From NCBI GenBank assembly GCA_019261985.1, contig JAFAQY010000109.1, positions 62,001-126,000 of the forward strand: a stretch of 64,000 nt of DNA, given 5' to 3'. Source of the stretch: Bryobacterales bacterium. Its GTDB lineage: Bacteria > Acidobacteriota > Terriglobia > Bryobacterales > Bryobacteraceae. Of the stretch, positions 1 through 64,000 are shown one piece after another. Both the position numbers and the translations under genes were made by a program. The notes beneath the pieces are model-generated. The model did no database searches, was not told the origin of the DNA, and saw only the letters and a program-made list of their open reading frames with translations. Position 1 is the first letter of the stretch. Each line of letters opens with the position of its first letter.

Positions 1-1248
1 CATTACAAAAAGCACGCTCTGCGTGGCTTTGATATCGGCGATCGGATCCCCAGGCACCGCTACAATGTCGGCGGAAAATCCGGGCTTGAGGGCGCCGATC
101 TCGGCGCCCAATCCCAGCAGATCGGCGGCCGACGACGTGCCGGCGCGCAGCGCCTGAGCAGGGCTCATCCCATCGGCGACCATCAAAGCGAATTCACGGG
201 CGTTTTCGCCATGGGGATACACGGCGGCATCCGTGCCGAGGGCCACCTTTACTCCCAGTTCCAGCGCGCGCCGCAACATCGTGTCTTGCTGCGCCACGGC
301 GCGGGTAGCCTTCGCCTGAACCAGAGGAGGGAATTTGGATTCCGCCAGCCCAATGCGAGTGGTCAAGGTCGGAACCAGATAGACGCCGCGTTCATGCATC
401 ATCATAAGCGCTTCATCGTCGAGGAAAGTACCGTGTTCGATGGAATCGATGCCGGCGCGAATCGCCCGCTTCGCGGCTTCCGCGCCGTGCGCGTGAGCCG
501 CCGTTTTGCGCTTTAGATCGTGCGCCTCGGCCACCAGCGCGTTCAATTCCTCCTGAGACATTTGAGGAGCGTCGACGTCATCGGTCGGGGAGAGCACGCC
601 GCCGCTGGCGCAGGTTTTGATGACATCGGCGCCGTATTTGATATTGAAGCGGACGGCATAGCGCGCCTGGTCGGGCGAGTTGACCACGCCATCCTCGGGG
701 CCGCTCTCATGGCGCAAAATTCCGTAGCGGAAGCTGTCGCCGCCATCGCAATGACCTCCGGTCGAGCCGATTGCGTGTACCGCGACCAGCATGCGCGGCC
801 CGGGGACAATGCCGGAGTTGATTGCATTGCGGAGCCCTACATCCAGGAAATCGCTGGAACCCACATCCCGCACGGTAGTAAAACCGGCCATCAACGTGAC
901 TCGCGCGTTTGCGGTAACTCGGATGGCCATTTCAGGAATGTTTCGCTGAAGCCCGAGAAGCATGGAGCCGTTATAGTCCGGGTCGAAATCATCGGTAAGA
1001 TGCGTGTGCGCGTCGATAAAGCCGGGCAGCAATGTGGCGTCGCCGAGGTCGATTACCATTGCACCCGCGGGGACAGCCCCGCCGACAGATTGGATTTTTC
1101 CGTTCTCAACGATGACCAGCCCCGGAGTGATGAGCCGGTCGCTGGTTCCATCGAACAACCGCGCGGCCTTTATGGCGTAGGTGCGGTTTTGAGCGGATGA
1201 CACTGCCGCCAACGCACATGCTGCCGCTAAAACGATCCGGAGTTGCAT
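1..1248 (-). CDS. Exported amidohydrolase (imidazolonepropionase-like), 3' end outside window
   Basis: Metal-dependent hydrolase of the amidohydrolase superfamily, probably periplasmic; the substrate cannot be read from sequence. I translated the reverse strand directly: 416 codons are present and the C-terminus runs off the left edge. Residues 1-19 are a signal peptide ending SSAQ. The superfamily metal ligands are all visible: DAHTHL (His81, His83), a lysine at the carbamylation position in VIKTCASGG (Lys211), HAHG (His252/254), SIEHG (His272) and the catalytic aspartate in GTDAAV (Asp340). This ligand order is that of secreted Xaa-Pro-dipeptidase/imidazolonepropionase-like hydrolases common in Acidobacteria. 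The ATG at 1248 is chosen because the signal peptide starts there. It is divergent from the endonuclease III gene. Family confidence is high; substrate unknown. Confidence 0.88.
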   Translation of the reverse strand, partial: MQLRIVLAAACALAAVSSAQNRTYAIKAARLFDGTSDRLITPGLVIVENGKIQSVGGAVPAGAMVIDLGDATLLPGFIDAHTHLTDDFDPDYNGSMLLGLQRNIPEMAIRVTANARVTLMAGFTTVRDVGSSDFLDVGLRNAINSGIVPGPRMLVAVHAIGSTGGHCDGGDSFRYGILRHESGPEDGVVNSPDQARYAVRFNIKYGADVIKTCASGGVLSPTDDVDAPQMSQEELNALVAEAHDLKRKTAAHAHGAEAAKRAIRAGIDSIEHGTFLDDEALMMMHERGVYLVPTLTTRIGLAESKFPPLVQAKATRAVAQQDTMLRRALELGVKVALGTDAAVYPHGENAREFALMVADGMSPAQALRAGTSSAADLLGLGAEIGALKPGFSADIVAVPGDPIADIKATQSVLFVM

Positions 1249-1317
1249 ACGGTCACGTTAGCAGAAACGCGGACCACCCAATAAGGCAATGTTTGGCGTT
1301 GACGGCCGGTGTAGCTT

Positions 1318-1480
1318 CGCTTAGGAAGCCTCTGGCTGGAGGAAGCCCTGCGGGCAAGGTTCAGCCGCGCATCGAATGCCCGTTCGAAGCCGGTGCGGGC
1401 GCCAGTGGTTTCGCCGAGCAGCGGTCGGACCGAGCGCAAACGCGCCACTGCTCAAGCGGGCTGAAGCCGCGCCGCAAGGC
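1318..1480. repeat. Degenerate palindromic repeats in a 320-bp intergenic gap
   Basis: The gap 1249-1569 between the divergent amidohydrolase and endonuclease III genes has no convincing gene. It contains degenerate members of the palindromic repeat family seen elsewhere: GCGGGCTGAAGCCGC at about 1456-1470, and looser CCTC..GAGG and GCCCTGCGGGC inverted repeats at 1325-1355. Unlike most copies, these are not directly downstream of a stop codon. Confidence 0.4.
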
Positions 1481-1569
1481 CGGCACACGCACTGAAGGTG
1501 ATTAATGGGAGATACATGCGGCGAGAAAACCCGCCGCGGGCAACAGCAATCTGAAGCGCAGGTGCTATT

Positions 1570-2265
1570 ATGTGGCCATTCGTGACCGCGACTCCCGCAA
1601 GACTGGTGCCCAAGCCGAAGACTGCAGCGGAACGGCAAGCGCGTGTGCGGAAAATTTTAGCGACCTTGGATCGGATGTATCCGGCCGCAACGTGCGCGTT
1701 GCATCATTCAAATGCCTGGGAACTGTTGGTGGCCACGATTCTTTCAGCGCAATGCACGGACAAGCGCGTGAACGAAGTTACGCCGGGCTTATTCCGGAAA
1801 TACCCCGCGATCCAGGACTTCGCGGCCGCGAAGCAGGAAGAACTGGCGCAAGATATCCGATCTACGGGGTTCTTCAATAACAAGGCTAAGTCGGTGATCG
1901 GCGCGGCGCGCAAGATTGTGACCGAATTCGGCGGCGAAGTTCCGCGGGATATCGACCAGCTACTCACGGTTCCCGGGGCGGCGAGGAAGACCGCGAACGT
2001 CGTATTGGGTACCGCCTTCGGAATAGCATCGGGCGTGGTTGTAGACACTCACGTGCAGCGGATCTCTCAACGGCTGGATCTGACGAAACAAACCGACCCG
2101 GCAAAAATCGAGAAAGACCTGATGAAGGCCATTCCGAAAGAAAAGTGGATTCTCTTTTCGCACCAGATGATTCTGCACGGCAGGGCGCTCTGCATCGCAC
2201 GAAACCCGAAGTGCGCCGAGTGCGCGCTAGATCCTTTGTGCTACGCAAAAGATAAAACGAAGTAA
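1570..2265 (+). CDS. nth: Endonuclease III (DNA glycosylase/AP lyase)
   Basis: Base-excision repair enzyme that removes oxidised pyrimidines and cleaves the resulting abasic site. 231 residues, close to the family's usual 210-230, with about 20 extra N-terminal residues. The helix-hairpin-helix reads VPGAARKTANVV (residues 134-145), a variant of the usual LPGVGRKTA, and keeps the catalytic lysine (Lys140). The catalytic aspartate is Asp159 in VVDTHV. The C-terminal iron-sulphur loop is intact: Cys208-x6-Cys215-x2-Cys218-x5-Cys224. The motif ILSAQCTDKRVN at about 57-68 is also diagnostic. It is convergent with the DUF4231 gene, whose stop lies one base away, so the two transcripts must meet here. 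Confidence 0.95.
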   Translation: MWPFVTATPARLVPKPKTAAERQARVRKILATLDRMYPAATCALHHSNAWELLVATILSAQCTDKRVNEVTPGLFRKYPAIQDFAAAKQEELAQDIRSTGFFNNKAKSVIGAARKIVTEFGGEVPRDIDQLLTVPGAARKTANVVLGTAFGIASGVVVDTHVQRISQRLDLTKQTDPAKIEKDLMKAIPKEKWILFSHQMILHGRALCIARNPKCAECALDPLCYAKDKTK

Positions 2266-2266
2266 A

Positions 2267-2767
2267 TCACGAATCCCCTGGTTTGCGATCTCCCTTGGCG
2301 GGTCCGCCCGAGCCGAGGATACGTTGAAAGAAGCCCTCGGTTTCCGCGAGCACCATGTCATCGAGCATTGCCATTTCTTTTACGGGATCGATCTGATCGG
2401 CAGGAGTCACCTTGAGCCGGTCGCGTTCCTTCTCTAAACGTGTAGCCGTTATCACGGAGTCCGACCACGCCGCACCCCACTGGAAAGCCTGCGACATTCC
2501 TCCGATAATCGCCAGAAGCGCCGCGCATACCGGAGTGATTACAGCAAGAGCGATCATGGAACCGCCTTGAACCTTGATCACGGAAGAAACGGAAGAGAAC
2601 AAGGTCACAACGGCGCCAAAGATTATCACCAGCGCACGGGACACCTTATAGTTGCGCTTGTTGGACATACTGGTTTTCCAATAGTAGGCGATTTGCGCCT
2701 CATAGCGCACCAATACTTCTTTTCTTGCATCGTCGCTTACAGCGGTTTGCACGCCAACGTTTGCCAT
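2267..2767 (-). CDS. DUF4231 (SLATT-like) two-TM membrane protein
   Basis: Small inner-membrane protein of 166 residues. The polar N-terminus with RYEAQIAYYW (21-30) and NKRNYKVSRAL (36-46) matches the DUF4231 pattern of aromatic and basic residues before the first helix. Two transmembrane helices (about 44-64 and 71-91) are joined by a very short loop, and a charged helical tail follows. The ATG at 2767 is preferred over the longer open frame because GGAG lies about 11 bases upstream and the extra 83 residues are low-quality sequence. DUF4231 is related to SLATT domains, which are proposed membrane-pore effectors in nucleotide-signalling defence systems, but there is no SMODS, LOG, nuclease or sensor gene beside it here. 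Function unknown. Confidence 0.7.
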   Translation of the reverse strand: MANVGVQTAVSDDARKEVLVRYEAQIAYYWKTSMSNKRNYKVSRALVIIFGAVVTLFSSVSSVIKVQGGSMIALAVITPVCAALLAIIGGMSQAFQWGAAWSDSVITATRLEKERDRLKVTPADQIDPVKEMAMLDDMVLAETEGFFQRILGSGGPAKGDRKPGDS

Positions 2768-2966
2768 GCGTACTTTAACTCCTTTTAAGCGGTATCCAGT
2801 GCAAAAGATTCTATAGCATGGCGGCGGCGCGCGGGCGAGTATAGTGCGTAAGTGGCTCAATTTCCGAAGTTGCAGCCGGATAGCGCGTCCGTGCACGACC
2901 GCGGGATCTTTCGTCAGATCGTTTGATTGCTTCCGTTGCGGGGCAAAACAGTGTATAAGTTGAGGC

Positions 2967-3188
2967 GTGAGGAAATCGGCCGGCATCACTCTTACTCTCG
3001 TGACCGCGACCACCATCTCCGCTCAAGTGCAGCCGCCTCAAGCGCAGCCCCCTCAATCGCCGTCAGCCCCGCAGAACTGTTCTGCGCCTGGTAATTTCCC
3101 GAAAAATGTACATTGCGGCACGGCGCACGGCGGCTTCGGCAGTCACGGAGCCGCGCACAACGGCGGTTCGCATCACGCAGGCGGCTGA
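2967..3188 (+). CDS. Small secreted Gly/His-rich protein, YgiB-like partner of the next gene
   Basis: 73 residues beginning at a GTG. Residues 1-19 are a signal peptide (..TISAQ), followed by a Gln/Pro-rich stretch, two cysteines (CSAPGNFPKNVHC) and a glycine-histidine tail containing GGFGSHG and GGSHHAGG. E. coli YgiB and YjfM (DUF1190) are small proteins placed directly before YgiC/YjfC glutathionylspermidine-synthase-like proteins and also carry a Gly/Ser-rich GGFGS tail. The position, the tail and the TGATG overlap with the next gene suggest this is a reduced version of that partner. The relation to DUF1190 is inference from tail and context; there is too little sequence for proof. The His-rich tail could bind metal. 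Confidence 0.6.
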   Translation: MRKSAGITLTLVTATTISAQVQPPQAQPPQSPSAPQNCSAPGNFPKNVHCGTAHGGFGSHGAAHNGGSHHAGG

Positions 3189-4318
3189 TGCGCCGCTTGG
3201 CTTGCTCTCCCCGGAACGGCTGGCAAAAGAAGGTTGAGGCAGCGGGGTTGAGCTGGCATACCGGCGACCAGCCCTATTGGAACGAGTCGGCCTTTTACGA
3301 ATTAACTTCGCAAGAAATCGATCTACTTTCGGATGCAACCAATGAGTTGCAGGCAATGGCGCTTCAAGCTGTCGAGCGCGTGATAATTAACCGGCTGTAC
3401 TCAAACATGGGTATTCCCGAGCTTGCCGTTCCGCTGATCGAGCGGTCCTGGCAGGCCGAGCCGCCATCGGTTTACGGACGCTTCGATCTGATCTACGACG
3501 GCTGCCATCCACCGAAGTTGCTGGAGTATAACGCCGATACACCGACCTCGCTGTTGGAGGCAGCGGTGGTGCAGTGGTATTGGCTCGAAGAAGCTCACCC
3601 TAGCTGCGACCAATTCAACTCGATTCACGACCGTCTGATCGCGGTATGGAAGGATCTGGTTCCCTTTATTCCAGGCGGTCACATCGATTTCGCTTCGATG
3701 GACAATGCCGAAGATTGGACCACCTCCACTTATCTTGAGGACACGGCGAGGCAGGCTGGTTTTTCGACATCTCTTTTTCCGGTGGAAGGAATCGGATGGG
3801 ACGGTTCGCGCTTTGTCGCGCCGGATGACCGGCCGCTGACGGCGGTCTTTAAGCTATATCCGTGGGAGTGGATGGTGCGGGAGGAATTTGGGAAATATCT
3901 TGAGCAGGCCGCCACCACCTGGATAGAGCCGCCGTGGAAGATGGTCTTATCGAATAAGGGAATCCTGCCCGTGTTGTGGGAATTGCATCCGGGTCATCCT
4001 AATCTGCTTCCCGCTACCTTCCAAGCGCCATCAGCCGATAAGGACTGGGTGAAGAAGCCCCTCCTCGGGCGCGAGGGCGGAAACGTTACTCTCCATTGCT
4101 CCGGACGCGACATCGCAACCGGCGGCCGGTACGGCGAGGAAGGATTCGTATACCAGGACGTAGCGCCTTTGAAAAGCTTCGATGGAATGTTTCCGGTGTT
4201 AGGAAGCTGGGTTGTCGGCCATGAAGATGGCGAATGCGCCGCCGGGATCGGAGTTCGCGAATCGGATACTCCCATCACCACCAATACGAGCAGATTCGTC
4301 CCTCATTTGTGTGCATGA
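3188..4318 (+). CDS. Glutathionylspermidine synthase-like ATP-grasp protein (YgiC family)
   Basis: 376 residues, an ATP-grasp amide ligase of the C-terminal glutathionylspermidine-synthase family. Family landmarks are WNESAFYELTSQEID near the N-terminus, LLEYNADTPTSLLEA (ATP/Mg site, about residue 115), and KKPLLGREGGNV (about 292-303), the lysine and glycine loop that closes over ATP. The start is the ATG at 3188, which overlaps the preceding stop (TGATG), so the two genes should be translationally coupled; the longer open frame upstream only reads through the previous gene. YgiC-type enzymes lack the amidase half and do not make glutathionylspermidine themselves, so the real acceptor is unknown. 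A modification of the tail of the upstream small secreted protein is an attractive but untested idea. Confidence 0.85.
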   Translation: MRRLACSPRNGWQKKVEAAGLSWHTGDQPYWNESAFYELTSQEIDLLSDATNELQAMALQAVERVIINRLYSNMGIPELAVPLIERSWQAEPPSVYGRFDLIYDGCHPPKLLEYNADTPTSLLEAAVVQWYWLEEAHPSCDQFNSIHDRLIAVWKDLVPFIPGGHIDFASMDNAEDWTTSTYLEDTARQAGFSTSLFPVEGIGWDGSRFVAPDDRPLTAVFKLYPWEWMVREEFGKYLEQAATTWIEPPWKMVLSNKGILPVLWELHPGHPNLLPATFQAPSADKDWVKKPLLGREGGNVTLHCSGRDIATGGRYGEEGFVYQDVAPLKSFDGMFPVLGSWVVGHEDGECAAGIGVRESDTPITTNTSRFVPHLCA

Positions 4319-4400
4319 ACGCGGGCCCGGGGAGAGCATCGTTACGAGCATTTCAGTAGTACAATTTTGCAGATAGCGGACAGAACGGGGGAACTTGCAC

Positions 4401-6578
4401 ATGACATCCACAAATACTCAAAACAGACGGCGAGCGGCGCTATGTACAGCCCTGTGCGGAACAGTCGCGGCACTGGTCGCCATCCAGTCACCCGCAAAAC
4501 TGCATGCTCAAGCGCCCGCGGTTCAAGGGCGCGGCGGGGTTCCGCCCGCTGACGCGCTATTCACGTCCGCTCAAGCGATCGCGGGAAAGGCGGCATACCA
4601 GCGGAACTGCGCGAGCTGTCACGGCGCAAGCGTGGATGACGGCAACTCCGCTCCTCCGCTCCGCGGCGCGGCGTTTCTCGGCAAATACGCGGGAAAACCC
4701 GCCGCCGATTTATTCAGCTATGTGAGCACGAAAATGCCCCCGAGTAGCCCCGGAAGTCTCGGCGGCGCTGAATATGCGCAGATAATCGCCTACGTGCTCC
4801 AGCAGAATGGTTTTGCGACTGGACGGAAAGAGTTCGCATCGGACGCAGCCGAGCTTGCTTCCGTGACCATTCCGGGTTCGCAAGGGGGACGTGGTGGAAG
4901 CGGGGCTGGGGGCCTGTCGCCAAACATAAAACTGCCGCCGGCGCCGAAAAAGGCGAATCCTCTCGATAAGATCAGCCCCGTAACCGACGCGTTGCTGCAG
5001 AACCCTCCTGCCGGAGAGTGGCTGACGTGGCGCCGCGGGTTCGATTACCAGGGATTCAGTCCTCTGAAGCAGATTACGAAATCGAACGTGAACAATCTGC
5101 GCGTTGCGTGGACGTGGACGCTTTCCGCGGGCGCCAATGAAGCCACGCCGCTGGTTCATGACGGCGTGATGTTCCTACACAGCCCCGGGGACAAACTCGA
5201 AGCGCTCGACGCGGCCACGGGCGACCTGCTGTGGCAGTACGCGCGAATCTTGCCGCAGGGCGTTAATGCCAGCAACAAGCGCATGATCTCGATTTACGGG
5301 AACAAAGTCTATATGGGGACATCCGACATTCATGTAGTGGCGCTGGATGTGAAAACCGGCCGCGTGGCCTGGGACGAGCCGCTGACGGAGGAAAGGGGGT
5401 TCACGCTCACCGGCGGTCCGCTGGTGGCCAAAGGCAAGGTGATGATCGGAACGGGCGGCCGGGTTGGCGGGAAAAACTATATCGTCGCGCTGGATTCCGA
5501 GACCGGTAAGCTGGCGTGGCGCTTCAATACGATCGCGCAGCCGGGCGAGCCGGGCGGCGATACATGGAACGATCACACAGCCGATGAGCGCAACGGCGGC
5601 TCCGTCTGGATCGCGGGAAGTTACGACTCCGCTCTCAATCTCGCCTTCTTCGGAGTTGCGCAGACCTACGACACCGCTTTGCTGGCAAAGCCAGTGAGGC
5701 CGGAGGTCAAAACCGACGGCCTGTATACGGACTGCACCCTGGCCATCAACCCCGATAACGGCAAGCTGGTCTGGTATTATCAACACCTCCCGAACGATCA
5801 GTGGGACCTCGACTGGGTATTTGAACGTCAGATCGTGCAGCTGCCGGTTAACGGCGTGGTTCGCCCGGTGATCATGACTTCCGGTAAGCAGGCCACCTAT
5901 GACGTTCTCGACGCGGAGACGGGAAAGTGGATTTATTCGAAGGACCTCGGCCTTCAAAACATCGTCACCATCGATTCCGCCACCGGAAAAAAGACAGTCA
6001 ATCCTCAAACCCTGCCGGGCGACGGGCAAACGCATTTTGTTTGCCCGCACGTGGACGGCGCAAAAAGCTGGCTTCCCGGCTCGTACAATCCAGACACCAA
6101 GATTCTCTACATACCGCTGGTTGAGGCGTGTAATGATTTAATGCCGTTGACAGAGGGAGGCGGCAGGGGCCTGTTGTCAACCGGGGTTCGACCGGCGGTG
6201 CGGCCTCGTCCGGATTCGGACGGAAAGTACGGGCGGGTAGAGGCCGTCAACATGGTTACGCGCGAGGTCGTGTGGACCGAGCGCCATCGCGCCCCGGTAT
6301 CGAGCGGCGCGCTGGACACCGCCGGCGGGGTAATCTTCAACGGCTCGATCGACCGCTTCTTCCGGGCTTACGACGACCAAACGGGTAAACTGCTGTGGGA
6401 AACGCGGCTGACCGATGTGCCGAGCGACGCCCCGATTTCGTACACCGTGAACGGCAAGCAGTACATCGCAATCGGTGTCGGGAACGGCGGCGCGCAGGCT
6501 ACGGGGTTCGCGGCGCTAGTGCCGGAAATCCAGAATCTCGATCGGTCGGCGGCGGTGTGGGTGTTTCAACTGCCCTGA
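4401..6578 (+). CDS. PQQ-dependent alcohol dehydrogenase-type quinoprotein with N-terminal cytochrome c
   Basis: Periplasmic quinoprotein of 725 residues. A twin-basic start (RRR) and a hydrophobic segment to about residue 38 form the export signal. A cytochrome c domain follows, with CASCH (heme Cys70, Cys73, His74) and a methionine-containing MPPSSPG segment as possible sixth ligand. Then comes an eight-bladed PQQ propeller beginning WLTWRRGFDYQGFSPL, with repeated GxLxW and ALDxxTGxxxW blade motifs to the C-terminus. The fusion order, heme domain first, differs from type II quinohemoproteins, where it is C-terminal. I do not see the adjacent Cys-Cys pair used by methanol dehydrogenases. 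The ATG at 4401, nine bases after GGGGG, is favoured over a TTG six bases earlier. It likely passes electrons from an alcohol or sugar to the respiratory chain. Confidence 0.88.
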   Translation: MTSTNTQNRRRAALCTALCGTVAALVAIQSPAKLHAQAPAVQGRGGVPPADALFTSAQAIAGKAAYQRNCASCHGASVDDGNSAPPLRGAAFLGKYAGKPAADLFSYVSTKMPPSSPGSLGGAEYAQIIAYVLQQNGFATGRKEFASDAAELASVTIPGSQGGRGGSGAGGLSPNIKLPPAPKKANPLDKISPVTDALLQNPPAGEWLTWRRGFDYQGFSPLKQITKSNVNNLRVAWTWTLSAGANEATPLVHDGVMFLHSPGDKLEALDAATGDLLWQYARILPQGVNASNKRMISIYGNKVYMGTSDIHVVALDVKTGRVAWDEPLTEERGFTLTGGPLVAKGKVMIGTGGRVGGKNYIVALDSETGKLAWRFNTIAQPGEPGGDTWNDHTADERNGGSVWIAGSYDSALNLAFFGVAQTYDTALLAKPVRPEVKTDGLYTDCTLAINPDNGKLVWYYQHLPNDQWDLDWVFERQIVQLPVNGVVRPVIMTSGKQATYDVLDAETGKWIYSKDLGLQNIVTIDSATGKKTVNPQTLPGDGQTHFVCPHVDGAKSWLPGSYNPDTKILYIPLVEACNDLMPLTEGGGRGLLSTGVRPAVRPRPDSDGKYGRVEAVNMVTREVVWTERHRAPVSSGALDTAGGVIFNGSIDRFFRAYDDQTGKLLWETRLTDVPSDAPISYTVNGKQYIAIGVGNGGAQATGFAALVPEIQNLDRSAAVWVFQLP

Positions 6579-6615
6579 TCGGGTTCTGCGTCGAAGCTGG
6601 CTGGGGACGACTAAA

Positions 6616-6691
6616 AGGCGGGCTGAAGCCCCGCCGCAGGCTGGCAGCCCGGCTGGCAGCCTGCCCCACAGCGGGCATCAGCGGGCTAAGC
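6616..6691. repeat. Palindromic repeat downstream of the PQQ dehydrogenase
   Basis: Three consecutive hairpins: GGCGGGCTGAAGCCCCGCC, GGCTGGCAGCC and a second GGCTGGCAGCCTGCC. It starts 37 bases after the dehydrogenase stop and ends just before the Ku gene, so it may end or stabilise the upstream transcript. It belongs to the repeat family with variable stems and a CTGAAG centre. Confidence 0.7.
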
Positions 6692-6720
6692 TGAAATCGG
6701 AACGATTATCGGGTGATCTC

Positions 6721-7674
6721 ATGGCAAGCTCAGTTTGGCGCGGCTATATCAGTTTCGGACTCGTTTCTATTCCCGTCAGGTTGTTTCGGGCTGCTCGGCC
6801 GGAAAGAGTCAAGCTGCGCGACGTGTATACCGTGCCTCAAGAACCGGAATTTGAGCCGCAAGATAGTTCGGCCCTCGAGGTCGTTCCGGAAGTCCCCACG
6901 CGGCGCGGCCCGGCGCTGGCGGAAAGCCGCCACGAGGCTATAGCGCCAGCCGAACAGCCCGCGGCCGTGGCTCCAATCCGGCGTATTGCCGCAAACGAAG
7001 CCGGAGCGCAGGTTTCCCCATCCCAGGTGAGCAAGGGATACGAAATCGAAAAGGGCCGGTTCGTCACCCTCGATCGAGAGGATCTGAAGGCGCTGGCTCC
7101 GAAGACTTCGACCACGATGGAGCTGGTGGAATTCGTGAGCCTCGCCTCGGTGGATCCGATCTATTTCGAGACATCCTATTACATCCTGCCCGAGCCCGCG
7201 GGCGAAAAGCCATACGCTCTGCTGTACCGATCTTTGAAGCAAACGGGCCTTGTGGGACTAGCACAGATCGCGATGCACCGGCGCGAACACATCGTAATAG
7301 TACGAAGCGGCAAATCGGGACTGATCGCGCACACGATGTTCTTCAACTCCGAGGTGCGCGCGGACCAGGAGTTCCACGCCGACGAAGCGTTGGTCAGTGC
7401 AAAAGAACTGGATCTGGCGAACACGCTGATTAATGCCATGGCCGCGGAGTTCGCGCCGGAGAAATACCGCGATCCGTACCGTGAACAACTGGAAAACCTT
7501 ATCGCGGCGAAAGCTGCCGGCCGGACTCAACCTGCCGTTTATACGCCGCCGAGTAGACCCACGGCAGACATTATGGACGCGCTTCGGAAGAGCCTTGCCG
7601 CAGTGAAAAAACCGGCCGCCGGGGAGCGCGAGCCGTCAATGGCGCGCCGCTCACGATTGAGGGGAGCGAGGTAA
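6721..7674 (+). CDS. ku: Ku DNA end-binding protein
   Basis: Homodimeric double-strand-break end-binding protein of bacterial non-homologous end joining, 317 residues. The N-terminus SSVWRGYISFGLVSIPVRL is canonical, and the core continues with KGYEIEKGRFVTLDREDL, the dimer/ring region PIYFETSYYILPE and the bridge LAQIAMHRREHIVIV. Where many bacterial Ku proteins have a short zinc-like CxxC segment before the KGYE motif, this one has about 70 residues rich in Pro, Ala and Glu and no cysteine. The C-terminus ends in a basic tail (ARRSRLRGAR), as in Ku proteins that recruit LigD. No ligD is present in the window. GGTGATC upstream of the ATG is a weak ribosome site. Confidence 0.93.
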   Translation: MASSVWRGYISFGLVSIPVRLFRAARPERVKLRDVYTVPQEPEFEPQDSSALEVVPEVPTRRGPALAESRHEAIAPAEQPAAVAPIRRIAANEAGAQVSPSQVSKGYEIEKGRFVTLDREDLKALAPKTSTTMELVEFVSLASVDPIYFETSYYILPEPAGEKPYALLYRSLKQTGLVGLAQIAMHRREHIVIVRSGKSGLIAHTMFFNSEVRADQEFHADEALVSAKELDLANTLINAMAAEFAPEKYRDPYREQLENLIAAKAAGRTQPAVYTPPSRPTADIMDALRKSLAAVKKPAAGEREPSMARRSRLRGAR

Positions 7675-7702
7675 CTGGCGCGGTCAATCTCCGCAGCAGG
7701 GC

Positions 7703-8860
7703 CTAATCCAAATGCTTATGGAACCGCTGCACCGCAAGCGACAACACGATCACGCCTAACAACGCCAGCGCTAAAAAATTCGGCCACAGCGTGTCTATAC
7801 CCGATCCCTTGAGAAAAATTCCGCGGACGATTTCCATAAAGTAGCGCATGGGATTGATGTAAGTGCACCACTGCACCACTTGCGGCATGTTGCGGATAGG
7901 GAAAGTGAAGCCACTGAGCATCATGAACGGCTGGAAGAACAGAAATGTCGACATGTTTGCCTGCTGCTGCGTGCGCGAAACCGTGGAGATAAACAGGCCC
8001 GCGCCTAGCGTTGTCAGGATGTAGAACAAGGCGGCCACACAGAGCAGGCCGAAATTGCCCGCGAATGGCACCCGGAAAATCAGCAGGGCCGCGCCGACCA
8101 CCAAAATCATGTCCCAAAATCCGATGATCACGAAGGGCAGCGTTTTCCCCAGGATCAGCTCGACGGGGCGGATCGGCGTCACCATCAACTGCTCCATCGT
8201 GCCAATTTCCTTTTCTCGTACGATGGCCATCGCAGTCATCGACAGCGTCACCAGCATGATGATGTTGACAACCACTCCGGGCACGAAATAGTTACGGCTG
8301 CGCAGATCCGGGTTGAACCACACGCGCGTTCGTGTTTCCACGCGCGGCACCGCCGGATGCAAAGGCTCGCCGGCCGATACCGTGCCGGCGATCATCTTCG
8401 CGCGCTGGCGGTCCGCCATGGCCTCGCCGGCGTAGCGCTGAATCGCCTGTCCGGCGTAGGCGGAAACGATGGAGGCGGTGTTGGAATTCGTCCCGTCCAG
8501 CAAAACCTGTACCGCCGTGGTACGGCCGCGATTAATATCGTGCGCAAAGCCGGGCAAAACGCGGATCACGCCATCGACGGTGCCGCGATCGAGCAGCCGC
8601 TGCATCTCGGCCTCGCTCGCCGGCGTCGCGACAATCGCAAAGCGCCCCGAACCTTCGAATTCCGACAGCAGCTCCCGGCTTTCGGGCGTGCGGTCCTGGT
8701 CCATCCAGGCGATACGCGCGTTCTCCACGTCCAGATTCACGGCGAATCCGAAGATCAGCAGTTGTATCAGCGGCGGTAGGAACAGCATCGCGCGCATGCG
8801 TGGATCGCGAGTGGTTTGGCGGAACTCCTTCTGAATCATCTTGCGCAGACGCTGCCGCAT
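7703..8860 (-). CDS. ABC-2 type permease, YbhR-like (second permease)
   Basis: Inner-membrane subunit of a multidrug ABC exporter, 385 residues. The N-terminal cytoplasmic helix KMIQKEFRQTTRDPRMR precedes the first transmembrane segment (about 25-45), followed by a large periplasmic domain starting DQDRTPESRELL and five further transmembrane segments in the C-terminal half (about 200-375), with EKEIGTMEQLMVTPI, the coupling-helix signature of ABC-2 permeases. It is the last gene of the efflux operon and starts one base after the stop of its paralogue, so the two permeases probably form the heterodimeric pore. Closest functional model: E. coli YbhR. Confidence 0.9.
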   Translation of the reverse strand: MRQRLRKMIQKEFRQTTRDPRMRAMLFLPPLIQLLIFGFAVNLDVENARIAWMDQDRTPESRELLSEFEGSGRFAIVATPASEAEMQRLLDRGTVDGVIRVLPGFAHDINRGRTTAVQVLLDGTNSNTASIVSAYAGQAIQRYAGEAMADRQRAKMIAGTVSAGEPLHPAVPRVETRTRVWFNPDLRSRNYFVPGVVVNIIMLVTLSMTAMAIVREKEIGTMEQLMVTPIRPVELILGKTLPFVIIGFWDMILVVGAALLIFRVPFAGNFGLLCVAALFYILTTLGAGLFISTVSRTQQQANMSTFLFFQPFMMLSGFTFPIRNMPQVVQWCTYINPMRYFMEIVRGIFLKGSGIDTLWPNFLALALLGVIVLSLAVQRFHKHLD

Positions 8861-8861
8861 A

Positions 8862-9995
8862 TTACGCCACCTTCTGCCTTAATTTTTTGGTTGCGAAGTA
8901 GAAAACGCCCAAGCCGTAAATCACCAGGAGCAGAAAATCGAACCACAGAAGCTCCAGGCCGGTGCCTTTCAAGAAAACGCCCTTGATGATGTTGATGAAG
9001 TACCGCGCCGGCACGAACAGCGCGACGAACTGAATGATGTACGGCATATTTCCGATCGAATAGATGAATCCCGAGAGCAGGAATGCCGGCAGGAAGGATG
9101 TCAGCGTGCTGAACTGATAAGCATTGAGCTGACTCCGGTTCATCGCCGAAATGAAAATCCCCCAGGAGAGAGCGCCGAACAGGAATACACAGCTCGATGC
9201 GAAAAGCAGCGTCCAACTGCCTTTCATCGGCACGTGAAACACGCCCACCCCAACGGCGAGCGCGATTAGCATGTCCACAATCCCGAGCACAAAATACGCC
9301 GAGAGCTTTCCGAGCGCCATTTCGACCGGGCGAACGGGAGTGGAGAGCAACTGCTCCATGGTGCCGTTCTCCCACTCACGCGCAATCGTTAGCGACGTCA
9401 GCAGCGCGGCAATGATCATCAAAATCACCGCGATCAATCCAGGAACGATGTAGTCGCGGGAAACGAGATCCGTGTTGTACCAAACCCGTACTCTCGGCTC
9501 GACGGGCAGGCCGACCGTAGCGCCCGTGCGCTCAATCTGCGCCCGGTCGCGCTGGCGTTGCGCATACGCTTGAATCAAGCCTTCCGCGTACCCCATCGCG
9601 ATCGACGCAGTGTTGGAATCGCTGCCATCCAGCAAAAGCTGCACTTGCGTGTCTTTGCCGGACGCCAAGTTTCTCGAATAATCTTTCGGAATGACGACAC
9701 CTAGCAGAGCTTTGCGCGAATCCATCGCTTTCTCGATGGGGCGATAATCGCGCGCTTCCTCGACGATCTCGAAGTAGCGCGATCCACGAAAATCTTTGAT
9801 TAACGAGTCGCTCACGGGCGTTCGGTCGAGATCGTAAACGATCGTCGGAATACGATCCACGTCCAGACTGAGCGCGTAGCCGAACAACAGGAGCATCAAT
9901 ACCGGCTGCGCGATGGCCGCCAGCAGGCTTCGTACGTCCCGCAGGATGTGGAGGAATTCCTTTCGGGCAATCGCTCTAGTCCGGCGGAAGCTCAT
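8862..9995 (-). CDS. ABC-2 type permease, YbhS-like (first permease)
   Basis: 377 residues with the same plan as the following paralogue: cytoplasmic helix ARKEFLHILRDVRS, transmembrane segment 1 (about 25-43), an extracytoplasmic domain starting YDLDRTPVSDSL, then transmembrane segments in residues 180-370 with the ABC-2 signature EWENGTMEQLLSTPV. Its ATG overlaps the stop of the upstream ATPase by four bases. Two non-identical permeases after two non-identical ATPases is the architecture of YbhF-YbhS-YbhR. It should pump a drug or lipophilic substrate in partnership with the HlyD and TolC proteins encoded upstream. Confidence 0.9.
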   Translation of the reverse strand: MSFRRTRAIARKEFLHILRDVRSLLAAIAQPVLMLLLFGYALSLDVDRIPTIVYDLDRTPVSDSLIKDFRGSRYFEIVEEARDYRPIEKAMDSRKALLGVVIPKDYSRNLASGKDTQVQLLLDGSDSNTASIAMGYAEGLIQAYAQRQRDRAQIERTGATVGLPVEPRVRVWYNTDLVSRDYIVPGLIAVILMIIAALLTSLTIAREWENGTMEQLLSTPVRPVEMALGKLSAYFVLGIVDMLIALAVGVGVFHVPMKGSWTLLFASSCVFLFGALSWGIFISAMNRSQLNAYQFSTLTSFLPAFLLSGFIYSIGNMPYIIQFVALFVPARYFINIIKGVFLKGTGLELLWFDFLLLVIYGLGVFYFATKKLRQKVA

Positions 9996-11047
9996 GCGGC
10001 GGCCTTTTCTTCTTTTTCGATCAAACTCACGAAAACGTCTTCCATGGAAGGAGGAATGGGCTCCATGGTGGCGATTCGAATACTCTTCGATGCGAGCGTC
10101 TTCCGGATCGTCTCCTCCGCGCGCGCTTCATCTTCAACTTTGACGTGCAATCCGCCGCCGAACACCGCCACGTCCAGAATTCCGGGCTGGTCCGCGAGCG
10201 AAGTCATGCTGCCGAGCAGATCCGACGTTTCGAGATTCAGGAGATGGCCGGCCCCCAACGATCTCTTCAACTCCGCAGGCGATCCGAGCGCGATCACGCG
10301 CCCTCCGTACATCAGCGCCAGCCGGTTGCAATACTCGGCTTCGTCCATGTAGTGCGTCGTTACGAACACCGTTTGTCCGGCCTCGGAAAGCTGGTAAATC
10401 AAATCCCAGAAATTGCGCCGCGCGATGGGATCGACGCCGCTGGTCGGCTCGTCCAGAAACAAAATCGGCGGTTGGTGCAGGATTGCGCAGCCGAGCGCGA
10501 GACGCTGCTTCCATCCGCCCGAAAGCAGGCGCGTCATGCTCGTGCGCTTTTCCTCAAGACCCGCCATTTTCAGGACGAATTCCCGGCGTTTCATCAAAGC
10601 TTCGTCGCTGACGCCGTAGACACCGCCGAAGAACTCGATGTTTTCTTCCACAGTGAGGTCGTCGTACAGCGAGAACTTTTGCGACATATAGCCGATGTTC
10701 TGCCGGATTTCCTCGGGTTGCGTGGCGACATCGAAGCCGTGGATGGTCGCGCTGCCGGAGGTGGGGGCGAGCAGACCGCAGAGAATCCGGATCGTCGTCG
10801 ATTTCCCCGCGCCGTTTGGCCCGAGGAAGCCGAAGATCTCGCCGGGCGCGACTTCAAGAGAGACGTTGTCGACAGCTACGAAATCGCCGAAGCGCTTGAC
10901 CAGGTTTTCGAGTTTGACGGCGGGACCTGTGGGGCGGGCTTCAGCCTGCGGCAGGCTTGAGCCCGCCCACGGCGGCTTTGAGCCCGCCCCGGACAGCGGG
11001 ACTGAAGTCCCGCGCAGGCTGGCAGCCTGCCCTACTGGTTTATTCAC
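9992..11047 (-). CDS. ABC exporter ATPase (YbhF C-terminal-half equivalent) with repeat-derived N-terminus
   Basis: 351-residue nucleotide-binding protein. The conserved domain begins only at about residue 44 (AVKLENLVKRFGDFVAVDN). Walker A is GPNGAGKST, the Q-loop lies in IGYMSQKFSLYDDL, the signature is LLSGGWKQR and Walker B is ILFLDEPTSGVDP. The first 40 or so residues are the translation of a palindromic DNA repeat (10931-11034) between the previous gene's stop and this domain. I found no ATG, GTG or TTG in frame between the repeat and the domain, so translation must begin in or before the repeat; the ATG at 11047 overlaps the upstream ATPase by eight bases. With that ATPase it replaces the single two-domain YbhF. 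Confidence 0.9.
   Translation of the reverse strand: MNKPVGQAASLRGTSVPLSGAGSKPPWAGSSLPQAEARPTGPAVKLENLVKRFGDFVAVDNVSLEVAPGEIFGFLGPNGAGKSTTIRILCGLLAPTSGSATIHGFDVATQPEEIRQNIGYMSQKFSLYDDLTVEENIEFFGGVYGVSDEALMKRREFVLKMAGLEEKRTSMTRLLSGGWKQRLALGCAILHQPPILFLDEPTSGVDPIARRNFWDLIYQLSEAGQTVFVTTHYMDEAEYCNRLALMYGGRVIALGSPAELKRSLGAGHLLNLETSDLLGSMTSLADQPGILDVAVFGGGLHVKVEDEARAEETIRKTLASKSIRIATMEPIPPSMEDVFVSLIEKEEKAAA
10931..11034. repeat. Palindromic repeat cluster inside the 5' end of an ABC ATPase gene
   Basis: Several hairpins in a row: GGGCGGGCTTCAGCC..., GGGCGGGCTCAAGCC on the other strand, GCGGGACTGAAGTCCCGC and GGCAGGCTGCCAGCCTGCC. On the minus strand the cluster begins five bases after the stop of the upstream ATPase gene and is read through in frame to give the first 40 or so residues of the next one. 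Same family as 6616, 11965, 15913, 30297, 37661, 48418 and 54431. Confidence 0.75.
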
Positions 11048-11954
11048 GCGAGACCTCCTCTTGCCTGACCAGCGCGATAAACACGTCTTCCAACGATGGC
11101 GCGATCCGCTGCCATGTGAACGGCGTCACCGAGGTCAACTCCTCCGCCGACGCAGCCTGCTCATTCACGATCAGCCGCAAGTCCTCGCCCGCTGGAAGCA
11201 CACTTAATACGCCGTACTGACTCTGAAGCAGCTCGCGGGTCTTCCGCTGGTCCGGCGAATCGATTTTGTAATATGCGTGATCCAGATCTTCCCGCAACGC
11301 CCGAGGCGTGTCGCACCGGATCAGCCGCCCGCGGTTCATCAACGCGACGCGATTTGCACGCTCGGCTTCATCCAGATAGGCCGTCGCAACGAATACCGTC
11401 AGGCCATCCCTTACAAGCCGGTAGAGAATCGCCCAAAAATCGCGCCGCGATACCGGATCCACTCCGTTCGTCGGCTCATCCAGGAACAACACGCGAGGCT
11501 TATGCAGTAGTGTGCACATAAGGGCGAGCTTTTGTTTCATGCCGCCCGAAAGCTTCGCGGCAGGGCGTTTGCGGAACGGCTCCATACGGGTCATTTGCAG
11601 CAGCCGAGTGGTCAATTCCACGCGTTCCTTGCCGACAATTCCGAATAAATCTCCGTAGAACGCCATGTTCTCGTCGACGCTCAGGTCGCCGTACAACCCA
11701 AACCGCTGGGCCATGTATCCGATCTGGTCCTTTACGGCATCCAGCTCTTTGGTCACATCATGGCCTGCGACCATCACCGCCCCGTCCGTTGGATTCATCA
11801 ATCCGCACAGCAGACGCAGGGTGGTCGTCTTCCCTGCCCCGTCCGGACCGACCAGCGCAAATATCTCGCCTTCGGCGACCTCCAGGTTGACGTGGTCAAC
11901 CGCTGCGAGCTCGCCGAACCGCCGGGTGAGGTTGGTGGCCTGAATAATCCTCAT
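11040..11954 (-). CDS. ABC exporter ATPase (YbhF N-terminal-half equivalent)
   Basis: 304 residues. Walker A is GPDGAGKTT, the Q-loop lies in IGYMAQRFGLYGDL, the signature is LSGGMKQKLAL and Walker B is VLFLDEPTNGVDP, with the degenerate H-loop region FVATAYLDEAERANRV. The aspartate in the Walker A (GPDGAGK) is typical of the first half of YbhF/RbbA-like proteins and separates it from the second ATPase. I place the start at ATG 11954 (MRIIQATNLTRRF); the frame is open to 11999, but those 15 residues come from a palindromic repeat. No clear ribosome site precedes it, so coupling to hlyD translation is possible. It pairs with the ATPase encoded downstream. Confidence 0.9.
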   Translation of the reverse strand: MRIIQATNLTRRFGELAAVDHVNLEVAEGEIFALVGPDGAGKTTTLRLLCGLMNPTDGAVMVAGHDVTKELDAVKDQIGYMAQRFGLYGDLSVDENMAFYGDLFGIVGKERVELTTRLLQMTRMEPFRKRPAAKLSGGMKQKLALMCTLLHKPRVLFLDEPTNGVDPVSRRDFWAILYRLVRDGLTVFVATAYLDEAERANRVALMNRGRLIRCDTPRALREDLDHAYYKIDSPDQRKTRELLQSQYGVLSVLPAGEDLRLIVNEQAASAEELTSVTPFTWQRIAPSLEDVFIALVRQEEVSRE

Positions 11955-11964
11955 ATTAGTGGTA

Positions 11965-12042
11965 GGACAAGCTTCAGCTTGTCCAGCAAGAATGGACAAG
12001 CTTCAGCTTGTCCAGCAAGAATGGACAAGCTAAAGCTTGTCC
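11965..12042. repeat. Three tandem 20-bp palindromes, period 29 bp
   Basis: Three near-identical palindromes at 11965-11984, 11994-12013 and 12023-12042, separated by nine bases (AGCAAGAAT). The first two are GGACAAGCTTCAGCTTGTCC; the third changes only the centre, TTCA to TAAA. They lie six bases after the HlyD stop codon. No variable spacers are present, so this is not a CRISPR array. A related pair is at 54431-54477. Confidence 0.85.
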
Positions 12043-12048
12043 TACAGC

Positions 12049-13218
12049 TCACATTAAAATCTCCGCGTCGACTGGCATGTTGTTCTTTAATTCATGCTGT
12101 TTGTTGTCGACATCGATCTTGATGCGGTAAACGAGCTTTACGCGCTCTTCCTTGGTTTGAATTTGCTTGGGCGTGAACTCCGCTTCGGGCGAAATAAACG
12201 AAATGCGGCCCATATAGGTTTTGTTCGGGAACGAATCTGTCTTTAGCGCCGCCTCCTGGTTCAGCTTCACGCGCCCGAGGTCCTTCTCGTTGATATAAGC
12301 ACGCAGCCACGGATGATCCAGGTCTCCCAACGTCACGACAGTTGTGCCAGCCGCCAGAACCTCGCCCACTTCCGCCGACTTGACCTCTATCACCCCGTCA
12401 ATGGGCGCGGCGATCACGGCATCGTCGATCTGCGTTTTGGTGATGCCAACCTGCGCGCGGGCACGATCTATATCGGATTTCCGCGCCTCTAATTCCTGCT
12501 CCTTCCGCTGCAGCTCCAGCCGGTTGGCTTCCGCTTGCCGCACGGCGGCCTGCCCGCGGACGACCGTCGCGCGCGCGCCTTCAATCTCCTCCTTCCGCGG
12601 ACCTTCTTTAACCAGCGCAAACCGCTCCTGCGCCTGCCGCAGTTGCGCCTGCGTGCTGTCATACTTCGCTTTGGCCTGATCGTATTGAGACCTGGAGATA
12701 TCCTCGTTCTTATAGAGAGTCTGCGCGCGGTCCCAATCCTGGCGAGCGGCATCGTTCCACGCAATCGCGTCGTTCACTTGCGCCTGCGATTGCTGAATTT
12801 CCTGCGCGCGGCTGCCGGCGAGCAGCTCATCCAGCTTCGCCTGGGCTTGGTTCAGCTCGGCGCGCCGTACGGCAACATCGCTCTCCAGCGTTGCGCGCTG
12901 ATATTCGATGGAGGTCTGAAGCTGCTGGTATTGCGATTGCGCATTCACCACAGCCGCCTCGTCTCGCGCACGCTGCTGCATCAGCTGAGCGGAGTCCAGG
13001 CGCGCGATGATGTCTCCTTTCTTGACCCAATCGCCTTCGCGCACATTCAGCTCGATCAGCTTGCCCGCGACCTTGAACGACAGGTCGACGTCCGTCAGCT
13101 CCAGATTTCCCGAGACCAGGATCTTGTTCGTGTTGCGGTCAAAATAGCCGGAGCGCCACATCCAGGCAGTCGCGCCCAGAGCGGCCAAAACCAGAATAAC
13201 GAGGATTCTTTTTTTCAT
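12049..13218 (-). CDS. HlyD-family periplasmic adaptor (YbhG-like)
   Basis: Membrane-fusion protein linking the ABC permeases to the outer-membrane channel, 389 residues. One N-terminal transmembrane anchor (about 4-22), a first lipoyl half with GNLELTDVDLSFKVAGKL, a long alpha-helical hairpin (about 75-255) rich in Gln, Ala, Arg and Glu that would form the coiled-coil contacting TolC, then the second lipoyl half VIAAPIDGVIEV and a beta-barrel domain near WLRAYINEKDLGRVK. Its ATG overlaps the TolC stop by four bases. The helical hairpin length fits YbhG-like adaptors. Confidence 0.92.
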   Translation of the reverse strand: MKKRILVILVLAALGATAWMWRSGYFDRNTNKILVSGNLELTDVDLSFKVAGKLIELNVREGDWVKKGDIIARLDSAQLMQQRARDEAAVVNAQSQYQQLQTSIEYQRATLESDVAVRRAELNQAQAKLDELLAGSRAQEIQQSQAQVNDAIAWNDAARQDWDRAQTLYKNEDISRSQYDQAKAKYDSTQAQLRQAQERFALVKEGPRKEEIEGARATVVRGQAAVRQAEANRLELQRKEQELEARKSDIDRARAQVGITKTQIDDAVIAAPIDGVIEVKSAEVGEVLAAGTTVVTLGDLDHPWLRAYINEKDLGRVKLNQEAALKTDSFPNKTYMGRISFISPEAEFTPKQIQTKEERVKLVYRIKIDVDNKQHELKNNMPVDAEILM

Positions 13219-14531
13219 TGATTCACGTACTCCCGGATGCCGCCTGTGGCCGTCGCCAAATCGATTCGAGCGACATCGTAGGCGTACAAGGCGGCGATTT
13301 GGTTGTCCTGCGCGCGGATCAGGCGCGTTTGCGCGTCCGTCACCTCGATCGAATTCGTTACGCCGGCTTGATAACGGCGCTGCGCTTGGGCTAATTCGTT
13401 CTGGGCCAGACTCAGGCCATCTCGAGCGGTTTCCACCTGCGCCTGCGCGGACCGCAAGCTATCAAGCGCCAACCGCACTTCCAATTCGACCTGCTGCAGC
13501 AAATCGCGGGTCCGAATCGTCTCCTGCTTGTACTGGGAATAACTTTCAGCACGCCGCGACTCGCGCCGGAAGCCGTCGAAAACCGGGACCTTTACCGACA
13601 CGCCGTATTGGCGCGTCGGCCGGGCGCTGTCGATCTGCAACCCGGTCGCGCCGTAATCGCCGAAGACTCCGACGGTGGGGTATCGCTCCGCGGTAACAGC
13701 GTTATAGTTCATCTTCGCCGTAGCCTCGCGTTGCTGCTGCGCTTTTAATTCCGCCCGATCCTCCCGCGCCGTTTTGAGGGACGCTTCCAGATCGGCGACG
13801 TTCACCGGGGCGTATGAGAGGCGATCGGTAAATTCCACGGCGATGTCCAGATTCAAGCCCATGGTGCGGAGGAGCTCGCGGACCGCGCGCTGCCGGTCAT
13901 TCTCCGCAACAATAAGCCGCTGCCGGTCATTGGCAAGCTGCACTTGGGCGCGAGTGACTTCAATGCCGGTTCCCGTCCCTGCATTCTTTTGCGAAACAGC
14001 CAGCCGCTCCAGCGCATTCGACAATTCCACATTCGCGCGCGCGGTTTCCAAATCCGCCTCGGCGCGCAGGCACACCGCGTAGCCTCGCGCCACTTGGTCG
14101 CTTACTTGATTTTTCGTGGTTTCCAAGTCGGAATTGGTTGCCGCCAGCGCCAGCCGCGAGGCTTGATATTTCCGAATGTCCGAGTAGTTGAAGACAGATT
14201 GCTCGGCGGAAGCGCGGGCGTCGAACACGACGAATGGTCCCGCCAGAGCGGGAACACTGAAGCCGAACAAAGGCAAAGAAAAATTGATGCCGAAGGTTTG
14301 GAGATTGACAGTTTCGTTGCGCTCGGTGACATTGCCGTCAATCGTGGGCAGGAACGCCGCGCGCGCCTGGGTCACATGAGTTGCCGCTTGCTTGACAGAC
14401 TCTTCCGCGAGCGCCACCCGCGTGCTGCCTTCCGGCGTTAGCGCAATTTCGACAGCGTGCTTGAGACTGAGTTGCATCGTGGGCTGCCCATAGGCCAAAG
14501 CCGCTGGGATTAAAAGCAGAAGCACGCGCAT
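13215..14531 (-). CDS. TolC-family outer-membrane efflux channel
   Basis: 438 residues with signal peptide MRVLLLLIPAALAYGQP, followed by two tandem outer-membrane-efflux repeats: SLKHAVEIALTPEG starts the first, and the paired helical segments with NVELSNALERLAVSQKNAGTGTGIEVTRAQVQL and, near the C-terminus, YQAGVTNSIEVTDAQTRLIRA are the classic LxxAxxRYxAGxxxxxEVxDAQ pattern. GGAGGG lies about 12 bases before the ATG. It is the first structural gene after the TetR regulator (five-base gap). A dedicated TolC inside the operon differs from E. coli ybhGFSR, which borrows the chromosomal one. Confidence 0.92.
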   Translation of the reverse strand: MRVLLLLIPAALAYGQPTMQLSLKHAVEIALTPEGSTRVALAEESVKQAATHVTQARAAFLPTIDGNVTERNETVNLQTFGINFSLPLFGFSVPALAGPFVVFDARASAEQSVFNYSDIRKYQASRLALAATNSDLETTKNQVSDQVARGYAVCLRAEADLETARANVELSNALERLAVSQKNAGTGTGIEVTRAQVQLANDRQRLIVAENDRQRAVRELLRTMGLNLDIAVEFTDRLSYAPVNVADLEASLKTAREDRAELKAQQQREATAKMNYNAVTAERYPTVGVFGDYGATGLQIDSARPTRQYGVSVKVPVFDGFRRESRRAESYSQYKQETIRTRDLLQQVELEVRLALDSLRSAQAQVETARDGLSLAQNELAQAQRRYQAGVTNSIEVTDAQTRLIRAQDNQIAALYAYDVARIDLATATGGIREYVNQ

Positions 14532-14536
14532 ATTCT

Positions 14537-15181
14537 CTAACCCTCCTTTTCCAGCAGCACCCGCTCGAACGCCGGTTCGTTTACGGGAGCTCGAAATCCC
14601 GCCGCCAAAAAATCGATGACGCGGTCAATCAGCGCCTGCCGGTCGCTGGGGTCGCACAGGCCGCCGCTGATATCGGGAAGCACTTTCGACCAGCTCAAGA
14701 TATACGTCATGACGCCGGCAGCGAAATACAGACGCCAACGCAGCTCCGCCACAGGCAGGCCGGGGAGTGCCTTGGCAAGCTCGCGGTGAATTCGTTCAGA
14801 AATAGCAAGGAGATGCTTCTTGTAGACCTTCTCCACAAACTGATGTGGATCGGACAGTGTGCGTCCGAGCAAGGGCATTACGGCATCCCTTTTCAGTTCG
14901 AGAACCGGCAAAAGAAACGCCCGTAGAATCTGCTCCAGGGTCGGATTTGGTCCGGCTGCGTCCAGCATTCCGAGGCGGAGCCGGTTGATCGGCTCAATAC
15001 GCCGCGCGACGACGGCATCAATGAGGCTGTCCTTGGACTGAAAGTGGTAATTTACCGCAGCCAGGTTCACTTGAGCTTCAGCGGTGATATCCCGTAGAGA
15101 CGTGGATTCGAACCCCCTTTCCCCAAAGAGCTTCTCGGCGGCATCGAGGATACGAGCCTTCGTATCCACCTTCTCATTCAT
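14537..15181 (-). CDS. TetR-family regulator (CecR-like)
   Basis: 214-residue repressor. The helix-turn-helix is canonical: KARILDAAEKLFGERGFEST, DITAEAQVNLAAVNYHFQSK (residues 7-50). The C-terminal ligand domain has the EQILRAFLLPVLE and LLGRTLSDPHQFV segments found in CecR (YbiH)-type regulators. As first gene of the operon it very likely controls its own transcription and that of the efflux genes behind it, releasing DNA when an exported toxic compound binds. CecR in E. coli controls ybhGFSR, the same gene set, which supports the assignment. The ligand is unknown. Confidence 0.88.
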   Translation of the reverse strand: MNEKVDTKARILDAAEKLFGERGFESTSLRDITAEAQVNLAAVNYHFQSKDSLIDAVVARRIEPINRLRLGMLDAAGPNPTLEQILRAFLLPVLELKRDAVMPLLGRTLSDPHQFVEKVYKKHLLAISERIHRELAKALPGLPVAELRWRLYFAAGVMTYILSWSKVLPDISGGLCDPSDRQALIDRVIDFLAAGFRAPVNEPAFERVLLEKEG

Positions 15182-15188
15182 ACGTTCG

Positions 15189-15218
15189 ATTAAATCATAC
15201 GATTGAAGGAGGCGTCAA
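15189..15218 (-). promoter_or_regulatory. Candidate sigma-70 promoter and dyad upstream of the TetR gene
   Basis: On the minus strand TTGACG (15213-15218) and TTTAAT (15189-15194) are 18 bases apart, only a few bases before the ATG at 15181. An imperfect dyad with AATC/GATT arms (about 15193-15204) overlaps the -10 region and could be the TetR operator. Both are by-eye calls. Confidence 0.35.
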
Positions 15219-15302
15219 GAGAAATTTTGTGGCGAATAATGGGCGTGCGGCATCTAGCATGGATACTTATAGAAGGGCGGTAATTCCGAAGCTGTTACGT
15301 GA

Positions 15303-15506
15303 ATGGAGGGCTGGCATTGGAAAGTAGACCCAAACATCTTGTCGCTACAGCCCCCGGGGCAGCTAGCCTGGAGGAACGGCTTTCTGGTGTGGGATTCCGG
15401 TGCAGGCGCTTCGGGGATATGTGCACAGGAGATCAACCGAACAATCGAGGAGATCCGGAAGGAACGGGACGAACGAATTCTTCAAGGAGCGCGTCTTGAG
15501 GGATAG
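15303..15506 (+). CDS. Small ORF before a PIN-domain gene, possible antitoxin
   Basis: 67 residues, starting EGWHWKVDP and ending in a charged helix IEEIRKERDERI. It is placed as a VapB-type antitoxin should be: its TAG stop overlaps the reading frame of the PIN gene. I do not recognise a DNA-binding domain, so the antitoxin role rests only on position and on the charged C-terminal helix that could wrap a toxin. It could also be a truncated remnant. Confidence 0.35.
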   Translation: MEGWHWKVDPNILSLQPPGQLAWRNGFLVWDSGAGASGICAQEINRTIEEIRKERDERILQGARLEG

Positions 15507-15889
15507 GTCTTGACGCGGATGTCATGGTGCATGCCGTCGCCAGTGCGCCGGAACGCCATCGCGCCACGATTGTCCGCTTAGCAGAGTACGAAGCGTTTTC
15601 TGTGCTGTCGCGATCGCCGAAGCCAATCGGCATGCCGGCCATTGATGCAGAGCGAGCGCTCCGCGAGAGCTTTGCGAGGGCAACCCTTGCACCGATCCAT
15701 CCGGGACTGGCCTGGCCGACAACCCGGCACACGCTTGAGCGAGGATACGCAGGCGGCCGGGTTTACGATGCGGCCATTGCGCTGGCTGCTTACGATGGCG
15801 GAGCACGGCTCTTCCTGACTTGGAACGTGAAGCACTTCCTTACAATCGCGACAATCGCGCCGGCTGGACTAGAGATTCGCCCGCCCTAG
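15503..15889 (+). pseudogene. PIN-domain (VapC-like) toxin with damaged start
   Basis: The frame reads GLDADVMVHAVAS, the first PIN beta-strand with its metal-binding aspartates, then ERHRATIVRLAEYEA, and ends YDAAIALAAYDGGARLFLTWNVKHF, the second acidic cluster plus the TxNxxHF strand. About 129 residues would be a complete PIN ribonuclease. The codon where a start is expected, overlapping the TAG of the preceding ORF, is ATA (15503-15505). The first ATG in frame is at 15524, after the catalytic aspartates. Either translation starts at ATA at low level or the toxin has been silenced by one base change from ATG. The rest of the frame is undamaged. Confidence 0.6.
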
Positions 15890-15912
15890 CACTTAATTGC
15901 AGAACTTCACGT

Positions 15913-15957
15913 GCCGGGCTGAAGCCCGCCACAGGCTCAAACCCGCTCATGCCCCAC
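15913..15957. repeat. Palindromic repeat between convergent genes
   Basis: GCCGGGCTGAAGCCCGCC followed by degenerate CACAGGCTCAAACCCGCTC and a GCCCCACC end. It starts 23 bases after the PIN gene stop and lies between it and the convergent GNAT gene stop (15991). Confidence 0.65.
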
Positions 15958-15990
15958 CGTGGGCCGATTTCTCCAACTCGCTACTTGCGC

Positions 15991-16704
15991 TCAGGAGCCG
16001 ATGGACTGCCCCGCGGGCGCGCCGCCGTCGACAGGTCGACGCGCTGATTTTCCGCCAGGCGCCTCCAGCCGGAATCCGAGTCGCCCACATCCGTCGGTGC
16101 AGTGCACAATGTACCGTCCGAAAAGCTTCGTGACCACGATAGTGCCGAACTCCTTGAATCCCATGCGGTCGCAGGAGCGCAGCGATGCGAAATTGTTCCA
16201 TTCCACATACGCCACCATCCCTTTGTAACCCCGGGCAAGATATGCTTCGAGCGCTCGTGTCATTCCCACGGCGTGCAGCCTTTGCCCGCGATGATTCACA
16301 TGCGTGAACCCCTTGTACATGTAGATATATTGCTGGTCGAAATGCAGGGTCAGTTCCGGAACCTCGATCGGCGTAGGCCGATTGGAATACCAACCATACG
16401 CGGCAAGCGCTTCGCCGTGAAGGAACCCGTAGCACTCATCGCCGTGGCTAAGCGCATCACGGAGGAACTGTTCCGGAAGCTCGTTCGCAGAGTCGCCCGA
16501 AAACTGCATTAACCGAGCGGCATCTAAAAATTGTCCTCGGTAATTTTGGGTGCACTTGGTGAAGTTCGGGTCAGCGTTGTGAATAACAACACCCTTCATG
16601 ATCTTGATGAAGATTATGCGTTTTAGTGCGCGGAATGTAAGGTCCTGAAGGGTTTTGATAACGCCGAAATTCTCAATTTTACGATAAATATCCCTGAAGT
16701 TCAT
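15991..16704 (-). CDS. GNAT-fold acetyltransferase-like protein
   Basis: 237 residues from the ATG at 16704 (MNFRDIYRKIENFGVIKTL). The frame is open further upstream but that extension overlaps the divergent promoter region. The N-terminal 50 residues are basic and hydrophobic; the C-terminal part has the GNAT core: a central strand with IYMYKGFTHVNHRGQRLHAVGMTRALE, where the RGxxxHAxG stretch corresponds to the acetyl-CoA pyrophosphate loop, then GYKGMVAYVEWNNFASLRSCDRMGF, the Nxx(A/S)xxxxxxxGF motif that ends the family fold. The substrate is unknown. Similar proteins occur near polysaccharide genes, but no such genes are near here. Confidence 0.7.
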   Translation of the reverse strand: MNFRDIYRKIENFGVIKTLQDLTFRALKRIIFIKIMKGVVIHNADPNFTKCTQNYRGQFLDAARLMQFSGDSANELPEQFLRDALSHGDECYGFLHGEALAAYGWYSNRPTPIEVPELTLHFDQQYIYMYKGFTHVNHRGQRLHAVGMTRALEAYLARGYKGMVAYVEWNNFASLRSCDRMGFKEFGTIVVTKLFGRYIVHCTDGCGRLGFRLEAPGGKSARRPVDGGAPAGQSIGS

Positions 16705-16782
16705 GGGGTGGTGGACGCAATTTGTGCACCATGACGCCCTTAGGAGTTGCAAAATCGGTTTTTGGCCTGCGAAGGTAATAAT

Positions 16783-17319
16783 ATGGGCGTCGAGAAACTG
16801 AAACTCAAGCACAATCACACCTGGAAGAGTAAACCGGGCTACTGCATTTGCGTCCTGGACCGCGGAGCCGTCCGCTTCGACTATCCGCGTACGTGGAAGG
16901 TGGACATGGCAGACGGGGCGGTGTATCTGCACGATCGCGAGCCGTCCATCGAAAGCTGTGATTTAGGAGTCTCACCGTTCCATGTGCCGCGCGAGGCAAT
17001 GATCGAGATGCCCGTGGAAGAAATCTTGAAGGGTTCGCTCGGGGACGGCCGCGATCCGTATCAGCAATCGGAAATGCACCGCATCAACCGCCCCGACATG
17101 GAAATCGCGTGGCTGGAGCAGCGCTACATCGAAAAGACACAGAATCGCGACGCCCGCTTCCGGGTAGCCATCGCCCGCGGCGAACTAGTCGTGCTGATCT
17201 CGATGAACTATTGGGCCAACCGCGCCTCCGGCCTGGAGCGTGTTTGGGATGAGGTTCTCCGCACACTGCAGCTCGGCGTGTATGTGGAGGATCCGACGGC
17301 GGGACCGGTGGTGCAATAA
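16783..17319 (+). CDS. Conserved-looking hypothetical protein
   Basis: 178 residues from ATG 16783, divergent from the GNAT gene with a 78-base shared promoter gap. No signal peptide or membrane segment. The sequence is well composed (IRxxxWKVDMADGAVYLHDREPS region, then EIAWLEQRYIEKTQNRDARFRV and VVLISMNYWANRA) and reads as a compact alpha/beta cytosolic protein, so it is very likely a real gene. I do not recognise the family. It ends just before a 210-base gap (17320-17529) in which I see nothing but a short GTGGTGCAGT duplication. Confidence 0.6.
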   Translation: MGVEKLKLKHNHTWKSKPGYCICVLDRGAVRFDYPRTWKVDMADGAVYLHDREPSIESCDLGVSPFHVPREAMIEMPVEEILKGSLGDGRDPYQQSEMHRINRPDMEIAWLEQRYIEKTQNRDARFRVAIARGELVVLISMNYWANRASGLERVWDEVLRTLQLGVYVEDPTAGPVVQ

Positions 17320-17529
17320 CGTGGTGCAGTAAGGTGGTGCAGTCACGGATGCGATCCTCGACCATGCGCATCTGAAATCACTTCCCGGCTTTTGCGGCTG
17401 AGTTCAGGCCTACTCCGCGCAACACTGCGGCGGATTGAAACTCTTTAAGGCGAAGGAATGCAACTTGCCCAAGCGGTTGTGCGTCAACCGATTGTTATAC
17501 TGAAGGACAACCCGCTGAAACTTCCGCGA

Positions 17530-20259
17530 ATGCTCAAATTCTGTGCGCTTTTTTCACTCTGTGCCGCTGTAAGCCTGTCCCAGAGCTTTGTCACCGGACA
17601 AGGCGCGCGGCTGGTCGTTGGTCAATCCAACTTCACTGCGCAGACTCCTGGCGCGTCGGACACGCTGCTGGGCAGCGCGGCCGGTTTGGCTTTCGCGGGC
17701 GATACGCTGTTCGTGGCGGACTCCAACCGCATCGGCTACACGCCCAACAATAACCGCGTTCTGCTGTTCAAGAATGTCTCGCAGAAGATGCCGCTTCCCC
17801 TGAACCCAATTCCGGCTTACAGCGGCCGTTGTCCCGTATGCGTGGGACAAGCCAGCACCGTCATCGGCCAACCCGATTTCGTCAGCACGAATTTCCAAAC
17901 ATCGCAAACCGGAATGCGCAGCCCGACGGCCATCGCCTCGGATGGACGTTTATTAGCCGTCGCGGACACGGAGAACAACCGGATTTTGATCTATAACACG
18001 ATCCCGACACAAAATGGCCAACCTGCCGACATCGTGCTCGGCCAACCGGACTTCAACACTGTTCAGCCGATAGCCGCAACTGCTTCTTCTTTCCGCGGCC
18101 CCCAAGGAGTCTGGATTCAGAACGGGAAGGTATTCGTCGCCGATACGCAAAACAACCGCATCCTGATCTGGAACTCGATTCCCACTAAGAACAATCAGCC
18201 CGCGGATGTCGTGCTCGGCCAAAAGGACTTCAATAGCGTTATTCCGATTCCGGTCGCGCAATCCGCGCTCACGCCGGTCGCGAATACGATGCTAAATCCT
18301 GTTTCGGTCACCAGCGATGGAATCCGCTTGTTCGTTGCGGACCTCGGTTATGACCGTGTCCTCATTTGGAATTCAATTCCCACTCACAGCAATACAGCGG
18401 CGGATGTGGAACTCGGGCAGAAGGATTTTTTCAGCGCCACTCCCAACGATATAAGCAATTTGTGCCCGCAAGCCGGGACGGATTCCAATGGAAACCCGAC
18501 ATACCCGGCGCGCTGCGGGCGCACGATGGATACGCCGCGATTCGCGCTATCCAACGGACAACAGTTATTCGTAGCCGATGGCGGCAACGACCGCATTCTG
18601 GTCTACAACAAGATTCCGACTCAAAGCGCGACCGAAGCGGATCAGGTTCTCGGGCAGCCCGACGAATTCGCCAGCGTGGTCACCAGCATGACCGATATTT
18701 TCCATCCTTTGCTGCTTCAATCGGCGGCGAATGTGATTCCTTCGCCGACGTCGCTGGCCTGGGATGGAACGAATTTGTATGCGGCCGATCCCAGTAACCG
18801 CCGCATCCTGGTATTTACGCCGGGGCAGGTTCAGTTCCCCATTGCCGGTATCCGCAACGCGGCCAGCCGCGAAGTCTTCGCCACCGGAGGCGTCGATATC
18901 TCCGGCACGATTCAAGCGGGCGATACGGTAACAATCACGATCAGCGGCACGAATTACGTTTACAAAATTCTCTCAACGGATACGGTGGCCACGGTTGTCC
19001 AAGCTCTAGTGAACCTGATTAACGAAGGCGCCGGCGATCCGAATGTGTTGGCGGATGTGCAGTCGAACTTCAGCCAGGTCCAGGTGATTGCGCGGCAGGG
19101 AGGGCCTGGCGGCAACGCGATTTCATTAGCTGCTAGCACTTCGACGAACGCGCGAATCACCGCCACCACCAGCGGCGGAACACTCAGCGGAGGCGAAAGC
19201 GCCGGCACGATAGCGCCCGGCACAATAGTAAGTTTCTTCGGCTATCAGCTTGCCGACACAACAGTCGTCGCCGATACCTCACAGCAACTGCCCCTCGATT
19301 TGGGCGGCGTTCAAGTGTACTTCGATGGAATTCGCGCCCCCATCTTCTTCGTATCCCCGGGCCAGGTGAATGCGCAGATGCCCTTCGAAGTATCGGATTC
19401 AAACAGTGCGAGCGCCTACATCCGAACCGTGCATTCCGATGGATCGGTCACGGTTACTAACGCCGTGGGAGTGCCCATCGCGCTTCAAAATCCCGGAATT
19501 TTCGCCGTGGAGGGCCAGGATCCCAGACAAGCGCTGGCGTATCACGGCTCCAGTCAAGCCACCGGCACCATCACGATCAGCGGCACGATTCAAGCCAATG
19601 ATGTTGGCACGATTACCATCGAAGATCGCTCGTACAGCTACACGGTTCAAGCCACCGACACGCTCAATACTGTCCGCGACGCGCTGATCGCATTGATCAA
19701 TGCCAATCCCGGCGAGAAGGTGTACGCGCTCGCCGGCGGCGCTTATGTTCGCATCCTGCTGCGGGCCAAGGTGGAGGGGCCGGAAGGCAATAATATTCCG
19801 CTTGCCGCCTCCAGCACTAACAGCAACTCCGGTACTTCTCCTCAACTCTCGCTCGGACTCTCGAACGTTGTTACCTGCTGCGCCAACCGCGCCGGAGCGC
19901 CGATAACTATTGATAATCCTGCTCAACCGGGGGAAACGCTTTATGTCTACGCGACGGGCCTTGGTCTCGTGAATGACGTCAATGGCAACAACATTAGTGT
20001 TCTTGACGGCGTTCCCTTTAACGGTCCGCAACCGAATAATGCGAATTCGGCTGTCTCCTCGCTTGTGGATACAAAGACCGCAAATGTTATCTCCGCGGGT
20101 TTATCGCCCGGAGGCATCGGTGTCTACCAGGTGGTGCTTGAGCTCAACCCGGACATTCCGCCGAATAACGTGGCGCAAGTCACTATCTCGCAGGATATAT
20201 ACACGAGCAATATTGTGACTATTCCTGTCGGCAACACAAGCGTTCCGCCGTCACAATAA
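17530..20259 (+). CDS. Secreted NHL-repeat protein with Solibacter-type C-terminal module and two inserted copies of a small domain
   Basis: 909 residues from ATG 17530 (signal peptide MLKFCALFSLCAAVSLSQS); 24 upstream in-frame residues are not signal-like. Residues 20-420 hold six or so NHL-type propeller blades, each with VADxxNNRILIYNxIPT and ADxVLGQxDF. Then comes a domain of about 100 residues starting ISGTIQAGDTVTITISG, then the TIGR03437-like module (IAPGTIVSFFGYQLA, LGGVQVYFDGIRAPIFFVSP, GQVNAQMPFEV). That module is interrupted after RQALAYHGSS by a second copy of the small domain (ISGTIQANDVGTITIEDRSY) and resumes with DNPAQPGETLYVYATGLG. The module is a hallmark of Solibacter secreted proteins; its role is unknown, perhaps surface attachment. 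The IS21-like element lies 15 bases after the stop. Confidence 0.85.
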   Translation: MLKFCALFSLCAAVSLSQSFVTGQGARLVVGQSNFTAQTPGASDTLLGSAAGLAFAGDTLFVADSNRIGYTPNNNRVLLFKNVSQKMPLPLNPIPAYSGRCPVCVGQASTVIGQPDFVSTNFQTSQTGMRSPTAIASDGRLLAVADTENNRILIYNTIPTQNGQPADIVLGQPDFNTVQPIAATASSFRGPQGVWIQNGKVFVADTQNNRILIWNSIPTKNNQPADVVLGQKDFNSVIPIPVAQSALTPVANTMLNPVSVTSDGIRLFVADLGYDRVLIWNSIPTHSNTAADVELGQKDFFSATPNDISNLCPQAGTDSNGNPTYPARCGRTMDTPRFALSNGQQLFVADGGNDRILVYNKIPTQSATEADQVLGQPDEFASVVTSMTDIFHPLLLQSAANVIPSPTSLAWDGTNLYAADPSNRRILVFTPGQVQFPIAGIRNAASREVFATGGVDISGTIQAGDTVTITISGTNYVYKILSTDTVATVVQALVNLINEGAGDPNVLADVQSNFSQVQVIARQGGPGGNAISLAASTSTNARITATTSGGTLSGGESAGTIAPGTIVSFFGYQLADTTVVADTSQQLPLDLGGVQVYFDGIRAPIFFVSPGQVNAQMPFEVSDSNSASAYIRTVHSDGSVTVTNAVGVPIALQNPGIFAVEGQDPRQALAYHGSSQATGTITISGTIQANDVGTITIEDRSYSYTVQATDTLNTVRDALIALINANPGEKVYALAGGAYVRILLRAKVEGPEGNNIPLAASSTNSNSGTSPQLSLGLSNVVTCCANRAGAPITIDNPAQPGETLYVYATGLGLVNDVNGNNISVLDGVPFNGPQPNNANSAVSSLVDTKTANVISAGLSPGGIGVYQVVLELNPDIPPNNVAQVTISQDIYTSNIVTIPVGNTSVPPSQ

Positions 20260-20269
20260 CTTCCCGCCG

Positions 20270-20274
20270 ATCGG
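20270..20274 (+). repeat. Left target-site duplication ATCGG
   Basis: ATCGG directly outside the left terminal repeat. The same five bases directly follow the right terminal repeat at 25103-25107. IS21 elements usually duplicate 4-8 bp. Confidence 0.65.
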
Positions 20275-20430
20275 TGGGGAATCCGGGGCAAGATGAACGC
20301 GATTCCGGGATGATGCCGAACGGTGTTCCGGGATGATCTCCACAGGATCCGGGGTGAACACCGCTTCCGGGATGAAGCCGAACACTTTCAGGTCGATCCC
20401 GGAAAGGTGTTCGGCTTCGCCGAGTGATTT
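20275..20430 (+). repeat. Left end of the IS21-like element with multiple terminal repeats
   Basis: Contains at least three related units with TTCCGGGATGA followed by CCGAAC or similar (about 20302, 20325 and 20368) after the outermost TGGGGAATCCGGGGC. The region up to the istA start at 20518 has no gene. Confidence 0.65.
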
Positions 20431-20517
20431 CCGCAGGCAGCTAAAGGCGCTGGACACCACAATGGCAGGCAGCCTCCCCTCGAAAGGGAGGATCAGCTTG
20501 CAGCCAGGAGATTGTCC

Positions 20518-21665
20518 GTGCGCGAGATCAAAGAAGTTCTTCGATTAAAGTTTGAAGTGGCCTGGGCTGCGAGCGATCGCCCGAAGCTGCTCGATTGGCC
20601 TTGGCACCGCACACGAGTATTTGCAACGGGCCGAAGCTGCCAAGATCACGTGGCCGCTTGGACCGGAGTGGGACGATGACCGGCTTGAGGCTGCGCTATT
20701 CGGCGGCTCGCCGCGCAGCCGTCCGACGGTGCTGCCCATGCCCGACTTCGCCGAGCTTCATCGGCAGCGGCAGCAACATTCACACGTGACCCAGCAGTTG
20801 CTGTGGGAGGAGTACCGGCAGGCAAACCCGGATGGCTATCAGTACAGCCGCTTCTGCGAGCTGTACCAGCGGTGGCGGCGGAAGCAGGATGTGGTGTTGC
20901 GGCAGGGGCACAAGGCCGGCGAGAACCTGTTCGTGGATTGGGCAGGAACAACGATACCGATCCACGATCCGCGCGGCGGTCCAGTGCAGCAGGCCCATCT
21001 ATTCGTCGCCTGCTGGGGGCCAGATCCCACACGTACGCCGAAGCCACTGCCGACGAGCAGCTGGCAAGCTGGATCGGCGCTCACGTCCGTGCCTTTGAGT
21101 TCTATCAAGGCGTACCAAAGCTGGTAGTGCCGGACAACACCAAGACCGGCGTGACCAAAGCCTGCCGCTACGATCCGGATCTGAACCCCACTTACCAGGA
21201 GATGGCCATGCATTACGGCGTGGGCGTGGTTCCAGCGCGGCCATACAAGCCTCGGGACAAGGCCAAAGTGGAATCCGGTGTGCCTCTGGCGGAACGTTGG
21301 ATTATCGCCGCGCTGCGGAATCGGAAGTTCTTCTCCATCGAAGAGTTGAACCAAGCGATCCGGGAGCTGCGCGACCGCATCAATCGGCGGCCTTTCCGCA
21401 AACGCGAAGGTTCGAGAGCCACGCAGTTCGCGGCGGTGGACAGACCTGCTATGGGTTCGCTCCCGGCGGAGCGTTTCGACTTGAGCGAATGGTCTCGCGC
21501 TCGGGTCAACATCGACTATCACATCGCCTTTGACACGAACTACTACAGCGTGCCTTACAACTTGGTCCAAGAACTGGTGGAAGTACGCTCGACGCCGACG
21601 ACTATTGAGATCTTCGATAAGAGCCAGCGCGTAGCATCGCACCTGCGCGCACACGGTCACCTCCG
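20518..21665 (+). pseudogene. istA: IS21 transposase remnant (istA), two frameshifts and 3' deletion
   Basis: Starts with GTG at 20518 (VREIKEVLRLKFE, the canonical IstA start). The frame is lost at about 20560 and resumes shifted with LRAIARSCSIGLGTAHEYLQ, the IstA helix-turn-helix. The first DDE-domain aspartate is in [14 protein letters not shown] second frameshift at about 21012 moves into [31 protein letters not shown] (second Asp) and [12 protein letters not shown] (Glu, with the lysine-rich end of the catalytic triad), and the C-terminal domain follows to about 21660. There the sequence jumps into the istB C-terminus. The catalytic residues are still recognisable but the gene cannot make an intact protein. 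Confidence 0.85.
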
Positions 21666-21887
21666 CTGTCCGAACCCGAGCGCCGGGATTTCTGGGAGAT
21701 CTCCGAGGATCGCTATCAGGTGCGCTCGACCATCTTGACATCCCAACTGCCAGTCTCGCGCTGGCACGAGCAGATCGGCGATCCTACGCTGGCCGATGGC
21801 ATTCTCGACCGGCTTGTTCACAATGCACATCGTATCGAGATGCGCGGCGATCCGATACGTAAGAACCGGGGGAAGCCGAATCCTTAA
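21664..21887 (+). pseudogene. istB: IS21 helper ATPase remnant (istB C-terminus only)
   Basis: About 73 codons ending in TAA at 21885: [20 protein letters not shown], then [20 protein letters not shown] and LADGILDRLVHNAHRIEM. This is the sensor/C-terminal part of the IstB AAA+ protein. The N-terminal Walker A and B regions are missing, so a deletion of several hundred bases fused the istA tail to the istB tail at about 21664. Confidence 0.85.
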
Positions 21888-22253
21888 CTTCCGGTTGGCG
21901 CGTGACTCGCTCCGAACTGCGGCGACGCCGTCCTGCCAGATGTACGATACGATGACAACCCATCAAGCTGGATGCGTCAGCAACTTCGCTACCGGGATTC
22001 TCGTGGCGCAACATGAGCAGGGAATCCTCCAACTGTCCGCGGTGCTCCCGGAGCGGTCCCGGAGATGCGACTCGATGTGTTGGGCATAGAAATTTCTATT
22101 TGCGGGTACACGTTACGATCAGCGAGAGGCCGTCAGAGCTGGCGTTCCATTTTCGGGCACGTCAACGCGAAACCGACCACTGGTTGACCGCTCCGTTGAA
22201 TGGAATCAAGCATCACAGTCGGAAGCCAAGTTGCACTCAAAGTCGAGAACCCT

Positions 22254-24686
22254 ATGCGAAGCGTCCTTGAAGACCTCCGGTACGCGGCGGCTGTCCTCCG
22301 CCGGACCCCGTCCCTGACTGCGGTGGCAGTGCTTACTTTGGCGCTCGGTATTGCCGCCACCACGACTGTCTTTGGCTGGATCGACGGGATGGTCCTGCAC
22401 CCCTTCCGCGGCGCCACGGATGACGGACAACTTGCCGTCCTCGAATCCGTCCGTGCCAGCGGCATCGAGGATCCTCATGTTTCTTATGCCGACAGCCGGG
22501 ACTTTGAGGACAATCTCCCAAGCATTTCTGGATTGGAGCTCAACCAAAAGGCTCCCGCCTCCATCGGCGACGGAGAGAACGCTTATTCCGCATGGATCGA
22601 ATCCGTCTCCGGAAACTATTTCGACGTACTGGACGTAAAGCCAATCCTCGGCCGCACGTTTGCGCGCGAGGAAAACGGTGAACGGGCCAAAGCGTTCACG
22701 GCAGTCATCAGCTACCGGCTGTGGCAGAACTACTTCCGCAGCGACCCGTCCATTCTCGGCCGCATCGTACACATAAACCGATACCCGGTCACCATTGTCG
22801 GTGTAGCGCCTGCGGAATTTCAGGGCGATTTTCCTGGCACCGCGCTGGATGCCTGGATTCCGGCGCCACTCGCCGGCCAAGTCGATCGCAATGCGCGGCA
22901 ATTCATGGCCATCGTCAGGCTTAAACCGGGCGTCAGCGTCTCGCGGGCAAGCGCCGAAGCGGCGACAGTTGCCGCTCGCCTTGCGGGTGCCTTTCCGAAG
23001 ACCAACGAGGGCGTCGGCGCCCGGATCGTACCGATCTGGAAGGCACAGGATGGGGCCTCAGGAATTTTGGCATCGCCGATGGCCATTCTCGGCGCAGCCT
23101 GCGGACTCGTGCTCCTGATTGCGTGTGCGAATGTCGCCAATCTTCTACTGGCTCGTTCCGCATTCCGGCAGAGGGAGTTCGGCATCCGCCTCGCTCTGGG
23201 CGCGGGTCCGGGTCGCTTGCGCCGCCAGTTATTTTCCGAAAGCCTGCTTATGGCGATCCTGGCGACGCTTGCGGGGTTGCCTCTCGCTGTGTGGTTTCAG
23301 AACCTCCCCGTACATCTCGCGCCGCCCACGGGAATACCGGTGTACTTAAACGTCCACCCGAGCGCGCGCGTGTTCCTTTTTGCGGCCCTGGTCTGCCTGG
23401 TTTCCGCCCAGATTTCCGGTCTTCCACCCGCGTTTCAGTCGATGCGGCGCAGCGTAGTGGATGCGCTGAAGCAAGGAGGAAGAGGCGATACCCAAAGCGG
23501 GCACTCGCGGCGAATCTCCGGGCTACTGGTGATCGCCGAGGTAGGCTTGGCGCTGGCGGCTCTTGTGACGCTCGGATTGTTTCTCCGGAGCCTTTACGGA
23601 TTGCAGAACACGGCGGCCGGTTTCGATCACAGGAACGTGATCGTGGGCCGTCTTTTTCTGGCGACGAACAACTACACTCCCAGCGAGGAGCAGCAGTTCT
23701 CCCAGCGGCTGCGCGAGGGCCTGCTCGAATCACCGGGGGTGACCGGCGCCGCTTATTCCGACTCGATTCCGCTCGGTTTCGGGCTAGGGAAATGGAACGA
23801 CATTACGGTAGAAGGGTATGCGGCAAGGCGCGGCGAGAACCTGGGGGTGCATCACGCCTCGGTGTCGCCCGGCTACTTCGATGTGCTGAGGATTCCGCTT
23901 CTCGCCGGACGCGATTTCAAAGCTGAGGACAACCCGAACGCGCCGCGCGTCATGATCGTCAACGAATCCTTCGCGCGACGCTTTTTCGACGGACGCGACC
24001 CGGTGGGGCACCGGGTGCAGATTGAAGGCGGCAACCCGCTCACGATCGTGGGAATGGTGAAGGACAGCAAGTACTACAGTCTGTCTGAAGCGCCGCAACC
24101 ATACTTCTATACGTCCTTCGATCAGGTGCACTTCGGCAGTGGCGAAAGCGGCGTGGCCTTCTACGCGCGCACCGATCGCGATGTGCGCAGTTTCGTCCCG
24201 GTTCTCCGCCGCGAGATGTCGGCCATTGATCCTAACTCGGCTGGCGTGACGGCCATGGCTCTTTCGGATTACATCTCGGCTGCCTGGTTCGGGCCACGGC
24301 TCGCCTCGTTGTTCCTCGGAGTCCTGGGCCTGATTGCCATGCTGCTCGCCGGTGTAGGCCTTTACGGAGTTATGGCTTACTCGGTCAGCCAGCGGACCCG
24401 GGAAATCGGCATCCGCATGGCGCTGGGGGCCGACCCTAAAGGCGTCCTCGAGATGGTCATGAGACGAGGCTTGTTTCTAGCATTATCTGGGATCGCCGCC
24501 GGGCTCGTCATCGCCCTGGCGGCGGCCCCGCTGATCGCGCCTCTGCTGTACCATGTCAGTCCCGCGGACCCCGTAAGCATTGCGGGAGCAGCGCTGTTCC
24601 TCATTGTGGTTGCCGTAACCGCGAGCCTGATCCCAGCGCTGCGAGCCACCAGGGTTGACCCGATTCTCGCGCTCCGCGAGGAGTGA
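22254..24686 (+). CDS. ADOP-family FtsX/MacB-type permease
   Basis: 810 residues from ATG 22254 (MRSVLEDLRYAAAVLRRTP). The acidobacterial duplicated orphan permease plan is complete: transmembrane segment 1 (about 20-40), a MacB periplasmic core domain (DPHVSYADSRDF, VSGNYFDVLDVKPILGRTF), three transmembrane helices with the first FtsX domain (about 280-400; LLARSAFRQREFGIRLALGA), a linker helix, a second MacB core domain (VSPGYFDVLRIPLLAGRDF) and a second FtsX domain at the C-terminus (VSQRTREIGIRMALGADPKG). No ABC ATPase gene is adjacent, as usual for 'orphan' members. The gene lies wholly within the IS21-like element. Function is unproven; MacB-like mechanotransmission in export is the usual inference. 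Confidence 0.88.
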   Translation: MRSVLEDLRYAAAVLRRTPSLTAVAVLTLALGIAATTTVFGWIDGMVLHPFRGATDDGQLAVLESVRASGIEDPHVSYADSRDFEDNLPSISGLELNQKAPASIGDGENAYSAWIESVSGNYFDVLDVKPILGRTFAREENGERAKAFTAVISYRLWQNYFRSDPSILGRIVHINRYPVTIVGVAPAEFQGDFPGTALDAWIPAPLAGQVDRNARQFMAIVRLKPGVSVSRASAEAATVAARLAGAFPKTNEGVGARIVPIWKAQDGASGILASPMAILGAACGLVLLIACANVANLLLARSAFRQREFGIRLALGAGPGRLRRQLFSESLLMAILATLAGLPLAVWFQNLPVHLAPPTGIPVYLNVHPSARVFLFAALVCLVSAQISGLPPAFQSMRRSVVDALKQGGRGDTQSGHSRRISGLLVIAEVGLALAALVTLGLFLRSLYGLQNTAAGFDHRNVIVGRLFLATNNYTPSEEQQFSQRLREGLLESPGVTGAAYSDSIPLGFGLGKWNDITVEGYAARRGENLGVHHASVSPGYFDVLRIPLLAGRDFKAEDNPNAPRVMIVNESFARRFFDGRDPVGHRVQIEGGNPLTIVGMVKDSKYYSLSEAPQPYFYTSFDQVHFGSGESGVAFYARTDRDVRSFVPVLRREMSAIDPNSAGVTAMALSDYISAAWFGPRLASLFLGVLGLIAMLLAGVGLYGVMAYSVSQRTREIGIRMALGADPKGVLEMVMRRGLFLALSGIAAGLVIALAAAPLIAPLLYHVSPADPVSIAGAALFLIVVAVTASLIPALRATRVDPILALREE

Positions 24687-25030
24687 CCGGCCGAGCGGTT
24701 GCGCCCGCGCCAGGTCAGGCGGCGTTGGCGGGTTTGGTGAGACAGAGCGCGTGACGCCACACTCGGTCGTGTGCCCTGCCCTTCGAAGTGCCCGCGCTAA
24801 GCTTCGAGTGGATGAATCCGCAATCCGGCAGTGAACCGCCAATGTCTGGAGCGCTATTCGCGCTCCAGGGCCACTGTGTGCTGAGGCGCGGACAAAGGCT
24901 GCCGCCCTTTCCCCGCACCCCTTTCTCGGCTTGCGGCACCGTTCCTCCGCTTCGCTGCGGACAGGTTTCTCTCGACGAAGCCGAACGCTTTACCGCACAA
25001 TCGAGTTGCCAGCGTCGCCACGCTCCGATG

Positions 25031-25102
25031 GTGTTCGGGATCATCCCGGAATGCCGTTCGACTTCCGTTCGGAACAAGCGTTCAGCTTCGCCGGAATCCC
25101 CA
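25031..25102 (-). repeat. Right end of the IS21-like element
   Basis: Reading inward on the minus strand: TGGGGATTCCGGCGAAGCTG, then TTCCGAACGGAAGTCGAACG and ATTCCGGGATGATCCCGAAC. These match the left end in order and orientation. The end lies 131 bases upstream of the TonB receptor start. Confidence 0.65.
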
Positions 25103-25107
25103 ATCGG
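25103..25107 (+). repeat. Right target-site duplication ATCGG
   Basis: Second copy of ATCGG, immediately after the terminal CCCCA. The matching copy lies at 20270-20274. Confidence 0.65.
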
Positions 25108-25168
25108 GGCGTTGATGCAGGCAGCGCCCGAACTTACATTCGTACCCGAGGCTTCGCAACCGTGCCTA

Positions 25169-25198
25169 TTGACCGCGCCGCCGCCGTTGAGATATAAA
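25169..25198 (+). promoter_or_regulatory. Candidate promoter of the TonB receptor gene
   Basis: TTGACC (25169-25174) and TATAAA (25193-25198) with an 18-base spacer. The predicted start of transcription is about 27 bases before the ATG at 25234. The promoter lies 66 bases outside the right end of the IS21-like element, so the insertion spared the core promoter but removed whatever lay upstream. Confidence 0.5.
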
Positions 25199-25233
25199 TA
25201 CAAAACCAGTTTGCTTCTCACGGGAGGTTATGC

Positions 25234-28200
25234 ATGCAGTTTTGTACTCGCTTTCTTCTTGTTCTGGCTTTCGCGTCTTTAGCTTGGGCCCAAGGCGATC
25301 GCGGAGCGATTACCGGGACGGTGTCCGATCCTGCCGGCGCTGTCGTCGCAGCAGCCGCGGTTGAGGCCAGACACGTCGAGACCGGCACGATCTATCAAGC
25401 GGAAAGCACTTCCACCGGCAATTACACCATCTCGCAACTGCCCGTCGGCGCCTACGAGCTTTCCGTTACTGTTCCCGGTTTTAAGAAGTACGTGCGGTCC
25501 GGCCTCACAGTGCAAGTCGCACAGACCCTCCGTGTGGACGCTACCCTCGAAGTGGGCAACGCTTCCGAATCCGTAACAGTGACCGAAACTGCGAGCTTAC
25601 TCAAAACTGAAAGCGGCGAGCTCAGTCACAACGTTCCCACTGAAACGGTCGACAACCTCCCGATCCTCGGCATCGGTTCCTCTGTCGCGGGCAGTTCCGC
25701 GATTCGCAATCCTCAGGCCGTCGCGTATTTGCTCCCCGGCGCGTTCGTCATGGAGAATTCGAACCTGCGCGTGAATGGCGCGCCCGGCAACACCGCGTCC
25801 TACCGGTTAGAAGGGCAAGATGCCAGCAACGGCCAAGTCCCGGCTACGCAGGCGCAGGTGCAGCCGAGCGTCGATGCGATCCAGGAAGTTACCGTACAGA
25901 CCAGCAACTTCGCGGCTGAGTACGGCCAAGTCGGCGGAGGCTTCTTTAATTACACGATGAAGTCGGGTACGAACCAGCTCCACGGCAGCGCTTACGACTA
26001 CTATGTCAACGAGGCGTTCAACGCAGCCACTCCCTGGGTCAACGCCAAGCCTACGGCGCGCCGCAACGATTACGGCTTTACCGCCGGCGGCCCGGTCGTG
26101 CTGCCCAAAATTTATAACGGCCACGACAAGACCTTCTTCTTTTTCAACTGGGAGCAATACCGCGAATCGCAGACCATCAATAACATCCTGCTGACGGTCC
26201 CAACCGATGGGTACCGGTCGGGCAACTTTACGCAGGCGCTGACAGGCCGCACGCTTGGCGCCGATCCTCTCGGCCGCCCAATCCTCGAAGGCGAAATCTA
26301 CGATCCCACCACGCAGCGCGCCGCGCCGGACGGACGCATTATTCGCGATCCATTCCCGGGCCAGCAGATTCCCGTCACGAGCCTCGACCGCGTCGCCCTG
26401 AATATTCAAAATTTGATTCCGCAGCCAAATCTCGGCTCCGGCGTCATCAACAACGCAGTTTTCCCCTTCCCGAGCGAGCGCATCACCAGCATCCCCGCGT
26501 TCAAGATCGATCACAACCTCGGGACGAAAGCGAAATTCTCCTTTTATTGGTCGCAAACCAAAACCGCCAGCCAGTACTCGCCGACATTGGGCGGCGCAGA
26601 CGGACTTCCCGAACCGATTTCGGGCGAGATCGGAACTTTTATTACCGGGCGCGTGCAGCGCCTGAACTTCGAATACACCCTAACCCCGACGTTGCTGTTC
26701 CACTTCGGCGCCGGCTACCAGACCAATCACTTCACCGACGACCCGATCACCACAAACTACAATCCCCAACAAGCATTGGGACTGACGGGCGTCCCCGTAA
26801 ACCGGCTGTTCCCCTTCATGACCGGACTCTGCCCCCCCGGCACCAGCAACGGCACGGTAACCAGCACTTGCGGCGGCCAAGGCGGAATGAAAGTGATGGG
26901 CCCGACCACAAATCGTCACCCGCTGCAGTACGAAAAGCCGACCTTCAACACTAGCGTCACGTGGGTGACCGGCAACCACACCTACAAAGCCGGCGGCGAG
27001 CTGCGCATTGAAAGCAACGCCTCCACTCTGTACGCGTCCACCGACGGGCAGTTCACATTCAGCGCGAACGAAACCGGGCTGCCATACCTTCAGTCCTCAA
27101 ACATCGGAGGGGGAACCGTCGGTTTCGCATACGCGAGTTTTCTGCTTGGCCTTGTCGATCAACTCAAAATCGCGCCGATCGATAACATGAGGATCGGCAA
27201 GCATGGAATCGGCTTGTTCGTGCAGGACACGTGGAAGGTAACCCGCAAACTGACGGTCGATTACGGCTTGCGCTATGACTATCAAACCTACTTGCGGGAA
27301 TCGCAGGGCCGCTTTGCGCAATTCGCTCCGCTGATTCCGAATCCTTCCGCGGGTGGACAACCGGGCGCGGTGGAGTTCCAAGGCTCCGGGCCGGGTCGCT
27401 GCGATTGCGAGTTCGCGCACAACTATCCGTGGGCATTTGCCCCGCGGGTCGGCGTCGCGTATCAAATCACGCCAAGGACGGTTCTACGCGCCGGATGGGG
27501 CATCGTTTACTCCGCGCTCGGCGATTCGAACGGCGCAACGCAAGGCGGACTATCCATCCCCAATGCCGTGTTAGCACCCTCGTTTGGCCAGCCGGTGATG
27601 ACATTGGCTCAGGGCATTCCCTTCGCGCCGCTGCCGTTTCCGAATTACGACGTCGGACAATTTCCGCAGGCAGGTTACGCCGGCACGCAGGCGCCGACCA
27701 CGTGGTATGACCAGAATGCCGGCCGCCCGGCGCGGCAGTACCAATGGAGCGTGGGCGTGCAGCGCGAGCTGATGCGCGACCTTGTCGTCGAAGGCAGCTA
27801 TGTCGGCAATCGCGGCGTATGGTGGAACGCGCCCGGCATGATCGACGTAAATGCTTTGACCGTCCAACGCATCAACGCCGCCGGCCTCAGCCTGAACAAT
27901 CCCGCGGACGTGCAGTTGCTCGCTTCACCTCTGAATTCGGCGCTGGCAAGTTCGCGCGGCTTCTCAAAACCGCCTTATGCGGGTTTTCCGTCCACCCTTA
28001 CCGTCGCGCAGTCGTTGCGTCCTTTCCCGCAGTTCAGTAGCATCACCGCGCTTTGGGCCCCCGACGGCAACACCTGGTACGATTCTTTCCAGGCTAAAGT
28101 GACGAAGCGCTTCTCGCGCGGCCTGCAGGCGAACGTGCTCTACACCTGGGCCAAGCAGCTCTCCAGCGCCGCCCCGAGTAATGTCACCGTCCCCGGCACA

Positions 28201-28893
28201 GGTACACAGGCGATCAATGACGTTTTCAACCGTCCTCAGAACAAATATCTTTCGCCTTACGATCAGCCACAGGTGCTCACCATCGCGGGCGGCTATACGC
28301 TGCCGGTATTGAAGATAAACAGGCTGGCTGCCTACGTCATCCGCGACTGGCAGATCAATATGCTGTTCGCGTATTCGAGCGGCCTTCCGATCCTCTCCCC
28401 CATAGCGCAGAATAATCTGAATACGATTTTGCTCCGCAACGTGACGGGAGCGCAAACCAGCTATGCCAATCGTGTCCCGGGCGTGCCGCTCTTCACCGAG
28501 GACTTGAACTGCCACTGCTTCGATCCCAACAAAGTGTTCGTCTTGAATCCCGCCGCCTGGACTCAACCCGCGCCCGGACAGTGGGGAACGGGCGCCGCAT
28601 ACTACAGCGATTATCGTTTCGAGCGGCGTCCCAACGAGAACATGTCGCTCGGCCGCCAGTTCCGGATGACGGAGCGTGTAGGATTAAACATTCGCATCGA
28701 GTTCGCGAATATTTTCAATCGCGCTCAGATGCCCAACCCGACGTCCACCAATGCGGCGGCGACACAAGTACACCCCGCGGGAGTTCCTACCGCCGGCTTC
28801 GGCTTCATCGCAACCGCGAACGAAGGCGCGGTGACGAATATTCAAACACCAAGCTCGCGACAAGGCACAGTAGTCGCCCGGTTCACTTTTTGA
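25234..28893 (+). CDS. Oar-like TonB-dependent receptor with N-terminal carboxypeptidase-regulatory domain
   Basis: 1219-residue outer-membrane protein. Signal peptide to about residue 20 (FASLAWAQG), then a carboxypeptidase-regulatory-like beta-sandwich (GAITGTVSDPAGAVV, STGNYTISQLPVGAYELSV; about 22-115), a plug domain (about 130-250; RVNGAPGNTASYRLEGQD, FAAEYGQVGGGFFNYTMKSG) and a large beta-barrel to a C-terminal aromatic residue (VVARFTF). This is the OmpA-related/Oar receptor class that is very abundant in Acidobacteria, thought to import oligosaccharides, peptides or siderophores. GGGAGG lies seven bases before the ATG. The IS21-like element ends 131 bases upstream, so regulation of this receptor may have changed. 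Confidence 0.9.
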   Translation: MQFCTRFLLVLAFASLAWAQGDRGAITGTVSDPAGAVVAAAAVEARHVETGTIYQAESTSTGNYTISQLPVGAYELSVTVPGFKKYVRSGLTVQVAQTLRVDATLEVGNASESVTVTETASLLKTESGELSHNVPTETVDNLPILGIGSSVAGSSAIRNPQAVAYLLPGAFVMENSNLRVNGAPGNTASYRLEGQDASNGQVPATQAQVQPSVDAIQEVTVQTSNFAAEYGQVGGGFFNYTMKSGTNQLHGSAYDYYVNEAFNAATPWVNAKPTARRNDYGFTAGGPVVLPKIYNGHDKTFFFFNWEQYRESQTINNILLTVPTDGYRSGNFTQALTGRTLGADPLGRPILEGEIYDPTTQRAAPDGRIIRDPFPGQQIPVTSLDRVALNIQNLIPQPNLGSGVINNAVFPFPSERITSIPAFKIDHNLGTKAKFSFYWSQTKTASQYSPTLGGADGLPEPISGEIGTFITGRVQRLNFEYTLTPTLLFHFGAGYQTNHFTDDPITTNYNPQQALGLTGVPVNRLFPFMTGLCPPGTSNGTVTSTCGGQGGMKVMGPTTNRHPLQYEKPTFNTSVTWVTGNHTYKAGGELRIESNASTLYASTDGQFTFSANETGLPYLQSSNIGGGTVGFAYASFLLGLVDQLKIAPIDNMRIGKHGIGLFVQDTWKVTRKLTVDYGLRYDYQTYLRESQGRFAQFAPLIPNPSAGGQPGAVEFQGSGPGRCDCEFAHNYPWAFAPRVGVAYQITPRTVLRAGWGIVYSALGDSNGATQGGLSIPNAVLAPSFGQPVMTLAQGIPFAPLPFPNYDVGQFPQAGYAGTQAPTTWYDQNAGRPARQYQWSVGVQRELMRDLVVEGSYVGNRGVWWNAPGMIDVNALTVQRINAAGLSLNNPADVQLLASPLNSALASSRGFSKPPYAGFPSTLTVAQSLRPFPQFSSITALWAPDGNTWYDSFQAKVTKRFSRGLQANVLYTWAKQLSSAAPSNVTVPGTGTQAINDVFNRPQNKYLSPYDQPQVLTIAGGYTLPVLKINRLAAYVIRDWQINMLFAYSSGLPILSPIAQNNLNTILLRNVTGAQTSYANRVPGVPLFTEDLNCHCFDPNKVFVLNPAAWTQPAPGQWGTGAAYYSDYRFERRPNENMSLGRQFRMTERVGLNIRIEFANIFNRAQMPNPTSTNAAATQVHPAGVPTAGFGFIATANEGAVTNIQTPSSRQGTVVARFTF

Positions 28894-28903
28894 TTGGCGT
28901 GAA

Positions 28904-29503
28904 TCAGTAGAGCAGACGATCGATTTTCGGCGTCTGCTCTTTTTCCTGCCCGCGCGCGGACCCGGACGTCGTAAACCGGTCGTGTGCGCCACTAGCCTTC
29001 GCGGGGGCCCCGCGGCCGCCGCGCATATGGCTCTCCACCGCCTGCACGCACGCCAAAATCCCAGCCGCGATTAACATCAGCACCAGCGCGACGCAAGCGG
29101 CGATCCGCTTCCACGCGCGCGATTTGGTCGGCGGCTCCAGCCGGATTCCGACAACGGGGGCGGGCGCATGCGGCGCGAACGACCTCACCGGCAGCCCGCC
29201 ATTCACCGCTCGCGGCATCTGGATCACCCGCCGCCGGTGCGGCCACACCGCGCCTTCGCGATACTCGAGTTCCTTAACCAGCCCGACGATCAGAAACGGC
29301 TCTTCGATCGCCGAGACCTCGCCCACGAACCGCCTGGGTATCAAAAGTTCCTGGCCGCTCTTCTTATTGACGACTTCCACCTCGGTCCACGTGGCTCTGC
29401 GCAGGAGCCACTCGTTATGCTCGATCCCCACAATGGCGGGAAAAAACGAAAACGAGCGCCTGCCGACCTGATCGAACAACAGTGGCATCGGCGGAACGGG
29501 CAC
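28904..29503 (-). CDS. Hypothetical membrane-anchored protein
   Basis: 199 residues; a start at the second methionine (MPLLF, 29488) is equally likely. Residues 1-75 look like a small beta-rich domain (PAIVGIEHNEWLLRRATWTEVEVVNKKSGQELLIP), a charged linker follows, then one transmembrane helix at about 132-152 (RIAACVALVLMLIAAGILACV) and a polar tail. I do not recognise the family. It is convergent with the TonB receptor gene and divergent from the next secreted-protein gene, so it is transcribed alone. Confidence 0.6.
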   Translation of the reverse strand: MPVPPMPLLFDQVGRRSFSFFPAIVGIEHNEWLLRRATWTEVEVVNKKSGQELLIPRRFVGEVSAIEEPFLIVGLVKELEYREGAVWPHRRRVIQMPRAVNGGLPVRSFAPHAPAPVVGIRLEPPTKSRAWKRIAACVALVLMLIAAGILACVQAVESHMRGGRGAPAKASGAHDRFTTSGSARGQEKEQTPKIDRLLY

Positions 29504-29538
29504 CCTTTAATTTTAATGCAAACCGCTAAAATGGCCGC

Positions 29539-30285
29539 GTGAGGCTCCTGGCCGCTCTGATTGCTCTGCCGCTTCTTCAAGCGCAAGAGGTGTCTAAAGA
29601 AGACGCCCGCAAACTTGCGAATGTCTGCATGCCCGCCGACGAGGATACTTTCGGGCTTACCTGTAGCGAAAACGATCCCTGCGCTGTGTTTCTGGAGCTT
29701 TCCTCCATCGAAGCGAACGGCACGAGTCTCTTCGTCACCGGCAATCTTCACACCGTCAACACGACAATGTACGGGCTGCTTCTCGAAACCCAAGATGGCG
29801 GTGAAACCTGGACCGAGCCAAACAAGCGCATCCGCTCTTCGGCGCTGGAACAAATTCAGTTTCTGGATTTCCAGCACGGCTGGATATCCGGCGCGAAGCT
29901 CGATCCGCTCCCTCGCGACGCTTTTCTGCTCTCCACCACCGACGGAGGCCGATCCTGGCGGACGAACCCGCTCTCGGACGATTCGATCTCCGGCTCAATC
30001 CAGCAGTTCTGGTTTGAATCTCCCAATGCCGGCGAGCTGGTGCTGGACCGCTCGCAAGGCGCCACGACCCGCTACGAACGTTATGTCAGCATGACCGGCG
30101 GCGCTTCGTGGGAATTGCAGCAAACCGACTCCAAGCCCATCCGCCTCTCAAAAGCCGCGCCCAACGGCAGCTCAAGCTTCCGGGTTCGCGCCGACACCGA
30201 TGCTTACCGCATTGAGCGGCGGACGACCTCCGGTGATTGGGAAAGCATCGCCCGCTTCGCCATTCATGCAGGTGACTGCAAATGA
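29539..30285 (+). CDS. Secreted BNR/YCF48-like propeller protein
   Basis: 248 residues from a GTG start with a short signal peptide (RLLAALIALPLLQAQ). Contains sialidase-type Asp-box repeats: LLLETQDGGETWTEP, FLLSTTDGGRSWRTNP and YVSMTGGASWELQQ, spaced as propeller blades, plus the HGWISG motif seen in YCF48-like proteins. Four cysteines may form disulphides. It is too short for a complete six-bladed propeller. The stop overlaps the start of the hydantoinase B gene (ATGA), so the two are co-transcribed although no functional link is obvious. Confidence 0.65.
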   Translation: MRLLAALIALPLLQAQEVSKEDARKLANVCMPADEDTFGLTCSENDPCAVFLELSSIEANGTSLFVTGNLHTVNTTMYGLLLETQDGGETWTEPNKRIRSSALEQIQFLDFQHGWISGAKLDPLPRDAFLLSTTDGGRSWRTNPLSDDSISGSIQQFWFESPNAGELVLDRSQGATTRYERYVSMTGGASWELQQTDSKPIRLSKAAPNGSSSFRVRADTDAYRIERRTTSGDWESIARFAIHAGDCK

Positions 30286-31898
30286 CCAGTGCAGCAGGCT
30301 TCCGCCCGCGGCGGGCTTCAGTCCGCCATCAAGCCATCGAGCTTGAACTCTTCCGCCACCTCCTCGTCTCCATCGCCGAGGAAATGGGCGTCGTTCTCCG
30401 CCGCACGTCCTACTCCGCCAACATCAAGGAACGCCGCGATTACTCCTGCGCCGTCTACGATGCGCGCGGAGACACCGTGGCGATGGGCGATCACATGCCG
30501 GTTCACCTCGGCGCAATGCCTTTATCGGTCCGTGCCGCGCGCGAAGCCTTCGAACTAGAGCCCGGCGACATCGCTCTGTTGAACGATCCCTTTCGCGGCG
30601 GCACCCACCTGCCCGACATCACCGCCGTCGCGCCCGTATACACTCGCGGCTCGCGTAAGCCGTCGTTCTTTCTGGCTAATCGAGCCCATCACGCAGACGT
30701 CGGTGGCATGAGCCCCGGCTCCATGCCGCTGGCGCGCGAAATCTATCAGGAGGGCATTCGCATCCCTCCCATCAAAATCCAGCGCCGCGGCAAGTTGGAC
30801 CGCGATCTCTTGAACCTGCTGCTGGCGAACGTCCGCACTCCGGTCGAACGCGAAGGCGATCTTATGGCGCAGCTCGCCGCCATCCAGCGCGGCGCAACAC
30901 GGCTGAATGAACTTGTCGCCAAGTATGGAGCCGCCCGAGTCGCTTCCAACATGGGCGCCCTGCAGGATTACAGCGAACGCATGATGCGCGCCGCCATTCG
31001 CGCGCTCCCACCCGGAGTCTACCGCTTCGAAGACTGCCTCGATAATGACGGCATATCGCCGGATCCGGTGCCGGTTCGCGTGGCGATCGCGATCGCCCGC
31101 GGCTCTGCCATCGTGGATTTCTCAGGGTCCGCGCCGCAGGCCGCCGGAGCGGTGAACGCCAACTATGCCGTGACCCTTGCGGCCGTAATGTACGTCTTCC
31201 GCTGCCTGATGAAAGAAGATGTCCCCTTCACGGCGGGTACTCTTCGTCCGATTCGGGTGATCGCGCCGGAGGGAACGGTTATAAACGCGCGTCCTCCTGC
31301 CGCGATGGCCGCGGGCAATGTCGAAACTTCGCAGCGCGTGACAGACGTTGTTCTCGGCGCGCTCGCCCAAGCGGTGCCTGAATTGATGCCCGCCGCCTCC
31401 AGCGGAACCATGAATAACCTTAGCTTCGGCGGCTGGGACCCTTTCCGCAACTCGGCGTTCGCCTATTACGAAACCATCGCCGGAGGAATGGGCGCGTCGT
31501 CCAACGGCGATGGCGACAGCGCGACCCATACCCATATGACCAACACGTTGAACACTCCGGTGGAAGCCTTCGAGCACCAATTTCCCGTGCGAGTCGAAAG
31601 CTACCGCGTGCGCCGCGGCTCCGGCGGAGCGGGCCGCCACCGGGGCGGCGACGGAATCGTCCGCGAATTACGTTTTCTGACGGAAGCCGACGTCACCATC
31701 CTCTCCGATCGCCGCATCCACGGCCCCTGGGGTCTCTCAGGAGGCAGCGCCGGGAAGCCCGGCAAAAACACGCTCATCCGCAATAGCCGCGAAATCCGCC
31801 TTGAAGGCAAAACCCGCGTAGCCGCCCGCCCCGGCGATACGCTGCGCATCGAAACCCCCGGCGGAGGAGGTTGGGGTTCCTACCACCCGAGCAGATAA
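30282..31898 (+). CDS. Hydantoinase B/oxoprolinase family protein (HyuB) without HyuA
   Basis: 538 residues, complete by family length. Landmarks: RRTSYSANIKERRDYSCAV, PVHLGAMPLSVRA, GDIALLNDPFRGGTHLPDIT, HHADVGGMSPGSM, VDFSGSAPQAAGAVNANYAV and the C-terminal RGGDGIVRELRF and GLSGGSAGKPG. HyuB is the B subunit of ATP-dependent hydantoinase/5-oxoprolinase and normally works with HyuA, which is absent on both sides. The first 17 residues (MTSAAGFRPRRASVRHQ) are encoded by a palindromic repeat located directly after the previous stop. The family fold starts right after it (AIELELFRHLLVSIAEEMG). The start overlaps the previous gene by four bases. Confidence 0.88.
   Translation: MTSAAGFRPRRASVRHQAIELELFRHLLVSIAEEMGVVLRRTSYSANIKERRDYSCAVYDARGDTVAMGDHMPVHLGAMPLSVRAAREAFELEPGDIALLNDPFRGGTHLPDITAVAPVYTRGSRKPSFFLANRAHHADVGGMSPGSMPLAREIYQEGIRIPPIKIQRRGKLDRDLLNLLLANVRTPVEREGDLMAQLAAIQRGATRLNELVAKYGAARVASNMGALQDYSERMMRAAIRALPPGVYRFEDCLDNDGISPDPVPVRVAIAIARGSAIVDFSGSAPQAAGAVNANYAVTLAAVMYVFRCLMKEDVPFTAGTLRPIRVIAPEGTVINARPPAAMAAGNVETSQRVTDVVLGALAQAVPELMPAASSGTMNNLSFGGWDPFRNSAFAYYETIAGGMGASSNGDGDSATHTHMTNTLNTPVEAFEHQFPVRVESYRVRRGSGGAGRHRGGDGIVRELRFLTEADVTILSDRRIHGPWGLSGGSAGKPGKNTLIRNSREIRLEGKTRVAARPGDTLRIETPGGGGWGSYHPSR
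30297..30328. repeat. Palindromic repeat inside the 5' end of the HyuB gene
   Basis: GGCTTCCGCCCGCGGCGGGC followed by TTCAGTCCGCC: a member of the CTTCAG-centred repeat family, 11 bases after the stop of the upstream gene and translated as the extra N-terminus of HyuB. Confidence 0.6.
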
Positions 31899-32066
31899 AC
31901 GGGCGCGGCCGCGGCCGCCGCGGCGCCGACCTGCACGCCGATCATCTTCAGCGCCGCCTTGGGAGCCCTGGGCAGCCACTTGATCGCATAAATCGCCAGA
32001 ACCGCCCTTATCCGGCCATGAGTAGCTGCCAGATGTGCGCGGTCGGCCCTTCGTCGCTCCCGCTGG
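31880..32066 (-). pseudogene. Remnant of a small membrane protein, frameshifted
   Basis: On the minus strand one frame gives EGPTAHIWQLLMAG and stops; a shifted frame continues at once with IRAVLAIYAIKWLPRAPK and KMIGVQVGAAAAAAAPVYLL to a TAG at 31880. Together they read as a two-helix membrane protein of about 60 residues broken by a small indel near 32010. It overlaps the convergent end of the HyuB gene by about 18 bases. Family not named with confidence; the coherence of the two pieces is the evidence. Confidence 0.4.
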
Positions 32067-32090
32067 ATAGACGGCGATGTCTTCGATTAA

Positions 32091-32126
32091 TATACCTTGA
32101 CAGGCATATGCTTGTTAGGGTATAAA
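32091..32126 (+). promoter_or_regulatory. Strong promoter with 34-bp dyad operator, leaderless ArsR transcript
   Basis: TTGACA (32097-32102) and TATAAA (32121-32126) are 18 bases apart. A 34-base dyad (32091-32124) covers both boxes: outer arms TATACC/GGTATA, central CATATG, all sharing the same centre at 32107.5, with about 14 of 17 half-site positions paired. Only seven bases separate the -10 box from the GTG start of the ArsR gene, so transcription should begin at or next to the start codon. The layout predicts autorepression by ArsR binding over the promoter. Confidence 0.7.
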
Positions 32127-32133
32127 AGAAAAC

Positions 32134-32493
32134 GTGGAATCTGCCTTCGAAGTCATTGCGGAGCCGAACCGCCGCGCGATACTCAGTCTCCTGGTTTCGT
32201 CACAAAAGTCGGTGGGAGACATCGAGCGTCAACTTCACCTGCCCCAGCCGGCCGTATCAAAGCATCTACGAGTACTGCGTGAAGCCGGTTTCGTGGAATC
32301 AGCAGTGGACGCGCAGCGCCGTCTCTACCGCTTGAAACCTGAACCGCTTCAGGAGGTCGATGCCTGGCTGGCTCAGTTCCGCCGGTTCTGGTCCGCCCAT
32401 GTCGACGCTCTTGAACGCCACCTCGACCGCATGGGGGAGATCAAGCCAGGCCGATCGACGCCACGAAAAACGAAAAGGAGGAGGAGAAGATGA
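32134..32493 (+). CDS. ArsR-family transcriptional regulator
   Basis: 119 residues from GTG 32134. Winged helix-turn-helix: IAEPNRRAILSLLVSSQKSV, GDIERQLHLPQPAVSKHLRVL (recognition helix), REAGFVESAVDAQRRLYRL (wing). No metal-binding cysteines (no CxC), so it belongs to the non-metal branch commonly paired with AHSA1/SRPBCC proteins. The C-terminus ends in a strongly basic run (KTKRRRRR) whose codons also provide the AGGAGGAGGAG ribosome site of the next gene. The three-gene operon with the AHSA1 and DoxX proteins is widespread in soil bacteria. Ligand unknown. Confidence 0.9.
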   Translation: MESAFEVIAEPNRRAILSLLVSSQKSVGDIERQLHLPQPAVSKHLRVLREAGFVESAVDAQRRLYRLKPEPLQEVDAWLAQFRRFWSAHVDALERHLDRMGEIKPGRSTPRKTKRRRRR

Positions 32494-33035
32494 ACGATCA
32501 GTACACACCGGGTCCGGCCCACGGGGCGGAGGTGCGGAAGGAGGATGGAGAGAAGTGGACGCTCATACTCGTCAGAGAATTGCGCCACGCGCCGGAGAAA
32601 GTCTGGCAGGCGCTAACAGACCCCGCGCATCTGCGTGAATGGGCGCCTTTCGACGTCAATGGAAACCTCGGAAGAATTGGAACGGTGAACCTGACTTGGG
32701 TGGGAAACCCTATGCCAATTGAAACCAGAGTCACGCGAGCCGACGCTCCCAAGGTGCTCGAATATGGCGATACCCGCTGGCAGCTCGAAGGCGTTGGCGC
32801 CGGCACGCGTCTGACGCTGTGGGCCAAAATCGATCGCCGCTTCGTCTCGATGGGCGCCGCCGGATGGCACATTTCTTTCGATGTTCTGGATCGTCTTCTC
32901 AGCGGAGCGCCCATCGGCCGCATCGGTGGCGGAGATGCCATGAAGTTCGAGGGCTGGCAGCGGCTGAACGCGGAGTACGCCAAGCTGTTCGGCGTTGAAC
33001 CTCCGAGCTGGCCGGCGAGTGCCACAAAACGTTGA
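32490..33035 (+). CDS. SRPBCC/AHSA1-domain protein
   Basis: 181 residues; ATG overlaps the ArsR stop by four bases and follows an excellent purine-rich ribosome site. The helix-grip fold is clear: LILVRELRHAPEKVWQALTD (first strand and helix), HLREWAPFDVNGNLGRIG, then strands through VLEYGDTRWQLEGVGAGTRLTLW and a long C-terminal helix with GWQRLNAEYAKLF. These proteins bind a small hydrophobic ligand in a deep cavity; in ArsR-AHSA1 operons the ligand and reaction are undefined. It probably acts in the cytoplasm together with the DoxX-like membrane protein. Confidence 0.88.
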   Translation: MNDQYTPGPAHGAEVRKEDGEKWTLILVRELRHAPEKVWQALTDPAHLREWAPFDVNGNLGRIGTVNLTWVGNPMPIETRVTRADAPKVLEYGDTRWQLEGVGAGTRLTLWAKIDRRFVSMGAAGWHISFDVLDRLLSGAPIGRIGGGDAMKFEGWQRLNAEYAKLFGVEPPSWPASATKR

Positions 33036-33054
33036 AGAGCAGAAGGACAACCGC

Positions 33055-33477
33055 ATGGAATCGACCCTGCAAAATCCCGCCCTCGTGGCCCTCAAGACCA
33101 CGCCTAGAGCTGGAACCATCCTCTATTGGATCGTCAGCGGCCTGTTCTGCTTGCAGATGAGCTTCACCGCCTTTGCGCAACTGCGCCTGCCGCACGTGGC
33201 GGAGGCATTCACCCACCTCGGCTTCCCAGCCTACTTCCGTGTCGAGCTTTCGTGTGCCAAACTCCTCGGCGTGGCCCTCATGCTTGCCCCGGCGCCGGCG
33301 CGGCTCAAGGAGTGGGTCTATGCAGGCTTTGCCATCGACCTCGCCTCGGCGCTCATCGCCCACCTCTCGGTTGGGGACGGGCCGGAGGCATGGGGCTGGG
33401 CGGCGGCGACCATCGTACTCTGGGGCGTCTCGTACTTCTTGTGGCGCCGGCTCCAGGCTACGCCGGAGGGCGCCTGA
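33055..33477 (+). CDS. DoxX-like four-TM membrane protein
   Basis: 140 residues from ATG 33055, with AGAAGGA about ten bases upstream; the frame is open earlier but overlaps the preceding gene. Four hydrophobic segments (about 20-40, 65-80, 88-105 and 110-128), with ILYWIVSGLFCLQM, HLGFPAYFRVELSCAKLLGV and EWVYAGFAIDLASALIAHL matching the DoxX_2 pattern (the FPxYF..ELxxxKLLG element is diagnostic). DoxX-like proteins are linked to respiratory or redox stress but this branch is uncharacterised. Third gene of the ArsR operon. Confidence 0.85.
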   Translation: MESTLQNPALVALKTTPRAGTILYWIVSGLFCLQMSFTAFAQLRLPHVAEAFTHLGFPAYFRVELSCAKLLGVALMLAPAPARLKEWVYAGFAIDLASALIAHLSVGDGPEAWGWAAATIVLWGVSYFLWRRLQATPEGA

Positions 33478-33512
33478 CCGCGAAGGCCTGCGGGAGATGC
33501 CGTTAAGCGTCG

Positions 33513-33907
33513 CTAAAATAAATGCGAGATTTGGAGGACCGCTCCGCTTTGGCCCGCGGCAACAATCGCCGCGCTGGATTTGCGCCGGCCATCCACTGAG
33601 TTCAGTGTAGAGACGACTGGCAGCGTCTGGCCCGCCGGCCATACCGTCAGGCAATCCAATGGGACATGCGACACGACGGCCACGTTGAACGAATGCGCCT
33701 GCGCGACGGACGGAATGTTGCAGGGCGAACTCGGAATCGTAAAGGAACGGATACTGCCGCGATGAACGGACCTCCGAATGGACCAGCGGCATTGCGTATA
33801 TCCGCCACCCGGCACGGCTTCACCAGGACAAAGTTCAGCGCTGTTTGTCCCCACGCTCCCGCGAAGCTAATGAAGAATAAAATCCACCCCTTCGACCGGT
33901 GGGGCAC
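33513..33907 (-). pseudogene. Frameshifted remnant of an acidobacterial secreted 'CRxxDTRN/WPTGQ' protein
   Basis: The minus strand reads FVLVKPCRVADIRNAAGPFG and GPFIAA in one frame, then, after a shift at about 33755, RSFTIPSSPCNIPSVAQAHS, FNVAVVSHVPLDCLTVWPAG and PVVSTLNSVDGRRKSSAAIV to a stop at 33513. These blocks match in order a secreted-protein module common in Acidobacteria (PCRVxDTRNxxGPFGGP, SFTIP..C.IP, LTLWPTGQ, VSTLNxxDGRxKANAAIVPAG). The usual last block, TDxxLDINGYF, is missing, so the gene is both frameshifted and truncated. The gap 33908-34110 holds nothing recognisable. Confidence 0.6.
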
Positions 33908-34110
33908 GTGTCAGGCCCGTAATGTGCTTGGACGTTCGCGCCCAGTTGGGGTGGCGTTAATGAAAAAACTTGTGTTCCAGCCCTAGGATTTTTCGAGTTA
34001 TTCGTACTCGAAGTGCAAGACCCAATACTAATTGGCGACGCTATGATCAATGGGCATAATGCCGCTTCGGGGCCTAATGCGCGGCTTAGGCCATTTATAA
34101 GGCGTAAATT

Positions 34111-35949
34111 CTAATACGCGTGAGCCGACCGGTTGTAGAACGGGTCCGCGCCGGCTTCAATAACTCCCGTTGGCAGGAACTTGATCAGCACCGGCGCGGC
34201 GCCGTTGGAGTACCGCGACATATAGCTGACATGATGGCCGCGCTGGGCTAGCTCCGCTGCGACGGATTGTGGAATCCGCTCGTCGAGCATCAGATCGCCG
34301 ATGCTCCAGGCGTGATTGTCGAAGCTCGAAACCAGGTGCCGGGTCTGGAAGCGCGGCGCTTCAATTGCGTTTTGGGCATTCATGTTGTAGTCGAAGGCTG
34401 CAAATAGAATCTGCGCCAAGGCTTGATCCTGATTGTCTCCGCCCGGAGTAGACAGCGCTCCGGCTGGCTTGCCATCGGCCCGGATCACGATGGTCGGGCT
34501 GAGGGTAACGCGGGGCCGCTTGCCGCCGGCAAGCTCATTCGGGTTGCCGGGCACGAGCACGAATTGCTGCGCTCGTTCGGTTAGCGGAATCCCAGTGTCA
34601 CCCGCAATGACGCTCGGCAGCCATGCGCCGGACGGCGTCGCGGAAAAGACCATTCCATCGGCGTCGATGGCATCCACGCAGGTCGTGTCTTTGGCGATCA
34701 GCGCATCATCGATTTTGATGTGCGCCAGCTCTGCTTTGACCGGATGCATGCCGACCTTGCCGTTCAACGCGCCGGGCACGAACTCCTGGGAAGCGCTGGC
34801 GCCGATCAGTTTGCGCCGCTCCGCCCCGTAGTCCTTGCCGATCAATACCTGAGTTGCAAGATGGTTGAACTTGGGATCGCCGTAGTAGGTATCGCGATCG
34901 GCGTATGCGAGTTTCATCGCCTCCACCGCGCGGTGAATGTATTCGGTCGAGTTGAATTGCGGGTGGTTGTCGTAGCCGTCGAGAATATTCAGGATCTCGA
35001 GCATGGCGGGGCCCTGGCTCCAGAAGCCGGGCTTGTAAACGGTGTAACCGTGATAAGTAGTCGAAACCGCATCTTCGGCCTGAAGCTTGAATGCCGCCAT
35101 GTCTTCGTAGCGCAGCAAGCCGCCGTTCGCCTTGCTGAAGGCGTCGATCTTGCGCGCGATCTCGCCGCGATAGAAGTAATCGCGGACAGCATCGATAGCC
35201 GCGGCGCGGTTAGCCCCCGCCGCTAGGGCCTTCTTCTCCGCTTCGGCCATGGCGCGCAGCGTGCGTGCCGTGTCGGGCTGCCGGAAAATTTCGCCGATCA
35301 CAGGCGGGCGCCCGTTAGGCATGAAGTGCGCCTTCGATGTCGGCCAGATATCGAAAAAGCGGCGGCTGTTCGCGATTGTCGCCGCGCGGAGCTCGTCAAT
35401 GGCGTAGCCGTCGGCGTCTTCGATGGCAGGCGCGATGATTTCCTGGAAGGACTTCGTTCCGAAATCGCGCAAAGCCAGCAGCCCCGCGTCCACCATTCCG
35501 GGCACGAGCGCCGGAAGAATACCCGCTACCGGAATAATGCCCTTCAACCCGCCCGGCTCTTTTTCCATGCTCTCCGCCTCGCCGGGGCCGAGCTTATGAT
35601 TGCGGAAGAAATCGGCCGTCGCCATTTTGGGCATGGTACCGACGCCGGCAATCGCGTATACCTTGCCGGCCTTGGTGCGAATGAGGATCGGAGCTTCGCC
35701 CCCTAGACCGAAATGCGATAGTTCGGTGACCGAAGCGGCGAACATCGTGGCCACGCCCACGTCTACCGCATTGCCGCCGTGATAATACGTGCGCATTCCG
35801 GCTTCGGTAGCGAATTCGCTTCCGGCGGCGACCGCGCCGTGGGGTCCTCGCACGGCCTGGCGCATGGGACGCTCATTGATGGAGCGCTGCTGGGCAAAAG
35901 ATAAGCCCGCGCATACGATCGTCAAAAGTAAAGAAGAGATTTTGTTCAT
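34111..35949 (-). CDS. Gamma-glutamyltransferase family protein
   Basis: 612 residues, exported (signal peptide MNKISSLLLTIVCAGLSFAQ). Ntn-hydrolase that cleaves gamma-glutamyl bonds, for example in glutathione; the precursor normally cuts itself before a threonine that becomes the nucleophile. Large-subunit landmarks: GGNAVDVGVATMFAASVTEL, HFGLGGEAPILI, VPGMVDAGLLALRDFG and YHGYTVYKPGFWSQGP. The expected processing site reads AKDTTCVDAIDADGMVFSATPSGAW (Thr422/Thr423), a variant of the usual DTTH(F/L)SVVDxxGNAVSxT, with Cys replacing His-Phe/Leu. The small subunit follows with LSPTIV and GTPGGDNQ-like STPGGDNQDQ. Probably a distant GGT-like amidohydrolase; activity on glutathione is not assured. 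Confidence 0.85.
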   Translation of the reverse strand: MNKISSLLLTIVCAGLSFAQQRSINERPMRQAVRGPHGAVAAGSEFATEAGMRTYYHGGNAVDVGVATMFAASVTELSHFGLGGEAPILIRTKAGKVYAIAGVGTMPKMATADFFRNHKLGPGEAESMEKEPGGLKGIIPVAGILPALVPGMVDAGLLALRDFGTKSFQEIIAPAIEDADGYAIDELRAATIANSRRFFDIWPTSKAHFMPNGRPPVIGEIFRQPDTARTLRAMAEAEKKALAAGANRAAAIDAVRDYFYRGEIARKIDAFSKANGGLLRYEDMAAFKLQAEDAVSTTYHGYTVYKPGFWSQGPAMLEILNILDGYDNHPQFNSTEYIHRAVEAMKLAYADRDTYYGDPKFNHLATQVLIGKDYGAERRKLIGASASQEFVPGALNGKVGMHPVKAELAHIKIDDALIAKDTTCVDAIDADGMVFSATPSGAWLPSVIAGDTGIPLTERAQQFVLVPGNPNELAGGKRPRVTLSPTIVIRADGKPAGALSTPGGDNQDQALAQILFAAFDYNMNAQNAIEAPRFQTRHLVSSFDNHAWSIGDLMLDERIPQSVAAELAQRGHHVSYMSRYSNGAAPVLIKFLPTGVIEAGADPFYNRSAHAY

Positions 35950-35990
35950 TCGCGCACCGCGTCCTTGCCCCTCATTATAATGGTTTCGCT

Positions 35991-36161
35991 GTGGGGCCGA
36001 ATCAGCCGCGGATCGATATTGACGCGCGCATCCATGAAGCTGCTACGGATGCGGAACCGATGCTGTATTGCCCGGTGTGCAGCCGCCGCCTTGCGGAGCG
36101 CAAATGCAAACTGTTCTGCGAACAATGCGGCTATTACATGAGCTGCGCGGATTTTTACTAA
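35991..36161 (+). CDS. Zinc-ribbon microprotein (56 aa)
   Basis: A short gene from GTG 35991 to TAA 36159-36161. The C-terminal half has two CxxC knuckles, CPVC and CEQC, 15 residues apart, with further cysteines, and ends YYMSCADFY: a compact zinc ribbon. An ATG at 36059 (MLYCPVCSRR) would give a 34-residue form with only the ribbon. It lies four bases before the DinB gene, so the two are co-transcribed. Preserved cysteine spacing, absence of stops and tight spacing argue that it is real; role unknown, possibly a protein- or RNA-binding adaptor. Confidence 0.6.
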   Translation: MGPNQPRIDIDARIHEAATDAEPMLYCPVCSRRLAERKCKLFCEQCGYYMSCADFY

Positions 36162-36165
36162 CCCT

Positions 36166-36660
36166 ATGAGTGAACTCGCGGATTTATTGGAGCGCTTCCG
36201 CCGCGGCGCGGAATTGCTTGCCATCGCCACGACCGGCGCGGCCGGAACTGAATTGGATTTCAAGCCCGCTCCGGACAAGTGGAGCGTGCGGCAGGTTGTG
36301 TGCCACCTGGCCGACACCGAAGCCGTGTACGTGATGCGAATCCGCCAGGTTCTTGCGGAAGATAATCCGGTGCTCAAATCGTTTAACGGCGACGCCTGGG
36401 CCGAGCGCCTGGATTACAACCGCCGCAAAATCTCGCACGCGCTCGAAACCTTTCGCCGCCTTCGCACCGACAATTTCGACCTGTTGAAAGAAATGCCGGA
36501 AGAGGCTTTCTTGCGGCCATGCACGCATGCTGAAGCCGGGCCGTGGACTTTGCAGACGCTGATCCAAAATTGCTCGGAACACCTGGAAGATCACGTGAAG
36601 CAGATTCAAAGCGTGCGCGCCGCCTATCGCGAAACCCGCGCCAAGCAGGTCGCGGGCTGA
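36166..36660 (+). CDS. DinB-family metal-binding protein
   Basis: 164 residues, four-helix bundle of the DinB/YfiT-like superfamily. Helix 2 carries the first metal ligand in WSVRQVVCHLADTEAVYVMRI (His47), and the last helix carries two histidines in QNCSEHLEDHVKQIQSV (the HxxxH pair). A tryptophan-rich loop (APDKWSVR, GDAWAERLDY) is typical. Such proteins often are thiol-dependent transferases; substrate unknown. Its stop overlaps the start of the sugar-phosphate isomerase (TGATG), giving a three-gene unit with the zinc-ribbon protein. Confidence 0.85.
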   Translation: MSELADLLERFRRGAELLAIATTGAAGTELDFKPAPDKWSVRQVVCHLADTEAVYVMRIRQVLAEDNPVLKSFNGDAWAERLDYNRRKISHALETFRRLRTDNFDLLKEMPEEAFLRPCTHAEAGPWTLQTLIQNCSEHLEDHVKQIQSVRAAYRETRAKQVAG

Positions 36661-37670
36661 TGGCCGCGCAACGGACCGGCCCGCCGGTGATCGATAAGCC
36701 GGCACTTCTCGCCTCCGCGCGAAAGGTACTCGAAAGCGAAGCGCAAGCGATTTACGCCGCCTCGGCGCGGCTGGACGGCAATCTGATCCAAGCTGTCGAT
36801 TTGATCTTGAATCATCCCGGCAAGGTGATTGTGTCGGGTCTCGGAAAATCGGGCTACGTCGCGCGCAAGCTGGCGGCAACTTTTCAAAGTACGGGGACTC
36901 CGTCGGTCTACTTGCATCCTGGTGAAGCGGCCCATGGCGATCTCGGAGTATGCCAAACGCGCGATCCCGTTGTCATGGTTTCAAAGAGCGGAACGACATC
37001 CGAGTTGATGGGGTTGCTTGCGCCGTTGCGCGAATTTCGCTCGCCGCTGATCGGCATTCTGGGCAATCGGGTGTCTCCTTTGGCGGAGGCGATGGATGTA
37101 GTGCTCGACGCTTCCGTGCAGCGCGAGGCCGATCCGCACGGCTTTACTCCCACCGCAAGCTCGGTGGTCGCGCTGGCAATCGGTCATGCGCTGGCGGTGA
37201 CATTGATGGAGGCACGCGGATTTTCCGCCGTGGATTTTGCGCGACTGCATGCGGGCGGGCAGTTAGGCCGCAACCTGCGGCTGTGCGTTAACGATGTGAT
37301 GCATCGCGGCGCGGAAGTCGCCTGGGCCGCGCCAAGCGAACCGCTCAAGCGAGTGGTGATCGAAATGTCGCATCATCCGCTAGGCGCCGCTTGCGTCGTG
37401 GCGCCCGATTACACGCTGCTGGGATTGATCACCGATGGCGACGTCCGACGCGCCCTGGAGCAGCACGACGACATTCGCGCCTTGCGGGCGGAGGATATCA
37501 TGACCCGCTCGCCCGTGACGGTAAGCCCGCAATCTTTGGTGCACGATGCGCTCCGCCGTATGGAGGACAGGCCCTCGCAGATCTCGGTTTTACCGGTGCT
37601 CGACTCCGCGGGCCACCGCTGCTTGGGGCTGGTCCGGTTACACGATCTATACACAGGAATGGCGGGCTGA
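36660..37670 (+). CDS. kdsD: D-arabinose-5-phosphate isomerase (KdsD/KpsF family)
   Basis: Converts ribulose 5-phosphate to arabinose 5-phosphate, the first step to Kdo for lipopolysaccharide. 336 residues from ATG 36660 (overlapping the DinB stop). SIS domain first: VIVSGLGKSGYVARKLAATF, YLHPGEAAHGDLG, VVMVSKSGTTSELMGLL and DPHGFTPTASSVVALAIGHA, followed by FARLHAGGQLGRNL, the family's (H/N)PGGxLGRRL segment; then two CBS domains (VNDVMHRG and DIMTRSPVTVSPQS). The last codons (MAG, stop) lie inside a palindromic repeat that supplies the TGA. Confidence 0.9.
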   Translation: MAAQRTGPPVIDKPALLASARKVLESEAQAIYAASARLDGNLIQAVDLILNHPGKVIVSGLGKSGYVARKLAATFQSTGTPSVYLHPGEAAHGDLGVCQTRDPVVMVSKSGTTSELMGLLAPLREFRSPLIGILGNRVSPLAEAMDVVLDASVQREADPHGFTPTASSVVALAIGHALAVTLMEARGFSAVDFARLHAGGQLGRNLRLCVNDVMHRGAEVAWAAPSEPLKRVVIEMSHHPLGAACVVAPDYTLLGLITDGDVRRALEQHDDIRALRAEDIMTRSPVTVSPQSLVHDALRRMEDRPSQISVLPVLDSAGHRCLGLVRLHDLYTGMAG

Positions 37671-37700
37671 AGTCCGGCGCAGGCTCAAACCTGCCCCACT
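37661..37700. repeat. Palindromic repeat providing the stop codon of kdsD
   Basis: GGCGGGCTGAAGTCCGGCGC followed by AGGCTCAAACCTGCCCCAC. The TGA in the GGGCTGAAG centre is the stop codon of the isomerase gene. Confidence 0.65.
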
Positions 37701-37753
37701 CTTACTTTAAAAGCTCGATTTGTCGTATACTACTGCAATACGAGGAGACAAAC

Positions 37754-38305
37754 ATGAACTCTCGATCCATTCTGAGTCTGATGCTCGCGGCAGCGCTCGT
37801 GCTGGCTGTAGGCGCGTCCGTCGCGCTGGCAGCCGATCCGCCTGCCGTAAATATGAAGGCTCCGGACTTCACCTTGAAGTCACAGGAGAACAAGACCGTC
37901 AATCTGCACGATTTCAAGGGCAAATGGGTGGTCCTCTACTTCTACCCAAAAGACATGACGCCGGGCTGCACGATTGAGGCGCATAACTTCCAGGCGGATC
38001 AGCCCAAATACGACAAGCTGAATGCCGCTATCGTGGGGGTGAGCGTCGATCCGGTGGACTCGCACGTCGAATTTTGCACGAAGGAAAACCTGACTTTCAA
38101 GCTGCTCTCGGATGTAGATCACAAGGTTGTGAACATGTACGGCTCCACGCAAAAATTCGGCGCAAATGAAGTGGCCGCGCGGAATACATTCCTCGTCGAC
38201 CCGCAGGGGAACATCCGTAAGGTGTTTCTAAAAGTCGATCCGACTCCCCACAGCAAGGAAGTGCTGGCGGCGTTGGAGGAACTCCAGAAGGGCAAGAGCG
38301 AGTAA
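37754..38305 (+). CDS. Exported peroxiredoxin (BCP/PrxQ type), resolving cysteine at the usual site absent
   Basis: 183 residues from ATG 37754 with GAGGAGA upstream; signal peptide to about residue 26 (ASVALAADPP). Thioredoxin-fold peroxidase: MKAPDFTLKSQENKTVNLHDF, GKWVVLYFYPKDMTPGCTIEAHNF (peroxidatic Cys72), GVSVDPVDSHVEFC and a C-terminal ARNTFLVDPQGNIRKVF. In the common BCP the residue five after the peroxidatic cysteine is the resolving cysteine (GCTxEAC); here it is His77. Cys108 in HVEFCTKEN could act instead. It would detoxify peroxides outside the cytoplasm. A possible -10 (TATACT) lies about 25 bases upstream of the ATG. Confidence 0.88.
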   Translation: MNSRSILSLMLAAALVLAVGASVALAADPPAVNMKAPDFTLKSQENKTVNLHDFKGKWVVLYFYPKDMTPGCTIEAHNFQADQPKYDKLNAAIVGVSVDPVDSHVEFCTKENLTFKLLSDVDHKVVNMYGSTQKFGANEVAARNTFLVDPQGNIRKVFLKVDPTPHSKEVLAALEELQKGKSE

Positions 38306-38423
38306 CATCAGCGCAGCGTCCGCGATACCCACCCTAACCCCGCGCCGGGTAAGATCCGGCGCGGCCCCGGTTGTTATACTGAAATCGACAGCCTGTCCGC
38401 AAGCCTAGGAGTCTTCTAACGCC

Positions 38424-40352
38424 ATGTTTAATGTTTTCCGTAGCCGGGACAAATTCGTCCGCATCACGCTGGGAGCCATTCTCACGGTGGTCGCGGTTAC
38501 GATGGTCATCACGCTAATCCCCGGTTTCGGGACCACGACCGGTTCTAATGGCGAGGATCCCGTGCTGGCTCAGATCGGCGGTGAAAAGATCTACGCTTCG
38601 AAGGTTCAGCAGAATTTTCAGACGATCGGCCGGAACGCCCAGATCCAGCCGGAACTGATGCAGGTCTACTTTCCGCAGTATTTCGAGAGCATGGTTCAAC
38701 GCAAGGCAGCCCGGTATCAAGCGGAACAGATGGGACTCACGGTAACCGACGACGAAGTCCTGACGGGACTAATGTCCGCCGATCCTCAGTTTTTCCAGAA
38801 CGGCCAGCTCGTTTCTAAGGAGCAGTTCCAGGCCTTTTTGGCCCAGCAGGGCTTGACCCTCGACGAAGCCATCGACGACATGAAGACGGATCTGCTGGTC
38901 CGCAAACTCACCAACGCAATGCTTGAGGCCATCGTGGTGACGCCGAAGGAGGCCCAGGACGAGTTCAACCGGAAATACCAAAAGGCTAAGATTCAGTACA
39001 TCGCGTTTCCGGCGGCCAAATTCGTCGATGAGGTGAAGCCGACGGATCAGGAATTGCAGCAGATTTTCAACGCGAATCGCTCGAATTACACGGTGCCCGC
39101 CAAAACGTCGTTCCAAGTCCTCGTGCTCGAGCAGGACAAAGTGGAATCGACGATCAATCTGACGGATCAGCAGCTGCGCGCGGCATACGCGTCGTCCTTG
39201 GATAATTTCCGGATGCCCGAGCGTGTGCATGTCCGCCATATCCTGATTTCTACGGAAGGCAAGTCGGACGCCGAGAAGAAGACCCTTAAGGCCAAAGCCG
39301 AGGACGTTTTGAAGCAGGCCAAGAGTGGCGCCGATTTCGCCGCTCTTGCAAAGAAGTATTCGGATGATAAAGCCAACGCCGAAAAGGGCGGCGATCTCGA
39401 TTGGGTGGTGAAGGGGCAGATGGTGCCCGAATTCGAAGCCGCCGCGTTCGCGCTGAAACCCAACGATATCGGCGGTGTCGTCACAACGCAGTTCGGCTAT
39501 CACATCATCCAGGCGCTGGGGCGCGAACCCGCGCGCGTAAAGCCGTTTGAAGAAGTAAAAGACGGGCTGGCGGTGGATCTGCGCAAGCAGGCGGTGGTCG
39601 ACAAGATGCAGATGCTCGGCGATCAAATCCATGCGGCGCTGGAGAAGAATCCATCCGGCGCGGCGGAAATCGCAAAGCAGTACGGAGCCGAACTGATCAG
39701 CGTGCCAAACGCTACCGCGGGCCAAGCCATTCCGACCCTCGGAAATTCCCCCGAAATCGACGGCGCATTGGCGAGCATGAAGCCGAACGAGATTTCACAG
39801 GTACTCACGCTGCCGGCTGACCGGCTCGCGGTGGTGGTGCTTAACTCCCGCGCTCCGGCGCGGCCAGCCGAGTTCTCGGAAGTCGCGGATCAGGTGAAGC
39901 AGAACTTCATCACGACCAAATCTCAGGAAATCGCGGCGGCGAAAGCGAAGGAAGCCGCCGATAAAATTCGGGCGGGCGAGGACATCGAGAAGGTTGCCAA
40001 ATCCTACAAGCTTGACGTGACGACCACCAATTTCTTCGCGCGCGACGACGCTGTCGACGGCTTGGGCTCCGCCGCTTACGTGGCAGATGCGTTTACCAAG
40101 CCAGAAGGAACTATTCTGGGTCCCGCGCTGATTCAGGGCCGGCAGATCGTTTCGAAGGTCGCCGGCAAACAGGAAGCGGATCAATCCAAATTTGAAGCCG
40201 AGAGGGCCGACATCATCATGCGGCTGAAACAGCAGAAGGCGCAAGAGCGCAACCCGCTCTTTCTGGACAGCATCTTCCACAAACTGGAAGTCGAAGGCAA
40301 GGCCAAAATCTACCCCGACGCCATGGCGCGCGTGAGCGCTTCGTATAAGTAA
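38424..40352 (+). CDS. PpiD/SurA-like membrane-anchored peptidyl-prolyl isomerase
   Basis: 642 residues. Short cytoplasmic start (MFNVFRSRDKFVRIT), one transmembrane anchor (about 15-35), then a SurA-N/PpiD chaperone region (GGEKIYASKVQQNFQTIGRN, QYFESMVQRKAARYQAEQMG) and one parvulin domain at about 265-365 (VHVRHILISTEG, AKKYSDDKANAEKGGDLDWV, QFGYHIIQALG). A long chaperone-like C-terminus follows. It helps fold proteins arriving in the periplasm. It begins 118 bases after the peroxiredoxin gene and is followed 19 bases later by the DedA gene, probably in the same transcript. Confidence 0.9.
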   Translation: MFNVFRSRDKFVRITLGAILTVVAVTMVITLIPGFGTTTGSNGEDPVLAQIGGEKIYASKVQQNFQTIGRNAQIQPELMQVYFPQYFESMVQRKAARYQAEQMGLTVTDDEVLTGLMSADPQFFQNGQLVSKEQFQAFLAQQGLTLDEAIDDMKTDLLVRKLTNAMLEAIVVTPKEAQDEFNRKYQKAKIQYIAFPAAKFVDEVKPTDQELQQIFNANRSNYTVPAKTSFQVLVLEQDKVESTINLTDQQLRAAYASSLDNFRMPERVHVRHILISTEGKSDAEKKTLKAKAEDVLKQAKSGADFAALAKKYSDDKANAEKGGDLDWVVKGQMVPEFEAAAFALKPNDIGGVVTTQFGYHIIQALGREPARVKPFEEVKDGLAVDLRKQAVVDKMQMLGDQIHAALEKNPSGAAEIAKQYGAELISVPNATAGQAIPTLGNSPEIDGALASMKPNEISQVLTLPADRLAVVVLNSRAPARPAEFSEVADQVKQNFITTKSQEIAAAKAKEAADKIRAGEDIEKVAKSYKLDVTTTNFFARDDAVDGLGSAAYVADAFTKPEGTILGPALIQGRQIVSKVAGKQEADQSKFEAERADIIMRLKQQKAQERNPLFLDSIFHKLEVEGKAKIYPDAMARVSASYK

Positions 40353-40371
40353 ACATCACAGAGAGCCTCCC

Positions 40372-41046
40372 ATGACCAGCTTGCTGCTTGAAGTGTGGAG
40401 GAGTCTGACCGACCCGGACCGGCTGATTCAATTGTTGTCGACGGTTGTTACAGGCGCGTTCGGGTACGCCCTGCTGGCCGCCATCGTCTTTGCGGAAACG
40501 GGGCTGCTCGTGGGCCTTTTTCTTCCCGGAGACTCCTTGCTGTTCACCATTGGCGCAGTCGCCGGCGCGGGCGGCCTGAACATCGTGGAGATTTGCGCAG
40601 TTCTGGTGATCGCCTCAATCCTCGGCGACCAGAGCGGGTTCTTCCTTGGTTACCGCACGGGTCCGGCGATCTTCCGGCGCAAGGACTCCCGGCTTTTCAA
40701 GCAGGAGTACGTCACCAGAACACAGCGGTTCTACGAGCGCCATGGCGGCAAGACGCTGATCTACGCGAAATTTGTGCCTATCGTGCGCACCTTTGCGCCA
40801 TTCATGGCGGGCGTAGGCAAGATGAAATATCTGCGTTTTGTTTCCTTCAACGTCTTTGGAGGCCTTGGGTGGGTGCTCTCGATGACTCTGGCGGGCTACA
40901 ACCTGGGCGGGATTCCGGTGATCCGCCGGAACTTCGAAAAGGTAGTGCTGGGGATTGTGTTCGTAAGCATTCTGCCGCTGATTTTGCAGTATCTGAAATC
41001 TCGCCGCGAACGCGTGCCACACCCGGCCGCATCGACCCGCATTTGA
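40372..41046 (+). CDS. DedA-family (VTT domain) membrane protein
   Basis: 224 residues with AGAGAG before the ATG. Characteristic DedA segments: VFAETGLLVGLFLPGDSLLF (re-entrant loop with the key acidic residue), GDQSGFFLGYRTGPAIF, FYERHGGKTLIYAKFVPIVRTFAPFMAGVGKM and the arginine-containing second re-entrant loop. Bacterial DedA proteins include undecaprenyl-phosphate and phospholipid flippases; which lipid this one moves is not readable. The C-terminal transmembrane helix ends in a short basic tail. Confidence 0.92.
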   Translation: MTSLLLEVWRSLTDPDRLIQLLSTVVTGAFGYALLAAIVFAETGLLVGLFLPGDSLLFTIGAVAGAGGLNIVEICAVLVIASILGDQSGFFLGYRTGPAIFRRKDSRLFKQEYVTRTQRFYERHGGKTLIYAKFVPIVRTFAPFMAGVGKMKYLRFVSFNVFGGLGWVLSMTLAGYNLGGIPVIRRNFEKVVLGIVFVSILPLILQYLKSRRERVPHPAASTRI

Positions 41047-41079
41047 GGTTGATGCTCTTGATGCTACACTAAAGGCATC

Positions 41080-41331
41080 ATGAGCATCAGGACTACGGTC
41101 ACCCTCGACGACGATGTTCTTGCCGGAGTTAAGCGCGAAAGCCGCGCGCGCGGGACTCCATTCCGCCAAACTCTGAACGATCTATTGCGTTTGTCCTTGC
41201 TTTCCGCCCAAGTAAAGCCAAAGAGGCAGCCGTTTAAGATCCACGCCACCCACATGGGTTACCGGCCAGGGCTGAACTACGACAACATCGAGTCGCTGCT
41301 GAGTTACGCGGAAGGTGAAGATCACCGGTGA
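41080..41331 (+). CDS. VapB-type antitoxin
   Basis: 83 residues. N-terminal ribbon-helix-helix: SIRTTVTLDDDVLAGVKRES and GTPFRQTLNDLLRLSLL (beta strand plus two helices), and a C-terminal toxin-binding tail PFKIHATHMGYRPGLNYDNIE. The GTGA overlap with the PIN gene downstream confirms the pair. It can repress its own promoter; ATGCT/AGGCAT-like short dyads lie just upstream of the ATG but no clear operator can be named. The cognate toxin is frameshifted, so the antitoxin may be a survivor of a dead system. Confidence 0.85.
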   Translation: MSIRTTVTLDDDVLAGVKRESRARGTPFRQTLNDLLRLSLLSAQVKPKRQPFKIHATHMGYRPGLNYDNIESLLSYAEGEDHR

Positions 41332-41745
41332 TTATTCCGGATGCCAATATATTGCTTTACGCGTATAACGCCGACGCGCCGCAACACGACCGGGCGGCGG
41401 CCTGGGCGAAAGAATTGTTCTCCAGCGCTGAGACGATTGGCCTCGCGTGGGTAACGCTCTGGGCCTTTCTGCGGATCTCGACAAACTCGCGTATTTGGCC
41501 CAATCCGAAATCTCCCGCGGAGGCATTCGACGCAGTGAAGTCTTGGTTGCGGCTACCGGATGCCGTGGTGCTGCATCCCGGCGAGCGGCATTGAAATCTT
41601 AGAAGGGTTGGTGAGTCGGTATCGCGCTTTAATGAGCGACGCGGCCTTGGCAGCGCTGGCCCTTGAAAACGGCGCGAAACTTGCCTCCTCCGACCAGGAC
41701 TTCCGGAGATTTCCCGAATTGCAGTGGGTCAACCCGCTGGAATGA
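41328..41745 (+). pseudogene. VapC-type PIN toxin, frameshifted
   Basis: Starts at GTG 41328, overlapping the antitoxin stop. The first frame gives IIPDANILLYAYNADAPQHD (first catalytic Asp), AAAWAKELFS and GLAWVTLWAFLRISTN, up to VVLHPGERH and a TGA at 41592. The sequence continues in another frame with IEILEGLVSRYRALMSDAAL and AALALENGAKLASSDQDFRRFP, the second half of the PIN domain with its acidic residues, ending at 41745. The missing two bases near 41592 (CAT-T-GAA in place of CAT-TTT-GAA or similar) separate the halves. The truncated product lacks half the active site and should be inactive. Confidence 0.8.
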
Positions 41746-41786
41746 GCCCGGCCCACTATTGCTGAGCAGCCCCACAGCGTATCGGC

Positions 41787-42170
41787 TTAGGCGCCCTTCT
41801 TCGGACGCCGTATCTCGATCACCGGGATAAGCGAATTTACCGGCGGCGGAGGCGCTGGGCGAGAGCGGTGCGTGATTTCCGTATTCAGGCTGGAGACGAA
41901 CTGCTCGATTTGCCGCTGCATCTCGGCCATCTTCTCGCGCATGTTGAGGATGATTTCAACGCCGGCGAGATTTACGCCCAGATCGCGAGTCAACTTTAAG
42001 ATCACTTCCAGCCGCTCCAGGTCATCGTCCGTATACAAACGCGTATTTCCCTCGCTGCGGGAAGGCTTCAGCAAGCCCTCGCGCTCATAGAGGCGTAGCG
42101 TCTGGGGATGGACCTGATATTGTTCCGCTACGGCGGAAATCATGTATGCGGCTTTTCTCGGCTTCGTCAT
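41787..42170 (-). CDS. hspR: HspR, MerR-family heat-shock repressor
   Basis: 127 residues from the ATG at 42170, one base after the dnaJ stop; longer in-frame extensions overlap dnaJ. MerR winged helix: AYMISAVAEQYQVHPQTLRL, YEREGLLKPSRSEGNTRLYT, DDDLERLEVILKLTRDLGVN, and a coiled-coil dimerisation helix EIILNMREKMAEMQRQIEQF. HspR in Streptomyces and Helicobacter represses dnaK operons using DnaK as co-repressor; position at the end of dnaK-dnaJ gives the same feedback loop here. I could not find a clean HAIR box upstream of dnaK by eye. Confidence 0.9.
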   Translation of the reverse strand: MTKPRKAAYMISAVAEQYQVHPQTLRLYEREGLLKPSRSEGNTRLYTDDDLERLEVILKLTRDLGVNLAGVEIILNMREKMAEMQRQIEQFVSSLNTEITHRSRPAPPPPVNSLIPVIEIRRPKKGA

Positions 42171-42171
42171 A

Positions 42172-43332
42172 TCACACCTGTGCCCAGATCTCCTTGCGCG
42201 GGTCTTCAGGATGCAGTCCCGCATACTCGCGCAGGAGTTCCTTGGTGCGCTCGTCTTGCACGATGGGCGCCTGGACATCCACCTGCACGATCTGATCCCC
42301 GCGCTTACCGCTGCGCGAGTTTAGCACGCCTTTGTCGCGTAAACGGAACTTCTGACCGTTTTTGGTTCCCTGCGGAATTTTGAGCAGCGCTCGCCCGTCA
42401 ATGGTCGGGACCTCGATCTTGGCGCCCAGCCCCGCTTCATCGATTCGTACCGGAACGCGGATGTTGATATCGTCTCCTTCGCGGACAAAGAACGGATGCG
42501 GCTCTACGCGCAGGGTGATATAGAGATCGCCGGGAGGCGATCCGAGTGTGCCCGCGTTGCCTTTTCCCGCGACCCTCAGGCGTGAGCCCTGCTGAGCGCC
42601 GGGCGGAATCCGGACCTCCACGATTTCGCTAGATGCAATCGTGCCATCTCCCCCGCAGTTGGAGCACTTGTTCCGGAGGCGGCCTGTGCCCTCGCATTTC
42701 GGGCACGTCAAGCTGAAACGCATAGCGCCCGCCGCTTGAGTCACGTTGCCGCTGCCGTTGCACTGCGGGCATATCGTATTCGCTCCCGCTTGCGCGCCGG
42801 AGCCGTGACACACAGGGCAGGCTTCCTGGCGATTGATGCTCAAGCGCACTTGCGTGCCCTTAATCGCCTGCCAGAAATCGATGCTTAACCCGTATTCAAG
42901 ATCGGTCCCATGCCGTGGCGCGGCGGGCGGCTGTTCGGCCTGGGACCTGCCGAACCACTGGCTGAAGATGTCCTGGAAATTGCCGGTTTCTCCAGCGGGG
43001 CGCCGCGACCCCGCCCCGGCCCCCGCACCCCGCGTAAACATATCGGAGAAATCGAATCCGCCGAACCCCATATTGGGGCCGTGCGCCGCGCCGGGGCCCG
43101 GAGCGCCGTTCTCCGAATAAAAGCCGACCTGATCGTACATCTGCTTCTTTTTCGGATCGCTAAGAACGTCGTACGCCTCTTGCACCTTCTTAAAGCGGTC
43201 CTCAGCGGCTTTGTCTCCGGGGTTGAGATCTGGGTGGTGCTTGCGCGCAAGTTTCCGGTACGCCTTGCGGATCTCTTCCGCGTCAGCTTTTCGCTCCACG
43301 CCGAGTGTTTCATAGTAATCCTGCTGCGCCAT
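42172..43332 (-). CDS. dnaJ: Chaperone DnaJ
   Basis: 386 residues. J-domain residues 1-72 with [20 protein letters not shown] and the HPD loop (HHPDLNP), which stimulates DnaK ATPase; a Gly/Phe/Ala-rich linker; the zinc domain with four CxxCxGxG repeats ([32 protein letters not shown]); and two substrate-binding beta-barrels with [20 protein letters not shown] and [16 protein letters not shown]. It lies 55 bases after dnaK and directly before hspR. Confidence 0.95.
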
Positions 43333-43341
43333 AACCTAGGG

Positions 43342-43367
43342 GCCAGGAGCCAGACGCCAGGGGCCAG
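43342..43367. repeat. Short tandem GCCAG repeat in the dnaK-dnaJ gap
   Basis: GCCAG occurs four times with exact 7-base period (43342, 43349, 43356, 43363), each followed by two purine/AC bases, in the 55-base spacer between dnaK and dnaJ, ten bases before the dnaJ start on the minus strand. Confidence 0.6.
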
Positions 43368-43387
43368 TACAGCCCCCGGCGTTGCCC

Positions 43388-45313
43388 TTACTTTTTCTCA
43401 TCCACATCTACGAATTCCGCGTCAACCACGTTGTCCTTCGGTTTGGATGCGCCATCGCCTCCCGGCGTCTGGGCGCCGGTCTCCGGGCCCGGACCGGCGC
43501 CTGGGCCCTGCGTCGTGGATGACTTGTACATCGCCTCGGCCAGTTTATGGCTGGCCTGCGTCAAGTTATCGACGGCTTTGTTGAGATCCTCCACGCTGCC
43601 GCCTTCCATTGTCTTGCGAGTGGAAGCGATGGCATCCTCGACGTTCTTCGCGTCCACATCGGAGATCTTGTCCCGATGATCCTTCAGCATCTTCTCGACC
43701 TGATAGACCATCGAGTCCGCGCGATTGCGCGCTTCGATTTCGTCTTTGCGCTTGCGGTCGTCCGCGGAGTGCGATTCGGCGTCTTTCGCCATTTTGTCGA
43801 CTTCGTCTTTGCTGAGACCCGAAGACGAGGTGATGGTGATCTTTTGCTCGTTATTGGTCGCCTTGTCCTTCGCCGTCACGTTAAGAATTCCGTTGGCGTC
43901 GATATCGAAGGTGACCTCGATTTGCGGAATGCCGCGGGGAGCCGGCGGGATGCCAATCAACTGGAACACGCCCAGCATCCGGTTATCGCGCGCCACGGCT
44001 CGCTCGCCCTGGTAGACCTTAATTTCCACCGAGGTCTGCGAATCGGCCGCCGTCGAGAAGACTTCGCTCTTGCGAGTGGGAATCGTGGTATTGCGGTCGA
44101 TCAGTTTCGTGAACACGCCGCCGAGCGTCTCGATGCCCAGTGACAGAGGGGTTACGTCCAGCAGCAGCACGTCCTTGACTTCGCCGCCCAGAACGCCGCC
44201 TTGAACCGCCGCGCCGACTGCGACTACTTCGTCCGGATTGACGCTACGGTTCGGCTCCTTGCCGAACATGTTCCGGACCATCTCCTGGACCTTCGGAATT
44301 CGGGTGGTGCCGCCGACCAGGACGACCTCGTCGATCTGCGACGGTTGCACATTGGCGTCGGCCATAGCCTTCTTGCAAGGCTCAACGGAACGGTCCAAAA
44401 TGTCCTGAACCATTTGCTCGAACCGCGCCCGGGTCAGCTTGATCGCCAGGTGCTTAGGTCCGGTTGCGTCGGCGGTGAGGAACGGCAAGTTGATCTCGGT
44501 TTCAAGCAGAGTTGAAAGCTCGATCTTGGCCTTCTCCGCCGCTTCCTTCAGCCGCTGCAGAGCCATCTGGTCTTTCGAGACATCGATGCCCTGATCGCGC
44601 TTGAACTCCTGAATCAACCAGTCGATGATGCGCTGGTCGATGTTGTCGCCGCCAAGGTGCGTGTCGCCGTTCGTCGACTTGACTTCAACGACGCCCTCGC
44701 CGACTTCAAGGATGGAGATGTCGAAAGTTCCGCCACCGAAGTCATAGACCGCGATAGTCTCGTTCTTCTTCCGGTCGAGACCGTACGCCAGCGCTGCCGC
44801 TGTCGGCTCATTGATGATGCGCATAACTTCCAGACCCGCGATCTTGCCGGCATCCTTTGTCGCCTGGCGCTGCGAGTCGTTGAAGTAGGCGGGAACGGTG
44901 ATAACGGCCTTCGTAACCTTCTCGCCCAAATAGGCTTCGGCTGCTTCCTTGAGCTTGCCGAGAATCATGGCCGAGATCTCGGGTGGGGAATACTTTTTAC
45001 CCCCGGCGTCCACGCGGGCGTCATTGCTGTCGCCTCTGACGACCTTGTAGGGGACCAACTTCATTTCCTCGCTGACTTCATCGAAGCGGCGTCCCATGAA
45101 CCGCTTGATCGAATATACAGTGTTCTCAGGATTCGTAACCGCTTGACGTTTAGCGACTTGCCCAACCAACCGCTCACCGCTTTTCGAAAAACCGACCACC
45201 GACGGGGTAGTACGGCCACCTTCCTGATTGGGTATTACCGTGGGCTGTCCGCCCTCCATAACCGCCACGACGGAGTTCGTCGTGCCTAGGTCAATGCCGA
45301 TGATCTTGCTCAT
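43388..45313 (-). CDS. dnaK: Chaperone DnaK (Hsp70)
   Basis: 641 residues, normal length. ATPase domain signatures: [35 protein letters not shown] and [18 protein letters not shown]; substrate domain with [19 protein letters not shown] and [20 protein letters not shown]; a helical lid, a Gly/Pro-rich linker and an EFVDVDEKK tail close to the usual EEV(K/D)-like end. First gene of the chaperone operon. grpE, often next to dnaK, is not in the window, so the exchange factor must be encoded elsewhere. Confidence 0.97.
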
Positions 45314-45339
45314 TTTGTTAGAGATCCTTCCAAATGTTT

Positions 45340-45354
45340 AGCCAGAGCCTCTGG
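45340..45354. promoter_or_regulatory. Perfect hairpin in the dnaK 5' leader
   Basis: GCCAGAGCCTCTGGC: two 7-base arms around a single base, about 27-40 bases before the dnaK ATG and downstream of the promoter, so it would be in the mRNA leader. Possible thermosensor-like or stabilising structure. Confidence 0.45.
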
Positions 45355-45378
45355 CCTGGAATAATTTAGCCTGAATCT

Positions 45379-45407
45379 ATTATGCAATCTTAGTGTTCTT
45401 TTGTCAA
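45379..45407 (-). promoter_or_regulatory. Sigma-70-type promoter of the dnaK operon
   Basis: On the minus strand TTGACA (45402-45407) and CATAAT (45379-45384) with a 17-base spacer, giving a leader of about 60 bases. A vegetative promoter is what an HspR-repressed operon should have; neither a CIRCE element nor a sigma-32 promoter is visible. Confidence 0.6.
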
Positions 45408-45507
45408 CTTTGGTGGATTGGTTTTAGCACGCTGGGCAGGCGGCGGGGCAGAGACGCAGTGGAGGACGCGAATCAGGCGGATTTTGGCCGCTGGATTTGC
45501 TGGAAAG

Positions 45508-45610
45508 TGGGGCAGGATGCCATCCTGCAGCGGCTTGCTAAGCCGCTTGGCGCGTATTGGATTAGCCGTCCAGCGCGATTGGCAATCGCGCGCAGGTGGC
45601 AACCTCCCCC
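45508..45610. repeat. Palindromic repeat cluster, GCCA/GCTA-centred class
   Basis: Hairpins in a row: GGCAGGATGCCATCCTGC, GCGGCTTGCTAAGCCGC, a degenerate GGATTAGCC, and GCGCGATTGGCAATCGCGCG, then GGTGGCAACC. Stems differ while the short centre stays the same. Lies in the gap between dnaK and a dead antitoxin gene (45408-45713), which otherwise has no gene. Confidence 0.7.
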
Positions 45611-45713
45611 GGTCAATCTATTCCGCTTACACAAAAGCCGCGGGAGGCCCTGGGAGTCCGGTCGCGACTGTCACGATCGCGTTCGGCAGATGGCGCTACG
45701 CGATGCGCCATTT

Positions 45714-45943
45714 TCAGCGGGGATTGGTGAGTTCGGCGAACAACCGGCGCGTCCGCTTTACGTTATGGGCAAGCTGCTGCATTGCCTCTTCGTCGAGCGT
45801 GAACAGGAATTCCGCGCGTCGCCGCTCGCGCTCCTCCCACAGGGCAAGCGCCTCCTGCACGGCGTCTTCTTCGGAGTGAAGCCGTCGCTGTCGACCACGC
45901 GGCCGGCGAAAGCCTTCTGGTCCGGGGTGAGGTGTACATCCAC
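45714..45943 (-). pseudogene. ParD-like antitoxin remnant, frameshifted, with possible toxin start behind it
   Basis: The minus strand starts VDVHLTPDQKAFAGRVVDSD (GTG 45943) and is shifted at about 45880 into SEEDAVQEALALWEERERRR, then AEFLFTLDEEAMQQLAHNVK and a TGA at 45714. Together the pieces read as a ribbon-helix-helix antitoxin of the ParD type (xVxLTPxxxxFxxxxVxSGRxxSxxDAVxxALxLWEERE). An ATG four bases later opens MAHRVAPSAERD, which resembles the first strand of a ParE toxin, but that frame is soon broken. A dead toxin-antitoxin locus is the simplest reading. Confidence 0.5.
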
Positions 45944-46164
45944 GCTTTCAGAATAAGGAAACCCGCACATCAGGCAAGTATCGGGTGACGCGATCATGCA
46001 AACTGGAGCATACCCTATTTTGCAGGCTGTCCGATGCTAATGAAAGAGCCGTCTGGCGCGGGTTTCATATAGGCGGAAAAGCGAGGACTCTGTTCGCAGG
46101 TCAACCGTGGTCGTTGGTGGGTGGTAGGCACGGCCTTTTCTTCGGCCAGCCGCATTGCATCGGG

Positions 46165-46333
46165 ATTGGCAACACGCCGCGGCTTTGGCAAGCTGCCCCA
46201 CTCTTGCTGTGGGGCCGGATGCCATCCCGGATGCCATCCCGCGCGCGCGATTGCTAATCGCGCTGGTCGAGGCTGGTGGAAACGTCGGCACGCGGGTTGG
46301 CAACCCGCCGCAGCTTGGCAAGCTGCCCCACCT
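46165..46333. repeat. Palindromic repeat cluster, GCCA/GCTA-centred class
   Basis: At least five hairpins: CTTTGGCAAGCTGCCCCAC, GCCGGATGCCATCCCGGATG, GCGCGATTGCTAATCGCGC, GCGGGTTGGCAACCCGC and CAGCTTGGCAAGCTGCCCC. Fills much of the gene-free gap 45944-46415 upstream of the next secreted-protein gene. Confidence 0.75.
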
Positions 46334-46415
46334 TCCATGCTTTGGTGTCAGCGCCGGCCAGGGCCGTTGCCTAGGTGACCCAGGAAGAAAATGCTTGCCG
46401 GCGCCGTCCTAGGGC

Positions 46416-47618
46416 ATGAGGAAACACACTATGCCCCTTCTTAGATTTGTCGTTGCCTTATCAGCCGCCGGTATCCTGGCCGGCGCTGATTTGCACGTCG
46501 GAACTGCTCCACTAGTCGCACACGAGTGGGGAACGTTCACGTCCGTCGCGCGGGAGGACGGCGAGGCGGTCGAATGGGCTCCCTTACTCGGCCCCGGCGA
46601 CCTCCCTTGTTTTGTCACTCGCTCAACAGGCAATGTGAAAGCATTGCTGCGCGGGCTGGTGCGCATGGAAACGCCGGTGCTGTATTTCTATACGCAGCGA
46701 CCGCTCACCGTTTCCGTGCACGTCGATTTTCCGCAGGGCCAGATTACCGAGTGGTATCCGAACCCGCCGCGGACAGCACAGAATGCGCAGCCGGAGTGGT
46801 TTTCAACAACGAAAATTGCGTGGGATCAGGTTGAACTCGCGCCGGGAAAGGATTTGGATTATCCGATGACGTCGGGGTCGAGCCACTATTTCGCGGCTCG
46901 TAACACCGACTCGACGCCTTTGCGAATCGGCAACGAGCAAGAGAAGATGATTTTCTACCGAGGGCTTGGATTTTTTGCGCCGCCGCTGCAGGCGCGATAC
47001 GAAACTGACGGAACGTTGAATCTGCGCAATACCGGGCGGGAGCCAATCCCCTTCGCGATTCTCTTCGAAAATCAGAGCGGCGCAATGGGTTTTCGCGTGG
47101 TGGAATCGGTCTCCGGCTCGGCTGCGGTCGAAGCGCCGGAGCTGAATCAAGACCTCGCTTCAATTCGTGAAACACTTGTCAGCCGTCTTACGGGACTGGG
47201 ACTATATCCGAACGAAGCTCGCGCGATGGTGGAAACGTGGTCCGATTCGTGGTTCACGGAAGGCTCGCGGGTGCTGTATATCGTTCCACGCGCCACGGTG
47301 GATTCGCTGCTTCCGTTGAGCATTGCACCAGCGCCCGGTGAAATTGAGCGAGTATTCGTGGGCCGCTTGGAGGTCCTCTCTCCGCGGACGAAGACCACGC
47401 TCGTGCATGCCCTGCGCGCAGGCAACAGCGAGACGCTCACAACCTTCGGCCGCTTCCTCCAGCCATTCGTTGCGCAGATTCAGCGCACGGACAAAACTTT
47501 TGTCCTTTCGTCCGCGGCGGAAACATATCTCCGCGCGATTGCGAGCGGCCACGCTGTCACGGGCGACGGCTACGGTGGAGCGTGGGAGATATCCACTCCG
47601 GCGGCGTGCGTGAAATAG
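46416..47618 (+). CDS. Secreted hypothetical protein with 'AHEWGTFTS' motif
   Basis: 400 residues, signal peptide to about residue 24 (LLRFVVALSAAGILAGA). The mature protein opens with VAHEWGTFTSVAREDGEAVE, and continues through a beta-rich region with LVRMETPVLYFYTQRPLTVS and ARNTDSTPLRIGNEQEKMIF, then a helical C-terminal part (GLGLYPNEARAMVETWSDSW). Similar proteins with the HEWGTFT opening are known to me only as uncharacterised secreted proteins of Acidobacteria and Planctomycetes. Function unknown. The ATG at 46416 is used; a second ATG lies 15 bases on. Confidence 0.75.
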   Translation: MRKHTMPLLRFVVALSAAGILAGADLHVGTAPLVAHEWGTFTSVAREDGEAVEWAPLLGPGDLPCFVTRSTGNVKALLRGLVRMETPVLYFYTQRPLTVSVHVDFPQGQITEWYPNPPRTAQNAQPEWFSTTKIAWDQVELAPGKDLDYPMTSGSSHYFAARNTDSTPLRIGNEQEKMIFYRGLGFFAPPLQARYETDGTLNLRNTGREPIPFAILFENQSGAMGFRVVESVSGSAAVEAPELNQDLASIRETLVSRLTGLGLYPNEARAMVETWSDSWFTEGSRVLYIVPRATVDSLLPLSIAPAPGEIERVFVGRLEVLSPRTKTTLVHALRAGNSETLTTFGRFLQPFVAQIQRTDKTFVLSSAAETYLRAIASGHAVTGDGYGGAWEISTPAACVK

Positions 47619-47624
47619 TGCGAT

Positions 47625-47969
47625 TTACTTGATCGACAACGGCTGCTCCACCGCGCTTGGCTCCATAACCGGAGCGTTTTGCGATACGCCGCCGAGGGCC
47701 TCCGACAGCCGCAGCAAATCAAGCGTAGAGGCTTCGGCGGCGCTGGCCGCAATCCGGGCGTTTTGCTGTGGATGCCGCCGCAGAATCACTTCCAGGATGA
47801 TTACCGAAAGAGTAAAGATCGCAAATAACATGGTGCTGGACTTATCGGCAACGGCCGGCTTTTTCTTTAATGGCGGGATAATCGGCGTACGCGAGCCTAT
47901 CGCAGCCGACCGGGACCGCTTATCGTGGAGGACACGCGGGAACTGGCGGCGGCACAGCGATGCGGTCAT
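47625..47969 (-). CDS. Hypothetical single-TM protein
   Basis: Up to 114 residues. A hydrophobic segment at about 46-64 (TMLFAIFTLSVIILEVIL) follows a basic, proline-containing stretch; the rest is an Ala/Glu-rich soluble helix (IAASAAEASTLDLLRLSEAL). The true start is uncertain: the 5' part overlaps the previous dead gene by 50 bases, and the internal ATG at 47831 would give 68 residues beginning with the membrane segment. It is convergent with the HEWGTFTS gene, seven bases away. No family recognised. Confidence 0.45.
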   Translation of the reverse strand: MTASLCRRQFPRVLHDKRSRSAAIGSRTPIIPPLKKKPAVADKSSTMLFAIFTLSVIILEVILRRHPQQNARIAASAAEASTLDLLRLSEALGGVSQNAPVMEPSAVEQPLSIK

Positions 47970-48260
47970 TGAACGCGCTTTGTGGAATGTCCATTTGCCG
48001 CATCACACCACCACCCTGCGGTGGTTTCATCTCCAGCAAAGGGATCGCGCATCGCGCGGGGTTAGCCGGAGGCTGACCCGACGGTAAGGCCGCCTGAAAT
48101 CGAAAATCCGGCAACCTGGAATTCAGATTCAGCTTGGGTTCCGGCGTGCGCTAGCTGGCTGAGGCGGAGTAACTGGTTCCACTGGGCTTGCCTTGGGCGC
48201 GGGCTGATCCTGAGCACATACCAGCGCTGAAATTGCGAACAACAGGTAGCCGCAACGCAT
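47920..48260 (-). pseudogene. Secreted proline-rich protein gene with frameshift
   Basis: From ATG 48260 the frame gives a good signal peptide (MRCGYLLFAISALVCAQDQP) and a Pro-rich stretch, then hits TGA after ARRNPS at about 48130. One base shift at that point continues with KLNLNSRLPDFRFQAALPSG and CAIPLLEMKPPQGG, DIPQSAFNDRIAVPPPVPAC, ending CPPR at 47920. The order signal peptide, CxIPLLEM, AVxPPxPxCPPR is a pattern I associate with small secreted acidobacterial proteins. A simple base-call error here would restore one intact gene of about 112 residues. Confidence 0.5.
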
Positions 48261-48331
48261 GATGCTGTCATTCTACAACCAGTCGAGGTTTGGAGAGTAA
48301 GGTGATTAGAGGTTAGAAGCCACTGAAGTGT

Positions 48332-48454
48332 GTGGGGCAGGATGCCATCCTGTGGGGCAGGATGCCATCCTGCGCGCGATTGCTAATCGCGCTGTTCGGG
48401 GCTGAGGGAGCGCCGCCAGGCGGACTGAAGTCCGCTGCAGGCAACCTGCCCTAC
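48332..48454. repeat. Mixed palindromic repeat cluster at the end of the tricorn-like gene
   Basis: Two direct copies of GTGGGGCAGGATGCCATCCT, then GCGCGATTGCTAATCGCGC, and finally GGCGGACTGAAGTCCGC and GCAGGCAACCTGC. The two centre classes (GCCA/GCTA and CTGAAG) sit side by side. The terminal CCCTAC contributes the stop codon (TAG on the minus strand, 48451-48453) of the protease gene. Confidence 0.75.
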
Positions 48455-51400
48455 TTCATCTCCGCTTGCAGCACCTCAACCGCCTTCTCAATCTGGCGGT
48501 CGTGGCCGGCCATGAAATCGGCGGGGGTGTTGTCGGCGAAAACATCGGGCGGGACGCCGTAGTTTTCGAGATCGCGGCCGTCCGCCGAAAAGACGCCGAA
48601 TTCCGGAGTGCGGATCGTGGATCCGTCCAGCAGGCGATAGGACCCGGTGCCGATGACCGCGCCATAAGTGGGAACGCCGATCACTTTGCCCAGCCCAAGC
48701 TCGCGGAAACCTTCGGGGAACATCTCGGCGTCGCTCGCCGACCGCTCATTTTGCAGCACGACCATTGGGCCGAAGTAGCCCTGGCTCGGCCGCGGCAACT
48801 CGACTGAATCGCGCCCGCGCGTGGTCTGGTATTTCTTGCGCTGATTTAGAATCGCGAGCAACTCCTGATCGATACCACCGCCGGCGTTGAATCGCTCGTC
48901 GATGATCAGCGCCTTCTTATCCTGGCTTTCGAGCAGGTCGCGCTCGAACTTCTGCAGCGCCGCGGCGTTCATTTCCTTGATGTGCAGATAGCCGATCTCA
49001 CCCTTCGTTAATTTGTCGACCATTGCTTTTCGTTCGTCCACCCAGCGGTTGTATTCCAGATCGTCCTGCTGGCTTTGGCTGACCGGATCGAGGCTCAAGT
49101 TCCACGCGCCTTCCAGCTGAGGCTTCGAATTCACGAGGAACTCGAACTTCCGCCCGGGGAGCGCATTGAAAGCCTGCCAGTAATTATCGGTGCTCTTGAG
49201 CTCTTTGCCGTCGACACTCAGGACATAGTCACCCACCCGGAGCCTGATGTAATCGTGATCGGCCGGGCCTTTCCGGTAAATGTGCGACACCTTAAAATAC
49301 CCGGAGGCATCGGGTTCCATGTCGAAGCCCGGGTAACGAGTTTGCACCCGCTCCGGCGGCGGTTGGCCGGGCAGCAAGCCTCCGCCGCTGATGCCGGTGT
49401 GGGAGGAGTTGAGCTTTCCGATCATCATCATGATCACGTTGTGGAGTTCGTCCACGTCCGCCACGTGCGGCAGGAGGGATTCGTAGGTGTCCTTGAGGAC
49501 GGCCCAATCCACGCCGTGCATGTTGGCGTCGTAATAGCGATACTTCATCGTTCGCCAGGCTTCCTCGAAGACTTGCTTACGCTCGGCCGATTGGTCGATC
49601 TGCATGCGAACCGTAAATGCGACGCGCCGAGCTGTAGGACCGGTGGCGGCCGGTGTGCCCTGAGCCGCGCCGCCGCGCCCTCCGCCGCGTCCGCCACCAC
49701 CGCCCTGATTTTCGGCCTCGGCATCGGTGTTGCCTCCGCCTCCCGCCGGGCCCGGCGGAACGTTCGCGGTATAGAGGGCTCCACGCTGCAGGAAGAAAAT
49801 GGCGCGGCCGTCTTTCGACCACTGCGGCTGACCCGATCCGCCGGTAAATGCGCCGCGGCCGCCTTCTGCCGGAGGCGCTCCATTCTGATTCACCTGAATG
49901 CGGGTCAGGCGCGTACCGTCTTCGGTGACTGTGTAGACCGCGCCGCCTGCGGAAATGGCGTACGTCCGGCTATCGGGCGAGGGATTGACGCTACTAATCG
50001 AGCCTGGGAGGCGGACCACCTGTTTCACGCGGCGGTCCAGGCCATCCCAGTCGATTTTGACTTCCACCGGCTGTTGTCCACTCCGCCCCAGGCCGTTTCC
50101 TCCACGCCCGCCCCCGCCACCACGGCCGGAGCCGCTGCCCTCGGGAGGCGCGTTGGCCTGCGCTTCGGTGTCGATATCGCGGTCGTCGGGATTTTTGTCC
50201 ATCGGCTGCAACGAGGCGCTGTACAACTGGAGCGACGTTCCATTTAGCGATGCCATATTTGAATTACCGACGCCGCCCAGGAAGACGAGCTTCTTGCCGT
50301 CCGGCGTCCATTTCGCGCCGGTAGCAATCAAGACGTCTTCGCCACCGACCAGATGTTCGGCCCCGGTGGCGAGTTCTTTAATGAAAATACGGCTACGGGA
50401 AAGCAGATCTTCTTTTGCATAGGACACGAACTTTCCGTCCGGAGAGAACTCGGCCGAATCGATGTCGCCTTTGGGGTTACTCGCGAGAATTTCGGTTGTG
50501 CCCGTTTCAACATTCAACAGCCGCAGCTTGTGGTCGGAGCCGAACCACAGCATCGATTTCGAATCCGGCGACCAAACCGCCGGGGCCTTCTCGCAATCCG
50601 CGTCGGTGAGCTGCTTTAGATTATGGCCAAGCTCATCGGCTATCCAAATTTCTTCGCGGCCGGTGCGGTCGGAAATAAAGGCGATCCATTTCCCATCCGG
50701 CGACCAGCGCGGGCTTTCTTCCCGCCATCCGGTTTCTGTCACGCGCTGCAGCTCTCCGCGATCGGTGGCGATGGTAAAGATCTCGCCATGCACGGAAATC
50801 GCCGCCCGCTTGGTGGAAGGCGATAAATGGAAGCTGTCGGCCTCGTTGCTCAGGCTGACCAGATCGACGTCGCTTTCCTTCAGGTCGGATTTGATATCGA
50901 CGCGGACCTCCGTGCTCTTGCCGCTGCCGACGTCCAGTTTCCATAGCCCAAAATTCTCTTCATAGACGATGGTCTTTCCATCCGCTGACATGCTGGGGAA
51001 AAACAGATTGCCGCTGGTATGATGCGTCACCTGCACCGGCTTTCCGCCTTTTTCCGAGAGCTTCCAAATGTTGTTGACGCTCTTCATCACCTCCGGGCCG
51101 CCGAATTTGATGTTCTTTTCGCTAGAAAGCTCGTCGGCCACGTAGTAGATCTCGCCGTTGTGGCCGTACATGGGCCACAAGTAATTCCCCTTGTAATCTT
51201 CGTCTCCCAATTTCGTGAACTTTTTCGAGGCTACATCCATTACCCAGAGGTCCGCCGCGTAGCTGCCGCGATAGTGCTGACGGGACCATACGCCGGGGTG
51301 GCGCGTGAACGCGAGCTTCGACCCGTCCGGAGAAAAATTGCCCCATGATCCCCAGTCGGTCATCACCGGATGTTCCAGGCCGCCTTCGGCTGAGATCTCG

Positions 51401-51822
51401 AACAGAGTAGTTACCGAAGGGAACACGCCTGCTCCGCGCGCCGATGTAAAGAGAATGTCGCGGCCGTCGGGAGTCCAGCCGGCGACGATGTCGTCGGCGG
51501 AATGGAATGTGAGCTGGCGGGGCTTGCCTCCGGCGGCGGAGATTACATACACGTCATAGTTGCCGCCGCGGTTCGAGGAAAACGCGATTGAGTTTCCATC
51601 CGGCGAAAAGCGCGGATAAATATCGCGTGCTTTATGATCGGTGAGGCGTTCCGCGCCTGAGCCATTCTCGTTGACGATCCAGATATCGCCCAGGTAGCTG
51701 AAGGCGATTTTTCCCTTCGAATATGCCGGGTAGCGGAGCAACTTCGCTTCCGCATGGGCCTCGGGACAGAGAAAGATGGGCAGGAACAGCAGCGCTGCGG
51801 CGAAACGCGCGTTGCGAATCAT
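48451..51822 (-). CDS. Tricorn-like protease (TolB/WD propeller, PDZ, S41 peptidase)
   Basis: 1123 residues from the ATG at 51822 (GGAGG upstream), with signal peptide to about residue 24 (LPIFLCPEAHA). Two beta-propeller regions made of TolB-like repeats (FSPDGNSIAFSSNRGGNYDV, WSPDGKWIAFISDRTGREEI) run to about residue 700, with a Gly/Arg-rich low-complexity insertion (about 590-620 and 735-760). Then a tricorn C1-like segment (RMQIDQSAERKQVFEEAWRT), a PDZ domain (DHDYIRLRVGDYVLSVDGKE) and the S41 core with KALIIDERFNAGGGID, the nucleophile region VVLQNERSASDAEMFPEGFR (Ser1028/Ser1030) and YGVPPDVFAD. It degrades peptides; the signal suggests the periplasm, unlike archaeal tricorn. Confidence 0.92.
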   Translation of the reverse strand: MIRNARFAAALLFLPIFLCPEAHAEAKLLRYPAYSKGKIAFSYLGDIWIVNENGSGAERLTDHKARDIYPRFSPDGNSIAFSSNRGGNYDVYVISAAGGKPRQLTFHSADDIVAGWTPDGRDILFTSARGAGVFPSVTTLFEISAEGGLEHPVMTDWGSWGNFSPDGSKLAFTRHPGVWSRQHYRGSYAADLWVMDVASKKFTKLGDEDYKGNYLWPMYGHNGEIYYVADELSSEKNIKFGGPEVMKSVNNIWKLSEKGGKPVQVTHHTSGNLFFPSMSADGKTIVYEENFGLWKLDVGSGKSTEVRVDIKSDLKESDVDLVSLSNEADSFHLSPSTKRAAISVHGEIFTIATDRGELQRVTETGWREESPRWSPDGKWIAFISDRTGREEIWIADELGHNLKQLTDADCEKAPAVWSPDSKSMLWFGSDHKLRLLNVETGTTEILASNPKGDIDSAEFSPDGKFVSYAKEDLLSRSRIFIKELATGAEHLVGGEDVLIATGAKWTPDGKKLVFLGGVGNSNMASLNGTSLQLYSASLQPMDKNPDDRDIDTEAQANAPPEGSGSGRGGGGGRGGNGLGRSGQQPVEVKIDWDGLDRRVKQVVRLPGSISSVNPSPDSRTYAISAGGAVYTVTEDGTRLTRIQVNQNGAPPAEGGRGAFTGGSGQPQWSKDGRAIFFLQRGALYTANVPPGPAGGGGNTDAEAENQGGGGGRGGGRGGAAQGTPAATGPTARRVAFTVRMQIDQSAERKQVFEEAWRTMKYRYYDANMHGVDWAVLKDTYESLLPHVADVDELHNVIMMMIGKLNSSHTGISGGGLLPGQPPPERVQTRYPGFDMEPDASGYFKVSHIYRKGPADHDYIRLRVGDYVLSVDGKELKSTDNYWQAFNALPGRKFEFLVNSKPQLEGAWNLSLDPVSQSQQDDLEYNRWVDERKAMVDKLTKGEIGYLHIKEMNAAALQKFERDLLESQDKKALIIDERFNAGGGIDQELLAILNQRKKYQTTRGRDSVELPRPSQGYFGPMVVLQNERSASDAEMFPEGFRELGLGKVIGVPTYGAVIGTGSYRLLDGSTIRTPEFGVFSADGRDLENYGVPPDVFADNTPADFMAGHDRQIEKAVEVLQAEMK

Positions 51823-51884
51823 GGGGAGACCTCCAGCAGCCTTCAATCACCGTAATTATAGACGGATGTTAAGATAAAAGAGTT

Positions 51885-52097
51885 ATGTCCACCATTCCGA
51901 ATGTTAAGCGGTATCGCATTACCAGTCCGGACGGGAGCATGAGCGCCTCTTTGATGGCGGTGCTGCCCAAGAACGTCGACGTCACAGCCTATTTGTCGGA
52001 AGCGGCGAAGCGTTTTGACTGGAAAGCGTACCAGGAATCGCAGCAGAAACAGTTCAAGATCCGCGTCGGCCAACAGAAGCAGAAGAAGGCGAAGTAG
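51885..52097 (+). CDS. Small basic hypothetical protein (70 aa)
   Basis: 70 residues: a beta-rich start (NVKRYRITSPDGSMSASLMA) and a C-terminal amphipathic helix very rich in Gln and Lys (WKAYQESQQKQFKIRVGQQK). No signal peptide or cysteines. It is divergent from the tricorn-like protease gene (62-base gap), with a TTATAATTACGG-like A/T-rich promoter region between them. It could be a nucleic-acid- or ribosome-associated protein, but I do not recognise it. Confidence 0.55.
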   Translation: MSTIPNVKRYRITSPDGSMSASLMAVLPKNVDVTAYLSEAAKRFDWKAYQESQQKQFKIRVGQQKQKKAK

Positions 52098-52126
52098 CTC
52101 GCTGCATGGCTTGTTTCAAGCATGAC

Positions 52127-52233
52127 GGAGGGCAGGTTGCTAACCTGCGGCGGGTTGCCTAACCCGCCTGCCGACCTTTTCACCAGCTCCGAACAGCGCG
52201 ATTGGCAATCGCGCGCAGGATGGCATCCTGCCA
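52127..52233. repeat. Palindromic repeat cluster between convergent genes
   Basis: GGGCAGGTTGCTAACCTGC, GGCGGGTTGCCTAACCCGCC, GCGCGATTGGCAATCGCGC and CAGGATGGCATCCTG in a row. It fills the gap between the stop of the small basic protein gene (52097) and the stop of the HEAT protein gene (52239). Confidence 0.8.
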
Positions 52234-52238
52234 CTGGT

Positions 52239-53516
52239 TTACGGTAGTCTTGCACGGAGCGTCCGCAGATCGCGGATGCCTTCCTTTGCGACATCCGGAT
52301 CGGAATCCGCTTGCAGCGATTGCAAATATGAGACGCTATCGGCGTCACCGGACATGGCCAGAACGACGCCTAATTGCAGCTTCTCGTCCTTGGTCGCGCC
52401 CATCAGCAGCGGGTAAATGGCTTGGCGCACGTTTTGGTCTCGCGCCAGCTCGACCAAGTACGCGGAAGCGACCTTTTGATAACTCTTCAGATTTAGCGTA
52501 TTCACGAGATAACGCAGCGGGCTAAATTCGCCCGTATCGAGGTTGCCCATCGAGACCTCCGCAAACGCGAGCGAAAGCCGGGCGTTCATCCGGCGCTCGT
52601 CCGTGAAGGCGCGATCGATGGCTGTGCGGTCACCTTGGTTCTTGATCCGCCCCAAGCCTTCAGCGGCGGCGGTCCGAATGGCATCGTCGCTGTCCGCGAG
52701 GTACTTGAGGAAGATCCCGCGATCGGCCGGATCGCCAATCATCGCGAGCGAAGCCAGAGCGGCGCGCTTCACCTTCGCGTCGCGAGCACGATCGAGCACA
52801 TCGCGCAGAGCAGGAGCGGCTTCGGAGGTCTTCAGCAGACCGGCGGTTTCGATGGCGGCGATCTGGACCTTGGAATTCAAATCGCGCAGTAAAAAGACCA
52901 CACCCGGCCCGGCCGAAGGATCGGAGATCTTCTGGAGCGCGATCAGCGATTCGTACATCACCTGATCGTCCTTCGAATGGAGGGCCTCAATGAGTTGCGG
53001 CGCCGCCGCCCGCCCGCGCAAAATGCCGAGCGCGCGGCAAGCGTTGGCGCGGCTTTCAAGACTGGCGCCTCCCGTGGCGAGCCGTCCCAAGGCTTCGATC
53101 ACTTCGGGACGAACTTCCACGTACGCATCCACGATCTGATCGTTGGTGTCGGTGAATTTCGCTTTTACGGAGTTGCCGACGCGCTGAATCGTGCCGCTAA
53201 TGCCGCCTTTGATGTAGCCCGGTATGTAAGCGTTGACTAATCCATCGGTGGCGCGGATCTGGATTTCAGGATCGTTGTCGCGAGTGGCGCGAACCAGCAG
53301 ATCGACGGTTTTGGGGCCGCCGATCTGATCCAAGGATTTGACTGCCTCCAGTCGTACGCTCAGGTCGGGATCGGTGACGTAAGCGGCGAGCCTCGGGGCG
53401 GCGTCTTCGCCTTGCTTGCCCAGGTCGCGGGCGGTCTTGGCGCGCTGCTTGACATCGGCCTGTGGCTGAGCGAACAGCGGCAGGATTAGAACGAAAGTTA
53501 AAATCGGGAACTTCAC
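52239..53516 (-). CDS. Secreted HEAT-repeat protein
   Basis: 425 residues with signal peptide MKFPILTFVLILPLFAQPQA. About nine HEAT/PBS-lyase-like helical repeats follow: APRLAAYVTDPDLSVRLEAV, VDLLVRATRDNDPEIQIRAT, RANACRALGILRGRAAAPQL, KVQIAAIETAGLLKTSEAAP and RTAAAEGLGRIKNQGDRTAI. Such solenoids serve as protein-binding scaffolds. The start overlaps the mqnD stop by four bases, so it is the downstream gene of an mqnD transcript, though nothing links it to menaquinone synthesis. Confidence 0.85.
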   Translation of the reverse strand: MKFPILTFVLILPLFAQPQADVKQRAKTARDLGKQGEDAAPRLAAYVTDPDLSVRLEAVKSLDQIGGPKTVDLLVRATRDNDPEIQIRATDGLVNAYIPGYIKGGISGTIQRVGNSVKAKFTDTNDQIVDAYVEVRPEVIEALGRLATGGASLESRANACRALGILRGRAAAPQLIEALHSKDDQVMYESLIALQKISDPSAGPGVVFLLRDLNSKVQIAAIETAGLLKTSEAAPALRDVLDRARDAKVKRAALASLAMIGDPADRGIFLKYLADSDDAIRTAAAEGLGRIKNQGDRTAIDRAFTDERRMNARLSLAFAEVSMGNLDTGEFSPLRYLVNTLNLKSYQKVASAYLVELARDQNVRQAIYPLLMGATKDEKLQLGVVLAMSGDADSVSYLQSLQADSDPDVAKEGIRDLRTLRARLP

Positions 53517-54355
53517 CGCACGAACTCTACCGTAACACGATTCGGAACAATGCCCGCTTCAAAGCCCATATCGAGCAGCTTTTGGGCGGCCTTCGGCACC
53601 ACATCGCCGCAATCCACAGTGTAATGGTTCACGTACATTCCTACAAACTTGCCCGCTAACGGGGCTTCCATGTCGCGAGCGAACTGCATGGCATAGTTCA
53701 ACGCTTCTTCGCGATGGTCCAAGGCGTACTTGATGCTCTCGCTCATCATCCGGCAGCTTTCGGTGGCGATTTCGGGCGAGAGGTCGCGCCGGAGCACGTT
53801 CGCGCCTAAAGGTAGCGGAAGATCGTAAGTCTGTTTCCACCACTTCCCCAGGTCCACGATGGTGTGGAATCCGCTGCGGCCGTGCGTGAGCTGGGCTTCA
53901 TGAATCACCAGACCTGCATCGGCGGCGCCTGCTTTTACAGCGTCCAGGATTTTATCGAACGGAATCACCACGGGCTCGAAATCCGGCTGCATCAGGCGGA
54001 GCGTCAAATACGCGGTGGTAAGCTTTCCCGGGATCGCGATGCGTTTGCCTTTCAGCTCTTCGGGCGCGGCGTGTTTCTCCGAAACCACCATGGGGCCATA
54101 GCCGTCGCCCACGCTGGATCCGGCGGCCATCAGGCGGTACTTATCGGCGATGTATGGGTAGGCGTGGTAGGAAACGGCGGTTAATTCGTAAGCGCCTTCA
54201 CGCGCCTTCTGATTGAGCGTTTGGATGTCGTCCAGAAGATGGCGGAACTCCACTAGCGGGGAGCGGATTTTGCGCGTCGCGAGCGCGTAGAACATATAGG
54301 CATCGTCGGAGTCCGGGCTATGCGCGCAGACAATTTCCGCAACTTGAGTAGGCAT
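53513..54355 (-). CDS. mqnD: 1,4-dihydroxy-6-naphthoate synthase (menaquinone, futalosine route)
   Basis: 280 residues, periplasmic-binding-protein-like fold. Forms 1,4-dihydroxy-6-naphthoate from cyclic de-hypoxanthine futalosine in the alternative menaquinone pathway. Family landmarks: AHSPDSDDAYMFYAL at the N-terminus, DIQTLNQKAREGAYELTAVS, GSSVGDGYGPMVVS, IPGKLTTAYLTLRL, AGAADAGLVIHEAQLT and the C-terminal MYVNHYTVDCGD. MqnA is shorter on the HSPDSDD motif, so MqnD is preferred. The other mqn genes are not nearby. Indicates menaquinone as respiratory quinone. Confidence 0.92.
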   Translation of the reverse strand: MPTQVAEIVCAHSPDSDDAYMFYALATRKIRSPLVEFRHLLDDIQTLNQKAREGAYELTAVSYHAYPYIADKYRLMAAGSSVGDGYGPMVVSEKHAAPEELKGKRIAIPGKLTTAYLTLRLMQPDFEPVVIPFDKILDAVKAGAADAGLVIHEAQLTHGRSGFHTIVDLGKWWKQTYDLPLPLGANVLRRDLSPEIATESCRMMSESIKYALDHREEALNYAMQFARDMEAPLAGKFVGMYVNHYTVDCGDVVPKAAQKLLDMGFEAGIVPNRVTVEFVR

Positions 54356-54430
54356 GTGTGGGAGAAAAATAGGACTACAAGCTCTCTATGATAACAAGCG
54401 TGTGTCACAGCACGATTTCGCTCGTGTGCT

Positions 54431-54477
54431 GTAGGACAAGCTTCAGCTTGTCCAGGGCAAGCTGAAGCTTGCCCTAC
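54431..54477. repeat. Pair of palindromes related to the 11965-12042 repeats
   Basis: GGACAAGCTTCAGCTTGTCC followed at once by GGGCAAGCTGAAGCTTGCCC, framed by GTA..TAC. The first unit is identical to those at 11965; the second differs by a compensated stem pair (A-T to G-C), and its centre is the complement. Lies between mqnD and the stop of the following minus-strand gene. Confidence 0.85.
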
Positions 54478-54500
54478 TCGCCGGGAGACGGCGTGAATCG

Positions 54501-55208
54501 TTATTTAGCGCCGGGAAGAGCGAAATCGAGGCTGCGCTCGCGGTTCAACTGTTTGGAAAAATCCTGGTCCACCAAATCCAGAGAGACGCGGTTGCGCACC
54601 CCCTGGGCCGTGATGTAGTTCAGCGTGTCGCCGTCCACCCAGTAGGCGACCGCGGGAAAGATCGTATGGTCCTTCATCGCAATGAGGAAGATAATCGACT
54701 GGCTGTCGCCCGCCGCGGCTTGGGGCTGGTTCTGGTCCTGCGGGTATGGAGGAGCAGCCTGGGCAGGCGGAGCGCCGCCATACGGCGGTTGTGGATAGCC
54801 GGTGTTATCGTTCCCGAATTTCTGATTGAGAATCACCACCGGCGCGGGCTGCTGCGCCGAATAGCCGTAATCGCCCTCGTAACCCTGCGGAGGCGCGAGC
54901 GGAGCATCGTACGGGTAGAAGGAGCCGCCGTAAAAAACCGGGAAGGGCACGATGATTCCACTGTTGTGAAAGGGGTGTCCAACGTTCGGCGGAATGACCG
55001 GCCTAAGGCTGCCGGGCGCGGTCGGGGGGAACCCGGGCCGCCGCGTCATCGGAGGTCCGCCGGTGCCGGGATAGATGAGGCGGCCAAAGCCTGCTCCGGC
55101 CTGCGACAGTGGAAGTCCGCTCGGATTACCGAATCTTCCAAAACCGGTGGGACTCTGAGCAACCAACCCCGTACCCGCGAGCACGAACGCAAACGCGAGG
55201 AGCCGCAT
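54501..55208 (-). CDS. Secreted Gly/Pro-rich hypothetical protein
   Basis: 235 residues; signal peptide MRLLAFAFVLAGTGLVAQSP. A Gly/Pro-rich disordered middle (PGTGGPPMTRRPGFPPTAPG, GGSFYPYDAPLAPPQGYEGD) leads to a short folded C-terminal domain (IIFLIAMKDHTIFPAVAYWV, DGDTLNYITAQGVRNRVSLD). The C-terminal element, a small beta-sheet with DHTIxxAxAYWVDGxTLxYxT, recurs in acidobacterial exported proteins as far as I recall, with no assigned role. The gene is alone between repeat clusters. Confidence 0.65.
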   Translation of the reverse strand: MRLLAFAFVLAGTGLVAQSPTGFGRFGNPSGLPLSQAGAGFGRLIYPGTGGPPMTRRPGFPPTAPGSLRPVIPPNVGHPFHNSGIIVPFPVFYGGSFYPYDAPLAPPQGYEGDYGYSAQQPAPVVILNQKFGNDNTGYPQPPYGGAPPAQAAPPYPQDQNQPQAAAGDSQSIIFLIAMKDHTIFPAVAYWVDGDTLNYITAQGVRNRVSLDLVDQDFSKQLNRERSLDFALPGAK

Positions 55209-55257
55209 GTGTGCTACCTCCTACTTAGAGTGTAGACGGTATTGGGGAGGCGAGCGT

Positions 55258-55437
55258 GTACGGTGGGTGGAGCGGGCTTTAGCCCGCAACGGAGGCTTTA
55301 GCCTCCGGAAGGGCGGCGTTAGCCTCCGCTACGGCGGCTTTAGCCTCTGCTACGGCGGCTTTGGGCTTCGGCGGCGCGGCTCGGCCGGGGCTAAAGCCCC
55401 GGTTGCAGGCTTAAGCCCGGCTTAAGCCTGCTCCACC
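55258..55437. repeat. Palindromic repeat cluster, CTTTAG/CTAAAG-centred class
   Basis: A 180-base run of hairpins: GCGGGCTTTAGCCCGC, GGAGGCTTTAGCCTCC, degenerate GGCGTTAGCC and GGCTTTAGCC copies within near-direct repeats of TACGGCGGCTTTAGCCTC, then CCGGGGCTAAAGCCCCGG and GCAGGCTTAAGCC. Fills the gap between the DUF420 gene stop (55437) and the start region of the secreted protein gene at 55208. Confidence 0.8.
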
Positions 55438-55850
55438 TAAAACCGGTAGAGCATTAGGTAGACAACTACTCCGGTCACGCTTACGTACAGCCAGATCGGG
55501 AACGTCCAGCGCGCGATGGTGCGGTGACGGACGAAGTTTCCCTTCAGGCCGCGGCGCAGGGTGACGATCGCCAGCACCGGCACGGCTGCCGCGAGAATTG
55601 TGTGTGTGGCGAGAATGGTAAGGTAGACCGCGCGGATGAAGCCGGTCTTTTGGTAATAGACCACGCCCGCGAGCGAATGATAAGTCAAATACGAAATCAG
55701 AAACAGGACCGACACGCTGAAGGCGGCCAGCATCACGCGTTTGTGAGCCGCTTTGTTGCCCCGGCGTATGTAGCGATACGCGATCACCAACAGCACCGCC
55801 GCCGTGCCGTTCAGCACCGCATTTACGGCGGGAAGCGTATCGACGCTCAC
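55437..55850 (-). CDS. DUF420 membrane protein (CtaM-like)
   Basis: 137 residues with four transmembrane helices (about 10-27, 40-60, 75-98 and 112-132). Conserved polar residues sit within them: RRGNKAAHKRVMLAAFSVSV, YLTYHSLAG, TILATHTILAAAVP and RHRTIARWTFPIWLYVSVTG; the membrane histidines are typical of DUF420. CtaM of this family is needed for heme-copper oxidase maturation in Gram-positive bacteria. Its ATG overlaps the SCO gene stop by four bases, the fourth gene of the heme A operon, which supports a role in oxidase assembly. Confidence 0.85.
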   Translation of the reverse strand: MSVDTLPAVNAVLNGTAAVLLVIAYRYIRRGNKAAHKRVMLAAFSVSVLFLISYLTYHSLAGVVYYQKTGFIRAVYLTILATHTILAAAVPVLAIVTLRRGLKGNFVRHRTIARWTFPIWLYVSVTGVVVYLMLYRF

Positions 55851-56425
55851 GAACGTTCCCGCAAAAGGCTCTTTGCGTCCGCGATCAGCCGCGGGACTTC
55901 GTTCGGCTGGGAAGTCTGATAGAAGCCGCGGATTCGCGATTTGCGGTCTACAAGAATAAAGCGCGTGGAATGCTGCAAAGTGCCGTCAATATCGCCAAGC
56001 TGAAAAACGTCGCGATCCAGATGCTGGAGCGTTGCAACCGGCCCGGTCAGGAAATGCCAGATGTCCGGCCGCGCCGCGTACCGCACTGCGTAATCCGTGA
56101 GCACTTGCGGGGTGTCGTGCTCGGGGTCGATGGTGAAAGAGAGGATCTTCACATCGGCATAGGCGAGCGCGGTCTGAACCTGCCGCATCTGTGAGCTCAT
56201 GCGCGGGCACGGGCCGGGGCAGCTTGTGAACATGAAGTCCGCCACCCAGATGTGCTTATCGAGGTTTGAGCTATCGAAAGCCGCTCCGGATTGATCGGTG
56301 AGCGTGAATTGGGGAACGGTGTTGTAAACCGGCAAGCCGGAATTAGAGTCGCACGCGGCTAGCGCCACGGCGGCGGCACACAGCAGTAGTTTAGAACCGC
56401 TTCCCGTCCAGGACCAGCAAGCCAT
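55847..56425 (-). CDS. SCO1/SenC-type copper chaperone lipoprotein
   Basis: 192 residues. The start is taken as ATG 56425, which overlaps the end of ctaB by 35 bases; earlier in-frame codons are unlikely. Signal with lipobox LAAC, so a membrane-anchored lipoprotein. Thioredoxin-like fold with the copper motif FTSCPGPCP (CxxxC) and the third ligand histidine in GTLQHSTRFILVD near the C-terminus. Delivers copper to the CuA site of cytochrome c oxidase. Located between ctaB and DUF420. Confidence 0.9.
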   Translation of the reverse strand: MACWSWTGSGSKLLLCAAAVALAACDSNSGLPVYNTVPQFTLTDQSGAAFDSSNLDKHIWVADFMFTSCPGPCPRMSSQMRQVQTALAYADVKILSFTIDPEHDTPQVLTDYAVRYAARPDIWHFLTGPVATLQHLDRDVFQLGDIDGTLQHSTRFILVDRKSRIRGFYQTSQPNEVPRLIADAKSLLRERS

Positions 56426-57257
56426 ACAACAAAGGAAGATAGACGACGCTCGCGAGCAGGACCTGGCGCGCGCGAAGCGCTGTCCGCTGCGAGGAAACGC
56501 GCACGCCCGCCGAGAGCACCAGCGCTCCCAGCACCAGGGCGCCAAAAAGATAAATGTTACCGGCCATCGAGAAGAAGCTGGGGGCGAGGCTGATGGGGAT
56601 CAGCGCCAGCGAGAACCAGAGAATTCGCCGCGCGGTGGAATCGCCGTCCGGCTCCACTACGGGCAGCATCCGGATTCCGGCTCGGGCATAGTCTTCGCGA
56701 TACATCCAGGCAATCGCGTAGAAATGCGGGAACTGCCACAGGAATAGGATGGCGTATAAAATCCCCGCCTCAAAATTGAGGCGGCCGCTCGCGGCCGCGT
56801 AGCCGATCAAGGGAGGCATCGCTCCGGGGATGGCTCCGATGGTCGTCGAGATGGGGGAAACGCGCTTGAGCGGCGTGTACACGAACAAATAACTCGCCAA
56901 CGTGAACAGGCCGAGCAAGCCGGTCAGTACATTCACTCCCCAGCACAGCTCGACGAAACCGATAACCGAAAGCGCGATCCCGAATACGAAGGCCTGCTTT
57001 GAGGTCAATCGACCCGAAGGAATCGGCCGCGCTTTGGTTCGGCGCATTTTACCGTCCGGCTCGCTTTCATACCATTGATTCAGCGCCGCGGTGCCGCCGG
57101 CAATCAGCCCAGTGCCGAGCAGGGTTTGCAGCAACTGGAGCCAAGTCCACCCGGGCGCCAAATGCGCGCCGAAGAGGAACCCGATCGCGGTGCTCATCAG
57201 GATAAATGCCGTGATGCGGGGCTTCGTGAGTTCGAAGTAGCTGCCGGCGCTTCTCAT
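56391..57257 (-). CDS. ctaB: Protoheme IX farnesyltransferase (heme O synthase)
   Basis: 288 residues, UbiA-type prenyltransferase with about nine transmembrane segments. Motifs: YFELTKPRITAFILMSTAIG (N-terminal signature), NQWYESEPDGKMRRTKARPI (first aspartate-rich motif; the usual NxxxDxxxDxxMxRTxxRP), SPISTTIGAIPGAMPPLIGY and HFYAIAWMYREDYARAGIRM (second DxxxD-like motif). Adds a farnesyl group to heme B to make heme O. Start overlaps the ctaA stop by four bases. Confidence 0.95.
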   Translation of the reverse strand: MRSAGSYFELTKPRITAFILMSTAIGFLFGAHLAPGWTWLQLLQTLLGTGLIAGGTAALNQWYESEPDGKMRRTKARPIPSGRLTSKQAFVFGIALSVIGFVELCWGVNVLTGLLGLFTLASYLFVYTPLKRVSPISTTIGAIPGAMPPLIGYAAASGRLNFEAGILYAILFLWQFPHFYAIAWMYREDYARAGIRMLPVVEPDGDSTARRILWFSLALIPISLAPSFFSMAGNIYLFGALVLGALVLSAGVRVSSQRTALRARQVLLASVVYLPLLYGLLVLDGKRF

Positions 57258-58150
57258 GAAGCCACCGCCGCGGTCTCGGTGCTCCGCTCCTGGGAACGCG
57301 GCACGGCGACATTGCGCCAGACCTGAATCGCGAGCACCACGCTCGAAGCCAGCGTAAGCGCTCCGGTGGCGACATGCGCAATCGTGAAAATCAGCATCGG
57401 CGCCGGCTTTTCAGCCGCGCCCAGGCGCGCGTAATAAGTTAGGACGCCGAGTAATACCTGGATCAGAGTAACGGTGAGCAGCGTCTTTGCCGCTCTCCGC
57501 AGGATAGCGTGATTCGGAAATTGATGTAGCACGAAAGCGGCGAGAATCAAAATCACAAGCGATACGATCATCGCGCCGATAATGTGCGGCAACACTCCGA
57601 TCGCGCCGTGCCGGAAGGCTGCGCCCAGCGCGATCTGGAGCAGAATCAGAGTTGGAGCGAAGAGAGAAAAGCTGCGCAAACTCGGCCAGCCGTAGTCTTC
57701 GACTATTTGCGGGCCGGCATGCCACGCTCGCGAGGTAAAGATGGCAATCGCCACCGTCGTTGAAAAGAAAAGTTGTGCGAGGCAGGCGTGCGAAACGCTA
57801 ACGGCGGGAGGCAAAAGCAGCAGGACCGTCAACCCGCCCAAGACTCCTTGAACGATCACCGCCGCGACAGCGATCCAGCCCAGCCGTCGCATCCAGCGTC
57901 GCGGCTCGGCAATGGCAAGCCAGATTGCAAGGCCGACGGTCAGCATGCCTACGAATGTCGCGACCATGCGATGGCCGTGTTCCCATTTGACGCCGCCGAC
58001 CATCGGCGGCATAACTTGCCCATAAGAAAGCGGCCAATCCGGGACCGACAAGCCGGCCTGATGGCTGGTTACGGACGCGCCCGCAACCACTAAGAACAGA
58101 GTGCTTATCGCCAGTACCAGGGCGTAGCGGTGCAGCGAGGACGTTTGCAT
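57254..58150 (-). CDS. ctaA: Heme A synthase (COX15/CtaA family)
   Basis: 298 residues from ATG 58150; the longer frame adds a non-conserved leader. Eight transmembrane helices with heme-ligand histidines in VTSHQAGLSVPDWPLSYGQV, WEHGHRMVATFVG (HGxHR-like), SVSHACLAQLFF and IAHVATGAL. The WPLSxG and HRxxA elements are typical. Oxidises the C8 methyl of heme O to give heme A for aa3-type oxidase. First gene of the ctaA-ctaB-sco-DUF420 operon; the oxidase subunits themselves are not in the window. Confidence 0.92.
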   Translation of the reverse strand: MQTSSLHRYALVLAISTLFLVVAGASVTSHQAGLSVPDWPLSYGQVMPPMVGGVKWEHGHRMVATFVGMLTVGLAIWLAIAEPRRWMRRLGWIAVAAVIVQGVLGGLTVLLLLPPAVSVSHACLAQLFFSTTVAIAIFTSRAWHAGPQIVEDYGWPSLRSFSLFAPTLILLQIALGAAFRHGAIGVLPHIIGAMIVSLVILILAAFVLHQFPNHAILRRAAKTLLTVTLIQVLLGVLTYYARLGAAEKPAPMLIFTIAHVATGALTLASSVVLAIQVWRNVAVPRSQERSTETAAVAS

Positions 58151-58282
58151 ATTAAAACCGGACGGAGAGGAGTTCCTTCCATATTGTAACGCTTCTTGTC
58201 TGAATAGAAAAATTGCCGCAGTCACCGGCAGTGTACGGCACGGCATTTGCACTTGTTTTCTTCAAGGAGAGAAGTTGCAAGT

Positions 58283-59419
58283 ATGCTGCGAGCGACATCA
58301 CCTCAAATCAATAACCCTTTGGAAGCCGCGAACCTGAAGGCTTTGTGCGAACTCACAGGACCGTGCATCACTGTTCTTTTGCCGAACTACCGTCCCGGCG
58401 CGGCATCCGCTCCGGAAGCCGTATCTTTGAAACAACTGATCAGGACGGCTGCTGAATTACCCGCAATAAGGAGGATGGGCCAGGAGGCGGCAGCGTTGCT
58501 GACTCCATTGAGCGACTTGGCGGCGGCGGAAGAATTGGAGTCGGGAGGCGTGGGTTTTGCGCTATTTAGCGCGCCAGGTTTCACCGCCGGATTCCGGAAC
58601 GGCTTGCAGGCGGGATCGAAGCTGAGCGTCGGCAAACATGCATTTGTCCGTCCGCTGCTGGCGGAGGCGTATGCGCCGAGCGATGTGTTTGCGCTCGGAG
58701 TCAGCCGCAAGCATCTACGATTGTTCCGCTGCCGCCACTCGATGGCCGAGGAATTAGAGCTGCCGGCCGGAGTTCCTCGGAACATAACGGAAGCCGTCGA
58801 TTCCGATCAGCCCGATCACGATTTGGCCAACCGGTCGGCTTCGGGCACATCGACAGGTTCGGCGTTTGCGGTGCGCTTTGGAACGGGATCGGATCGCGAG
58901 GCTGCGCCCGAATATCTTCATCATTTCTTTGCCTTGATCGACCGCGGTCTCCATCCGCTGGTGAAGAATGCTCCGGTCTTTCCTATGGGCGTGGCGGAAG
59001 AAATAGCCGCTTTCCGAAAAGCCGCGCGGCATTTAAATCTGCTGGAAGACTATGCCGCCGGAAGTGCGGAAATGTTTACCGCGGAAGAGACCGCTCGCAA
59101 GGCGCGGGAGGCGGCGCTTGCGGAATATCGCCGGCGCGGCGAAGCCGTGATGGCCGAGTTCCGCGAAATGCCGGACCGCGGCCGCACATCTTCGATGCTT
59201 TCACAGGTCCTGACAGCAGCCGAACAGGGCAGAATCCATCAGGTGATTCTCGCCGAGGAGGCGGAAATCCCCGCCGCGCACCGCAAGCAGCTGATCGAGG
59301 GAGAAGACGTGCTGAACGCCATCGCGGTGGAGACGATCCGAAATGGCGGAGATGTCTTTACTTTGCCGGCGCAGGCAATGGACGACGTGACGCCCGTCGC
59401 CGCGATTTTAAGGTATTGA
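58283..59419 (+). CDS. Bacterial archaeo-eukaryotic release-factor-like (baeRF) protein
   Basis: 378 residues from ATG 58283, with AAGGAGAG upstream; divergent from ctaA. The N-terminal domain (LKALCELTGPCITVLLPNYR, a small alpha/beta domain) is followed by a central region with FALGVSRKHLRLFRC, the start of the eRF1 domain 2-like part, and a C-terminal eRF1 domain 3/L7Ae-like region (GRTSSMLSQVLTAAEQGRIH, VILAEEAEIP, AIAVETIRNGGDVFTLP). This is the layout of baeRF family proteins, thought to act on ribosomes or host defence, with no proven function. Confidence 0.75.
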   Translation: MLRATSPQINNPLEAANLKALCELTGPCITVLLPNYRPGAASAPEAVSLKQLIRTAAELPAIRRMGQEAAALLTPLSDLAAAEELESGGVGFALFSAPGFTAGFRNGLQAGSKLSVGKHAFVRPLLAEAYAPSDVFALGVSRKHLRLFRCRHSMAEELELPAGVPRNITEAVDSDQPDHDLANRSASGTSTGSAFAVRFGTGSDREAAPEYLHHFFALIDRGLHPLVKNAPVFPMGVAEEIAAFRKAARHLNLLEDYAAGSAEMFTAEETARKAREAALAEYRRRGEAVMAEFREMPDRGRTSSMLSQVLTAAEQGRIHQVILAEEAEIPAAHRKQLIEGEDVLNAIAVETIRNGGDVFTLPAQAMDDVTPVAAILRY

Positions 59420-59429
59420 GGCCACGCCG

Positions 59430-61471
<2,042 letters not shown>

Positions 61472-61494
61472 TTAATTTTCTCCAACAATGGGGA

Positions 61495-62625
61495 TCAAGG
61501 CTTCCCGATCGCGCACAGAGGATCGCCTACCACGATGTTCTGCCAGCTCAAACGCGGGATCGACAAATAGTAGCTCTCGGCGAGATTGCGTCCATGATAA
61601 TACGCGGGCAGCAAAATGTCCGGGCGCGGCGTCATTCCAAGGTAGGGCTCATAGACGTGGCCGGAGGCGCCCGTTGCGCCTTCCTGAATATAATCGGCCG
61701 TCAGCGACTGCGGACTGCCGAAGAAAAATCGCTCCTTCGACTTCCAGTCGCTCAGCGACCAGTCCGCCGGCGGGCGCTGGAAAGTGCGGGCGTTGGTGGA
61801 GACGAACTCGGTCATGATCGCGCCCGGAAGCCAGCGGAAGCCCAGAAAACGATTGCGCCGGTGTTGGTCGTTCGATCCCCAGCTCGCATATCCGATCACG
61901 TCCGTTTGATTGTAGATCACCTTCGGCGAGTTATCGAACACAATGCGATCGGAGGGCAGCAAAAGCGATGCTTTCCTCAGCCAGGCATTTCCGGGTGAAT
62001 TGGTTTCGTCGCTCAAATCGATTACGAATTTCCCGCGGTTCGCCGCGCGCAGCGAGTCGTCGATCATCCGCTTCACGGTTTCCACATCGTAGGCCGCCAG
62101 GCGCGTGACCAGGTAGAGCGGAAAGGTGGGATGCGTGAACGGTCCCGCCCGGCCGAAATAAGGATTCTCAAGCGAACCGTCTACTGGATGCGGTTTGTTG
62201 TGGGCCAAATCGAAGTAGAGCGCGGCAAGCTCGCTGTCGACCGAGGCCTGGCTGCCGCCGATGCCCGAACTGCCCTCAATCCGCAGCGGGACGCCGCTGG
62301 TGGTCACGATGTAGAGAATGCTATTGACAAGATTGCCGTCCTTTAAGCAGTGGGAAATCGGTCCCGCGATGTCGCGGTCGTACGTTGCGCGGTCGACATC
62401 CTGCTCGACGCTGGCGCGGAGATGGCAGGCGTTTCGGGGCGGAATATTGCGCCGGCGAAGGTAATATTCGGCGATCTCGCGCGATGGGGGCGAGGCGTCA
62501 TTCACTACCACAAGGACGCTGGCCGGCCCCTGCGCGAAGGCGTTTGGCGCTACACACGCGGCAAGAACGGCAAGCAGGCAACAAGCGGGCAGAGTTGAAG
62601 GCGTACCGTGGGCAGCGGCGTCCAT
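61495..62625 (-). CDS. TIGR03790-family secreted protein
   Basis: 376 residues from ATG 62625 (the frame is open six codons further). Signal peptide around residues 8-32 (CCLLAVLAACVAPNAFA). Landmarks of the TIGR03790 group: VLVVVNDASPPSREIAEYYL, RRRNIPPRNACHLRAS, SILYIVTTSGVPLRIEG, LYLVTRLAAYDVETVKRMID and GATGASGHVYEPYLG near the end. The family is found in Acidobacteria, Planctomycetes and related groups, sometimes with Gingipain-like caspase folds suggested; no function is proven. It is divergent from the CDF transporter. Confidence 0.82.
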   Translation of the reverse strand: MDAAAHGTPSTLPACCLLAVLAACVAPNAFAQGPASVLVVVNDASPPSREIAEYYLRRRNIPPRNACHLRASVEQDVDRATYDRDIAGPISHCLKDGNLVNSILYIVTTSGVPLRIEGSSGIGGSQASVDSELAALYFDLAHNKPHPVDGSLENPYFGRAGPFTHPTFPLYLVTRLAAYDVETVKRMIDDSLRAANRGKFVIDLSDETNSPGNAWLRKASLLLPSDRIVFDNSPKVIYNQTDVIGYASWGSNDQHRRNRFLGFRWLPGAIMTEFVSTNARTFQRPPADWSLSDWKSKERFFFGSPQSLTADYIQEGATGASGHVYEPYLGMTPRPDILLPAYYHGRNLAESYYLSIPRLSWQNIVVGDPLCAIGKP

Positions 62626-62683
62626 CTCGCGCAAGTCTAACAAACCCGTCGTGCCCCGCCCAGCAAAGTTACGATAAGAATAG

Positions 62684-63586
62684 ATGCACGATCATTCACA
62701 CGATCATCCCGGAACCGGAAAGGTGCTGGTTGTGTCCTTGATCCTGACGGTCGCCTTCGTGGTTGGGGAAGTCTTTGCCGGTCTCCATTCCCATAGTTTG
62801 GCGCTGCTTTCGGACGCTGGACATAACCTCACGGACGCCGCCGGTTTGGTGCTGGCCGGCATCGCATACGTTATGCAATCCCGTCCTGGGACTCATACGA
62901 AAACATTCGGCTATCACCGCACCGGCGTGCTAGCCGCATTCGCGAACGCTTTATTGCTCGTCGGCATCGCTGCGGTCCTGTTCTATGAGAGCATCCAGCG
63001 CCTATTGAATCCGCAGCCGGTTGTCGAAAGCGTAATGCTGTGGGTAGCGGCGATTGGCCTTGTGTTGAACGTCGCGATCGCCTGGGGATTGGATAGCGGA
63101 CGCTCGGATCTAAACCTGCGCGCGGCCTGGATTCACATGCTCGGCGACGCCGCGAGCTGCGTCGCGATTATCGTGGGCGCGGTGATCATCAGATACACTG
63201 GCTGGCTCGCGATGGACCCGCTACTGTCGATGCTGATCGCCGCGGTGATCGTCTGGACCGCGTGGGATATTTTGAAGGACTCGCTGAACATACTGCTGGA
63301 GGGCTTGCCGAAGGGGCTTACGCTCGCCGAGGTCACGCAGTCCATCCAGCAGCTTTCCGGCGTTCTCGACGTCCACGATCTCCATATCTGGAGCCTTGGA
63401 TCGCAATCGCATGCACTGAGCTGCCATGTATTAATCGAAAACATGCCTCCCTCCGAGAGCGATTCGATTCTTCGGGATATTAACCGGCTGCTGGGGGGCC
63501 GCTTCCATATCCACCACACGACCATTCAATTCGAGCACATGCGCTGCGCCCTGGCGGATGTCTCCTGCACCGTCACGAAGCGCTGA
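62684..63586 (+). CDS. Cation diffusion facilitator (Zn2+/Co2+ efflux, CzcD-like)
   Basis: 300 residues. A His-rich N-terminus (MHDHSHDHPG), six transmembrane helices and a cytoplasmic metal-binding domain. The transport site is formed by LLSDAGHNLTDA (TM2, HxxxD in the reverse sense DxxxH/D) and WIHMLGDAAS (TM5, HxxxD), the CDF signature for zinc/cobalt. The C-terminal part has DVHDLHIWSLGSQSHALSCH, the ferredoxin-like domain. Exports Zn2+ and related cations using the proton gradient. The TGATG overlap couples it to the cupin gene. Confidence 0.95.
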   Translation: MHDHSHDHPGTGKVLVVSLILTVAFVVGEVFAGLHSHSLALLSDAGHNLTDAAGLVLAGIAYVMQSRPGTHTKTFGYHRTGVLAAFANALLLVGIAAVLFYESIQRLLNPQPVVESVMLWVAAIGLVLNVAIAWGLDSGRSDLNLRAAWIHMLGDAASCVAIIVGAVIIRYTGWLAMDPLLSMLIAAVIVWTAWDILKDSLNILLEGLPKGLTLAEVTQSIQQLSGVLDVHDLHIWSLGSQSHALSCHVLIENMPPSESDSILRDINRLLGGRFHIHHTTIQFEHMRCALADVSCTVTKR

Positions 63587-64000
63587 TGCGATTCCTTCTG
63601 TTAATGCTGGCGCTTCCGGCGCTTGCGCAGGATGTCGTTAAGACAAATCCCGCGGATTACAAGGTCGAGCTGGAGAACCAGTGGGTGCGGGTCTTGCGTG
63701 TGAAGCACGCGCCGCACGCGAAGACGGCGATGCATGAACATCCCGCCAGCGTTGCCGTTTTTTTAACCGACGTGCATGAGCGAGTTACCGGCGCGGATGG
63801 ACAGGTGCGCGAAGTAAATGGCAAAGCGGGCGAAGTGATTTATAACGACGCTGCCCGGCACGAGGAAGAAAACGTTTCCGATCAACCGCTGGAAGCGATC
63901 CTGGTGGAGCTAAAGCCCGGCGCTCCGAAATCCGAGCGGGTTGCATTGGACCCCGTCAAGCTGGATCCCGAGCATCATCTGGTCCCGCTCGAAAACGATC
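63586..64000 (+). CDS. Exported cupin-like protein, 3' end outside window
   Basis: At least 138 residues, cut by the right edge. ATG 63586 overlaps the stop of the transporter gene. Signal peptide MRFLLLMLALPALAQDV, then a cupin beta-barrel segment: ENQWVRVLRVKHAPHAKTAM, HEHPASVAVFLTDVHERVTG (H-x-H and glutamate-like metal ligands of cupin motif 1), and EVIYNDAARHEEENV (second motif). Ligand unknown; co-transcription with a zinc exporter suggests a periplasmic metal-related or detoxification role, but this is inference. Confidence 0.75.
   Translation, partial: MRFLLLMLALPALAQDVVKTNPADYKVELENQWVRVLRVKHAPHAKTAMHEHPASVAVFLTDVHERVTGADGQVREVNGKAGEVIYNDAARHEEENVSDQPLEAILVELKPGAPKSERVALDPVKLDPEHHLVPLEND

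Follow-up and report, generated by a model that had tools for sequence, protein, structure and literature searches.

The archetype of the IS21 family contains istA and istB, flanked on either side by an end with repeats (PMC11208146), and insertion sequences that harbor passenger genes, the transporter IS (tIS), are a known kind of mobile element (PMC9330008, PMC3129680). In the open-access literature, we found no report of an IS21 element with passenger genes. A study of the Solibacter genome described mobile elements near divergent paralogs and concluded that ancient transfer and duplication had taken place; it gave no vehicle for single genes (PMC3174227). Here, we analyzed a window of 64,000 nucleotides from Bryobacterales bacterium GCA_019261985.1 (contig JAFAQY010000109.1, positions 62,001-126,000 of the forward strand; coordinates are window positions), for which a preliminary description had proposed an IS21-like element carrying an ADOP permease and flanked by a target duplication. 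Positions 20275-25102 form one IS21-family element, which is bordered by a target site duplication (TSD) and has ADOP as its passenger (Table 1). Very likely, this is a decayed transporter IS, belonging to a clade that carries foreign DNA in one fixed slot, bounded by the istB stop codon and by a hairpin in the right end.

Table 1. Features of the IS21-family element and its passenger in the window.
Feature	Positions	Strand	Basis
Left TSD copy	20270-20274	.	ATCGG, read directly; same pentamer at 25103-25107
Left end of the IS21 element	20275-20420	+	TGGGG tip, repeats spaced by about 22 bp; high nt identity to left ends of relatives
istA remnant, frameshifted, 3' part deleted	20515-21659	+	PF00665 and PF22483; 80-90% nt identity to istA of the closest relatives
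istB 3' end	21660-21887	+	Stop codon at 21885-21887; 21661/21663-21880 match the istB C-terminus of L068-L075
Cargo segment, istB stop to right-end hairpin	21888-24847	+	Absent in cargo-free L071/L073; other segments instead in 18 elements
ADOP unit	22036-24772	+	Common to non-IS21 ADOP orthologs; limits from blastn match to L064, L212, and L213
ADOP permease gene, 828 aa	22200-24686	+	TIGR03434, 801 bits; MacB_PCD and FtsX; dN/dS 0.21-0.26 against orthologs
Cargo stretch beside the hairpin	24798-24847	+	About 50 bp, also in the ADOP-bearing IS21 of G185; alignment score 46 versus 28 for shuffled sequence
Right end of the IS21 element	24848-25102	+	About 255 bp, CCCCA last; 75-88% identity to right ends of relatives
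Hairpin GGAGCGC-TATTC-GCGCTCC	24848-24866	+	Opens the right end; stem plus one T-A pair (24847/24867)
Right TSD copy	25103-25107	.	ATCGG

The inverted ends TGGGG..CCCCA had been reported from inspection of the letters, and the alignment showed that they are real. The left end read from 20275 (TGGGGAATCCGGGGCAAGATGAACGC) and the reverse complement of the right end read from 25102 (TGGGGATTCCGGCGAAGCTGAACGC) aligned locally with a score of 52 over 64 nt, and the maximum in 2000 shuffles was 31. When the left end was used as the query in a DNA search of the whole genome, the right end was recovered at 77% (E=1.6e-4), and no match was found beyond the element itself and this right end. The internal repeats in the same order, also part of the preliminary description, could be located in both ends with a spacing of about 22 bp: four TCCGGGRTGA units on the left, at 20304, 20327, 20348, and 20366, and three TTCCG units on the right, at 7, 29, and 52 nt from the tip. 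The tips show the IS21-type TG start and CA-3' finish, and ATCGG was indeed present directly outside both of them; a match of 5 bp is expected by chance about once in 1000 cases.

Between these ends, both transposition genes are broken. The istA frame at 20803-21738 matched PF22483 (4e-22) and PF00665 (rve; 2.3e-6, below the curated cut-off), and a deletion of about 0.91 kb at 21660 has removed the end of istA and the start of istB, of which only the last 75 or so codons are left, with the tail RGKPNP* seen in the rest of the clade. This copy must, therefore, be dead without outside help. In an intact relative, IstA is an IS21 transposase (NF033546, 4.5e-88) and IstB an IS21 helper ATPase (PF01695, 7e-69; NF038214, 9.5e-76). 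Segments 20275-21659, 21663-21880, and 24848-25102 of the window aligned to consecutive, non-overlapping parts of the IS21 copies L068-L075, indicating that the two halves belong to one element, as had been proposed. With IS21 and IS5376, it has in common an IstA with rve/Mu_C, an AAA+ helper IstB, end repeats, TG..CA tips, and TSDs of 4-7 bp; judged by all the sequence features tested, it is a member of the IS21 family. It differs from the archetype (PMC11208146) in having foreign DNA downstream of istB, in a fixed slot that ends at the hairpin.

The only intact gene of the element was said to encode a full ADOP permease, and this was borne out by the match to TIGR03434 (E=8e-241; 801.5 bits against a cut-off of 622.3), which covered model positions 2-803 of 803. 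The conserved start is probably at 22254 (MRSVLEDL). Comparisons between orthologs gave dN/dS values of 0.20-0.29, and the gene is intact and under purifying selection. Like the other members of the ADOP family, it encodes a duplicated permease, and it is an ordinary member; what sets it apart is only its place as IS cargo. The comparison of its codon use with that of its neighbors, which the preliminary description had suggested as a check on origin, favored no side, since codon use and GC3 were both typical of the window and cannot discriminate between origins.

To place the element among its relatives, right ends were searched for in 257 genomes of the same bacterial order, most of them metagenome-assembled; matches were found in 88, and about 40 right-end regions were retrieved and dissected. 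This yielded 19 loaded elements, two of them with ADOP (the window and genome G185), and 12 related cargo-free ones. In the loaded elements, foreign DNA follows the istB stop codon directly and extends up to the hairpin that opens the right end of about 255 bp. The istB tail of this cargo type is mostly RGK-x-N-x-stop; it is longer in L070 and L075, and in the degenerate copies L143 and L145, the tail or the hairpin is altered. In the cargo-free L071, L073, and L238, the istB stop codon lies inside the hairpin itself. Inserts measured 0.46-3.7 kb and mostly held one gene, in either orientation. They represent 18 mutually unrelated cargo types, with ADOP alone occurring twice (window and L133): TIGR03435/DUF3738 (L143), a carboxypeptidase-regulatory-domain protein (CarboxypepD_reg; L070), LprI (L149), WG repeats (L145), DUF5063 (L140), LRR (L135), a WD40-like protein (L134), and, identified by eye, an AraC-type regulator with a cupin (L159). 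Several cargoes had no Pfam match, some were degenerate, and the 467-bp segment of L074 contained no convincing gene. L143 (G000:C82:105787-105998) comes from the same genome as the window, which thus has a second cargo-type IS21, a degenerate one. The view that passengers are uncommon in IS21 elements, thus, does not hold within this clade, where they are the rule: all 19 cargo-type copies found were loaded, and a single pair shares its cargo.

In the topology of the IstA/IstB tree (FastTree), the cargo-type elements formed one group, save L149, which fell among the cargo-free elements despite its cargo-type 3' end, suggesting recombination. As in other tIS, a passenger unrelated to transposition lies inside one pair of IS ends, and the ADOP gene between matching ends bordered by a TSD is such a case. 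The difference from tIS is that carriage here is near-obligate in a single IS21 clade, whose passenger changes from nearly every copy to the next but always sits at one fixed position. This clade-wide slot is what appears to be new in IS21, as judged from the open-access literature; passenger-bearing insertion sequences as such were already known.

The hairpin has the form GGAGCGC-N5-GCGCTCC and is the first feature of the right end. In 17 sequences, its stem, 8 bp with the neighboring pair included, was paired in 97.8% of the cells, and three pairs showed two-sided, compensatory changes, above both shuffles and slid controls, an analysis that supports a real covarying structure. The exact motif occurred 20 times in the 257 genomes and its reversed control 0 times; some of the exact occurrences had no recognizable right end adjoining them. 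Cargo could have entered either by illegitimate insertion filtered by selection or by a more specific exchange at this hairpin, and the precision of the cargo edges fits both alike. The second route, in its strongest form a site-specific cassette exchange resembling that at integron attC sites, is compatible with a passenger-carrying IS21 and would account for junctions that are precise to a few bases across 18 unrelated cargo types, for cargoes that are mostly single genes in either orientation, for L069 and L070, whose IstA proteins are about 93% identical and whose cargoes differ, and for a hairpin conserved with compensatory changes. Nevertheless, we consider it unlikely: the element has no recombinase of its own, the junctions of the cargo-type elements compared had no motif in common at the cargo ends besides the hairpin's own closing pair, and selection would also produce precise edges, provided that only DNA inserted after the essential istB stop and before the right end survives. 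The likeness to integron cassettes, in which genes of unrelated function likewise lie singly at one site next to a hairpin, is a resemblance only; here, there is one cargo per element, in both orientations, and no integron integrase was seen in the element, the surrounding ORFs, or the cargo segments (by eye, with Pfam for the main ORFs). Only in the gap that separates the istB stop codon from the hairpin would foreign DNA leave both istB and the right end functional, and the slot would tolerate cargo for that reason.

Next, the distribution of the ADOP gene itself was considered. Its orthologous group comprises 23 copies in the order, with 73-86% amino acid identity to that of the window, and the next relatives are at about 50%. 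Two of the 23 are borne by IS21. The second, L133, lies in another genus (G185) and has the arrangement left end, istA, istB, ADOP on the minus strand, hairpin, and right end, with a TSD of its own, TGCGC; the combination of IS21 and ADOP thus recurs. Around the other 21 orthologs, no IS21 ends were found in the available sequence; in a few cases, L219 and L221 among them, the contig stops near the gene, and an end may have escaped notice. Neighborhoods were nearly all different, with only four pairs of copies sharing theirs. In a sub-group of seven, copies from different genera were mostly 90-94% identical in nucleotides, and rpoB, where compared, was 75-80% identical; taken together with the differing neighborhoods, this indicates that the orthologous group is horizontally mobile. 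A mobile unit with fixed ends around the non-IS21 copies was considered and rejected, as the edges of the shared stretch vary by genome. The only transposase found beside this stretch was of the ISL3 type (recognized by eye), directly upstream of ADOP in two genomes of two genera (G183 and G218; L209 and L213), at different distances and with different junctions. From these comparisons, the ADOP group appears to move horizontally by more than one route, IS21 being one vehicle and not the only one. The idea that such elements are how ADOP genes spread, therefore, gained weak support, resting on two IS21-borne copies in two genera against 21 of 23 orthologs outside IS21. As a separate observation, the ADOP contig of G013 (L063; G013:C66, 2489-17741) is a mosaic of gene-sized blocks with 89-96% identity to different contigs of G020, G006, and G000; three consecutive blocks lie about 24 bp apart, which suggests gene-by-gene shuffling, and positions 1-230 of L063 are a repeat of about 230 bp with more than 10 copies in G013 at 80-100% identity.

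The element of the window sits between an NHL-repeat gene and a TonB-receptor gene, and the abundance of ADOP orthologs lacking IS21 ends (21 copies) raises the alternative that two unrelated IS21 fragments flank a resident ADOP by chance. An ADOP ortholog free of IS at the orthologous locus had been named as the refuting observation: IS-free orthologs do exist, but at non-orthologous loci. An empty site was looked for, but the NHL-TonB neighborhood was kept in none of the relatives examined. Genome G004 (L267; G004:C71, 4700-13796) does show NHL, ADOP, and TonB in the order and orientation of the window, which at first sight agrees with a resident gene; however, its ADOP (34% amino acid identity) and TonB gene (27%) are non-orthologous, so it was rejected as a resident ancestor, and all six other NHL orthologs with sequenced flanks had neither an ADOP nor a TonB gene alongside. 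No resident gene is, therefore, shown. Moreover, the IS21 pieces complement each other without overlap, the 5-bp TSD matches, G185 has the same architecture with another TSD, and both junctions coincide with those of 18 other elements. The two-fragment reading is highly improbable and already largely refuted.

A passenger-carrying IS21 would move as follows: IstA and IstB would act on both ends and mobilize everything between them, with the passenger traveling along. The element would then have inserted between the NHL-repeat and TonB-receptor genes, after which istA and istB would have decayed and ADOP would have been kept by selection. TSDs of 4-7 bp were found at the same tips in 7 of 11 complete cargo-bearing copies, the window included (ATCGG; L133, TGCGC; L074, CAAAG; L134, GCTCTT; L135, GAAGT; L140, GTGCGAG; L075, CTAG), and were absent in the other 4; one of the TSD-bearing copies is in G030, a genome of two contigs. 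Among the elements found, there was no pair with the same IS21, the same cargo, and the same orientation at different sites, and we therefore infer joint movement from the ends and TSDs. In the same G030, a related IS21 without cargo is present at two sites, in identical copies of 6,141 bp (L077 and L078); one is flanked on both sides by CGGTCCA and the other lacks a clear duplication, and the pair points to recent transposition of this IS21 group.

A TSD dates the insertion and says nothing on when the cargo was captured; ADOP could, therefore, have entered in place. In this scenario, a plain IS21 would have inserted first, generating ATCGG, and the ADOP unit would have come later and never have moved with the element. 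In its favor are a TSD that is silent on the order of events, the mobility of the ADOP group by other routes, and two IS21-borne genes that are opposite in orientation and not sisters in the ADOP tree, where that of the window grouped with G013 and G020 and that of L133 with G006 and G253. Against this stand the fact that all cargo-type copies found are already loaded and two features common to the window and L133: a cargo stretch of about 50 bp adjoining the hairpin, whose orientation agrees even though ADOP is inverted in L133 (score of 46 versus a shuffled maximum of 28), and a derived T-A pair closing the hairpin. Both elements, thus, probably come from a common loaded or partly loaded one, and the loaded slot would, at least in part, predate their separate insertions; we regard capture in place as quite unlikely. 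The opposite ADOP orientations may reflect a later inversion in place or two captures, as both fit.

An additional observation concerns istA, which in L074, L077, L078, and L158 is split at about codon 272, between KPRDKA and KVE and near the catalytic glutamate, by an insert of about 3.4 kb (the gap in L074 is 3.37 kb); L133 has a small deletion at this spot. In L074, L077, and L078, the insert encodes a large serine recombinase of 699 aa, and from its sequence it is assigned as a site-specific element that resides within the transposase genes of IS21. A group II intron was rejected, given the serine-recombinase element and no match in Rfam.

Collectively, the analysis indicates that host genes are probably acquired and moved by this IS21 clade, among them genes of families that have expanded strikingly in these bacteria. 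A further reading, that the slot is dedicated to gene capture by a specific mechanism and that the clade is a one-gene shuttle feeding the ADOP and TIGR03435 expansion in soil Acidobacteriota, is possible but doubtful. Large soil Acidobacteriota have unusually many paralogs, an expansion that is unexplained in Solibacter-like members (PMC3174227). An IS21 clade with single-gene cargo, in which two large paralogous families of the lineage, ADOP and TIGR03435, are represented, makes the question of paralog expansion testable, and as a naturally loaded IS21 system, it would allow the tolerance for cargo size and position to be measured.
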